From: Tubulanus polymorphus | Lineage: Eukaryota > Nemertea > Palaeonemertea > Tubulaniformes > Tubulanidae | Length of the DNA: 64,000 nucleotides | Direction: 5' to 3' | NCBI RefSeq assembly: GCF_964204645.1 | Contig: NC_134029.1 | Span: 5,713,001-5,777,000, forward strand | Part shown: positions 1 through 64,000 of the stretch, one piece after another | Numbering within the stretch: the stretch's first letter is position 1 | Layout: every line of letters starts with the position of its first letter | Position numbers and translations under genes: made by a program | Notes under the pieces: generated by a model | The model's input: only the letters and a program-made list of their open reading frames with translations | Databases searched by the model: none | What the model was told of the DNA's origin: nothing

Positions 1-534
1 TGCGTCGGAAAATGAAGAACTGGTTCTATGTTCACCGGTTCGTTTTAGAGCCAACTCCGAAGGCGTTCTATTCCTTAGCTCCGGAGTCCTGTTCATCGGT
101 TCTAAGCTTTTCTTTCTTAATTCTGGAGCGTTCTTCGCAGATTCCGGAGTAACGTTCCTCGATTCCAGCGACGATTTATTCCTCGGAGTTTTGATCATCG
201 ATCCTGGAGTTTCAGTCCTCGAATCCTGAGTCTTCAGTCTCATTTCTGGAGGAGTTTTACTTCGCGACTCCGGAGTCGAAACCGTCATTTCCGATGCCTG
301 AACTCCATCACCAGAATTAGAAATATTACCGTCAGTTCGGCCGCTTCTACGTTTTTTTCCGGATGATGCTTTCACCTCCGTATCCAGACCAAACGAGTCA
401 CGGCTTCGGCTCTGAATATTCGAGTTGGAAATCTTCGTACCGATGACGAGCGGGATTTGTTTCGCGGTTAAACTCGCATCCGAAGCGGTTAAATAAGGAT
501 TCAGCGATACAGCCGTTTCAGGTGTAGCCGTCAT
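1..534 (-). CDS. Ser/Thr-Pro-rich protein, partial, runs off left edge
   Basis: An uninterrupted frame of 178 codons runs from an ATG at 534 to the left edge without a stop. It is written in full codons with no frameshift. The N-terminal half is mixed (begins MTATPETAVSLNPYL, with a basic patch GKKRRSGR near residues 67-74). The C-terminal half is a degenerate repeat built on TPE(S/L)R and RTPE units: STPESRSKTPPEMR, ETPGS, KTPRNK, NVTPESAKN, NRTPELRNRTP. S/T-P dipeptides of this kind are possible proline-directed kinase sites. A TTTACAG acceptor lies one base before the ATG and an in-frame TGA lies just upstream, so this may be an internal exon joined in phase 2, or a start exon. It may belong with the exon at 3756-3956, but a direct join of those two is out of frame. 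I do not recognise the family. Confidence 0.6.
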   Translation of the reverse strand, partial: MTATPETAVSLNPYLTASDASLTAKQIPLVIGTKISNSNIQSRSRDSFGLDTEVKASSGKKRRSGRTDGNISNSGDGVQASEMTVSTPESRSKTPPEMRLKTQDSRTETPGSMIKTPRNKSSLESRNVTPESAKNAPELRKKSLEPMNRTPELRNRTPSELALKRTGEHRTSSSFSDA

Positions 535-1823
535 ACTGTAAATTCACTCGCTACAAACTTCGCATAAATCAGCGGCGAACCAGCATTGATTTCATGCTGC
601 ATACACTGAATTCCAGAACGAATAGAGCTCGTTGTTAAGTGTATACACGATTTGACGAGATTTTAATTACAGATACGAATGAAACCCGAATACAAATTAC
701 TTTCGCTCACTCTTCAAATATTCATCGATTTTCCGTAATTTAATACAATAGTACTTCCGGTCCTATATAGCGTATATACGCGGTATTCTACGTGGCAACC
801 AGACCGGTTTCATCATGTATAATTCAGACGAAGAATACATTTGGAAAACCGAAAAAACATAATCGCGACGCAATAAAATGTATAATAAAGCCTTTTCTAA
901 AACCGTTTTTTAAATCCACTTTGCAAATTTAAAAATTTCTTCAAAAAATATAATTCAGTTTCACCAATGTAATGGCTACAAACACTGTGTCCATATTATC
1001 ATAAAATTCCAAATGTAGATGCGCCTTGTCATAATCTATTTCCTTAGAATATCCACAACTATTTTCCAGCTTCGCAGCTGTATCAGGCTAGCTTAATCCA
1101 GTGGTGATTAATGATGGCAAAATGTAGTTCAGAGCAGGTAAAAAGTCACCGATCACAAATCTCGTAGCTTTTCTATAACCAGTTAAAATTTCAGTATCTC
1201 CATATAATGCACATCACTAACGACTGCCTAGTAATGAATAACTGTCGGGAAACCTTCACGGTGTCACAATCAACTGCAGAGTCCGGTGTTTAGTTTATCA
1301 CGCTCAGCTTACAGTTTTAATTCACGGTCTCTAATGTCCTGTTTGCGTATTGATTGTTCTGGCAGGTTGTTGCCACTCAGCCGCACTTTCAATTTTATAA
1401 ACCTGAATCGAGCTTTCAATTTTCTGCACGCGATATTTTTTGCCCATAATTTATAAGCGCCTGCATTTCGAGGTGTTGGTCTTTCGATAAAACGGGAAAG
1501 TTATTCGTCTCTAGTCTAACTTCCGAGTAACTCAAGGTCCAACTGACCTTCAGTTAAGGTCCTTGTAGCTAAGAACCACCTTGTTTTTCACAGATTTGAT
1601 GAATGCCATTAGTTGCTACAACAGTTATTGTTATGACACGTATATCAAAACAAAATCGAATGCTTCGAATAAGGGGTAATGTCTGACTTCTAAATTCTTC
1701 GAAATTATGTTATCACATTAAATTCCTGTTTCAAAAACTTCCTTCTTGATTATGCATACGCAGACTTATCACAAATGAGTTGAAAATGAAAACTATTGCC
1801 GTTCGACTGCTGTCTTAAAGGCT

Positions 1824-1828
<5 letters not shown>

Positions 1829-1862
<34 letters not shown>
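1829..1862. repeat. (AT)n microsatellite
   Basis: Uninterrupted AT dinucleotide tract of about 34 bases. Similar tracts occur near 24022-24036, 38901-38920 and 49157-49194. Confidence 0.9.
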
Positions 1863-1865
<3 letters not shown>

Positions 1866-2160
1866 CTAGTCACCAGATTGTGAATGACAAATTAAGCCTG
1901 CACAACCTTTCAATCAAAATTCCGAAATTGAAGAAATCTAATCCGTGATATGTTAATCCATTTATGGCTTAGAGAATAAGGAATTCCTCTCAACTAGCGC
2001 AAATTGTTATAATATACCGTTCAATAAAGCCCAAACAGGTCCTAACACTCTCATGAAATTCATCATCAACATCACTTGAAATATACGGGATTGAAGTCGA
2101 GCTAATTATGATGAAAAAATTGCGTGTAAGTTTACATCGATGATTTCTATTGAAATGAAA

Positions 2161-2335
2161 GACAGACCGTACTTTGAAGGTTAACTAGATTTATTTGAAG
2201 TAGGAGCTTTCGCTACTAGTGCGCAGTAGCTTGATCTGGTGTTTCACTCTACAAGATGAAGCGACTATACACTAGTAGCAAAAGCTTGTACTTCAAATAA
2301 ATCCAGTTTACCTTATAAGTAAAATCGGTCCGTCT
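2161..2335. repeat. foldback (MITE-like) element, family A
   Basis: Two arms of about 65-70 bases are inverted copies of each other. The left arm contains ACTAGATTTATTTGAAGTA then GCTACTAGTG; the right arm reads the reverse complement with a few mismatches (CACTAGTAGC ... TACTTCAAATAAATC). The outer ends are GACAGACCG and CGGTCCGTC. The arms could form a long hairpin. No coding capacity, so any mobility would depend on a transposase elsewhere. Relatives lie near 32648-32830 and 34145-34215. Confidence 0.8.
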
Positions 2336-3755
2336 GATTTTACAGATTCCACACCGGGTTTTAACACAGCTCGTCTAAAACTCTATGCAAATAAAGAACC
2401 AGATTTAGGTTAAGCTTAATAGTCAAAATTTGTTCAATTTCCATTGTTTTGAGTTGACTCTACCGCAGTCAAACAGCTCCAGACTAATAGTTATCTCCAT
2501 GTGAACTGACTCTAAAATGCCCTCGATGAGTCCGCGGTGAAACCAATGCAACGAACATCAAATAGAATATTCTATTTCGTTGACCTGGGGGCAAATGATT
2601 AATACAATGAAATCAACATCGATTATAAAGCTGATCAATATATAATAGGACGATAAATCCGTGAACTCAGAGATAAAACTCTAATCAATAATTTATGTAC
2701 TTACTACAGGACACAGACATTCCAAAAAAGTCAGGCTATTCCAACGATAAAAGCCAACATCGTCCATAATGTAATAATTCTGTATCGTTATTTAAAACCA
2801 GTATTGCCAATTTGTCTCATATCAGCTCAAGAAAGTAACTATCTTTAAACCGTGACCGGGATATAAAGACTATGATCGTACAAATAGACTTGTCACCGAG
2901 ATGTTTACATTATGTTCATTTACACACGGCAAATATATCCGTATTAACGACGAAGTTAAGCCCCGTACGTCGTTTGAGGTAAAACGGGTTTGCCTCACGT
3001 CAAACAAGAGCAGCCTCGTAATCCCATCAAATGAAGATTTGTGGGTCTTTTAAACGCGTATTTCCTTGCGAAAAAATGTTCGCGTTAAACCGATCGAGTT
3101 TCGCATAAAGGTTTTTCGAGGAAATAATCTATTAAAACGACATTGAATTACCTGATTATATCTCTACACATTACTAGGGCTCTTATCAGGACAAAAATGC
3201 CAATCAACTGACTGACACTTGTGAGGTTAGCAAAGTAGAACTACTTCAATACGAACTCACTCGAATCTTATCGGATTAATAATCAATTATGCCACAATTA
3301 TTGAACTGGATGTTGACAAAATAGACCATTAATGGCTGTCTACGTTCATGTCCTAACTATTTTTGCAAAAAGATTGCATTCGAACTGTTGCCAAAACAGA
3401 AACTGAGGACATTCTAGTTGTTAAGCAAATCTATGGAAGTTAGTGACACCTTTATGACAAGCACAACTCTTTGGTTTTGTGAGGAACAGTCGAATATACA
3501 TTTGCGTTAAAACTGAGCTGAAATTTTGAACTTATTTGTTGTTCTCCAGCAACAGCAAGCAGATTTAGATCCCTTATCAACGTATTAAACAAGCAAATAC
3601 CGTAAATAACTGATAGTTTACCAACATTTTTATACCGAAAAGAGGTCGCAATATTCGACGGATCGACAGAAAGCAAGCGAACTGAAGCAACTACATTTCA
3701 TCACGTCCATTTTTGATGTATAACGGATAAAATCTTTCCAATTCACAAAACGTAC

Positions 3756-3956
3756 CTGTTGATTTTTCAACTCTTGCAGACCCTCGATGAAATAGACGAC
3801 GTCGCGATAGACATTGACGATCATATTGAAAGGCAGCGATTTCGAGCGACTTTTTAAGTCGGCAATCGACTGCCGCCGCTGCTGCTGCTGCGATGAGCTG
3901 TCTACATCGCTCGCGTTCGACTGGACGCAAACGCTCAATGATCTAAACTTATTCAT
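3756..3956 (-). CDS. first coding exon of an unrecognised protein
   Basis: ATG at 3956, then 67 codons ending exactly at a good donor (CAG|GTACGT at 3755). The peptide opens MNKFRSLSVCVQSNASDVDSS, has a QQQQ run at about residues 23-26 and a Ser/Arg/Lys-rich stretch, then a hydrophobic helix-like part (FNMIVNVYRDVVYFIEGLQEL, near residues 43-63) that could pack or dimerise. The exon ends in phase 0. Downstream exons lie towards lower coordinates and may include 1-534, but at least one phase-changing exon would be needed between them. The family is not recognised. Confidence 0.5.
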
Positions 3957-4592
3957 CTCGATGTAGAAAATTGATTTCGACCCCGACGAAGAATCTTATC
4001 ACCGACCGAACAGAAACGGGTGAAAAATGGCGTTATCGATGTCCTTTTAACAAATTAACGTCCTGCTTCCCGCGCAGGTAAAGATTCATCCCACGGCTAC
4101 AAACTTTCAAATTGTAATAAACGAACGAACGAAAGAACCATCGATCAACGCAGTATGATTATCTATCGTTTAATGAACAAATGATTATCGTACGTTATTT
4201 ATTATATATCGCGTGACAGACTAAGACAACCGGCAACGTTTAGCAATTTATCATCTCTTCCTTTTCGTCGATGCGATCACCATGTCAACTAATATCGGCG
4301 TTGAAATTTTTTTCCTTACACATTCGCTCATCGATCATATTTTCTTCGTCGTCGGCCGCGAGAATTATAGTCACGATATCTGAAGAGAAATAATTGCATT
4401 TTCTTCTCAGCGTCGAACTCTGTAGTGTACTAATTGATTTCTATTCCACCGGCCGATCGATTATGAATCTATGAGGCGTCGAATCGTTGATGAGGTCGGC
4501 GGAAAGCGAAAAATAACTCGAGTTGTTGAATTTATTTCATTCCTCCAATACAGAAAGATCGCGTCAAAATCCTTCACCACTCAGTAATTCAT

Positions 4593-7500
4593 TTATCCAA
4601 ATTTTCCATGATAAGAACTAAATGACCTTCCAGATTTGAAATGACGTAAATCTAAAACATCTTTTAGGCGCTGTAAAAAGTCATACACATGAAAATAACC
4701 ATCATCAGGAGGAATGGAGACATATCTACAGTTGACACAGAAGAACCACTCTTCCAAGCTGCACATATCCACTGGCATGATTTGAAAATTAATAAAATCT
4801 AGAGTGGCTAGCGAAGTCGTGTAAAAATGCCGGTTTGGTTAGAGCATGGACTGTAAAAGTCCATGATTAGAATCAACGGACCAGCTAATCTTAGGATAAA
4901 AATGTTGTAATGAAAGACAGGGCAATACGGCCTGGTAATTATACAGTATTATATGTAATCATATCTAAGAACCATGAGTAACTCAGATTACATGGCATTA
5001 ACAAATTAAACAGCTTGAAACGCAGTCAAACTATGGAAAACTTACCCAGCCTTTGCGTTTGATAAATTCAGGCTTTGGAACTTCGATAGCTGGGGGGTCT
5101 GGGGGACCGAAATAGCGTTTCTTGAACAGACACTGATTTCCGTATATATCCAAAATTCGAAGCGGTACATTTCGTGCCGCGTTTGACATATCGAAGCTAA
5201 TTTCCAATGAGTAATCGAGAAAAAAGTGATAAAAGATGATCGTTTCATACGCGATAAACAGATTCAAAACATTTCGAAATATACAGTAAACCTTGAGGTA
5301 TTTGGTGAAGTCAAATAAGAAACATCATATTTTGTCTACGGATCAAGAGAAATGTTCAAAGTTTGAAATTATTTATTTTCAGCCATAATAACTTTTTCAG
5401 AGTAAAATATCTCGGGAAAAATATCAAAGAAAGATGAAAAAGACATAGATTTAATGAGCAAGTTCAAACATTCAGATGGTATTTTCTTGATACAACAATC
5501 ACATTTTATGTTCCCTTGAAGTTTATAGTACGAAGGGGATGACAAAGATTTTCATGCAAGGTTTACGGGAAATAGTTCATAGAAAAGTTTTAAATGTTTC
5601 AGCGTAGGGCTCAGTCTTGAAAAACCACTAAACACCTTCAATTTCGAAGTGGTAATTCAATAAGAACAAACAAAATCTTTTCACGCCAAAACCTTTTCGT
5701 TAAAAAGTTAACTCAATTAAGATTTAACTGATTGTGGTTATTGATTGAAAGAATTTAACCGAATAGCCTCTAATAAAAAACGTTTTGTCAGATTTTTCAT
5801 GAAACTGATCCCAGATCATCTTTTATATTCACCTTATTCAGCCGAAGAGAGACGATCGGAAACTCGACAATCCTGTAAAACCTTCTCCTCTTGAAATGCG
5901 ATGAAAACATCTTAACCACTCCTGATCTGTATCTATCCATATATACACACCGTTAACGACTTCTTCGTTAATTATTAATCCTGCAACTTTAATTATCAGG
6001 TACCCAGGACTCGAACAATTGTTAATTAAATTAGCCTAGCATCTGTCCTATATATAGCGGCATAGCAGACTCTGAATCATGGAACAATCGAATTGTCAGT
6101 TCTTTCAGGTACTAACTCGTCGAAAGCATTGAATTTCATCGTTCAGTTTTCTGCACAAATTTACTTAGTAAAATACATGACGTAAAAGTTTGTTCTGCTT
6201 TTTATATCATTTTTTTCGCAATAACTTCACATTCCATATAAAAAAATATAAGTGAAAACATCATGGCCCATAAGCCACCTTCTTATTCAAATGCTATCTC
6301 CTGTTCAAAGATGTAGATTTTATCAAAATTTCTGAAGTTCATCCATAATTTCCAACAGTCCCAATACATTTTTCGGTCTAATTCGAGTTTGAATCCAGAA
6401 AATTCTTTGACATATGTCGATAAATTCATACGTTTCTCTAAAACTATCTTTGCAATAATCCTATAAATTTGAAAAAACCATACATGTTGCGCATCATCCA
6501 ATCTGAACACAGACACCTAATTTTCTGGGACGTCCATATTTCTCGTAACCTCTAACCGTCAACCTTGAATCGCGAGTTGACGTGACTTTACGACTTCAAT
6601 CATTGCGAGTTCGAATTTAACATCTTCCGCTGTTGCCAGTAATATAGCATCGATGACGTCGTCCGACCCTCCATCACTCCATCCCTCCATCCATCCATCG
6701 GTCGTAACGAAAAGAAACGACGTGAAATCAACTGATCATAAACAGAATCATTTCCCGAGGGACATTGCGAACAGAAATAATCGACTATAATATAAAAACG
6801 ACTCTATACTCGATCTTTATTATCAATCATTAAACATGGCATCGCATAATTAAATTGAAAAATCAATAATCAATTAACGTATAACCGATTCAATTAAAGC
6901 ACCTGTTACATGAACGTGATGCAAGGCAGCATGCAACGTTATCATTTTTGTGCTGTTCAACAAATGAACGATCTTTTCATATAAAAATATCTTTTCCGAC
7001 TTTATTTCTTCGCTTTTTGCGCATATAATTATTGGCAGAACGTATTCAAACATTTTGAAGTTCTATATGCAAAACTCATACCTTTAACAGCAGTATGGAA
7101 AACACTTTGATTCATATTGGCTTCCCATAAGTAATTTTTGCCACCAATGCAACCAATCCAGGCATAAATACATTTTTGTGATACATACACTTGTAAACCT
7201 ATGGATGTTTCTAAAGTATTTTGGTTGGTTCATCAAACAATGTTTTATGTGGTTACTGCAAAAGAACCAGGGTCTTCAAGTCTTATGTGGCCAATTATGC
7301 TATCAAGTCCTCAAGAAAGAGCAGAATCAACTCATAGTCAGTAATTCTCATAATTTTTCAGAAAAATATCATCACATGGGATACTTATTTTTTATTAAGT
7401 TGATTTGTTAAGAATTGGTAATCTAGATCCAAAGGCCTACTCTCAAACACCATAAGCCGATGTGACCACTAAAATATTGGCATGAACACTTCAATTAACA

Positions 7501-9896
7501 CAGTAATGCCATTTGATTAAACGAACATTTGCCCGCAGGGGAAATAACCAGACAAACAAAAAGCCTGTAAAATCATAGGCAATAAAATGGAACAATAAAT
7601 ATACATGCCCTTATAACAGTACCTATCTCGTAACTTCGAAACCAGTTTTTAGCAAACCATGTTACCCCTGTCATTTGTATTAATATCTAATAGGAAGTGG
7701 GTAGTCTTCATTGGAAAAAGAAATACTGAAATTAATTACGATGACAAAAATACAAAGTTTGTGCGGAGCTTGAAAATTTCTCGTCCTTAAGAAGAGTTTT
7801 CTACTCGTAGTAGGCCTTAATTGGTTCGACCGTCATAACTGTTATTGACCTGAAAAGCCTTAAGCTCGGTAGACTGCTCGTAACCATAACAAACCATTGA
7901 ACTCTGGGTAAATCAGCGGACAGAAACTAAAACAGTGACTGAATAACACACGTTCACCGAGCACTGAACAGTTAAATCACTGTCAAACCAAGATGTACGC
8001 CTAATTGCAAATAATACATTAAACTGTTGAAAGGAAGGAATTAAGACCTAAAGATATTAATTCAAGAGGGATATATCACTGGCCTGAGTATGTTAAATAT
8101 ATGGGTATTTTGTGGATATGGATATGCATGATGACAGCTATTCATTCATAACTATACCTAAGAGTCTATAAAATTTATTGCACATACAAATAAATATTTC
8201 ATGGGAAAAACTACTACAGCCAACGCATACGAGAATTGAATGGCCAATATATATTCAAGCTACATACATTCAAATAGAATGGACTAGTCCTAACTAGGTC
8301 TAATGCCTAGAAAAAAGATTTGCCGACAGTTCTGCAATAACTTCCCAAGATGAAGATGTTTTGGCCATCAGGCATGGATTGATTGATTGGTTTCCACCGT
8401 CCTTTCGACCAGATTACATTCTAAATTCTAGATAGTATTATAGCATAGCATAATCTGTTATCCGGGAGAGAGTTGGTAAAAACCATAGGTGACGTTTGTT
8501 CGATCGAAACCTTACTAAATTCATTGACCTGAATTTGAAAGGTTCCTCAATCAGCGTGTATATTAGTCAGTAACCTAGTTTCACGATGGGATATTTTCAC
8601 AAACCACAGGCCATCCGATTAGCTCACCAACGATTAGGTAACTAGGCGTAATAGGCATATATTATACTCCCCACCTAATCGTTGGTGGTAAGCTTTAAGG
8701 CCTATATCGGATGAGCTTGCGAATATGTCTGATCGTGAAACAAAACGACAGACGGGATACTGACTAGGTCTTTAGTATCAGTACCCAGCGCTAAGCGTGC
8801 CCGCAGCTGATCCATTCAACTCATTTGACCGCACTAAAACCTGTATTCACAATAATCTCTTCTACAAAAACATGAAATCATAAAACACCATAACTTACTT
8901 TGCTTTTGAGATTTGTTGCTAGGGTCGTTGAAAGCCGGGCTTGAAACGCTATTTCAGTTGTGGCGATACCATCGATTAAACTGATGGTATTTCTTCTGAC
9001 TCGCTCAACCACGGGCGGCGGCCCAGTCGTCGCGGGCTGGTCTTCATTGATGGTAGCCGGCTGATAAGCAGTCCTTACTCCGGCGTGAGTTACCGGTCGC
9101 TGAGATCCTAGGGCGCTCGAAGGCCGGCGTCCATCGTACGGCGAATTTACGGCGTTGACCTTACCGTATCTAACGCTGGTTTGTAAATTCGCCTGGGCCG
9201 AACTGGGCCGGACTTTCTTCTGGGTCGGTTTCGGCAGCAGAGGCATCCTACCCGCTGCGTGTTTCGGCGCTGGTTCCAACGGGCGCGGTTTGTAATTTAA
9301 CGCGGAAACGTGCACTAAAGCATCCAACAGTTTTCGTTCACTGGTCGTCGTCAGACATTGTTGTTTACGTGAGAACAGCGCCACACTTGACGTGTATAAC
9401 GACGACCACAGTTTCGATTTCCCGAAGAACTCGTTCGCCGTCTGGCGGTATTCACTGGAAACAATCAAATTCAAATCGTCGAAAACTGGCGAAACAAATT
9501 TGTTTTAAAAAACTGAACCATCCCCGATAAAGCAAACTACTTTACTTACTAGTCCTCGTCCTCATCACTATCTCCAAAATGAGCTCTGGATCCTAAATCA
9601 GTTGCAGATTGACTAAAACGGCGACCCAATTGTAGACTACTCGACCATTCGGACGATGTCGCGGATGTGTTTTTAGTTTTTTTGACGTCGTCAAATTCAT
9701 TTTCTTCATCGAAGAAATTTAGAATCGAATTTTTTTCTTTCTTCGTTTTGTCTTCTTTTTCTAAAATCAACATGACGGATTTTACCGACGTGCCAGCTGC
9801 AGCAGCAGTGCTTTTATTCATCACGATTCGTCTTACAGTCGTTGAAGATATTGAAAATTTAAAAATAGCAGACGCTTTTTTCGACCAAAGCGCCAC
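4593..9896 (-). CDS. unrecognised multi-exon gene (exons at 9550-9896, 8899-9454, 7082-7198, 5046-~5190, 4593-4748)
   Basis: Five stretches look like real exons. Exon 9550-9896 ends in phase 2 at a GTAAGT donor and joins in frame to 8899-9454 (TA|T GAA TAC), which ends at AAA|GTAAGT. These encode an acidic, Ser-rich part (FFDEENEFDD, HFGDSDEDED), then a Lys/Pro-rich region with two RPSSA motifs (KKVRPSSAQ and GRRPSSALG). Exon 7082-7198 reads CIYAWIGCIGGKNYLWEANM between a CCATAG acceptor and a GTATGA donor. An exon ending at 5046 (FKKRYFGPPDPPAIEVPKPE, donor TGG|GTAAGT) joins in phase 0 to 4593-4748, which ends YHGKFG-stop. The start is unclear: an ATG at 9821 (MNKSTAAAAG) or an upstream exon spliced to the TTCAG at 9897. 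Exons are probably missing between 5190 and 8898, so the five pieces may be one gene or two. RPSSA motifs occur in some ciliary proteins, but this is only a hint. Family unknown to me. Confidence 0.45.
8566..8764. repeat. foldback element, family B
   Basis: Inverted arms of about 70-90 bases. The left arm runs GTCAGTAACC, TTTCACGAT, then CCAACGATTAGGT (ending at 8639). The right arm runs ACCTAATCGTTGG (from 8673), then ATCGTGAAAC and GATACTGAC. The short AT-rich centre holds no frame. Partial relatives lie at about 56690-56795 (UGCG intron) and 61341-61435 (GRHPR intron 1). Confidence 0.8.
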
Positions 9897-10598
9897 CTGA
9901 AGTGACTAATTCACGGTTTACGGACTAAAGATCGGCCTCAATTCCCTCACTCATTCTCTCCATTTTGAAATTCGCATATATTCTTTTGATTCTTCAAAAA
10001 ATAACACTACCCCGCATCACAATTCTTCACCTCAAAACATCATTTACATCGTAAAATAAACAAAAATAAATTTGAACTTGACATCAATTCAATTCAACAC
10101 ACTGCAAGTCGCAAGGTCGTTGGCCTACAAAACGTTTTCTTATCTTTCACTTGATTTTTCTATACTTTTTTCATCAATTTCTTGCTGATTAAGCAAACAG
10201 ATCTAGAATAATCTTTTTACGAATTTTCCATTTAAATTTCCGTCAAAAGAAGTTGTCAAAGGTGAAATAGGTAAAAAGTTCACCCAGTCCTGACAGTGTG
10301 GCTGTCTCCACACAGTGTCAGTGTATCTACGTTGCTCTACGATCTACTACATCAGACACTAAGGTTCTTGGTGAAGTAAAAAGAAGATATTCAATGCTGA
10401 ATGAACGGGGTGGTGGCCTTAACTCGGCCTACCCGGGGCTAGGCCTACCTAAATTCTTCTTTACCATTACTACTAACGTTTCCTAATTTAATCTTGTTCC
10501 GAAACAACATTCTATGATTTCACGAATGAATAGAAGATATCATTTGCTTCAGCTTTGTTGTCGTGCCTGTGAAGTGTTACTAGATAGAAGGCAGTATA
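9897..10598. other. intergenic or 5' region, no gene seen
   Basis: AT-rich sequence between the minus-strand exon ending at 9896 and the foldback element starting at 10599. Short open frames (for example 10298-10486, +) have no splice or homology support. A 5' exon of the minus-strand gene could lie here. Confidence 0.4.
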
Positions 10599-11023
10599 CC
10601 GGATCCGGTCACCAACTTCTGAACGCTATTTTGCCGGATATCGTCTCTAATTGGCTGATTTACTCCCGGCATGCGCAGAGAGGTGCGCGACTTAGAACAT
10701 TCGAAGGAAGTGTGGAGGACAGAGTTTGAGAAAATAGAGCGGATAGAACGAGACTCGAACCCAGGCCAGTGAATTACTAGCGCAGCGTCTTCCCAATAGA
10801 CCACTGACCTCGCTGAAAACCACTGGAATGTTTTAACTACATAAAGCCTCACCTTACCCTAACCCTATCCCTAGTTGTGAAACGGAAACCTCTGGACCCT
10901 CTTCTCGCCCTCTTGACACTAACCCTATCGAAACCCGAATCCTAAACCCAATAAATTGATTTTATTGTTACATAATATATGGATCCGGCAAAATAGCCTT
11001 CAGAAGTTGGTGATCGGATCCGG
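10599..11023. repeat. inverted-repeat-bounded element with embedded tRNA-like SINE head
   Basis: A 41-base arm at 10599-10639 recurs inverted at about 10982-11022 with two mismatches. Each arm contains GGATCCG and CACCAACTTCTGAA. Between them lie a tRNA-like block (10738-10815, minus) and CCCTAA-type runs (near 10856-10864 and 10918-10925). The element ends about 160 bases before the SNAPC3 start codon. It could be a composite insertion, for example a SINE inserted in a foldback element, or a larger element of unknown class. Confidence 0.7.
10738..10815 (-). repeat. tRNA-derived SINE head (degenerate tRNA-like)
   Basis: On the minus strand an A-box-like GGTCAGTGGTCTATTGG is followed about 50 bases later by a B box, GGGTTCGAGTC (10752-10762). 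That spacing is normal for a pol III internal promoter. A regular cloverleaf with a clear anticodon arm is not obvious, so a SINE head is a better reading than a functional tRNA gene. Confidence 0.55.
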
Positions 11024-11180
11024 CTAAATAATCACTTCCTTACTAGAAAACAAAATTTTGCCAAATGACTGTTGAAGTCCGAAGACCTTATGGCTTTTGT
11101 GTTGTATTTGTGTTTCAAAAAAATTGAAACCAAGGCCTATATATTTCATTTGTTTCACTCTTGAAAGGATTAAGCTGAAT

Positions 11181-13761
11181 ATGGAGGATGATAATCTAAT
11201 CAATCTAGAAGAGTTCCTTGACAAATGGGTAGCCGAAATTCCGGAAAGCTATTTCGTCAGGAGAATGCAGGATATTGAAGAGGCAGTCCTATGTGAGAAA
11301 ATGCAACAACCACCAGAAGTAATCAAAGAATTGGCTGCAGTTTGCGAGTAGGTTTTGAGTGCAATCAGTCCCTAATCATAATTATCTTTTGTGAAGAAGT
11401 TTTCAGTCTTTACCAGAAGCAATTGAAATATCCAGTGACAAGCAATCTGTTTGAAAAATCTGTTTCAGTCCATCAACACTACAGATAACTGAAGAACCTG
11501 TTACAGAATATGAAGCGTTATGTAATGTCCCTAAAGACACAAATCTTGCAAGTATCAGGTAGGAGATCTGGACATTTAAAGTAAATAGTAGAATTTTTAG
11601 ATGTTTAAGGAAAGGGTAAAATTTAACAAGAAGCAACATTTCAAGAGTATGAATAGGAAGCGAGCCTTTGATTAAATAACCATGCCAAAGGTCTCCCAAT
11701 TTTAGATATATCCGAAAAGATGCCATTTCTGATTTGTATGTAGATTTTGTCAATTTCTGTCTTGAAAACATCAACAGAAAGGCAAATCAAGTCCCCCAAG
11801 TACCCTCTTCGATCCACCCCTGGACAGTCACAACTGTGTATAGGACCTGAAAAACTGTTAAAACATACTTACCACATTTTCATAGGATGTTAAAAAAGAA
11901 AACTGGAAATCATAGGTGTTGGGATTCAATGATTACTGACTTCAGCGAAAAGTTTTACAAGCCAGTACCGGTATGTTATCAGTTGGTTTATCGTCAGCTT
12001 TTATAATTAAATTGATCGTGTTAGGCTATATAAGAATAATTTTTGTAGGACGCTGAGAATGCTGAAAAAACTGATCGTATAGAAACCCAAGCGGTTAATC
12101 TGCTCCTGACAGTTCATATCTATGATCCAGTCGCTGCGTATTCAAAGTCGAAAGTAAGTCAACATTGATAGCCTTGATTCGATAATTTGCACAGTTCAAT
12201 AAGTTTAAACTGTCGAAATTTGAACTTCCAGCCGAAAGTCAACCAGGAAATCCGTGTACTCGGCAGCCAACGTTTGTCCGAATTGAGGGATGTGATTACA
12301 TGCGCCTCTGATTACGTAATAGCTGGTGACTTCAGTCAGTGCCCGAAGCAGGTACCAGATATTAGAGCTAAGGTAAATTGCGTGTAAACTGAAAATTGTG
12401 TGTGAACTTTTATTCAAGAACTTTTCATTTTTGGCCGAATTATTGTGCGATTTCTCTCATGTATTCGTCTTACCCGGATATTGATTATCTTCTCGACCTA
12501 CCTCACTTTCAGGATTTATATAGATCGGGATTTTTCTTCATAGAAAACACATTTTACAATGATATGAGGTCTATGGATAGTCGGGACTATAGCGAGTAAG
12601 TACTCTACCATTTGACGAGTAGTTTTACTGAAATTTTAGCATTTTTCCCGCTTGGATGCCCGACCCCCTGCGATAACACTAACAATGAATTCAGATATCA
12701 TTCCTCGGATTCCATCAAACCTATAAAACAGCAAAGAAGTTTCAACTTTCATTTCAGATGTATCATAAATTGGACAAAATCTCCAGACATAAATGTTGGA
12801 CCATTCACCAAAAAAGATATGGAGGAATCTCTTTTCATCGATTTATCGATAAGGCTAAACCACCCTTATATTTACCAGCACCAAGGAAACTGTGAACATG
12901 TCATTATGTTCACGAATGTTCGGTAAAAAATTATTACATTTTGTTGTTGAAAAAGTATTATGAAAATACAAGTGTATAGTTTTGTCAATATTCTTTAAAC
13001 TTTCTTAATATAGTGTTATTCACGAAGATGATGGTCCGATCGAGAGGTATCCACTTCTCATTCGAAAACGTAGACGAAAAAGAGTCTTGTGTCGTGGTTG
13101 CACTCGGTCCAATGCTAAGTAAGATTTTTTGATGCGCAGTCAAACCTGCTTAGTCAATATAGATTTCTATATGATCCATATATCAGGGTGGCTACTGACC
13201 TGGAAAATTCAGGGAATCAGAAGAATCAGGGAAAACTCAGAGAATTTGACAAATCTTACCACTAACCTTGAAAACTCGGGGAATTTCAGATAATTGACCA
13301 CTTGTTTCTTCATCAGTACGGGATACAGTGCAAAAGGAATGAAATTGTAACATTTTAAACGACAAAATTTCTTTTGAATCACTCAGGGAATTTTGTGTAA
13401 TCACATGGAAACATCAGGGAAAACTTGAGGGATTTGTAAATGAGCGGAAAGAAGCCACCCCGTACATTATCATCAGTCAACTTGATGTAGACTTCGATTT
13501 TCTCTAAATAACTGCATGAATTTCATTGTACCTAAATTATCTATGTCAAATTAATGTGTGTTAACTGTTCGATGTAATTTGAGTAATTGAGCATCAATAT
13601 CTTTTTCTCTTATCAGGTGGACTGTTCGTGGAAGCCCCTTTTCTACCTTTGATCCTAGTCATTTTTGCGACGAATGCTTCATTATGTTACACTACAATAC
13701 AGATGGGGAGAAATTAGGCGATTTCAAAGCTTATGCCTTTGTGAATAACGCCTTACTTTGA
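11181..13761 (+). CDS. SNAPC3: snRNA-activating protein complex subunit 3
   Basis: SNAPC3 (SNAP50) is the DNA-binding subunit of the SNAPc complex, which binds the proximal sequence element of snRNA promoters for pol II and pol III. Exons: 11181-11347, 11469-11558, 11706-11799, 11899-11970 (or from 11886), 12049-12153, 12232-12372, 12513-12595, 12758-12922, 13014-13118, 13617-13761. Phases agree throughout except around exon 4, where the preferred TAG acceptor at 11885 needs phase 2 but exon 3 ends in phase 0; the acceptor at 11898 restores the frame and gives 388 residues (human is 411). Family landmarks are RVLGSQRLSELRD, FFFIENTFYND, YQHQGNCEHVI and the C-terminal zinc-binding CRGCTRSNAKW ... 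HFCDECFIMLHY, closing near GEKLGDFKAYAFV. The N-terminal 150 residues are poorly conserved, as usual. AATAAA follows at 13863. Confidence 0.93.
13185..13462 (+). repeat. dispersed repeat in SNAPC3 intron 9
   Basis: Internally repetitive element made of degenerate units such as AATTCAGGGAATCAG and ATCAGGGAAAACT. It begins CAGGGTGGCTACTGACC and ends AAGCCACCCCG, so the ends are short inverted repeats. Related blocks in the opposite orientation lie at about 29655-29915 and 45060-45190. Confidence 0.65.
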
Positions 13762-13900
13762 TGGAGTCATGGATGTTAGTTCGTTTGAAGTTTATAGATG
13801 GCAGCATTGTTTCGAGTTGCAGAACTTTGCTTTATATGAAAGTGCAAGGATTACATTTTCCAAATAAAAGCCACCTGATCCAAATCATTGAGAAACATCG
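13762..13900 (+). terminator. SNAPC3 3' UTR and poly(A) signal
   Basis: A canonical AATAAA lies at 13863-13868, about 100 bases after the stop codon. It predicts cleavage near 13885. Confidence 0.7.
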
Positions 13901-16900
13901 TAATTCACCTATTAATCAGTATCGACATTAAAGTGTTATCACTTTACATGAGTTAGCTGACATAACAAGAAAATTCGGAAGTACCTGATCCAGATTATCA
14001 GTAAAATGATGCGGATCAAACAGGATTAACAGTTGTATCTGACAGTGCTGTATGTAGATTATGGTTGAATATTAGTTTGTCAATCTTTGTAATGAGGCCC
14101 ATTTACACACGAAAGATTAAGTTAAACTGATTTTGTTTCTCTACTTTGAACTTATCGAAAATAGCAACTTTTCCGAAGATTCCTGGTATGCGTGTTCTTT
14201 CTTATTGCTGAAACTAGGCTCGACGGACATCGGATTTTATTATTACTCCATGTCATCATCTAAACAGCAATATCATGTATAATATTGGACACGCTCGTGT
14301 CAGTTTTCTGTATATGATGAAAATTGCCACAATTTTCGATGTAGCTAAAAATGCAATGATATCAATGATCATTTTCTCCTAGCCAAAATGAGACTGTGCA
14401 AGAGTTATGTGTAAATCGAGGTTGGCAAACTCCAAATATCGCATTTACGTACATGCTGGTCGTTCCTTGTGTTCATTTTATATATACGGTAGGTGTCATA
14501 CGCACGTGTACATATCGTATGATTATCTAGTCGGATTCTAGGGTGTGTCCGATTTGTTGTCTGCTAAAATTGATACTTCTCTCGGCGATGAAGCTGATTG
14601 ATCATGATACATGTGTAATTACTAGATCTTCCTCTGTATGCATGTGGTAGTAACGCACAGGAAAAAGGTTGCAGGGTTTTTCATTTGCCTCGATAATTCG
14701 ATGGCCGCCGCGTATAAAACGTATGCATCGTTAATTACCGTATATTTCCCAGTGATGCACTAGTGAAAAATCCATTTTAAAACGCTTGTAAATTAGTGAC
14801 GTATAATTTATCAATTACGTTAGCCTTTTCAGTGCTCAGTTCACCTCAAAATTTTAGTTTGTGTATGTGTAATTTTCTATTCGGTAGATGATTGTTTTGT
14901 TGCTTTTTTTTCCATTCGCTGAGAAGTGCCTCATTAGTGTAAGTGATCCAGACATGAATAAGAGGTTTTTGCACAGGGTATCGAATTCATTGATTTTCAT
15001 ATCCAATTATGACATTAATGGTATACTTAGCTGTGGGGGTTCATTTTCATGTTCAGACATGTACAAATTACATGTACCTTTATCTCGTATAACCGTATTG
15101 CATGTTTTTTGATTCCAATAAATCATATATTTTATTTTCTATTGATTACACGTTAAATTGTCTTTGGTCTTATTCGTAGTAGCTAACGAAAAGCTGGGAT
15201 TTGTGGATGCAGCATCAAAATGCCACTATTGGGATATGGTAGGAAATGATGGAAACAAATATGTGAATTTGACAGAAAAAAATCCAGTATCGGAAATTCA
15301 ATATGAAATGCATGAAACTGAAAATAACCTGCTAAACAAATATCTATAGGATTAGAATTGTTTCTATGAAGGCGGTAATCAACTGGAACAACACGATACA
15401 AGCACTGATCAGCATCAGCCTTCAAGGTTAACCCTCTGAGCAGCACCTCTCACAGCCCACTCACCCGCACGCCAGAATTGGTTCCAGTCGACGTGCCGAG
15501 CGTTAAGACACGGGATGACTCCAATTTGATGGCCAAAATTCCACATGTGTGAACAATGCGCGTCGTAGTCTTCGGGACTTGCAATTTATGAATTTGCGAT
15601 GTCCATCTAGTTACTAACCTTCGCCGTTTGCTTTTCAATTGCGCATTTTCTGCTGATGACTTTTAACCCGCATTAAATGTGTATATAATTTTTTTCCTCC
15701 CGGTTGTTTTGCCCATACGGTACATACAAGTCTCAATCGACAACCTGATGTATTACACCTTAGGGCAGGGAGGTAGCATTCATACGCCTGCCCCACCCAT
15801 AGCAACAGGTTTCCTCGGCAAGATTTTTTGTACGCGTATATATTTCAGAACAAAATTATTTTGCACGATTTAATGTTCGTTTTTTTCAAACGCCGGCGGC
15901 CAAAAATCGTGTTCGTGTTACAAAAGAGCGTTTCATATGAGAAGCGCGCTCGTTCATCGCTGTTAAAACTCAGTTTGGCAAGAGGGGCGTTTATCTTAAA
16001 GTTAAAAACAAATATTGGCTCTTACGTGAAATAGATTTTTAGCACGATAGACATTTTTGCACGAAGATGAGTGGATAGAGCTTGGAGTCAATATTCAAGG
16101 CTAGAGCGAGCATACGGACGTAGGCCTATTTCATTCCCATTGAACCTTTTGTTTTAAGAGCAAACCTACCGACTGTGAAACGGTTACGGATGCAAACTTC
16201 ACCAAGCGCGTTACAAATTATCAATAATGAAGTTTGCAAACATTCAGTTCAATGAGTATATAGATTAAATCGGTTTTTGTGTTGACTCGCGTCGATATTT
16301 GAACGAAGTGACTCAACCCCGGTAGCTTTATTGTCTATATGGCGTTTCATTGTTCCCCGGGTGTTTATTGTTAAGCGACGCTGTGAATTATTATCCCGAC
16401 GTATTACCTTCAACTTTGCGCATTGGCAGTACCATGGAAACATCGGTACATCATTAAATATCAGTTTAATTCGACCTGTTGGGAGAACGCTGAGGCTGGT
16501 GGTGCTACTACTGCGACCACGTTGTTGCTGCTATATTAATTTCGATAAAACGTTGACACAATCGGTGACGGTTGTTTGTAAAACCCATAATTTGTTGTTT
16601 GTAGACAGCTAGGTCCAAAAAGGAGGACCAACATAAAAAATGATGGAACATCCATGAAATGTCATTTTCTTTCTTCACTCTTGTTTTAATATGAAGACTG
16701 CGTGCTAAATACGCCATCAATATCAATTTAGTCAACCGCAGTTTTGACATGTTGGAAAAAATTTGATGTCCATGATCGGGTATCTAGGGTTACTATAGTA
16801 ACTGCAGAGTTAAGGAAAGTCACTGTCACTAGTAGCTGTACGAACCTATTTTACATAATGCGATGATATAACTTTTAAGATTCGGAAATATGATTTTTTT

Positions 16901-17499
16901 TGCGATAAAGGCGGAAGTGGATTTTCTTCATGACGAAGTTTTACTAATAACCAAGAAATATTCATGTATACCATAATGTAAAATGTTGATACGGGTAAAG
17001 GCTCGCATACAAAAGAAGCTTTCAGGGTCTGTTGTTAATAGTTTTTCATTATTGTTATGATTTGGCCATTTACTATGATCTTAACCATGACGTCATCTAA
17101 TCTTTCACGCATACAATCCCGAACACCTTGTTGTCATAAAGAAAAACCAACGGATCCACTGTTTTCAATTAAGACGTAGTGTGATTCTAGGAACTGTTGC
17201 AATCCTTCATTATCAACGGGTAGGGCGCGGTCATGGACAAATGTGATTCATCATATAGTCGTATATATGCATGTACAATGTTTCTATCGTAGAAGAATCT
17301 GCAAAAACTCTGATAATGAACAGCTCCATTTCATCCATAATTATTTAACCATTTTAAATTGATGAAAAAGTTATTGGCGGCATTTTTCCAATTGTCATTT
17401 TCACCGGCGCCAATTCCTATATTCGTATACGTATATATAGTGGTTTTGTGTGTGTTTTCAACTTACTGCCATCGGTCGATAAACACAATAAATGACAGA

Positions 17500-17533
17500 C
17501 CAGGGAGGTGGCAGTGAACTCCCACCTCCCTGG
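17500..17533. repeat. short strong hairpin
   Basis: CCAGGGAGGTGGCAGT and ACTCCCACCTCCCTGG are inverted with one mismatch over 16 bases and a 2-base loop. The flanks GACAGA(C) are also directly repeated. The core GCAGGGAGGTGGGAGT recurs at 37914-37929. Confidence 0.8.
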
Positions 17534-18038
17534 ACAGACCCTCGAAACTTGCAAATCCCCTGATTTTCCTTTGTAGTTAGTTGTGTATAATATGGCTCTC
17601 CAACACTGGTAGGCAAACACGCCTAGCACAAGATCTCATATTATTATCAACGGATGTTTTTGGAATACCAGTGTATGGAGTTATTTCGTGGATAACGAAA
17701 TTGCATGTGCCATAACAATTGATAGTATCATAACATGTGTCATAACAATTGATAGTATTTTTCCCATTTTCATATCCCATTTATCCATCGTTTATGAAAT
17801 TGCAACTACGCCCAGTCAGTTTCCCTCGGGGACCTCTGGATCGCCCGCGGAACTGTGACATGGATTCAAGCGCCGAATGTACGATCACGTGATAAACCGA
17901 TAACTAAGTGGGATAATAGATCCTCCTGCTGGAAGTCGAATATTCATTTGGATATATCGCCACTTTTTCAGTTCTCCGAGGTGGACTGTTTTCTCTTATC
18001 CGTCCAAAAAGACACCATCCGCTGTATACACCAGCAGG

Positions 18039-18224
18039 GCTGCCAACCCTGCAAAGTGCTATCAGTAACAAGATGAATCTTTTTTCAGAAGCATGTTCAA
18101 ATTATCAGTAATCAAGTTATGACCCTCAGTTACATCTTTCAGCATCAAACAAATCAAAACAGTTGTTTTGGACAAAAAAATAACAAAATACTGAAAACCA
18201 GGAACAGTCGACAGCTCTGAACCA
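18039..18224. repeat. dispersed repeat, copy 1
   Basis: Clearly related to 45723-45961. Shared blocks in the same order are GGCTGCCAACC, AAGTGCTATCAG, ATCAGTAATCAA, GTTACATCTTTCA / GTAACATCTTTCA, AATGCTGAAAA / AATACTGAAAA and GTCGACAGCTCTG. Confidence 0.75.
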
Positions 18225-18497
18225 GGGAGGAAAGGCTCTTCAATGCTTTGAATACGTAATATCCATACCGAGACGTGTGTGGTGAATAGCTTTGATTGGA
18301 TAAAAGCAAATTCCACCCTGGATAGCGTGGGAAAGGCCAATAGTTCCTACTGTACACCGCGTAGGTAGCAATTCGCCTAGTCCTCATGTAAATCAAGACA
18401 GCGAAACCACATGGATACAATACCTCAGACATAAAGACTCCAAATTCGAATAACATCAACTACAACAACCGAAGATCTACATATTAAACCAAATGTT

Positions 18498-19601
18498 TTT
18501 ATTATTAAACAGATTTGATACAATTTAAATCTAATTCACATAGAAAATACATATATAAGTCGTATCTTTCACTCACTACTGATGACAATGATGATAGCAG
18601 GTGATTTAAAAATGATTCCGAATAAAAAATGCTGCAATAAATGACGACGAACATATATCATGAAAGAAAGGGTTTGGTTTCATTCTCTATCAATTATTGA
18701 TAAATGCAAGCCGAGCTAAAAAGCGATTCGAACCGCCACCAACGCCCTTTAACGAAAAAAGGAAGCCCTTCATGATATAACCGATAACGATGAAAAATCT
18801 GAATGAATTCATCCAAGAAATTTTACTGAACGGACTACTTGCGGGGAGGGTATCGAAATACAAACGTTATCAGCAGAAGGTACTTGAATGTTTCGGTAAT
18901 ATCATATTGACTACTTCTGAGAAATTGCTCTCGCACCCGCTGGTGGTACAATAACAATAGAATACAGAAAAGCTAATGGAATAATGAATGAATGAATGAA
19001 TGGATGACAATATTGTAGTATTTGACAACATTCGAAAAATGAAATAACAATATCCACTACTAAATCTCAAATCAAATATCTGTTCTTTTTTTTCTATCTC
19101 GGCTGTGCCTATCGTGATAATTTCACTTCTGATAAAAGATACGAAGATCTATTTTTAACTCTCATACTTTGATCTAAAACATATGTATATGAATATCTAG
19201 GACTACGGGGTCCGAGGGGCAACTGTACAAAAATACGATGCATCAATATCTGGCGAACATTTGCCACAAAATACATGATAATAGATTTACTGAAAATTCG
19301 AAATAGTCCAAATTACAAGAGCGAATCACAATATTTAACTTCACTTCATTGATATACCAAGTGTTATTACTTATAAAACGATGCAGTTAGATTTTTCTTT
19401 TACCAATTGCGTCAATTAATAAATTGATGAAACGCCATTTCGAAAGAGTTACTAATAAAAAATACCGCAATAAAAACATTATTAATATTATTCGGTTATA
19501 AGCGTAAATATGTACAGCGAAATCATCGATCCAAAATGCGTCAAGGTTCGGTAACTTCACGGTTGGTGTTGTTTTGGTTGGACCGATTCTGTTTTTCGTG
19601 T
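18498..19601 (-). terminator. HNRNPK 3' UTR and poly(A) signal
   Basis: About 1.1 kb of non-coding sequence after the HNRNPK stop. It ends in an AATAAA on the minus strand (TTTATT at 18498-18503). The 3' UTR contains an (AATG)n run near 18983-19003. The UTR end is inferred only from the signal. Confidence 0.55.
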
Positions 19602-22600
19602 TCACCATTTGGCACTGCCATACTGTCTTGCGCTGTAAGTATACAAATGTATAGAAAGATAAGCCATTGTCGTTAGGTCAAGGAAAAAGTCCAGCCATCA
19701 TGCGCCATTCAATCACTCAGCACATTTTCAGCACCAGTTAGAATTTCTCATAGTATCGAATTGATGGGTTCGGCACACAGGCTAACAATGAGAAAAGAAA
19801 TAACTAAGGCAAAAATTCCAAACGGCGGCAGAGGCTTCGAGTGAGTAACACCTCATCCATGAACACCCAACAAATAATATGATGCGTCTGACATGCGTAT
19901 TTTTCTGTCAAAAATATTTTGACCTTTCGACAACCTTTTTACATCAAGTCGAAACCTGTTAATGTTTCACCAACAAACAACAATCCAATCAGGGAACCGC
20001 CGCTTAAAGAAAACCCCTATCAGATTACGTGTTGAACTAAAAGTCTTCAATAGAATTGCCCCAGTGATGCTTACAGTCCGAAGCAATCGCGTGCTCGAAG
20101 TTCCAGCGTCGACGATGATTTTCAATTAGCACAGTACGAGAAGATAGTGATTCATTGTTCGTTAATCAGCGAAACAACAAAATCACTAGTCTTCCAGTCC
20201 GGACTAATTATAACTCTCTTCCTTGATAATGAATGCTAGAGTGAATGAAATCAACGCTCACTGTTCATTCATTGCACAATAACACGACATAGGGTTCCGT
20301 TACTGGTAACTACTGTTCTAGGAGACTCGATAATCTTATCTCTGAAATGGGTCTCGACACCATCCGAAAAAATTAGAATATGCAAAATCATTACTATCAT
20401 TTCAATCAAAAAAGGCTAAATTCAAAAGGAGGCACTCCTGAGACTTTGTTTCAGAGTGGTGCACTCGGTACAAATGAATTAATCAATAGCGAAAGCGTTC
20501 ACTGAAGCCCAACTCTGCACAGACAACCAGGCCACAAGGTAATTATACAAAATATCAATAAATCAATCAATCGATTAGCGATCGATAACTCTTTCTCTAT
20601 ACACAGTTACAACTTTCGGTTTCTATGTTGAGATATTTTTATGAACACGATCTTTACAAATAGACATTGCCTCTTATACATCCAGATCCAGTATGAGATG
20701 AGTATGAAATGTCTGATTAAAAAGGCTCATCATTCGTCCTACACTTAAACTCGCTCAAATCATCATAGTTGGAATGATCATTTTGTGGACAATTTCCGGA
20801 AATTGAGTTGTAAATACAAATTCGGACCAACGAACTAGAGATTTCGATCGAGTTTGAGTGTATGAAACTAAGATTTTTAAACGCTAGATCGCACGAACAT
20901 TTTTCAAATTACCTTTGTTGTAGAAGGAATTGCGCGAATTGGATTTGTTCCGGAGTACCGGTGATGGTAATAATGCGATCGTTAGAATCGTCCTCTTCGT
21001 CGTTGATGGTGATCCCCGCGTTCGTTCTCGTGCGAATGTTCTGAATGCGACTGCCGTTTTTACCGATGATCGCACCGGCCATCTACAATACACACAAACA
21101 AATTCATTACTACCATACTTTTAGTAGTTACTTCTAAAACAATCAAGAGTCGAAGAGGAGCTGCGTACAAACTTGTATTTCTAACCCTGAGATCCATAGT
21201 CTCAAAGAATGCAAGAAATTTCTCAACTGGATTTTGGAAGTTGAAAGTTTACTACTTACATGGTTCGGAATGGTGACTTGCGTCATTTCTTTTCGACCGC
21301 CTGGGTTTTGTCCTCTGAACATCATTCCTTGGCTGCCTATTCCTCCGACAGTGTCCTGGTCAAAGTTCTCGCACATATTACTACCACCAATAGCTATAAT
21401 ATATAAACGCTTAACAAATGAAGAGTCCGTTTTGAAAGTAACAACCGAGCAACAAAAGTCATACGTTACTAAACTTTCCAATGGATATGTTTGCAAATTC
21501 CGCCTATTTGTCCATCAACTTTTTCCAATTTTCAAGTAATTAATGATGAACGAAGATAAGATTTTGAACCAGAGGCAGGAAAGAAGTCTTACAATAATTG
21601 TTCGATATCTAACGATCGACATATGAAAGACTAGTGGACGTACACTCCTCAGCAATTTTCCTACATGGAGATGTAGGTCTGTTTCAAATAGTCGGTTGGA
21701 AGTTTTCCTACATTATACATATATTTGATGAGGCAGCATTTATAGCCATGTATCGCATACAGCCTGCAGGCAAGGTGTGCCCGCATCTTGCCAGCAGAAC
21801 TGAGCTGTAATGCTGACACTGCAATCAATTCTGCAAATAATTCCACATTTTCTCGATGTTTAGCTTGTAATCGATAAAGCATTTACATATAACATGATAG
21901 AAACATCAAATGAAAATAGGATTGATTTCCGCAAACGGCTTTTTTGTTGTTGGGGTTGAATCGTAGTTCAGTAAAGACTTGCCAGTTAGCTTCAATATGT
22001 TCTTACACAACCAAGTAGATTCAATGCATCATTAAGCTAAAACTCATTGGCTCATTTCAGGTTATGAGATCACAGTAAGGTCGACTTCTGTAACTGCTAA
22101 CTTGATCAAAGAATTTGATCGCCAACATAGTAGTGGTTTATAACTCACCTCCCATAGCTCCACTATTTCCATAACCATCACCCATTCTACCTCCGCTGGA
22201 ATGATGAAGAATGAAAAAGTTTTACAAAAAGATCGAATAATTAAACACGGAAAACAAATGTCCTTCCATTTCTTCTTCGATGTTTCCTTCTTAACCGAAA
22301 GTTCCGATGTACGGTACATACCTCATTTGCATGTTCATTCCACCACGTCGGTTGCCGCCACCATCTCGGTCGCGTCCACCGCCATACCCTCCGCGGCCGC
22401 CTCCATCACGTCGGCCTCCACGGTCACCGCCACCTCTGCAGAACAAGAAACAAGCTGTGTTCATGAAATAATCAAAATAATGGTTTCTCACTTTGTTGAC
22501 TTAATTGAAACCAACCAAGTACCGGACCAGTAACTATAGATACAATTTAAAGCTTTGTTCAAGAATTCAACTGTTCTTTCTTCATTATCAACGCCCTGTT

Positions 22601-25600
22601 AATTCCTCGACATTTCTTACCTTCCTCGTCCGCCACGACCTCCGCGATCTCCGTAACTTCTTCCACCGCTTCGACCACCTCCGCGTTCCATGCCAACATG
22701 GCCGCCGTACTCATCGGCGCAGTATTCATTGGCGTTGTACGGATCGTACGGATTGCTCGGTCCTTTCGGCGGAGCTTGCTACAAAATACGACGACAAGTA
22801 TAAACTAAGACTCCATGTGTAACCCATAAAATATCCTTCGAAACCCTCTTTTCAACTGAATACTGAACAACATCCCGACATAAAACCCAATTTTCCTTTG
22901 TAGATAACACATTAACATATTATCATCTGCCAATCATCTGAACCAATCTTCGCAAATTATCAAGTTAACAAACACTGAGCGCTTCTTTGTGCCCTTAGAA
23001 AAGGCGACTATTAGGGCTGGGCCACCGAGCATTTTTCGCTTACGTTATGCAGAAGTTCGATGATCGTTCCGATGCAGTTGACGACGTCGACCGGTTTGTT
23101 GCCGATCAGAATCACTCGCTCAGTCGAATCCGGGCAACATTCGGAGAACACTTTGATCTTCGTATTCGTCTGCTCGCGAAGTTCCTTGATCTTGTAGCCG
23201 GCGCGACCGATGATACAGCCGGCCTGGCTCTGGTGAACGAGCATACGCAACTCGCAGTCGAAATCCATGTCTTTGTAGTTTTGATACTGAAATTGGAACG
23301 GCGTGAAATGACACTCAGAAGCGACATCTTAAAGCTTAAGGAAGGATTTTTTAATTTTGAAATAGGGATTGATATTGTAATCTATTCGATTGGTAAATTT
23401 CGTTTGATTAGGTTTGCCTTAAGGATTTTAGGTGCCTGACTGAACTTCTAGATTTCACAGATTTAGCTCTTTTTATAGTGTTAACACATACGAAAATGAA
23501 ATACTTTCAATTGCTGAGTTACTCTGATTGACATATGTGATACTGGGTCTTAAGCACAACTTTAATTTGTTTAATTCGTAACTGGATAAAAACAGGCCAA
23601 TCTTATCTGAATTCTTGTATGTTACGTGAAACCAGCGAATGTTTCGATAAATCTATTAAACAAGATTACAGAGTTCGAAGCTTCTCAATATTGACGATGT
23701 TCATTGAGCAGCATTTTCTCTGCTTTTTCTCAAGTAAAATATCTCGATCGGAAAATCAACTATCGAGGATAAACGACATTTCACCGAAAGATCAGTTGCT
23801 CCTTTTTGTGTACGTCGCACAAAAAGCCGACGACGAAAATAATTTCAAGGCTTCAACGACACTTACGTCTTCCAGGGTCGGGATGATGTCGAGCAAACAT
23901 TCGAGTACCGTTCCAAGGTGAGCGGAGATCGTCAAAATCCTGCAATTGATTTCGAACAGTACAGTGAGCGAGGCGAACACATCCACGGTAAAGGACAACA
24001 TTCTATACAAAGAGTTACTGACTATATATATATATAATGTTTATATATCTGGTATCTTTAGGCCAAGAAAATCATCATTTCAATTCAACAGTCATATACG
24101 CAACTAAGTTAATCGAATCTTAAACTATTTGACATCAGAGTTATTATCATAGATATACATAAAAAAGGCTGTTATTATCATAAGGCAAACTGATGAATAA
24201 TGTAAATAGATCTGAAGTGAAGATTCGATTAAAACCGCCACCGAGTTTCGGGCAATGCTGGCTGAGGTGTAATAGCACAGATTCCATACTTATGATTAAA
24301 AAAAAAAAACACCGTTTATGTGTAGCAATGTTTCGAAATATTATCACAGTTAATTTTGATATAAGATGGCGGTGGCAGAAAGAGATAGAGAGAGGTGCAC
24401 AGGGTTAGGATCTAGGTTCTCGATTGTCTCATTAATATCACATTAATTAAGCTGCTATGCCCCGATTATGACAATTATCTATCTAAAAACACATATGCAT
24501 TTCATTCGCATATGTATTTTATTCACATTGAACATATCTTAAAGAAATAAAGTCCGTTCAATCGCGGAAAAACGGAGAAGAAATAAATCGGCAGAAAATT
24601 TAGCTTCATAACGCCGTTTTCGCGAGAAACATTCACGCAAGAAAACGAACTCGAATTTCTATCAAAATGCAACGACTTCCACCAAATGCAACCACTTCTT
24701 TTCGTAATCGTCAATGAGGGCGATACATGTGTATGTTAATATAATATCAGTGCTTAAAGAGAATTTCTTCTTGAAAAAGCAAGTGATAGGAAAGAAATGT
24801 GTCTCGTCTGGACAAGTGGAAATGCGGTCGATTTACTTTCGAGATTAGATGCTTTTTTTAAAAAAACGATTTCAAAATTGAATTCATTCATGGATTTTGT
24901 CATTATCAACTTTCGAAATATTTTCATATAACGTCAAAATCGGGCAAGAGATGAAAGAAGATGGTCTCGGAAAATAGTGAATCAACGTTGTAATAATATT
25001 TTCTAATCGGTGGAGGACGGCAAAGAACGTCTTAAGACTATCATTCAATGATAACGATCACGATCATACCGAATAACGATTCGAATACAATGTAAAAAAA
25101 AAAAATAAATCAAAGAAAGACAACATGCGTAAGAAACATGATGATGACGGTTCTAACTGAACTAGCCAAAAACAGTATTACAGACACGAACGGTCGATTA
25201 AATGGTAAACGCCAAAGTAACATTCATCCAAAATATCACATAATCATGAATGACGCACGAATGAGATTTTTGTGTAGTCGAAAGCACAATGCAGTAGTAA
25301 TAAATAATCCGATTAACCGGTTTAAATAATGAGTTTTCACAAGAGGAAGCATTAGGATTTTTCAGCGACTGTATTTCTGCACAGTTTTCGTCTTTGCGCC
25401 AAAACCACGCCGCAATTCATCGATACAGACAGTGATGTCTCCATGAATTCCAGGAGCTGCAGTTGCTCAAAGGCTGGTTAACGATACCCGGACTCAGTTC
25501 CACAGTTGTGAGTTAGGGTTAACTCAGAGTCAAAATTAGTTCATTTTCAATTAGTTAACTCCGAGTAAAATCTTAACTCGCAACTGTGGAACTGGGTCCA

Positions 25601-28600
25601 GACCTATTAATACCATAGTAACGATGCAATTTTAATTGTCACTATGTCAACTATCCACTGGTTAACTAACTCTAACCAACTTATGAGCAACTGGGCCCAG
25701 TACAGACAATGATGTCTCTATGATTTTCAGATATTTTTTCCACAAACATTGCAAGGCGAAAAAAAAAACGTCGCCAATTTTCCCGCCGTAATTTCGTAAT
25801 TGGCACAGAGGCATCACTGTTGTCCTTTTCCGACATAGACGGCACGAGTTGGTAGTTTAGGGTGGACTAGACCGAAGGCCAAGGTCACGGACATGGCAGA
25901 AAAACAGTTCTTGAGCGGACGCTATTTTCATACGGTAGCTAGTTAAACTGGTTTAACAAATCAGGTCAAAAACCGTACGTTAAATCTGCATCATAAGGAA
26001 TAATAAGGAATTCATAGCGTACTAACAAGACGTTCTATACTAATAGCCCATTTCGATCCCGAATCGCCGATTAAAAAAGGAAGAACAATCAAGGAACACA
26101 GTGTTCAGGAAATAGTGTTTAAAAAAAATGGGCTAGAAGTATCATCAGTAAGGAAGCTATACAAAGATCAAATATTGTGCACATTGCCTACAATCTGCAA
26201 ATAGCAAAAATGGTGGCAGTAGATGCAATGGTTGGCAATTCTAGGATAAATAATAGACAATTATGATGACAATAATATGACAGTGATGATGATATATTGT
26301 TAAAACTGAGAAAAACAACAAACTACAGTGATTTTTTTTCGATTTTTTTTTTCGGCACTGTATCAGAAACAGAGCTCGAAAAACATTCCCCTTTTTTCCA
26401 AGGATGGTCTCGGATGCCACCCATCTCTCTTCAAGTTGAAAAACTGTCAAAATCGAAATAATGTCCAGAAATATTTGAAAAATGCGGTTAAGGAGAGAGA
26501 GAGAGGTGGCATCCGATGTCTGAAGGGTACTGGTACGTAGTACTAATAAAAATTTGATGATTGATATTATCAATGAGAGAGATGCATGGGTGTAAATTAC
26601 CGTTCTGGGCCTTGGGAATCGGGCACTTGAACACCGGCTTGGTACTGATGATGATACAGACCGAGGGCAAGCAGGCAGATCACAGGTCACGGGCGCACAG
26701 GTCACGGGCGATTGTCGACGGGCCGTGGACGTGGTGAATACAGGCACAGGCCATTTGTAGCAGTCAGCAGGCGGTTTGGCGTACGTAGTAGAGTGTGTGT
26801 GTGAACAGGCCGATGGGACCGGACGATGGACGACGCAGGACGTTTTCGGAGATCAGGAGAAAAAGGCAGATAAAAAATGGAAACAATGTGTTATTACGGG
26901 CAAATATAAACAATTAAAACAGAATCTATAAAGAGACAGAGAGAGAGAGAGGGCATGTAATAATATCATTAATATCATTAATATTGCAAACCGGTTACAA
27001 ACTCAGGTAATCATCAACGACATACTTAATCAATCATTAACAATATTAATTACGAAATATCTTTCGATCTATTTTGCTTCGACTTTTGTTTTTTATTTCT
27101 AGTTAAGTATATTTACTGAACTTAAACAAATCTATTCATACACGGTATACTAATATATTATCAGACTACCGAGGTTCGCGGCGAAATCGCGGGTTTTCGA
27201 AAAAACACAAGCCGAAAGTCTGATTGATTTTTCGATCATCGAATTCAGCCTGAACGAAAAAAAAAAATGCTCGAATTTCACCTTCGTAGGAATTTGATTA
27301 TTCTAATGCCGATTAATAGTTTTAGTCAGTTTAACCAGAAGTTACTGAAATGATGTTTTATCGTAAATAGTTTAATTATACATAAATATAAAATGCTGAA
27401 TATTCATGTAAAATGTTGATCTATCGTATTTTTTTCACTCTTCGTTATCACAATAATGATACTACTACGTTAAATCGCGTGTACTTACCTCGTTTCTCAG
27501 TCTCTTTATGTTGCTGCCGGCTTTTCCGATGATGGCTCCAGCATCCTAAAACGAAAATTCAAACATGCAGAATTTAATACCAGTCGGACTCATCGAATTG
27601 AACGCGCGCGCTAATTACATATACAAAGCCGAAAAATTGAAGAGCAAAAATCAAGCACCGATACTATATATAGATATATATATCGGTCTGCGTATTGAAT
27701 GGTTACAATCATCAATAATTCAAACGCTATTATTATACGAACAGAACAATACAGAGCGATTCAAAACTAGGATTCATTACATTGGACATGTTCGACAAAA
27801 TCGAAATAACCTAACAAGCGTTTACTGTCCCCCGAAAACTTACTCGTTCCAGCGGCCGAAAATGATCCGTAATAGAAAACGTACAGTATTTATCCATCAT
27901 CTACGACTTATCCAACGTCGCGAGGCGAATAAGAGAAATAATTCGCGCCCGGCTTCGATCGGTCGAGCAGAAGCCGGATCTCACCGGTTAAAACACGATC
28001 GCAAAGCGTCGGATTTATCCTCGTCCGGCGACAGTACATCCTCGTAGTAAAAATAAAACCCCGGCTATAATAAACCATTTATCCACAGCAGCAGCAGCAG
28101 CAGCAGTCGTAGTAGTAGTAGCAGGTCTAGGTGTGCACCGACTCAGGGTTATCCGGTCCTCTGTGGCGTCTACTCGTCGTTAACAAGCTTTATATGAACT
28201 CGCTACGACGCTTTGTCTGACAGCCACGTTGACAACTAAATGTTCCGCCCTCTAATGTTAACCACGCCCTTCGTCGCGTGAAGACCACACCCGAATCAAT
28301 TGTTCTCGCCAATCAAACATGCGTCGAGATAACGTTTCATTCAGTTTCCTCTATACGCGATGTATTGCGTATGTATCTCTAATGTACAATAGGAGAAAAC
28401 GCATCGATTGCCAGGAATTCTTTTTTCTCGGCGATCGATATTTTTTCTCTCGGCAATCGATATTTCTTTTCTTCGTTCGAGAGTTTCGTAAAAAAAAAAA
28501 ATAAATGTATCGAAAAATTTTCTGGTCACTGTTACGATATGTACGATATGCAATTGCAATACGCGTGATATATTGATGCCACGTAATGAGCGTTTACAAA

Positions 28601-31600
28601 TAAAATTCAATCGATTCAAAAACTCCTAAGTTCACAACGCAACTTTGACAGATACTCAGTTACTGGGGTAATCAATGAGAGACACATTGAAAATTCAAAC
28701 GTAATACGCAATAGTTATCAGATGGTTGGGAAAACAGTTTCATAAGGGGGCAGAGACTCATCTTTTTAGAAAACTTTTTACCTAATTGCTTTTTTTACAA
28801 ATGTCGTACTATCTGATTTCTATTTTGCACTATATGCACTGTGTGCGCTACCATCTATCTGAATTGTAGATCTTATATATTGTAGAGCGCCTTATAAACT
28901 CAAGAATAAGGCATTGTATATACATTTTATATAATGATAAAAATAATAATAATAATAATGATAGAATTTATAATTGACTAATCCTGGGTTTAGAATTAAA
29001 TGAAAGAAATGCAGATTTTGATTGATCTTAAATTCAAATGTGTCGGTTGCAAATAAATGTTACCTATGAAGATTTCGTTCGTCGTATATATGAAAAGCAA
29101 TGATCGTTCATAGCTGATGAATTTAATATCATTAAATCTGCATGAATACAGACATTTATCGTAATTCAAAACCGCCGAATTAATTAATTTCCGTCGCGCG
29201 AACGAGCGAAAGGTAAATCCGACCAAATTAGAAATAGCGACGCCCACCCGCCTGCCCGCTCGGGCGGTGGGCTCTGGCACCGGAAAAAAGGCCACCTGTT
29301 CACTAATGAATAATAGACGGTTCGACCACCGGGACATTCGAGTGACCATTAGTACGAACGTATGTCAGCGGTTATAACTGCATCATCGACATACGTATAA
29401 ACTATATAGAGGCACGTGCCTCGTTATCACGCTGACAATGGGCCACGAATTAACGCCGCCATGATGCGAACAATATGTGTTGGCCAGCGTCGAACAATGG
29501 AACCCATTTTCGGCGAGCAAACTCATAACTTCAATATCACCGGCCGATATCAAATATGAATGAATATGTAAACTCGCAAACTACGACCATTAACAATTCA
29601 TCGGTACATTGTAAATAAATAGAGCGGGTCGAATTCCAGGTCCACCGGCGCGATCGCAGGGTGGCCACTTTCAATTGACTCGCTTTTCACCCTGACTTTT
29701 ACCTGAAATGCACGTTGTTTTTTCTTTAACTCAATCTGCTAAGAATCCAATCAATCAACACAGCCAAATACGTAAGACATAAGACGGAAACTGATCGATT
29801 TTACGCGCGCATCTTCGAAAAGTTTCCCAGACTTTACCTGACATTTAGCCTTTTCACCAAATTCCCTGACTTTTTCCCCGACAAGAAATATTGCTCGACT
29901 TCTCCCTGATTTCCAGCATCCTGGATCGGTTTTTTGATTCAAAATACACCACCTAACACCCATCCCCCGTGAGAAAAACTGTAACGGCTGTGGTCACACC
30001 CATCATCATCATCCGGCGATGAGTCAATTAAGTTCGAATTGACACCGTCTAATGGAAGAGCTTGTCGACTCTTTTTCAACGCGCAGCGTCACGACGAAAT
30101 AAAAACACGCGCGGCGCGATTACGAAACGAACGCCGCGCGCGGTGAATATACCGTCAACGAGCGAGCGAGATAATGGCTAATGCGCTTCCGGGCGTGTAG
30201 TTCACCAGAAACCGTGTCCACGGACTTCCGCCCAATAGAGATAGCAGACCGACCAACAAATGACTAAACCGACGCTTTACGCACATTCCTTCGGTGTTCC
30301 GTCGTAAGGAGTTTCTGAAAAAGCTCGCTAATCTAAAGCCGTAGTCGCAGAAAAACCAAACTCCGCTCATCATTCATTTCGTGAATAGGTACCGCTAGAG
30401 TGATCCCGTATAATTGAAAAGATCTTTCTGCAATCGCAGAAAAAACCTGCTGCAGTTGAAAGCCAGGGCTGGCTCGCTCGCAGTCATGTCCTAATGTGGT
30501 GTTATATATCACGACTTGTCTTGAGATATGTTTAGATCTGGCTATAAAACCTAGACGGACCGACATGGTCTAACTGGACATGGTCTAACTGCGCAACTGG
30601 CTCTAGGTTTCGACGGCCAACACTAGAGTTTTGTTAAAAAGTTTGAGCTAGAGCTATCTCCAACACATGCAGAGACGATTCATGGTTAACAGTTCTCCTT
30701 CGGCCTAGACCATCAGGAAAAAGAAACGTTGAGCCTACTTAAAATACGCTAGGGCTGAGAGATTGAAAAAATATATAACATCAACATGAATATTACCTTG
30801 CTTTGGATGAGAATACGCAAATCGTACTTGGGACCTTCTCCTCTGCATTTCTTCAGATTGGGATTATGGACATGCGTGTCATCTTCAGCCTGGCGTTTCA
30901 TACCACGTTGTTCTGAAATGGTGCATAAAAACATGAGAATTGAAAAAGAAAATCGGCGTTCAGCTGTAACCATTACTAAATAAGAAGAGGTGATTGCTCC
31001 CTTGGCGTATTTTATCATCGAAACAGGAAAACCCGAATATGAGCATCATTGATATGTGAGATGAGTGTCAGTTGGTGGTGGCATGTTATTTGAAATTCGA
31101 AACCAAGTCGTACTAATGAAAGAAATATAATCCCGGCCTACTGTAGGGTGTGGTGTGTATGAATACCCAGCAATAATTATAGGTCTTCTTAGTACAATGA
31201 CTGAAGCGACAGTCATTTTCAATATGGAGTTATATAACTAGCAACGTAGAAATTACGATACTTTCATGAGTTTATATGAAGGAAGAGCTTGAACGGCTTA
31301 CATTAATACATTTCTTTATCTAAAGTACCGTTAAATCACATAAGAACCAGTAATCATGAATTGATACATATTCTGGCGTACTGACAATCATTTTTGGCGT
31401 AAAAAAAAATGTAACGAATAAGGACGAATCAGACGTATGGGTTGCATGTACGTGACTAAAATGTTAAACCAACAAATTAAGTTAGGAACTCGGTTTAGCG
31501 AGTTAAAAATCTAACCCGCTACAGGGGAATTTCTACGATATGAATGTATTTAAGACGGTTTAAACGGATCGCAGACCAGTCGTTAAAGCCGATCGGACAT

Positions 31601-34600
31601 ATACTATTTCTAACAACAATCAGATCTTATGTGACCTGAGTGTACTTACGACCGACTGTAAGATCGTAGCCAATGAGCGGCGCTGTACACATCACATGAC
31701 TTAAGCGCTCGGTTCAAAATAGTCAAGGATCTCAGGTGACTTGAATGAAGCCGAGATCCGAGAAATGATTCTTGATCGAATCAGCGACTCGACCATGAGT
31801 GTTCTTACGACCAAATCGCAGACAATCGCATCGGATCATAGCGCGAAATAGGCATAAGACTGTGGTCTTCATTATAAGCCATTACAGCGCAAGTGGCCCC
31901 TGAAGTTTGCTACTTCATATCGGTAAGGGATATCAGTAAAACACGGCCGGACTAGCGGTGAACGAACACGGATACAATCGATCAGAACCGGTCGTCGATT
32001 GTCAACGAACGCGAGCGCGGTAATCTCGTACGATCACCGACCGATCGCGTACGACGAGCAGGTGAACTCCCCGATCGATCGCGCGTACCTCCCGATACAA
32101 TTAATCCCTTTCCATACAACAATGCGCCGCAACCACGCAAATAACGCGCAAAAAAATCTCCGGCCGCGACCTTATGATCGATCTCATGAAATAAACCCAT
32201 TCCATTCTGCAAACATCAATCGTGCAGGAAAATTACGATGACAGTTTTAAAGAGTTGCCGACAACTCGACTAGAAACGTTCACTTTTACAGGGTTCATAC
32301 TACAAACAGTCTTCGGTTTTCGATCCCCTTGCAATACCTTTTCTAGGGACAAATATCCAGATTTCTATCGAACTAAATGAGGTATGACCTTACACTCTTT
32401 GAGGCAGAATCGCTTGAAAATATTATGAATAATTTGGAGCAATAAAGAATAATTGAATCAAAATGAATCTACACTCATACTGAAACCACAAGAACAAAAA
32501 AGTTCCATCGCTTTTCTCAAAGCTTCAGAGACAACACATATTTCGAAACTTATCAAAAAACGGTTAAGAAAAAATAACCTAATTTTCGTAACTGTTCTAG
32601 GGTGTGTCTAGGACCAGCGTGAACCCCAGGTTTTATAAGTATACGTGACAAGGAGTACTGTATAGGTTAACAATTTGTCTTCGAAGCACGAGCTTTCGCT
32701 ACTATAATGTGCAGGAGCTTCATCATCATCGACAATACTCATTCACCTGATGAAGCTACTATATATTAGTAGCAAAATCTCGTGCGTTGAATAAAATAGT
32801 TATAACCAATACAATACTACCGGTCTCGGTTTTACGCGTACAGAAAAGTTGATGATTTCGCCGACCGTCTCGGACGGACGAAACCCGTATCGCGATTGAT
32901 ACCAAATACGACCGATGATAATCATACATCACACAGACGTTACTAATGATAATATTAAGTAAGGAAGTCTCGGCGATAATTACAGCTTAGGTGAAGCGTT
33001 ATGCGGCGGCGGTACCCTCCTGTACACGAGAGAGGATTAATAATTAACAACATTCACCCCCGACGACGACGACGTTGCATATTGCATGTGAGAAGAACTA
33101 CTTCCTGCCGAGTTTCTCCAGCATTCTATTAATATTATGAATGGCCTACGCCGCCGAGCACAGAAAAAGACCAATACCTTGCACGATATACAATGCGCGT
33201 TTACATATGTGACTCAGGGTGGGTTATAAAACCTCGATGCAAACTCAAGACTCAAAAGAAGAAATGTATGTCTTTTATCGTGGTACTCATAGCGGCTACA
33301 GCCGTTTACTAAAGACCTTGAAGTAACTGTAACAACAGCTTCGGCTTCGGCGCGCAACGGTCGTAACTACTGTCATTTGTAACATAAGATTTCAACGTAT
33401 TCTCTATTTTCCTGTCATCGTTGAGGCAACAATCACCGCTAGTGTGACAAGAATTGCAATTCCAAGAGGATCCACAAGGTTTGCTCAGCAACCGTGTTTC
33501 AAGTTTTCATACGATACATTTTGAATATAAAACAATAAACGTTTTCCATTAGAAAGTAAATTTTCACTGAAACTTGAACCTTCTAACCATTCGATTCGAT
33601 GTTCGAATTGGGAGCAAAACATTTTTGTTGAAAAATAGCGTATTTTTGCAGTCCGCTCGACCCGATTACGAGGAGACGTAACACGAAACAAGTAGATTAC
33701 GTTACACATTCTAGAATGAAGTCGTCATATAAAACTGAGGAAGATGAAGACTCTACACATGCAGATCCATCGTATTCCAAATTGTCACGCTGCCAGCGCC
33801 TTGTTCGTTCGTTCTGATTATACGTACACCGTCAGTACAGCAGCTCGGTGAGCGTTCAGAATTCTCGCCAGAGCCGGAAATTATTATCATAACCTATTGT
33901 TAAAACAACGGACGTAACTGCATATCCGGCGTGTATTAATTAACGAAACCCTGACAGAAACCCTGACAGAGAGGCCGCGCGCGCGCACAGTCTCCAGACC
34001 CCCGGAGAACATTTCATTTATTATGAAATCGTATTATCACGAACTTTAAACGAGTGCGTTAAAAGTGATGAGTTTATGATTTTTGAAATTTGATTGGAGA
34101 TCTTCCTGCCCGCATTAGCTAGATGCACCGACGACAAATAGTACTTTAAAGGTTCACTAGATTTATTTGAAGTACAAACTTTCGCCACTAGTGTATAGCA
34201 GCTCGATCAGGTGAATGAGCAACCATGAAGTACAAGATTGTTAGATATCAATCTCAGTATTCAGAGTTAATAAGCAAAATACACAGTTGATGATATAACA
34301 ATTTATTCTTGACGGTTTTGACAGAACTTCAAAACAATTTTGAAACTGTCAGAATGAAACAGTCATATAACTGTGGGTTTCGCTTATTAACAGAACAGTT
34401 TAAGTTGAGAACGAACTAGCTATGGATATATGAACCAGAAAACTAACTTGAAAGTTTATTGACGCCTTGGAAAAAATATACATACATATTGCTTAATAAT
34501 GTCAACCATGAATAATATAATATGAATCATAAGGATCAATAGTTATTTTGGATTAGAATTGAGTTGACTGGTAACCAGTCTAGCCGCGATATATTGAAGG

Positions 34601-36800
34601 CGTAGTGCGCATCCTCTCAAAAATATTCAGTTAAAATTTATCAAATATAAAAAAAAGAGTTAAATTCAATTACAAACTAAATGCCAAAATTTGCAATTGT
34701 GAACGTTATTTTGACTCGCACAGAACCCCTTAAAAACAACGTGTACTAGGCATCGATAAAGTGTTCAGCATAAAAAAATTCACCAGCTATACTAATTCAA
34801 AATGCATAAATGAATAGCTACATAACCACTGGCTAAGCGGACTAGCTCTATTGGTCTACTGGTGCGAGACCCGGGTTCAAACCCAGGTGAGCGCGCGTAA
34901 TTTCTGTAAATCATCTCTAAATGTTCCGTTTGTCGGCGGACCAACATCGCGTAAAAAGAATCACATTTCCATTTGTTAGTGATAATACGGTGTGACGACG
35001 TTGTCTGACGACGACTAAGACAGGGGTATGTGCAAACGCTCGCAGGGGTTTATAGGTATATCGACGTGGCATCTACGCGGCTGAAGACTCCACCCAAAGA
35101 TGAGGATGCTCTACGTACAGTTAAGTGATCGCGCGTGTGGGTGTGGTCGCCAGGGCCGCGTTTATCGGTATCAGAATCCCGAGATCGATCGCACGACCGA
35201 ATCGGAGGATTCAATTACAATTTACGATTCATTAATGTATTGATAATAGGAGCCGATGGCGTTGCCGATACATTCTAACGAACGTCTCTATCTATCTCGC
35301 ATCATTGAAAAAATTGTTTCATTCATAATTCAAAATTCCAATTCGCGCACTTGAAGTGAATATTTCCGATTTACTGTTAAAGGAACAATAACTAGAATCG
35401 GTTGTATCGGTTTCTAACCAGGTCACTCGGATGCATGCTTCCCTGGATTCGAACCTGATGGCATCACTAGACTCAGCCACGGCATGAAACCCTGCCACAC
35501 TAGACTGAGGCAAAATATCCTGTAAACACCCAAGTACGCTAAATACAACAAGTTTTTGGCCGGGGCTGGGTGGGGCGTGGCGGTTTAGGATGTACCCTTT
35601 TATCACCCTAGACAATTGTTTCATTGAATGGGTACTTCTTCGACATTCACTGACATTTACCCCCCACCATTTTTATTTATTGGGATCGTTTTTGTAAACC
35701 GAATGCCATCTCTACTTCGGCTAATCAGACTAAAGTGGACGCTGAAATATGTTGCACGTATTAGTAGGATTTACTTATAAAATATTAGCGAACTACAGAC
35801 GAGTAAAGCGAGTATTGAAATGGCACGACTGCAGGTACGATTTGCATATTTGATAGGTTTTAACGAATCGATAGTAGCGTGACTAACGAACGTTGTAACA
35901 ATTAACAACATTTCAATAGCCCGCGATCGATCGTTAAAATCATCAAATATTCAACAACTTTACAAAGGTAACGTTGCGTTGTCGAATCTACAACGGTGTC
36001 AGCAGCGACCGCACTTAACGTAGAATACGCGTCGAAACAAGTGACATGCTGCTGTTGGTGGTGGTTGCGAGGCCTTGGGATATTGACCAGGTAGCCGATG
36101 AAGCTGGAAGAACTGGTTGCAGGTAGACGATGATGTATTACGGTGTGGAGAACCTGTTTATAAGACAAGCTCATAGGATACATGCAAGGACCGACTGAAC
36201 AGGCCTGCGCAAAGCTTTTTTGAAGGGCAGTTCTATATCATGAAAAAGTGCAAATTTTCAGATCTTAAAATGAAATGCCCGGGTTCCTGAATAAACCATC
36301 CGAGAATGGTTGACTTATAATTTTGAAGAAAAAAAATACAACAAAAATTTGAAAAAATCTGGAGCTAATTTTTCTGATGAGTACTTTGAAAATTTCAGGG
36401 GGTTCCTTCCTTAGCTACCCCAGAACAACCTACACCCCGCCCTGCTGAAGGATTTACTGAACGAGCAAGTCTTCCGAAGACTAGACCGAGCGTGAGAGTG
36501 ATGCGGGATCGAGATCAAGGAGCATTAATCAATCAGAGTATTGAATTGTAGCTCTGTCTGTGTATTGTGTAATAACCGATCATCGAGGACTGGATAAAGA
36601 TATATCGATTATCGGTGGAATTGTAATGTATAAATACACCATGCAAATATTATCAACAGCAACAAAGGAGACGAGAGACCGAATCAAACCGACATCAAAT
36701 AACACACATATATCTCGAAACATTTCAAAAATACACTCGATTAAATTAACTAATTCAAATACAGGCAAAAAATGGAAATAAGAAACTTACCTTCAGCCAT
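19602..36800 (-). CDS. HNRNPK: heterogeneous nuclear ribonucleoprotein K
   Basis: Poly(C)-binding hnRNP K acts in nuclear RNA processing, transcription and mRNA control. Twelve coding exons (5' to 3'): 36791-36800, 30797-30912, 27489-27545, 26601-26644, 23867-23939, 23044-23286, 22621-22778, 22322-22435, 22149-22195, 21260-21393, 20913-21082, 19602-19632. All borders are GT-AG, all phases agree, and the sum is 1197 bases, or 398 residues (human 463). A bipartite NLS ([19 protein letters not shown]) precedes KH1. KH domains carry GXXG loops GKAG (KH1), GRAG (KH2) and GKNG (KH3). An RGG/Gly-rich region lies between KH2 and KH3 in exons 22621-22778 and 22322-22435. The last exon adds [10 protein letters not shown], like the vertebrate tail. 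Vertebrate-type proline-rich SH3-binding blocks are absent and the KH1-KH2 linker is very short. KH2 contains [15 protein letters not shown]. The 36800 ATG sits in an exon with acceptor at 36833, so a non-coding first exon lies upstream. Confidence 0.95.
20124..20209 (-). ncRNA. mir-7: miR-7 precursor in the last HNRNPK intron
   Basis: The mature miRNA, 20174-20196 read on the minus strand, begins UGGAAGACUAGUGAUUUUGU and matches the canonical 23-nt miR-7 at every base. It is on the 5' arm. After a loop near 20161-20173, the 3' arm (AACAAUGAAUCACUAUCUUC) pairs with it with small bulges. The stem extends outward to AAUUAG / CUAAUU (20204-20209 with 20124-20129), giving an 86-nt hairpin. It lies in the intron between 20912 and 19633, on the host strand, and would be processed from the HNRNPK transcript. 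The same host relation is known in vertebrates (mir-7-1) and in Drosophila (bancal). Known miR-7 roles include neural and photoreceptor differentiation. Confidence 0.96.
25490..25600. repeat. foldback element, family C
   Basis: Inverted arms: ACTCAGTTCCACAGTTGTGA on the left and TCGCAACTGTGGAACTGGGT on the right, with TTAACTC(A/C)GAGT pairs inside. It lies in an HNRNPK intron. A related, more diverged copy lies at 37886-38015. Confidence 0.75.
26932..26952. repeat. (GA)n microsatellite
   Basis: Simple GA repeat of about 20 bases in an HNRNPK intron. Confidence 0.8.
28086..28125. repeat. (CAG)n/(TAG)n trinucleotide repeat
   Basis: About seven CAG units followed by GTAGTAGTAGTAGCAG in an HNRNPK intron. 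It is not in a supported coding exon. Confidence 0.85.
29655..29915 (-). repeat. dispersed repeat (ATTCCCTGAC type)
   Basis: Starts GGGTGGCCACTTTCAATTGAC and carries several ATTCCCTGACTTT-like units. It is related, in inverse orientation, to the element in SNAPC3 intron 9. Confidence 0.5.
32648..32830. repeat. foldback element, family A copy
   Basis: Inverted arms sharing CACGAGCTTTCGCTACTAT (left) and the reverse form TAGTAGCAAAATCTCGTG (right), around a centre with TCACCTGATGAAGC. It resembles the element at 2161-2335 and lies in HNRNPK intron 1 of the coding part. Confidence 0.65.
34145..34215. repeat. family A half element
   Basis: A single arm with GGTTCACTAGATTTATTTGA, ACTTTCGCCACTAGTG and GATCAGGTGAATGAGC. 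It matches the left arm of the 2161-2335 element; the right arm is missing. Confidence 0.6.
34835..34900 (+). repeat. tRNA-derived SINE-like fragment
   Basis: An A-box-like TAGCTCTATTGG (34843-34854) is followed by a B box, GGGTTCAAACC (34873-34883), inside a small palindrome (CCGGGTTCAAACCCAGG). There is no complete cloverleaf, so it is read as a SINE fragment. Confidence 0.4.
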
Positions 36801-36839
36801 TTCTTCTAATCTGGATGAACTCAAACACTCGTCTGAAAA

Positions 36840-37160
36840 GTTTAGAGTAAGATATCAACGTCACAGTCAATATGATTCTTCGTCGGTGAACAAATAAATA
36901 TCTCGGGACAATTCGCGAAATCAGCATCGCCGTTACAATAGAGTGTGTGAATCACCACGAACAGCAACTATACACACACGATGGATGAACGGACGACGAC
37001 AGGAGACAGTATGTGTGTATCAGCCAGCGCGCATGGCTTACACGCGTTACCATGACGATGCTGTCATGGTTACGCAAACACACAGCCGTAGCGCGTCGTC
37101 CTTTCATTCATGGCCGATGACGACGATGATCGCTATATAAATCGCGCGATACGCGAAAGC
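36840..37160 (-). promoter_or_regulatory. possible HNRNPK promoter / 5' UTR region
   Basis: Upstream of the first coding exon, a minus-strand TATA-like TTTATATAGCG lies at about 37131-37141. Downstream of it, at 37046-37073, an imperfect inverted pair reads GTTACCATGAC-6-GTCATGGTTAC. The real first exon and start site cannot be fixed from sequence; they could equally lie in the CpG-richer stretch near 38640-39070. Confidence 0.3.
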
Positions 37161-37885
37161 GGGGGATAACCAAATATTTGTTGCGATAATGATTATTTCA
37201 AACAAGAATGAATCCTAATTTGATAGAAAAAACGAATACAACCACCGTTTAATACAACTAGATGATTTATTTCTAATCGGGCTTTAGAGAATTGCCATCG
37301 CAGGCATCGGTCAAATACTGACCAACCCCGATCATACAGCTAAATCCCACAATAACGAGAAAAACAAGCACAAAAAGTTTCCCTTCGCTAGTGCGTAGCT
37401 TAGTAGAGCCATAAACTGTAGCTCAACGAAACCTTTCCCACTAATTTTCATTTCGTTTTGCAGGACTTTACCCGACCATTAACAAAACACTGTTTCATCA
37501 AGATAATATTGTCACCCTGACAACCTGACTTTTAGCCAAACACGATCAGTGATCTGAAACTTAGGTTATGATGATTATTTTGATCTCTTTTGATATTCTG
37601 GTTAGGGATGTTCCGTGATATGACAAGCTGCCTTAATATATGTGATAAGTACTACCAACTGATACTTTATCAGCACTCATCAGAAAAGTGACCAACAAGA
37701 TTAGCTTAAGAATGTATCGGAAGGGCTGGGTTCCAGGCATAACAAGGGTTTCTAGGGCGGTTTTTTTCACAGATATTTAACTTGCATCACTTATGAATGT
37801 AATGAGCTATAGAAAGAGTAAAGACTATTCCCTGCCTTTTAAAGAAAAGAAAGTACTCTGATCTATCGGTAATCATAATGTACAG

Positions 37886-38015
37886 GGCCCTGTTCCACAG
37901 TTGTGTGTTAAAGCAGGGAGGTGGGAGTCAAAGTTAACTCTTGAGTTAAAGGTAGTTCATATTCGATGTTTTGACTCCAGAGCCGAATTTAACTCAGAAC
38001 TGCGTAACTGGTCCT
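37886..38015. repeat. foldback element, family C copy
   Basis: CCTGTTCCACAGTTGTG on the left and CTGCGTAACTGGTCCTGGG on the right, with TTAACTC repeats inside. It is a diverged version of 25490-25600 and also contains the GCAGGGAGGTGGGAGT block found in the 17500 hairpin. Confidence 0.55.
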
Positions 38016-41000
38016 GGGCTTCAGGACTAATCTGAGTTTTTTTTCAAAGAATAAAAACCCACCAATTTCCAAGTTTCATTCGATGAAAACCAGCATCACT
38101 GAAATATTACGAGTTATACACCGACTTCATTTAGTCGATTGAGTAATTGGACGGAACAAATTAAAAAGCCGGCAGGTGAAAAACTTTTCGTCGAATCTAG
38201 TCAACAGTTTGGCGTTACGAGTCATCGTGCATCATCATCGGCCGTTACACTCGACGCCGAACCGACCAATCAACGGAAGCCACATCTTTCAGTTAGTTGT
38301 CATGTCGCCATGACGACCGAATCCATTTCTCGGCGGCGCGCAACTCGTCGTCAAACTCCGATGACACACACACACGCTGTTACAACGCGACGACGGCCTC
38401 ACGAACATCGTCACCATCAATCGATATTAAATGCCTCGAAAGCATGTCAATAGTACTTCCACTTTTAATACGAAAATTATAAAATTTCAAATGATGTACG
38501 TTAACGTCCACGGGCGACGCCGGGACATCAATCGCGTCGTAGAAACGTTATGAAGTAAGATCATATTATATTAAACGAAACTGGCATCATGCCTAGTACG
38601 TTCAACCGATCAATTCACCGAGTATACATATAATCCGCACGAATGCGAGAGAAAAACTTTGCGCTACGCCTGGTGGCGCTGCGTCGTCATTCCCGAAGAT
38701 TCAAACGACGGCGGGCGCCACCGCCAAACGAGGCTCGGAGCGCGCGCGGTTATCGACCGGTTTTAACGACACGCGATTATTTCCGCAAATCCTTACAAAC
38801 GATCGAATATACGCAATATACGTATAATATACGTCGACACGCCGCCATCGTTTGCCGACACACCCTGAAAATTTCGCATGCGTGCAAACATCCTCATCGA
38901 TGTATATATATATATATACATACGCGCTTCATGCTCGGTTACGGATCAAACGACAATTTGACGGAAACCTCGCACAATAACTTCATTCGCATTGACGCCA
39001 TTTATCGCCAAGCGGCGTGTCGTACACAGGAGCGCGCGCGCCTACAAGGGCGTCGGCCCCGGCTGTCATCATCATCGACTGCATAACAAAATTCTCGTTT
39101 ATCTAGAAGCGAACCCGAAACGTGAACAACGGCTGCAGATGATTACTGAACTTAAATATATATGAAATGTAAACCCATGAGATTTGATCTGTTGTTCCCT
39201 GGAGGTGTCAACAATTTCGATGCTCCTATTTCAATTTGCTCTCGTGAAGAAACAATACCGAAACTGAATGAACGATGACTAGATTTTTGATTGGTACAAT
39301 GTCGGTATTCTGCACGACTGGTTTTAGTAGAGGGGAAAAATCAGCCACCCTATAAAATATCTACTCTAATGGATGTCGATATTCTATCATTGCTGATAAT
39401 TGGTTTGAAATTTATTGAGCTGTTAAAAATGAAATCTAGACCGAACTTCGGCTTTAAATTTTAGATATCATAATGCAGCCCCTTAAACATTCCAGCACAC
39501 GTAGAACACTGAATGTAGTTATTCCTGAATCCTTGTTAACTTATCATTGGCACAACAGAAAATTTCAACACATGATAAGTGTCCGAGGTCTCAACAATCT
39601 AAACATTTGGGTTTCAATTCACACTGCCAGTTCTGCCTAATCCGATACAAATAGGCTCAGACTTTTTTTTAGAGGAACTCCCTTTTTATTCGAATTATTC
39701 AAACCGGATTTTCGCTTAATTCGGATCAAATATTTGTTCCATTTAACCAGGAACGATGTTAACTATTTTTCCTAATTTGGATTTTACCTAATTTAGAGAA
39801 ATCTTTGCAGTCCATAGTCATCCGAATTGCATATTGCAAAAGTCTGTTTATAAACTTGAAGGTCAACGCCTCCGTCGCGCAAACGGATAGTGACCACACA
39901 TTTAAAATGCACACACGACAGCAAGTCGACATACAGAACAACCGGATCTTAAAATCGATGTATCTTTCATAAACGGAGACACGCTGATGCGATTAAAATT
40001 GTAGGATCTGCCACAGGAGAGGAAGAAAAGGTGATTTACCACAGGTGAGGGAAGAAAGATCTGGATCCCTAAACACAATGGTACGCCCAGAGGTGACGAC
40101 ATTTACAGAAACAATAGACCAGAGACACTGCAACAGTGCGAACAATAGACCATACAGTCTCAATCATTATCACTAGACAACACCTTATATATAATTCCAT
40201 TAAGTTATATTAAGTTATTTGAAACTAGCCTGTATGAACTTTCTCATATATCGACAGACATGCAGCAGTCAGGTAGTTGTCGGGTCGTAGATGGTATAGC
40301 AAATTCAAACAACTCGCCACTTCAATTAGTCAGTTTTAAATGACATAAATGACCCATACATTATTGATGGCGCAGACTCTCAAAATCCCACTCCATCTCG
40401 CTTGCACGCATGAGCCAAAAATCAATTAGAGTCTGAAATTTTCAGTCAAATTATTGATAATTTGAAAATGTTCATCTCAAGTACTCCGACATAATTGAAG
40501 GTAGTAGTTATCCAACACTGCGCCAGATCTCTACGCAAGTCGCATACACGCGATATTATATTTCTGTGCAAAAACGTCCATTTTGCCGCTGGATATTAGA
40601 AGACGAAGAGGCTACTAGTACGAAAAAGGCCCACCATTTAATGAAAAAAAATATAACAACATCTGAAAGCCATCGCCGATTTAAAATATCCAAACCAGTT
40701 CGCGCAGCAGGCTATACTTCAAAGCCTTACTCATCTCGACAGATGAGTTGATTGGATAATGATTTCAGAGTCACGGAAATTGGAAGTCTTCATTGAAAAA
40801 ATAAAAATCATTATAAAATCCAGCAAACGCTCGAGAGAAGTTTCCGGGAGAAACTATATCGAACGCGTCGAAGACTACTGTTTAATCGCAATACACCCGA
40901 GTTCTGCCTAGATGGTCGGTATAGTTTTGCCGATTCTTGAATTGATAAATCTTTTTATTGTTTAAGCGTCCTATCGGCAACGTCTACTAAGAAGCCTGTT

Positions 41001-41837
41001 AGTTAGTTGTAGGGTACAATGGATGTCTAATTTCTGGCAGGTACGGCAATATAGCCTTTCTCTTATGACACTAATTCTATTAAGCTGATTATAGTTATTA
41101 TTAATCAACATATAATCCGGTGAGCTCATTTCCATCTCGCAGTTACTGCTATGCAAACCAGTGGCACATGTACCATGTATATACACCCACATGATTAAAT
41201 GTAATAGTGGCAACAAAGTATACTCAGCAGAGCCTTATTACCAGACTCGCTGTCTAAATGTCCATATGAAAGAAACACTGCCATATTTTCCGGACCACTA
41301 CGAAAGCCGTCTACTCCCCGCTAAAGTGGACCAACAACAAGAAAGTGGTGAAAATAATCAATTGAGAATGAACCGTTATCATTAGCCAAGATCAAAGGGA
41401 GACAATAGCCCCCCTAAAAAAAATCAAATTTGGCCCGTGCACAGACTGTGTTCCCGCGCAAAAAAACATACATTCGATACTAAACACTGCTAAGCAATGT
41501 GAGCCACTCCCACAAGCAGTTGTAATTCACACACAATAATTTGTCCGTCCTAAAAGGGATGAGCCCATTCGGCACCCGTGTCAACGGTTTTACCGGGCCT
41601 AAATTCGCACTGACCAAAAATGCTTACGAGATCACGGAGATATCAATATCACGAAAGATGACGTGGAGTAGTTGGACAGTCTACCAGCTATTCTTATTGC
41701 GCCCTTGCCACTAATACCACGGATAACTAACTCATCACAGACAAGCTACCGGTGCACGTAAGTTTTCAAACGGTATCAGAAGGCAATTACACCAACAGCA
41801 CCGAAAACGAAGAGAAATCCCGCATTAAATTCAGCCA

Positions 41838-41996
41838 AAACGAGAAACTTGAATAGAAGAGTATATATTTTTGCACAACGTTTCGGCTAAAGACTATTAG
41901 CCATCGTCAGTACGCCTGATGATGGCTAATAGTCTGAATAGGCTGAAACGTGGTGCAAATATATATACTCTTCTATTCAAGTTTCTCGTTCTGGTT
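41838..41996. repeat. foldback element, family D
   Basis: Near-perfect inverted arms of about 70 bases: AACGAGAAACTTGAATAGAA ... TTGCACAACGTTTCGGCTAA ... GACTATTAGCCATC on the left, and GATGGCTAATAGTC ... CTGAAACGTGGTGCAAATAT ... TTCTATTCAAGTTTCTCGTT on the right. The centre is short. It is a young-looking hairpin insertion. Confidence 0.88.
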
Positions 41997-42724
41997 GAAT
42001 TTGTTGGAGGATTTCTCTCGTTATCATCTTACGCGGATATTGCGTATCTTTTCGTCTCAACAGCGCCGAGCCAATTCAAATCAGAAATTTCAGTATGATT
42101 AGGTTGACTGAGTGCGATCGCTAGTGCCGTTGTCATTATATAATAAAACCGTTATGGGAAAAATATCTGTTGTACCTGACTGACTAAACACGTCGTAAAA
42201 ACGGGCGATTCAGAAGTTTATGACGTGCGCGCGATATTATCGTTTTACGTCGAGGGGGACATGTGATAGATTAAACGCGCTACTTTCCGTCCGTTCAATT
42301 GTGAGCAATTGAAAACGCAATACGCCAACACATGGCCCGCTATGGAACCAGGGTACACGGACGATTGAAGTCGTGTAAATTATTCATCCGGTCGGTCATG
42401 CGTCGCACCCAGCGGGTAAACTACGACCGAACATCGACTTCAGCCTCGTTCATACACATGCAATTTAACCGCCAGTTACGCCGCCAGATGGCGCGATGAA
42501 TACTCAGTATTTCGTCGTCAAAATCAGTTCATTATCGATGAACTTCGAACGGAATTCTTAGGCTCTCGAATGCATGTATTATCACAAGGCCTATCAAATA
42601 TACTTTAAATTCGTTGTTCTTCTCAGATATTGGTACAATCATCAATAATAATGATTTATTTCAGAGAAAAGTCTATCGGTTTTCATAAACATTGGATGTG
42701 GAAGACCCGAGTATCCGACACAGG

Positions 42725-42905
42725 CATGCAGACCCATTTGGCACCAGTAAAAAGCCACGATGACACAAGCAAATTATGCCCGGGACAACTGTTCACACGG
42801 GTGCCAAATGGACCCGATCGTGTTTGCTCCGGGCCAAATTCGGACTTACCAAAAATGTCAGACCAGGCCCGAGCCAAATGATTGCGTTTGAACTGGTACC
42901 GAAAA
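42725..42905. repeat. dispersed repeat with internal inverted parts
   Basis: Contains CCATTTGGCACC and, inverted, GGGTGCCAAATGG, then GGGCCAAATTCGGACTTACC and AAAAATG. The stretch at 41555-41630 shares GCACCCGTG and GGGCCTAAATTCGCACTGACC-AAAAATG, so both belong to one family. Confidence 0.55.
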
Positions 42906-45722
42906 TGACCCATGTCGCTTTGTTTGAGCATTGTTTATTAACAATGAATGGTTCACGCGTGAGCCCGCTCACTAATTAGCGCATGGACCAAATTTGGCTA
43001 GAGCCTGACCCGTGCCAAATCATCCCCATGTGATCGCGGCTCAAATTCAGAGTAGGAAGCACTTTGAGAGACTCGCTATAGACCCTGTCAGCGTGAATGG
43101 TTCGCGAGCATTTTTCATGCAGTCGACAAAAAAAAACTCCCAGTGGAAACCAACCACCACATAAACATCATTCAACTCCCGATATGAAGAGGGAAAAAGT
43201 TACCTAGCCAAAAAACACCAAACCGCACAGCACGAGTCTACGCACAGTAGAATCAACTCAAACTATTTGCCATGTACACATATACTAACGACTTCGCTAA
43301 TTGTACTTCAAAAATGAGCTGATCTCGAAAAACAAGAAATTCATTTCAAAACGCGCTTCATAGATTTCGAGTATACTTCGTCGACGAGGCGAAATATAAT
43401 CGTACGTAGCGCTTCATATCGAATTTTTAAACGGAGACCACGTATCGCCGCGTTATCGGTTAGCTGTCACGCTGCGTTAATACACGTAAGCAACTATCAA
43501 ATCAGAACATTTATATTCACATACAGCCCCTTGAAAACTGAGAATTGAAGATCATGAGATATAGATATGTTTTCGAAATGATTCATTTGTACTGTTCGAT
43601 TACTACAGAGTTGATGATGTCTGGGACCGAGTGTGCACTGTGTATTGGTGAGCAATTTTCCGTCGCCCAATATCAAACATGAGGAGCAAATCCTTTCAAC
43701 AACGAGCAACCGCTGTCTCCCGTTGCAGACGAGAGCAAATCGTGCGGTTGCTCGAGAATTGCTCGAATTCATCGCCTGTGTGCGATAGGCTTTAGGCTCA
43801 GGTACGAACTCGAAATCCATATCGAGATAACTTTTTGAAATTTGACCCCATTCCCGAGTTATGCGGTCATCTTCAAGGTCATAACGCTAAAAACTGTTTC
43901 ATGGCCCTAGCTCTACCACTAGGCGCGCACTGGGCCTATCCTTCGCACTACATACCTAGACCCCTTATTAACATCGAACCCAAGTATTAACAAATTGTTT
44001 TTAACATAAAGCGCAGCAAAAATGGCCCAAAGCCTTATTTACGTATACGCGTTACATATACGCGAACGCAAAGAACTGACCCGCAAACGCTAAATATTTG
44101 CCTCAAAGGTAAGGCGGGGCGTGTGCAACGTTAATTTTATTTCAAGCGTCATGATCATATATAGATAAGATGGATTTCGGTTGGCAGTATCGGCCCGAGA
44201 GATGCCGACAGCAAATATTTTCTCGGCAGGATGCGTTTCTATCGCTCCGAAGAAACGGGTGTTTTAATTGAATACTGATCTATAGGCGTCGGCCTTTTTC
44301 CACGCGATCCATACAAAACAATTCATACTTTATGAGTTAAAAACTAATTATCAACGACATCTCATCAATATTCAATTCAGTCCATACGCGTTTTCTGCGA
44401 CTGCCGGGTCCGCGGCAGGGGACGCCACGACCGCATTCGATTTCCATCCGAAGAATAGTTGATATAATATACGAAATGAAACGATATTGTCGTCGATATG
44501 AAATAAAGATAAGGAGACAATTGATGACATCGTATCGACGATGGATAGGTAGCTCGATTGATGCGTTCAGGGGGGTCCTTTCTTCGGCTACTGCCATCAA
44601 TTACGGCTCGATGCGAGTCAATAATCGTTATCGTCACTCCGACCATCCCAGTTTCCGTACAGCTCGACATCTCGAAGACTCGGCGATATTTTCGTAAGGT
44701 TTCCATCGCTTTCATTGGGAAAAAATCAGACACTTTTATACATGTATCACTCCTGCCTTTGAAAACTGAGAAATGACACTTGTAAGCCTGCCATCAAAAC
44801 GTCCACCTATAACTCCGATTCTTTTAACTCGGGACAAAAGTAACGTCAGCAAACGTCAATGAGTTCGAGTTGGACAGGCTTCTTTAAAACATAATGAAAA
44901 CGAACTTAATGCCTTTGTTTTGAATTTTTTTTTTCAATTTCAAGTTTGTGGTTATGACATATACACGTGTATATGAGCAAGTACCTCATTCTCGAATTCC
45001 ACCTTGCCAAAGTATAATTCTCAGGCAGATTTGCGTTACACACAAAGCTTCAGAAAAATGACCGAGCTATTTTCAAATTCCTTGACTTTTCCCCGATTTC
45101 AAAATAGAAGAGTCAGAATTCCCAGATTTTCCCGGCAGGGAACGATAAACCGAGAACTCCCAGATTTTCCCTTATTCTTTCCTTATTCCTCTTTAAGAAC
45201 CCCCTGGTAACGCGAGAAAAAATCCTAAATTCAACATTTCCACCGTGTTCACGGTGTACATTACGACGCCGTTCAAATTATCGATCCGTCGATTTTTCGC
45301 CGATCAACCGTTCGTTCGTACCCGCGAAAACATACAGTCAATCAGAAATTGCCGCAGTCGGATTTCAGCGAAGAGACGTTTGAAATACGTACACATCAAA
45401 CGTACCTAGAGCCCACACCCATACTTATAGCAGCCTGCGGCGAGTGGATCACGCGCGCGCGCTCGCGATGACACGGCAAGTTTTTTTTCCTTACTCGTAT
45501 TTCGGTATCGACTTTTAAACTAATAGACCAAAGCGACGTTCGGTTAAATCACCGAATAAACCGACGTTTTAGTTGATTTCGTCGCACGTCGTCCTCGAGC
45601 TGCCGGCGAAAAACTCCCGATCACGATAGCAGTTAAAATGTGAAGCCTCTGGGATCAATATTATACACAGCTGCAATAAGTTGTGTCGACCCGTCTTTTT
45701 ACTTTCTCCATCCGACCGGCAC

Positions 45723-45961
45723 GGCTGCCAACCAACCTCTGAAAAGTGCTATCAGCAACGAGCTGAATTTTGAATCGTTATCAATAACATTTCAAAATAC
45801 ATGACACAAGAAAGAAAACGTTCAAATTAATCAGTAATCAACATTTAGACCCTTAGTAACATCTTTCACATTTCTGTACGCACCAAACAGATCACATTGG
45901 TATTTTTCGGGACAAAATCGTAACGAAATGCTGAAAATCAGGAACGGTCGACAGCTCTGGT
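45723..45961. repeat. dispersed repeat, copy 2
   Basis: Second copy of the repeat at 18039-18224, with the same order of conserved blocks and an extra insertion of about 50 bases near 45778-45825. Confidence 0.75.
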
Positions 45962-46488
45962 TATGCATTTTGACCGTAGATGATGCATTAACTTAATTCA
46001 GATCAACACAAATCCGTGTCGATTAGTCGGGAAAAGCATATTATGTTTTTAACTCGACTATATCGAGAAAAGGCCATTGAAGATCGATCATAGATCGATC
46101 ACGCGAAAAGCGCGAGATTAACCTTTATTATTCATTTTAAAAAAAGCGAGATACGAATAACGCGAAGGCCGTTTCACAGATCACGGGGAATCGAATTATA
46201 ATCTAGGTTGACGAGGCTTATGAATATGATTGAGTGGTTTCACTTTGACGTATCGATGGCGACAATATCGAAGGCACGCGTGGCTTTGCATGAATTAACG
46301 CGAACGCGCTACTGAAGGCTGTCGTCGGTTCAGATCAAATTCCATTAATGTGTCGCACGACTCGCATACATTCAATGACTTAACCGAAGTTCTAAATTTT
46401 CACATCGCTTCGACCATCGTCAAAAGTACAGTAGACTACGGGGAGGGTTGTTGAGAATGTTTCCCGAACACTATTTATGAAATAAATT

Positions 46489-46785
46489 CAACTCGGATAT
46501 CATACAAGTCGAACACACTTTTACCGTTCCATAAGGTCCCATTTGAGTGGAGTCTTTTTTCAGCAGGCTTTATATGGAGAATATTTCAAACTGAGCGTAA
46601 CGAAGTGATTACAAATTTTATTGCTGTTTATAGAATCAACCGTTTGGTCAGGAGAAACAAGGTACAGCAGACATCAGAGTCAGATCCGATCAACTCGGAT
46701 ATTTGTCGAAATATCTATTGCGACTGCGTATGAAATGTACACAACATCCAACTCGGATATCACCGAGTCGAACACATTTCTTCAG
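46489..46785. repeat. short direct repeats about 260 bases apart
   Basis: CAACTCGGATATCATACAAG-TCGAACACA (from 46489) and CAACTCGGATATCACCGAG-TCGAACACA (from 46750), with a third partial CAACTCGGATAT at about 46690. No coding role is seen. Confidence 0.6.
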
Positions 46786-49700
46786 TCCCAGACTCGAGGG
46801 AAGTCTACCATATCATTCTTTAGCCTAAGTTCAAAAACTTACAACAAATGACTTCGAAGAGAACTTTTTTGTTCGGTCATTCAGCGGCAGATGTCGTGAT
46901 AACTGCATGAAATTCGCGTTAATGCCGAAGCCCGTATGTAATAAACGATGAAAGATTCATAACGCGAAGCTTTCACTTTTCAATACGCTTCACCGGCGAC
47001 GTTAAGCGCCGGCCGATGAAATAATCATGCCGATACAGCCAACGACAATAGGTTCAGACACGGTCGAAACATCGACGCAAACAACAGGTCATAGGAAGCG
47101 ACGCGAGCGCGCATTGTCATTAGCGGCGTTCTGGTTCGAACAATGGGCGCCATACGTGCACGTACACCTGATATAATCCCAGATTGAATGCTCGGCTCTC
47201 GAGGCGCATCCCGCCCTGAAAACACACGGCAGACAAAGGCACCGCGTATGAAAACATGCAATACGAGATTCAAGACTCGAAAATGAAATGCCATTTTAAT
47301 GAAAACCCGATTGAAACGAAACACGTAGAAAAGTTCGAAGCTTAACTTCGTCTAAACTACGCTTATACACCACAAAATAGAACGTTGGCGAATTCACTGG
47401 ATAAATTAACCAGGCAGCACACTTTACACACATAATTAGATCAATTTCATGGTGGATGTTATTTCAAAAAGTATATTCAACCTTCCATTATCAGCTACTG
47501 CCTCGTCCGTCTGTCATAACTTAACATTCCCGAATACAAAAATTAAGAGAGAAATTTAGTTCATTGTTGATTAAAACGATGCTCAGATTTTGAAATAAGA
47601 CCGAGTCAAAGTCACCCGCCACCCTCAGTTCTCTGCCCAAAAATCTTATCTCCGAACGAAAAAATTCTTAATGATACATACCTAATAAAATATCGTTCAG
47701 AACTCGGTTGTAAACTCAGATTGACGAACTTCAGTCTGGAAAGACAAAAATATCTGAAATGTTAACACAATTTCAACACAGAAACGTTTCAACCATTTGG
47801 TGATCGAGCTAATCTTTTCACTGTGCCAATAATGCTGGTACCAGTACTCTGTTTTTTAACACATGGAGTACTAGCAATTTTCTACTACTTAGCTTTACCT
47901 TTACCTACCCTATTGTAATAAGTCTATTCTAACAAATAAGCCAACTCTCAAAGGTCAGCTCACAAATTCAAATCACATTTTCAAATTGCGGGGTTTTACG
48001 AGATACAATCCCGAATGCAGTTGTCCCGACGGGAAGGGGATACAAGATTCGATCCTACTAATAATACGACAAATCGATCATCTTCGCCGAATGCGACGCT
48101 ATGGCGATGATAATTATCAATCGCAGTCATCAAGAGGAGTCATTATGTTTCCGTGCAACAACGCAACAATTAGCCCTGACTCACCGCCAGCAGCGTCATC
48201 ACCGCCGCTGTTACAGAGATAAAAGCATAAAATTACATACTTCACTCGGCCTGAAAGACAATAGACGCATTTACACGATAAAGAAATATCTGTCGTTAAT
48301 GTATCGACGAAGAGGTGCAAGAAATCAATTTTTCTGAAGCTTCATTTACTTATAACAATTAGGCAAAGAGCGTCGAACAGGATGAATCACTGTTGTATAC
48401 TTCGTCTCCTGTTCCAGCATTCCGTGGTGGCGGTGCCGATGGTTGGATACTGCCGCTGCGCTCTATCCCATCACGACACGAGTACCCGCGCGATACTCGT
48501 CATCTTGAAATATTGACAATAACACCCCTTACACGTGTATATTTCGAACTCAAATTATGATAAGAAAACTTCAGCCGCATATCTGGACTCGAGGCTCGTA
48601 GCTGCTTTTGTTGTAGTGAAACTCAGCTAGTGGTTTAACCCTTTAGCCACGATTCGACTTTCCCAGAGAAGAATTATCCAGATTTCCATCCATGGACAAC
48701 AATTTTCAGCATGAAATCCACATATATTACAAATATCAAGGGAAAACCTGAACGAGAGCATACAAAATTGGTTACATAGGAACCGGCTTGCTCCAAGCCC
48801 GTAATTATAACTGGACACACCTTTAACGATTAACGTATAGATTGTTGCATTCACCATGCAACGGTGTACTGCCATTTCAACTTGTTACGGCTCCTTATAG
48901 AACAGGCTGGCTTTCATAAGTCCTTATCATCGAAAATGCGGCTGGCTTTTAAAAAGGGGACCCAGTAACTATAAACGAGGCTTTAAGTGGACTTTCGTGG
49001 TCTAGATTGGCCTTCAGAAAAACCCAACATGGTCATTTTTCTCGCCAGCCAACTGGGCGCGCCATAAAAACCATTTATTAACATCAAAGGTATAAACAGA
49101 GATAAATGTAAAAGAAAAAACTTTTTATATTCAACCCCTCCCCTCCATTCACAAGATAATATATATATATATATATATACAAATATATATATACATGCAT
49201 TATGATATGAGAATACTCCCTAAAATTATCACCCGCTTTTTTATCTCGAGGTTTACCGAAAACAAAAACTGATATCATGTTCAGTCGATTATGTTTCTAT
49301 TCAATCGGCACAAATTGACAATTCGCGAGGGACTGACAATGTTATTGCTAACGGCAACATCAAATCCATTGCCAGCAGCCTCAGGTGATTACACACTCAT
49401 TAACAATAGCACACCGCGTTCTCTATCCGCGCCCCACCCATCACAACGCCGCACAGAGCCCTCTATCCGAACGCGAACGAACTAAACAAATAAGGCAACA
49501 CCCAAATATTAGCGATTTTCACCTCGGTGGATTTTTATCGATCGCGTCGAGCTATTAAACCGGCGCCGCGAAGCGACGACAAGATTCTTCTAGAACGTCG
49601 ACATAAAAATTCCCGGAGCGCAAATTCACGCGAAAAAAAAATAATCTGCGTTTAAACGAAATAAAACCGTAGGATCTAAAGTTCTATTTAGATACATGTG

Positions 49701-49904
49701 TAAATAATCGATGTTTTCCCGCGAAATTGAAGCTTCTCATTTTCTACCCCCATAACTCCATAAATAACAGTAAAACCAATCTAACATTATCGGTTATTAC
49801 TTACCGTCAAGCCCAGGGGCCAGTTTCACATTGACGAAAATAATGACTCGGGTTAATTAGCCTAATAAATGTCAGACTTTTAATCCTTTTTTGTGCAAGT
49901 AGAG

Positions 49905-49944
49905 AACATAGATCATATTCATCAAACATAGATCATATTCATCA
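49905..49944. repeat. 20-base tandem duplication
   Basis: ACATAGATCATATTCATCAA occurs twice head to tail with no mismatch. Confidence 0.85.
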
Positions 49945-50939
49945 ATGGATTTGACCTATTTTGATCCCACAGCGTTTAACCCTTTTGTAGCATGCCGCCA
50001 CAGTCCTGTTTTTCGAGGATTAAATAAAGGCAGTCATAGCTACTTACAACTAGTTCACTCGCCCTTTACCTGACCTATATCTTATCCTATTTTATTACAG
50101 CCCTTCTACAATGGCACTGCGTGGGCTAGCAGGGGTTAGACTAATGCTGTTCTGTTCAGGCCCTTTGATGATGCAATCTAAACTAACTGCGGCTATCGTA
50201 GTAGGTCGACCAGTTAGGATTTCATATCATACATTGATGGGCAAAAATATAGCACAAAGAAAGACACGACAACGACAAAGGCCCAAATGGGAAAGAAAAT
50301 TAAGATAGTTTCATGTGTAGCTCGGCTCCCAGGTTCAGTTACATTCTAAAAATTCCCGAAGAATTAACTTCAGTTTTTGAATTGACTTGTCTTGCTCTGT
50401 GTCTACCACCAAATACACTATGATTTTTCACTCATGCATGGACTAGTCTCTGGATGGCTCATCCAAACTCACTGAGCGAAGACGGGTCCCAAAATGATCT
50501 GGCCCGCACGGCCCACCGCCTCGACGCGGCCCGGTGGCAATAACGCCGAAATTATCTTTGTATTTGTTTAAAAACGGGTTATTTGATTCCCGATGGCTGA
50601 TTGTGAAGACTTATACCTGGTTCCTAGATCAGGCGCATCAGTTTTCCGCGGATTGGTTTGTATATAGAGAATTATTAGAGCTATTTACCGGTTGAATTTA
50701 ACTATAATCTGCGCAAATCGATGAAACTTCACGTACAGCAAAAAACAAAATGGACGCCGAAATTAAACGCGGTAACGCGCACGGATTAATACGGATTGAA
50801 AAATTAATCAGATTTCATCCTGATTAATATAATCAACAATTTTGAACAAATGTATTTATAGATTTTTAAAATTCATGTGTTACTCATAAAAGTATTTTAT
50901 GAATTCGCGAAGGGTACATGGTAAATAGTAAATTCAATT

Positions 50940-51766
50940 CAGCTTTATTTCTACAAATAAAGATGGCGCAGTAAACCCGGAAATGTCATATTTCTTGTCA
51001 CTTCACGTATAGCATAGAAATCTCAAAATCTTTGTTAAAACGTGGGTTCAGCGTCAAGGGTTCTTAAATGTCATAAACTATACTATTTCGGGAGTAGCAC
51101 TTTAAGTGTCCCTGCTATGGTAAATGCCGTCGATAATGTCATAGATGAACGAACAACCAACGCAATAGTCTGAAATACCAGGCAGTCGTTGTTTACGGTT
51201 CTGAGGAACAACGGCTAGGTACTAGACTACCCAACGCAACCGTTGTTTTTGTGAGTTTTTGGACGGTTGCAACGCCCTCCCTGCCGCTCCAGCCACACTC
51301 TTGTCCTCTCCTGAAGCCTTCAAGATTCCAAGCCTTCTTCAAGCAATTTCCTCTCTACCCATGGCATAGGCCTACCTTCCATACCAAGACCTACACCGCA
51401 GTGTTTTCAATGCTGGTACATTAGGCCGCCCTAGGGCTATATATGTTTTTTACATACTTTATGTTTATTTTTACAAAAGCCATTCGATAATCTTTTTCTT
51501 CTGTTATCTTAACACAGATGCGCACCTGCTAATAAGTACTCATCTTATGAGGCTTTAGCATTAACTGATAGATAGATATTCTATTGAATATAAGTTCTAC
51601 ACCCGGACAGTGATAGAAAGGTGACCTAAACTGCAGTAAAAAGTTGAAACCTTCCTCAATTCATAGAAATATTGTGGGTTTTTCTCCAGTTAAATTGAAT
51701 TGTAAACTAGTCTTTTATCTGAAAATATTTTCTACTTCAGCATTGACAAAACTGGAAAGAGCAACG
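50940..51766 (+). promoter_or_regulatory. DET1 upstream region and probable non-coding first exon
   Basis: A YY1-like AAGATGGCGC lies at 50960-50969. A TTCTACTTCAG acceptor at 51740, 27 bases before the first ATG, shows that a 5' UTR exon is spliced on. The start site is not fixed. Confidence 0.35.
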
Positions 51767-54101
51767 ATGCTCGGCAGCCACAGAAACCGGAAAAGCAAAT
51801 CGGACTTTCTGTCGATAATTGATTCGATGCCAACATCGACGAATTGTGGAATCGTTCCTCGCAAAATTCCCAATCAGAATATCGTTCATCGTCTTCTTCA
51901 ACGCGAAATCCACTCGTCGACCGCCGGAACGCAGTTTCACATCGCTAGAAAACTCTACACGAACGTGTTTCCAAATTTCACGATCGTAAACGTGGAAAAA
52001 CCACCGTGTTTCTTGCGTAAATTCTCGCCCGACGGACGTTACTTCATCGCCTTCTCCGCCGATCAGACGTCGATCGAAGTCTACGAGTTCTGCGGACCGG
52101 CCGCCGCCGAGGACCTCCTCGTGAACATCCGCGGCGAATACATCGCCAACGAGACCGACCCGACGCTCGTGAATATCCGCAATAAATTGTTCGAACGATT
52201 TTTCAAGTTAAAGCATGTGACGGCCGTCTCGTCGAACGGAGAACATCTGAACCGTGAATGTAGTTTATTTACGGACGACGGAAAGTACGTAATCGTCGGC
52301 TCCGCCGTTTATATACCCGAAGATCCGCATCCGTATTTCTTCGACGTTTACCGAAACAACGAATCGGTGTCGCCGAACTTACGATCGCCGCTCGAGGATT
52401 ACTCGCTGCATCTCGTCGACCTCGAAACCGGACGTCTTTGCGACACGCGTTCGTTTAAATGCGACAAGATTTTCCTGTCTCATAACCAGGGCTTGTACTT
52501 GTATAAGGACACATTCGCCGTTTTGTCCGTGCAGCAACAAACGATTCATATATTCCAGGTGACGGCCGACGGCAGTTTCATTGATGTTCGGTCGATCGGA
52601 CGATTTTGCTACGAAGACGACGAGTTGATCGTATCGGCGATGCAGCAGTCGACGGTGACGAATTCGCGGCAGGTTCGCACGTTTTGTGAAGCGCCGATAA
52701 ACTCTCTGAAACACCGGCTGCTCGTGTTTCTGCATAAACGCGCGTTGCAGGAACGCACGGCGATCGCGCTGCGTCGGTTCTATCAGTACTTCGATCAGTT
52801 CCGTTTGCTGCGCATGTGGAAGATGCAGCTGCTCGACGAGAACCATTTGCTGATCAAGTACGCGAGCGAGGAAGTCGTCACGTTGCGCATCGCCGATCCG
52901 AATTCGCAGCCGTCGTTCTTCGTCGTTTACAACATGTTGACGACGAACGTTCTCGCCGTGTTCGAGAACACGTCCGAAGAGCTGCTCGAGTTGTTCGAAA
53001 ATTTCTGCGACCTGTTCCGCAACGCGAACCTGCACTGCGACGCGCAGTTCACGTGTTCGGCATCGAGTAATATATTCGCGCGGCAAATACAACAGCGATT
53101 CAAACAGACGATTATCAACGCGAAATACGGCGGCCAAACGGAAGCCGTTAAACGCCTGCTGGCTCAGTTACCGATAAGCGGACAGTCGTACAGCAGTAGT
53201 CCTTACCTAGACTTATCCTTATTTAGTTATGACGATAAGTGGGTTTCTGTTATGGAAAGACCAAAAGCCTGCGGCGATCATCCAATCAGGTACTTCAATT
53301 TTGTGTGATGGCTTTTTGTCCCCATAATTTCTTGTAAATGGGTCTCAGATAGGTACATTGCATACATAACAAATACATGTTAGAAATATCTTTGATTTTG
53401 CAAAACGTATAAATTATTGTTTTTACTGATAGAATCGTTCATAGCCAGGCACTAGCCTATCTTACTGTTTGCTGTGAATTCGAAATTCGGCTAGGCCATC
53501 TTCTAAAATTCGTCTTGTTGAACCACTTTATGGTTCACGATCTTTTTCCATCTCAGCACCTCATTTTTCGAATGATTTGCCAAACACATGCGTAACCAAC
53601 AATCAAGGGTGATTATTAACATTTTTATCCAAAGACTGTCACTGTTTAATTGGATACATATTTTTCAAAGACCTGTAAGATTGTTTTAATGTTAAGTGCT
53701 TTTGAATAATGAATTATTATTATTATCAAGGTTGGAATTCTGAGGCCAGTTGCACAGCAAAGCATAGATTTAATATCAGTCTCAGTCCATTTTTGCTCCG
53801 TTACTGATGAATAGGCAGATGGGTCCCCTTGACACAAAGTAAACAATCATTTTACTATTTGGCGATGAATATCAGAAATATATTTTTCTCATTGTATTTA
53901 TTTTTCAGGTTCTACGCTCGGGATTCTGGTCTTTTAAAGTTTAAGATCTATGCCGGTGTTTTGGGTAGAAATCCACCACCAGCCGCTCGAAGATTGGTTG
54001 CATTTACATTTCATCCTAGCGCTCCCTTTGCTGTAAGCGTTCAAAGGACTAATGCTGAATATGTAGTGAATTTTCATATTAGACATAGTCAGTCTCAATA
54101 A
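51767..54101 (+). CDS. DET1: DET1 homolog, CRL4 ubiquitin ligase substrate adaptor component
   Basis: De-etiolated-1 works with DDB1, DDA1 and COP1 as a substrate-targeting part of CUL4 ubiquitin ligases in the nucleus. Coding exons 51767-53289 and 53909-54101 join in phase 2 (ATC AG|G TTC) at [11 protein letters not shown], a strictly conserved spot. The product is 571 residues from the first ATG; the second ATG at 51827 gives 551, nearly the human length of 550, and lines up better with the human N-terminus. Conserved runs cover the whole length: [142 protein letters not shown] and [13 protein letters not shown]. Third codon positions in the big exon are GC-rich compared with the flanks. 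An AATAAA overlaps the stop (54097-54102). Confidence 0.97.
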
Positions 54102-55364
54102 ATAATGAAATTGTTGATGGAAAAATACTAATTTTTATAAGATATATATCTTGTTGTTTATTCATTTTTAAGTCTTAGTTTTCTTTGGTATTGTTGATAA
54201 TGTATTAATTGTGGTTGGCTGAGTATTGGAGGAAACATACTCTTCTGTTGTACCAGGCCCCATAACTTGACTTGTTGTTTTCTCATCACCAGCACTTCGT
54301 ACCAGCTAGCTCAACCAGCGATGATCCTGATATGGCATAGAGATGTGAATGTAGGCACCAGGGTCCCAGGTTCGCGAAGGGGGTTTAACTCAAACTCGAT
54401 GATAATTCGAATTGAAAGTGGTAATCCTTGGAGTTGACAGCATTTGGTTTACTTGACTTCTTTACACTTCTTTTAACTTCACTAAGGTAAAGCGATTATG
54501 AGACGTACGTCTCTAAGTGATACAGGAGCTCAAAGCTAGCTATTCCAGATCTCTATAGAGATGAGATAGGCACCTTATGGTATTTGGTTTGCCTCAACGA
54601 CGTAACAAAAGATGCGCTCGTTTTTGGAACATTCTGTTGATTAGGGAGACGCCTTGTTTGGGTTTGACATTGGGTTTGACGGTCGGACATAGAGAAGACA
54701 AAAGTATAATTTTTAGCGTTTTCGGTAAGTAACCTCTTAATTTTACTTTTGATTATAGGCCTGTGAAGTTTCAGTAGCTTTTGTTCCTTAAACGTGTAAA
54801 AACACTTAAGAAAATCTACAAAAAGTAGACAAATCAAACAATATTTTTCAGTAAGAGAAATACAATTCCACATACATGTATATTCATTCTAAAATATATT
54901 TGAAAAAAATGAAAATAATTCAGATCAAAATCTTCCGTTAATGTAATCAAGAATTAATAAATATCCGTATTCGGTTGTCATCGTATCATCCCTTGATCAG
55001 AATGAATGTAGCGTTTCTTTCCGTTTGTTGCAATTCGTAAGCTGACGAGTTGTCTGTTTCATATAATTCAGCAATAGTTTGATACTTGAAATAAATTGAC
55101 TTGATAAGTTGCTTAAATGTAACTAACTGGGAAGCCGTGCATTTACAAATTCCGAGTAAACGGCATTTTGTAAACAACATCCTGTCCAAAAAACACCTTG
55201 CCTCATTCACTCATGTTGATGTTCCATAATCTAATAAGTTTCGTTGACATACATGATAGTTTAATTGTAATATCGGCATTTTACACTAACTCGTACATCG
55301 CAATGTTTAAGACGAGAATTAATTTGCATTAAAAGACGGGGCTGTTATCTTTTGGTTTCAGAAA
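54102..55364. other. intergenic / UGCG 5' region, no gene seen
   Basis: AT-rich. A TTTTGGTTTCAG acceptor at 55361 lies just before the UGCG ATG, so a non-coding UGCG first exon probably lies in this stretch. Minus-strand frames around 54553-55210 lack support. Confidence 0.4.
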
Positions 55365-58024
55365 ATGGTCATTATGAATGAGATACTTTGTTATATGAAG
55401 TTATTGCTGGCATTGATACCGTGGCCATTGTACGGCTTCGTCACTGTGTGTTCCGTCATTTCAATATATTTCAGGTGAGTAACAGCAATCGAACTCCTGC
55501 AGTAGAAATAAAGAATGTGATATTTTATATGCTGATGTCAGGTTATCTAACATGAAATTCAAAAAAGTACAGTGAATCTTTAAAAACCCGTAACCGACGC
55601 TAGTATGCAAAAATAACATTTTCCTGAAGCAGAAAGCTTGCACAAAATCTTTCATTTTCAGTCGTAGAAATTTGAATCGACCTGTCCCTAGTTTGATCGC
55701 CGATGAATGCCCAGACGTGTCGATCATAAAACCTCTAATGGGCGTCGACCGTTTACTAGAAACTAATCTAGAAACGTATTTCCTTCTAACGTATCCAAAG
55801 GTAAGATAAAATATGTACGTGAACTAACACGCTTCATCGAAGTGGTTCTTTATGGCAAAATTATGGTTTTCTGGATCAACAAAGTACCGCATCGGCAGTT
55901 GAATCGAACCTCACTATCAGGAAAACCGCTAGCATGATTTAACCCTGAAAATAGAAGAATTCTGCCCGAACCGTTCAGCTACTGTCTTTGGACTGCCATT
56001 AGTCAATTAGAATATCTCTTACTGCTTTTATTTTCTTTTCTCGTTTTTCAGTATGAAATTTTATTCTGCGTACAAGATGAACAGGATCCGGTTATAGATA
56101 TGTGCCACAGGTTAATGGCGCGATTTCCGATAATTGACTGTAAACTATTCATTGGTAGGTGCAAAAACTTATATTCAGCACAATGAAAGCGAAATTAAAC
56201 CAGAATATTTTCTGTTTTGAATTATTGGAGCTTATATCAAGCCCCGATTAATTGATCTACACTATCAACATATAGAGAAAAATGTGCATTACTATTTATT
56301 TTGATGCACACAGGAGGAAAAAGTAGCGTAATAAATCCTATGGTTCAAAACATGTCCGTCGGTTATGAAAATGCTCAATACGGCTTGATATGGATAAGTT
56401 CTAGTAGAATAAAAGGTGCGTTCAGGAATAGTAGAACCATAACGTTCGAATTAGTACAATCGCAGATATATTTGTTGGAATTCTTGTTTTTTTTCAGCCA
56501 CCCAAAACAGTTTACAAGATATGGTGATAAAAATACGAAATCCAAACGTAGCTATAGTCCACCAAATACCATTCACCTCTGACCAGAAAGGCGTGGCGAA
56601 TACCGTCGAGAAAGTGAGTTATCAAAAATATATGAATCCTGTTGTCGGGCTGTTGGTGTACTGATGCTCTTAAAAACTAAAAAGATCATTGATGTTTTAG
56701 GTTATGGGATTGATCTGGGTGTGTTTTGAGTAAATATCCGATCGTGAAACTAAACCAGTGTCCGATTAATACGGAGTACTGAGTCTAGTGATATTCTTCG
56801 TTCTCTCACTTCAGTTAAGTTTTGGTGGTTCACTTGCACGATATTACATCGCCTTGAACCGTGTAGGGCTGTATTGCCTCACAGGAATGTCTTACCTGAT
56901 GAAGAAAGATGAACTGGACGCCCTCGGGGGTCTCACGCGGTTTGGAAAGTATCTTGCCGAAGACCATTTCCTCTCGAAAGCGTTATACGACAAGTAAGAT
57001 GATCATTACAGAAATCCCAGAAACCGAGAGTTTTGTATTGTATCTTCCCATTCTGCATTTAAATCCTCCATTTCAGAGGATTTACCCTTCAACTGTCAGA
57101 TATACCCGCCCAGCAGAACGTGTCGGGAACATCCATCGTAGCTTATAAGGATAGGATGGTTCGGTAAGATACCAGGTTCTTCGTCATGTACGACATAAAC
57201 GAAAAAAAGTTAGAACATAGATATTTTTATTCGGTAGTGTCCTCGTTTGCCAGAGTTTGATTGCCGCCCGCTGGAGCTCACGCCAATACAAAATTTACAT
57301 TGGTAGTGTCAGAAGGATCTGAGCAACAAACCCCCTACTTACATCTCAAATTTTAGATAAACTCGTCATCATTATTAGTTAGCCCATCATTACTAGTTAG
57401 TCCATAGACTCTAAAACGAATGGTTATGATAATTTCAGGTGGTCACGATTGAGATTAGCAATAATGCCTTTCGTCGCATCCCTCCTTGAACCGTTGATAG
57501 ACAGCATTACGTTAGGGTTGTACATGTCTTGGTCGACGTATCACTTTTTTTCGTTTGACCCGTATATATTTTTTGTTTGTCACATTGGTGTGTGGGTTAT
57601 CTTAGACTATACATTAGTCGGCGGAATACAGGTAAACATATAAAAAAACTGTTTTAAATCAAATGATGCATTCTTAATCGAACACCCGTATATTAGGCTA
57701 TGGAGTAACTATTTTCTCATAATTTACCAAATATCAATGTAGCTTTGCCTTTTGCAATATAAAGTGACATTGTATTGTACTTTCTTACTCCGGCTTTGTG
57801 TTGGGTTTGCAAAATATTGTTTTTTTTTACAGAATGGTGCATTTGCTTTTTCGAAGTCGGAATTCCTCGTTGCGTGGTTGATTCGAGAAGTTCTGCAAAT
57901 TCTGATACATTTCGAAGCGCTAGTCGACGCCAGGAAAATAAAATGGGGAAAACGAACGTACAAAATGAAACTTGGTGGCGACACCGAAGTTATTTCAGAG
58001 AAATTACCATTACAATACGTGTAA
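55365..58024 (+). CDS. UGCG: ceramide glucosyltransferase homologue (GT21), second catalytic Asp absent
   Basis: UGCG transfers glucose from UDP-glucose to ceramide on the cytosolic face of the Golgi. Exons: 55365-55474, 55662-55800, 56052-56154, 56314-56415, 56498-56613, 56815-56993, 57077-57163, 57439-57631, 57833-58024. All are GT-AG with matching phases; 1221 bases, 406 residues (human 394). An N-terminal membrane segment covers about residues 12-36, and hydrophobic C-terminal segments occur (for example IFFVCHIGVWVILDY). Family motifs: VSIIKPLMGVD, FCVQDEQDP (D1 region), VHQIPF, CLTGMSYLMKKDEL, YLAEDHF (D3) and RMVRW, the (Q/R)XXRW motif. At the D2 position the human sequence WICDSGI is replaced by WISSSRI, so the aspartate equivalent to D144 is serine; the nearby KINN is also changed (INPMVQN). 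By family knowledge D2 is needed for catalysis, so this may be an inactive or altered paralog. AATAAA at 58353. Confidence 0.92.
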
Positions 58025-58329
58025 ACGATACTGAATATGCATACTCAAAAAATGTTCCTAATACAAACCATGTTTTCATGTAAAAAGAATGAAATTTCTG
58101 TGTTCGTTTTAGAATTTAGAATTCATCTATTAGGCTAGCTTTGTACTTTATTTGTGCAATAATTCGGGACTCGAACCTAATATTTGCTAATGCGCGATTG
58201 ACAGGAGGGAAACCGGAAGGGAATCCCTAAGAATTGATTTGAATTTATCGAGCAAATTGCGAACTTTATTTATTACTGTTTATGTTGTAAATGAATCTAT
58301 TGTTGTTGCTATTAATGTACGCTGTAGCG

Positions 58330-58375
58330 AATTATATTACTATTTACATTAGAATAAAAGCTACATTAGCATGAA
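58330..58375 (+). terminator. poly(A) signal of the UGCG homologue
   Basis: AATAAA at 58353-58358, about 330 bases after the stop. The next gene's ATG is only 74 bases further on, so its promoter must overlap this 3' UTR. Confidence 0.7.
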
Positions 58376-58431
58376 AAGCACTTGACTTCTCTCAGTCAGA
58401 CAATTCAATCTAAATCCCATCACTATCAGTC

Positions 58432-59137
58432 ATGTCTTGCTGTCATGTTTGTGGAGAAATAAGGAATCCAATGAAAAGATGCACAAGGTGCCATAACGTG
58501 ATGTATTGGTAAGTCGAAAAATCGTATTTGTTCGTTATGTCGGCTGAATGGCTTTTTTCATATCTCTACTGAGGACTTGAAGGATTCTTGGGGAAGTTCG
58601 CTCAATTACTGTATTTTCTTAAGTCAAACAAAACTACCCTTTTTCAGCTCAAGAGAATGTCAGATAAAGAATTGGCCTGAACACAGAGTGACATGCATTC
58701 CAGAAAACAATAAAAACTCCGAAACAGAGGAATCGACTCAGATGTCTCACACCACTGAGCTACCAGTCGAAGCTCGATCCGTAAATATCGTAGTTAAAGC
58801 TAATAAAACAAAGTACAACATTGCCATTCCGGAAACTTGGAACGGAGAGAGAATTATGAACAAAATCACCGAAACTGTAAAAATTCCGTTGGATAAAATG
58901 AAATTGATTCACAAAGGCAGAAAATTGGATGCAACGATTATCAAAACAACGATAAGGAATAAAGTGATTTATCAAGCTATCGGCGAGAAAAACGAGGACG
59001 AATCTGGACTAGACACAGAGGATATACTGACTCTGATGAAACAAATGTCAGTCGATCGGAATACAGCGGTTAAAGCTCTCAGACAATCTGATAACAGTGA
59101 TCTAGTTGATGCTATTATATGGCTGGGCAATAGGTAG
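58432..59137 (+). CDS. MYND zinc finger / ubiquitin-like / UBA-like protein
   Basis: Two exons, 58432-58508 and 58648-59137, join in phase 2 (TG|C) inside the MYND finger; 188 residues. The MYND finger (residues 3-42) has all eight ligands: CHVC, CTRC, CSREC and HRVTC. After an acidic, polar linker, residues about 68-137 look like a ubiquitin-like fold (VNIVVKANKTKYNIAIPETW ... DKMKLIHKGRKLD, ending near VIYQAIG). Residues about 147-186 (DILTLMKQMSVDRNTAVKAL then SDLVDAIIWL) resemble the UBA-like domain of HYPK and NAC-alpha. MYND fingers usually bind proline-rich peptides; UBL and UBA parts suggest contact with ubiquitin or the proteasome. This is inference from fold patterns. I do not know a named vertebrate protein with this order. 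Start chosen because the ATG places the first Cys pair at the N-terminus. Confidence 0.8.
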
Positions 59138-59724
59138 GCCCTATGGAACAATCTGATGTTGATTTTGTACCCAAAGAGAAGAAAACAAATGAAGAGTTTA
59201 GTGCTATCTTATATGGTTTCTTTTAATTCTATTTGATTTGAATGACATGATAGGGTAGTATAGTATATTAAAGCAAATCTTGCCATAAATAAGTGCATAC
59301 ATGGGCGCTGAAATATTTCATTACCTTCGAAAATGTATTATTAGGCTAAAAATATTAGTACCTTGTTTCTCATATTTGGCCTGATCACTTCAGTAAACTG
59401 CAATAATATTTTAATATTTTATCAATTCATTTCCATAACTACCAGGCCTATTATTAGGGGTTAGATGTTAGGCAATGTACGAAGTGGCTTTTAAGTTTAC
59501 CAGAAATGAGAAATAAGGTATCCCTTTTTTTAGCCTTAGAGTCACAGTTTTAGGATAGCACATCCAATGAGTGCATCAAGAATTCAATTTCATATCAAAA
59601 TATTAGTGGATTTACAATTGATGTTTTCATTATAGTTTATCATATTCAACTATCATATTGGAATTCCAAAATAATGAAGGTTCCACTGGATAGATATGGA
59701 TTTTATAACATTGGTGTTAGTGCG
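59138..59724. other. convergent 3' region between MYND gene and GRHPR
   Basis: Holds the 3' UTRs of both genes. No other gene is visible and no strong AATAAA is seen for either gene. Confidence 0.45.
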
Positions 59725-61740
59725 TTATGTTCCGGGTATTTTACAAGGCATCTGTTCTCCATTTAGAGCGGCGATAATATTTCGAGCGGTTAGAAGTGAC
59801 ATTGTGCTACGTGTTTCCTCAGTAGCGCTTCCTATATGCGGCAAAACGACGCAGTTGTCCAACTGTAACAGCGGGTTATCCACGGGTAATGGCTCCGGCG
59901 TCGTGACGTCGAGACCAGCCGCCCGTATTTCCCCGGATTTTAACGCTAAGTACAAGTCATCTTGGTTGACAACCGGACCGCGACTAGTATTAACTAGAAT
60001 CGCATTGCGTTTCATCTTTTTGAAAGCCTCCGTGTTGAACATGCCTTTCGTTTGATCAGTCAACGCACAAGAAACAATCACAAAATCAGACTGTTCCAGT
60101 AGTTCATCCATTGAAACGAATGTAGCACAAATTTCCTGTTCAGCTGTTTCTTTTCTGGTGTTGCCCGTGTATAAAAACCTGTCCACCCCAAATGGTTGTA
60201 GTCTCCTACCGATGGCGAGTCCTAAACCAAAAGATAATCAGTAGCCAACATGAGTATTGCAAAATTAAATTATTATACAAACACAAGTCATATTTCTGGT
60301 TTAACCTTCCTCACCTATTCTTCCCAAGCCAACGATTCCTACTGTGCTATGGTGAAGGCCTTGGCCACATAGCCACAAAGGTTGCCACGTTCCCCATAGT
60401 CCAGCCTTCACAGCATGAACACCTGAAATAAGAAATAGATTAGATCCCTTTAGTTTTGCATTAAACCTACTTTAGATTCCTTTCGCTGTACCAGTCAACT
60501 TGAAATTACAAGAATCAGTGAATTTAAATATCATTTTTTTGGTATGACTTTCTACTTAACATCTAGAAATATTGAAGAATAAACCCACAATACAAAGTGA
60601 TGTTTTGATATTTCGACTCAAATGCTATCGGCCATTTTCAATTTCAGGATTTAAACAAGAGTGCAACATAACTTTCAGAAATCGATATTGAAATGATAAT
60701 AATATTTACAGTAGGCCTATTTTTCGAAAAACTGTCAGACACTCACCTTCGGAGAGACGACGTGAAGTGTTTAGGAGTAAAGCGACAGTTAGTTCAGCTG
60801 TGGCATCAGTGAGCACTTCAGGAGTATAACCTACTGGTATTCCACGTGATTTACATGCCTCTATATCAATATGATCATAACCAACCGACATCGTTCCAAT
60901 TACTTTCAAATTAGGACCTGAAAACACAATTAAAGATTGCTAGATACGTAACAAACCGCAGTTAAGATGTGCTGTATGGTGGTGCCTCTAACCCTTACAC
61001 AATAAGATATGCAAAGTGCCCGACATAAATAGTCAAGTTGTCAGTTTGGACATTGGTCCAGTTTTTAAGTTCACGCAGTAACAGTTACTAATTAGTCAGG
61101 GTGTTCCTACAGATCAGTCATTCCTGGATGTAAGGAGTGTTCAATTTTGAATTCGCTTACCAGTAACCACCTTATTGGTTAAAATGAATTAATTTCCCAA
61201 CTGCATTAATTTAAGGGTAGTCTACAGTATAACTACAAACTATGTAGACAATAATTTTGGATTGCCTAGAAAAAATCGAAAAATCGAGGATTTTGGGCGC
61301 TTTAATCAAGTACGGTTTCTAAATCAATTCTCACTGCCCCACCGGATTATTCAGTAACCTGTCTGTGGTTTAGTTTCACAGTCAGGTATTTTCATAAGCC
61401 CATCTGATTATAAAAGCTTACCACCAACGATTAGGTAACAAACTAACCTACCTGCTGCATCAAGCACCGTAGAATCAATCTTGTCAGTTAGAAGGCAGAA
61501 AAGTGCATCGACATCTTTGATCTGTTTCAGAAGCTCTTCCCTTGATGGTGGCAAATCGCCGTCAATTTTTCTAATTTGACAGTATTTTGACAGAAGCTCC
61601 TCCCCCGCCGTGGGTACGCGTCTGGTGATTAACGCTACCGGTTTGTTATCGTTACTCGGCTGATATCTAGACATAGTTCTAAATGAATATACAATTAAGG
61701 ATCGACTATTTCGTTTCAATAAAGAAATCCACAGCTTCAT
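59725..61740 (-). CDS. GRHPR: glyoxylate reductase/hydroxypyruvate reductase
   Basis: NAD(P)H-dependent enzyme that reduces glyoxylate to glycolate and hydroxypyruvate to D-glycerate. Exons: 61452-61740, 60747-60917, 60315-60422, 59725-60221; each junction is in phase 1 and falls on conserved Gly or Glu codons. 1065 bases, 354 residues (human 328). The nucleotide fold has GLGRIG ([17 protein letters not shown]), split across an intron. Catalytic Arg, Glu and His are in [26 protein letters not shown] and [12 protein letters not shown]. Other landmarks are [11 protein letters not shown] and [20 protein letters not shown]. The first ATG adds about 22 basic, hydrophobic residues ([20 protein letters not shown]) before a second Met, which could be a mitochondrial presequence; starting at the second Met would give a cytosolic form. 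No clear C-terminal peroxisomal signal. Confidence 0.96.
61341..61435. repeat. family B foldback relative in GRHPR intron 1
   Basis: CAGTAACCT, TAGTTTCAC, GTATTTTCATAAGCCCATC and CCACCAACGATTAGGTAAC match the left arm of 8566-8764. It ends within about 15 bases of the intron 1 donor at 61451. Confidence 0.65.
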
Positions 61741-62885
61741 ATTAGGCCAAAGCAGACCAATTCAAACCGGGGACGAACGGAAATAATGGACGGCTTTTTG
61801 ATTGACTTGAATTGATATTAACAAATTCAAATCGTTTATTGACTTCTTTAGGTTAACATTGAACTATAAAATTCAAAATCAAATTTTGACTGGAGTTCTA
61901 TGATTAAACGTATCGGCAAAATGCACTGTCAATATCACGACTTTGTTTCTTTTGTAAATCTGGACTTTCCATGATCCAAGCTGTCCAGTCAGTCCTCTTT
62001 GAAGACCAAGGCGTACCCGCCAGTTTTGGGTGGCTTCACGAAACCTGTTCTAGTTTTTCATGTCAGGTGAACATTACGACGAAACCTATGAAAAAAGTAT
62101 CATTAATCGTCGTGATGGATCGTGCTTGTACACCGGCACGGAAATTATGACCAGGGTCCGGTTTCATGAAAAAGTTTAAGCTTAAATCAGTTAAGTTTGA
62201 ATTGTCCTCATTGAAAACACGAAGTAACCAATGGCGATTACACTAAAAAATTGAGTTAAACTTTCTCGTGAAACTGGATCCAGGGCGGATAACGGGCAAG
62301 GCAGGCCGTAATTCTTTGAATAATCATTTCTTCAAGGTTACTGTAAAGTAAGTTCTCTGGTGTGTATGACGCTTTTACAGTAAACCGACGAACTGTAAAT
62401 CTCGTCTACGGGGAATTTAAAAAAATAGTCTATGTACTTTAGCCGCGGATTTAAGCGGTGGTGCACTTGACACCAGAACTACAAGAGTATTAGTTCGCTT
62501 ACCTTGGAGCCTTATCGTCAACATTCGCAAAGAAACTTTAAGCCATAGAAAAAAAATCACCAACATGTTTCACGTATTCATACCACTAAATCTTCCATTT
62601 GCAAGAAAACCGCGATTAGAAAACGAATTTGAAAAGGAAAACCTTTACAAAGGTATGGATGACGTAGTATATTTTACATTCAAATCAGTGATGACAATTA
62701 AAAAACGAAGCTGAATCTAGCACAATATCGACTTCTGACAACCCGAACCAAACAATTCAAATGTGATTAACAGAGGAAAAGCATTTTCGTTTACGAAAGA
62801 ACTTGAAAGACAATGTCATTTTTCTTTAAAACACCAATTGCGCGAAAATTCCAGGGTTAAGGACAATAATATCCGACAAACTTGA
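61741..62885. other. intergenic with foldback element
   Basis: GRHPR upstream region plus the 3' region of the next minus-strand gene. It contains the foldback element at 62153-62284 and no supported exon. Confidence 0.45.
62153..62284. repeat. foldback element, family E
   Basis: CCAGGGTCCGGTTTCATGAA-AAAGTTTAA on the left and TTAAACTTTCTCGTGAAACTGGATCCAGGG on the right form inverted arms of about 30 bases, inner parts also partly complementary (TTAAATCAG / ACACTAAAAAATTGAG). Confidence 0.75.
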
Positions 62886-63510
62886 TTAAAGCGTCTTTCT
62901 CGAAAGGACCTCTCCAAATTTCTTGCAACTTTTGAGCATGTGCTTTAGATTGCCGGCTATTTTATCTTCGTAGAGTTTGATGAATGCCCACGGCGAATTC
63001 ATACTATAGTCGATTGTTACGATCGTTCCTGAATATCCTTGCTTAACGATACTGGTGAAACTCCAAGAACTGTTAACTGAAATGAACACGAACAACACGA
63101 TATCATATCGTTAATCATGGATATCACACATTCAAGTATGCCTACCCGGATATAAACCTATATGATAATCTAACAAAACTGAACCTAACTGGCCCCTACA
63201 ATTTAACAAGTCTCAATTGCTGTCGTACAATAAATGAAGATTTTTAGTTGATCCAATTAGATCTGGGGAGGCAGTTCAGCGGCGCAGACCGTTAAGTAAA
63301 ATGATTCATTAATTGACTTAATACGTACATTGTATCAGACCCCACAGAAGCGGCTCCGACGAAGACGACGTGCGCAGTTTTTTCGGATCCTGGACTGTGT
63401 TCGTGAGATACGTGACGTTTCCTAGGAGAGCCACTGCTTCCCTAATAGACAGAGCCAAGTGACTAATGCCTTGCGAGTCGACCGTTTCCTTCTCGATCAA
63501 AACGGTATGC
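62886..63510 (-). CDS. last two exons of an unrecognised protein (partial)
   Basis: Exon 63329-63510 (acceptor TATTTTCTAG, donor CAAT|GTACGT) joins in phase 1 (T|TT) to 62886-63076 (acceptor TTCATTTCAG), which ends at a TAA. The joined piece gives about 123 residues: HTVLIEKETVDSQGISHLAL ... VTYLTNTVQDPKKLR ... SSSEPLLWGLIQ, then NSSWSFTSIVKQGYSGTIVT, SPWAFIKLYEDKIAGNLKHM and a basic tail ending SRKTL. The alternating hydrophobic pattern and final amphipathic helix fit a globular domain, but I cannot name it. Upstream exons lie beyond 63510, possibly outside the window. Confidence 0.55.
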
Positions 63511-64000
63511 CTAGAAAATATAGAGAAACGTGAAGACGATATTTTTCCCGTACGCGTTAATCTATTGCGTTTATTTTCGAAATAAGCACCTTGCGCTGAA
63601 AACAACGAACGGCCAGTGGCATGTTAATTAAATATAGCGACGTACACCTGCAGGGGATCCCATCGGGAAGTGCATTTCCCCTTTGGGATAATGAATAAAA
63701 ATACACCTCTCACTAGAGTTAATGAAGGCAATTAGCCGAGATAAATTTTCTGGATGCACCTCTAACGCATACACAAAAACAATAAAACATCTCAAGTAGA
63801 TATACGTTGAACGTGATAGCCCGAAACATTACGTATAAACATATACCCCCAGATTGAATCACGTTTGAAAATAAATTTCATGATTCACGTTCTTCATTCT
63901 ACCCGATCGGCCGTCGATCGTAAATTAAGGCGTATTTTGCGCACAATCTGGCAGTAATATTCGACTTTTTTTTGAACGAGGTATACGGAATTTTTTGCTC
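63511..64000. other. right-edge sequence, no exon identified
   Basis: Probably intron or upstream sequence of the minus-strand gene ending at 62886. A second acceptor-like TTGTTTTCAG occurs near 63600 and could begin a longer form of the exon (reading SAQGAYFENKRNR), but the TTCTAG at 63511 is the better site. Confidence 0.35.

Follow-up and report, generated by a model that had tools for sequence, protein, structure and literature searches.

The microRNA mir-7 is known from within the gene for hnRNP K in several animals. In Ciona, it lies in the last hnRNP K intron and points in the same direction as the gene, and its position in human and Drosophila has been called similar (PMC6829576). The human copy concerned is hsa-mir-7-1, within HNRNPK, and the Drosophila gene sits in bancal, the fly homologue of hnRNP K. 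In the nematode Haemonchus, mir-7 was found in the hnRNP K homologue, and strong selection for the arrangement has been inferred (PMC3282659). Among spiralians, we found no report of mir-7 in the last intron of hnRNPK, within a literature coverage that is incomplete; one paper concerns Schistosoma japonicum, a spiralian whose sixth hnRNP K intron carries an intronic microRNA, which is named there as a different one, miR-3148 (PMC2785426).

Here, we describe the mir-7 locus of Tubulanus polymorphus, using a window of 64 kb (the whole stretch of DNA that was analysed, to which all positions refer unless a contig is named) from an assembly that is largely chromosome-scale. The locus shares with Ciona intestinalis the microRNA, the host, the strand, and the position in the last intron, although the two animals belong to different phyla and the Ciona miR-7 is described without the terminal U present here (PMC6829576). 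With human hsa-mir-7-1, it has the mature sequence, the host, and the strand in common, the position being published as comparable; with Drosophila, an arthropod, it shares the microRNA and the orthologous host. The hco-mir-7 of the nematode Haemonchus contortus is sense intronic in the orthologous host, as is the copy studied here (PMC3282659). We consider it nearly certain that the window contains the orthologous, single-copy spiralian mir-7, which still resides in the last coding intron of hnRNPK, its ancestral host. As the arrangement has already been published in other phyla, T. polymorphus adds one more example to it, a spiralian one that joins those of chordates, arthropods, and nematodes.

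Results

All 23 bases of miR-7 (TGGAAGACTAGTGATTTTGTTGT) are present without a mismatch at 20196-20174 of the minus strand, exactly as an earlier note on this DNA had claimed for the host strand, and the sequence is a 5p arm with the seed GGAAGAC. Chance is a poor explanation for the match: in 100 shuffled versions of the window, nothing matched even at three mismatches or fewer, and about 8e-6 exact copies of the 23-mer are expected per genome of 267.8 Mb. When up to two mismatches were allowed, the whole 267.8-Mb genome contained a single copy, and a genome-wide search with the Rfam mir-7 model returned one locus, identical to that of the 23-mer. The human genome, by contrast, carries further mir-7 copies. 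The 23-mer was found neither in 257 Gb of prokaryote DNA nor in IMG/VR; miR-7 being an animal gene, its absence from prokaryote and viral collections is expected. The features of the hairpin are as follows:

20123-20210, minus strand: mir-7 stem-loop, with upper stem, apical loop, and 14-nt basal stem (RF00053 positions 1-91; fold z -4.3)
20174-20196, minus strand: miR-7-5p, the guide strand (exact match; sole genomic copy)
20136-20156, minus strand: predicted miR-7-3p, the star strand, AATGAATCACTATCTTCTCGT, with ends placed to within 2 nt on either side from the pair table of the fold and 2-nt 3' overhangs
20114-20117, minus strand: CNNC motif (CATC), at about +19 relative to the predicted Drosha cut

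The 116 nt at 20225-20110 of the minus strand fold at -35.5 kcal/mol, against -21.96 ± 3.15 kcal/mol for shuffled versions (z -4.3), and none of 200 shuffles was equally good. The result is one long unbranched stem-loop with small bulges, in which the 5' arm carries the mature strand; in the pair table, the paired stem extends from 20210/20123 up to an apical loop of 8 nt, and 14 nt separate the stem base from the 5' end of miR-7. The earlier note had proposed this very fold as a check of its hairpin, and the paired opposite arm, short loop, and basal stem that it described are all found, its span of 20124-20209 being correct to one base. Downstream of the predicted Drosha cut, the CNNC motif listed above is accompanied by more at +22 and +25 (for the role of the motif, see PMC6298569), and a basal UG motif is absent from the 25 nt upstream.

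With cmscan, the hairpin was aligned to the full length of the Rfam family mir-7 (RF00053, positions 1-91) on the minus strand at 51.8 bits (E 4e-10), a score that has to be read as borderline, the gathering cut-off of the family being printed as 51.8 bits: the gathering-mode scan of the window omitted the hairpin, and the genome search counted it as over the cut-off. The modest score is explained by the divergent loop and basal stem, with the mature arm not at fault. A first alternative is that the mir-7 sequence survives as a dead remnant whose processing has been lost. Flanks and loop clearly differ from the Rfam consensus, but the mature sequence is intact, the pairing and the basal stem have been retained, and the genome has no other mir-7; we thus regard a remnant as exceedingly improbable. 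A second possibility concerns the opposite strand. The plus strand of the hairpin can be aligned to the mir-7 model as well, with a score of 21.4 bits, and might yield an antisense product, such that microRNAs would arise from both strands. The complement of any good hairpin will give some score, however; 21.4 bits are far below the cut-off of 51.8, more pairs are broken on the plus strand, and we find such a product very unlikely. The preferred reading remains that of an intact mir-7 on the minus strand.

No other microRNA family reached its gathering score in the 64-kb window, and the matches below the threshold were judged to be chance or repeats. A MIR5565 match at 25486-25605 on the minus strand, within an hnRNPK intron, scores 39.7 bits against a cut-off of 80 and is probably a palindromic repeat.

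The hairpin is flanked on the same, minus strand by exons of hnRNPK:

~30.8 kb, minus strand: first coding exon
near 27.5 kb, 26.6 kb, and 23.9 kb, minus strand: likely pieces of KH1
23044-23286, minus strand: KH2 exon, 5' boundary approximate (Pfam KH_1, E 1.2e-14)
22621-22778, minus strand: exon with RGGRGGRGR
22322-22435, minus strand: RGG-rich exon
21260-21393, minus strand: exon with the start of KH3, 5' boundary approximate
20913-21082, minus strand: exon with most of KH3 (Pfam KH_1, E 1.6e-18; human hnRNPK KH3 is the best PDB match)
19633-20912, minus strand: last coding intron, host of mir-7; 1,280 nt, GT...AG, phase 2, from predicted splice sites
19602-19632, minus strand: coding part of the tail exon, (S)ARQYGSAKW-stop, where LLQQSARQYG aligns with human LLQNSVKQYS

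The identity of the host is carried by KH3 and the tail, with the KH2 and RGG exons lying upstream. Among solved structures (PDB), KH3 and the tail match human hnRNPK best (E 1.6e-20), and they rank for hnRNPK above FUBP, NOVA, IGF2BP, and PCBP. The predicted donor of the mir-7 intron is AAAG/GTAATT at 20912, and the predicted acceptor is ACTTACAG/CGCAAG at 19633. Across this predicted intron, which in phase 2 splits the Ser codon of QQ-S-ARQY, the joined frame of the KH3 exon and the tail exon is open and then reaches a stop; the joined tail was compared with its human counterpart, NAQYLLQNSVKQYS. Alternative acceptors for the tail exon were rejected, since the one at 19633 alone yields a tail that resembles the human hnRNPK tail. 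The tail exon stops after ten residues and, as the exon that follows the mir-7 intron thus carries the tail to the stop, the intron is the last coding one; a further intron may lie in the 3'UTR. With the splice sites predicted, this upholds for the coding sequence what the earlier note had said of a final intron between KH3 and a short tail exon, and its remark that the position is as in vertebrates is supported from the literature (PMC6829576).

Discussion

The very old linkage that had been claimed for this locus is real, but it is also already published, for human, fly, and Ciona (PMC6829576) and for Haemonchus (PMC3282659). With the present case, mir-7 is seen inside hnRNPK in deuterostomes, ecdysozoans, and spiralians, and at least for Ciona and the present animal the intron is on record as the last one. 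The finding of an intact, ordinary mir-7 ortholog is solid but expected: an old linkage that was already known is confirmed, and no new one is revealed.

By analogy with relatives, we can propose how the gene would be transcribed, cut, and used. The hairpin would most likely be transcribed within the hnRNPK pre-mRNA, to which a private intronic promoter may add. Drosha and its partner, together the Microprocessor, would cut the basal stem ~13-14 nt above its base, and Dicer would then take off the loop to give miR-7-5p, the arm presumably chosen; this strand, once loaded in Argonaute, would repress mRNAs through the seed. Support for microRNA machinery comes from part of a Dicer dimerisation domain found in the genome, which also has other standard microRNA hairpins, those of bantam and miR-1992.

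Alternatively, mir-7 could be made mainly from its own intronic promoter, independently of hnRNPK, as has been argued for mir-7 and bancal in Drosophila. The 5' end of miR-7 lies ~715 nt downstream of the intron donor, and the intron sequence in between offers sufficient room for a promoter. The expression patterns of mir-7 and bancal differ in Drosophila, according to a paper that cites earlier work (PMC2835999), and in Ciona the expression of mir-7 and hnRNP K is without overlap (PMC6829576). For vertebrates, on the other hand, it has been proposed that the two share one transcript and that post-transcriptional control accounts for the tissue pattern (PMC6298569). We consider production mainly from an own promoter conceivable but doubtful, and keep to transcription with the host as the likelier main route.

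The control known from vertebrates acts on the apical loop. The loop of human pri-miR-7-1 is bound by HuR and MSI2, which restrain cutting in cells other than neurons (PMC6298569, PMC5462424). The human mir-7-1 loop, UGUUGUUUUUAGAUAACUAAAUCGACAACAAA, has a U5-UAG stretch (PMC5462424), whereas the loop here, UGUUGUUUCGCUGAUUAACGAACAAUGAA, is without one; in UUUCGCUGAUUAACG, there is neither a UAG nor a run of four U. Lacking both the U5 run and UAG, the loop does not lead one to predict HuR/MSI2 control from the sequence, and its difference suggests, on this basis, that the regulation of human miR-7 by HuR and MSI2 does not have to be an ancestral trait. A bolder and, in our view, unlikely proposal is that the position and phase of the locus have been fixed since the bilaterian ancestor, with splicing or processing of the intron depending on mir-7, and that the vertebrate loop control was added later. 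If this were true, the Tubulanus gene, in the same place but with a different loop, would serve to separate the two.

Direct feedback of miR-7 on its host is unsupported, as no 7-mer seed site is present in the hnRNPK exons read or in the presumed 3'UTR (18480-19602), taken down to the AATAAA at 18503. The only TCTTCCA within 18000-31000 is at 30059 and is intronic.

A few other microRNAs and genes were noticed. The genome was searched with patterns that we take to be those of miR-1992 and bantam, and the hairpins found support this identity. A bantam-like hairpin (TGAGATCATTGTGAAAACTATTT, -30.9 kcal/mol) lies at C4:23009802-23009824, its sequence departing from the search pattern by two changes near the 3' end. 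Six miR-1992-like stem-loops are arranged in two tandem clusters, with two at C1:25379119-25379417 and four at C7:4272950-4273862; in each, the 3' arm carries the mature sequence, and they fold at -36 to -44 kcal/mol. The clusters are an expansion of a spiralian microRNA, MIR-1992 having been described as Spiralia-specific (PMC6468455). Together with the bantam-like hairpin, they assign the genome to Spiralia on its microRNAs. Telomere motifs of the kinds tested were absent from 3 kb at four contig starts, and a search of the assembly for mitochondrial COX1 gave no match. Within the window, a homologue of DET1 occupies 51617-53305 on the plus strand as an open frame of 563 codons (Pfam Det1, E 2.2e-163), an open frame at 58502-59134 on the plus strand combines a ubiquitin-like domain with a HYPK-type UBA domain, and a D-isomer 2-hydroxyacid dehydrogenase, which is probably a glyoxylate/hydroxypyruvate reductase, has exons at 59728-61761 on the minus strand.
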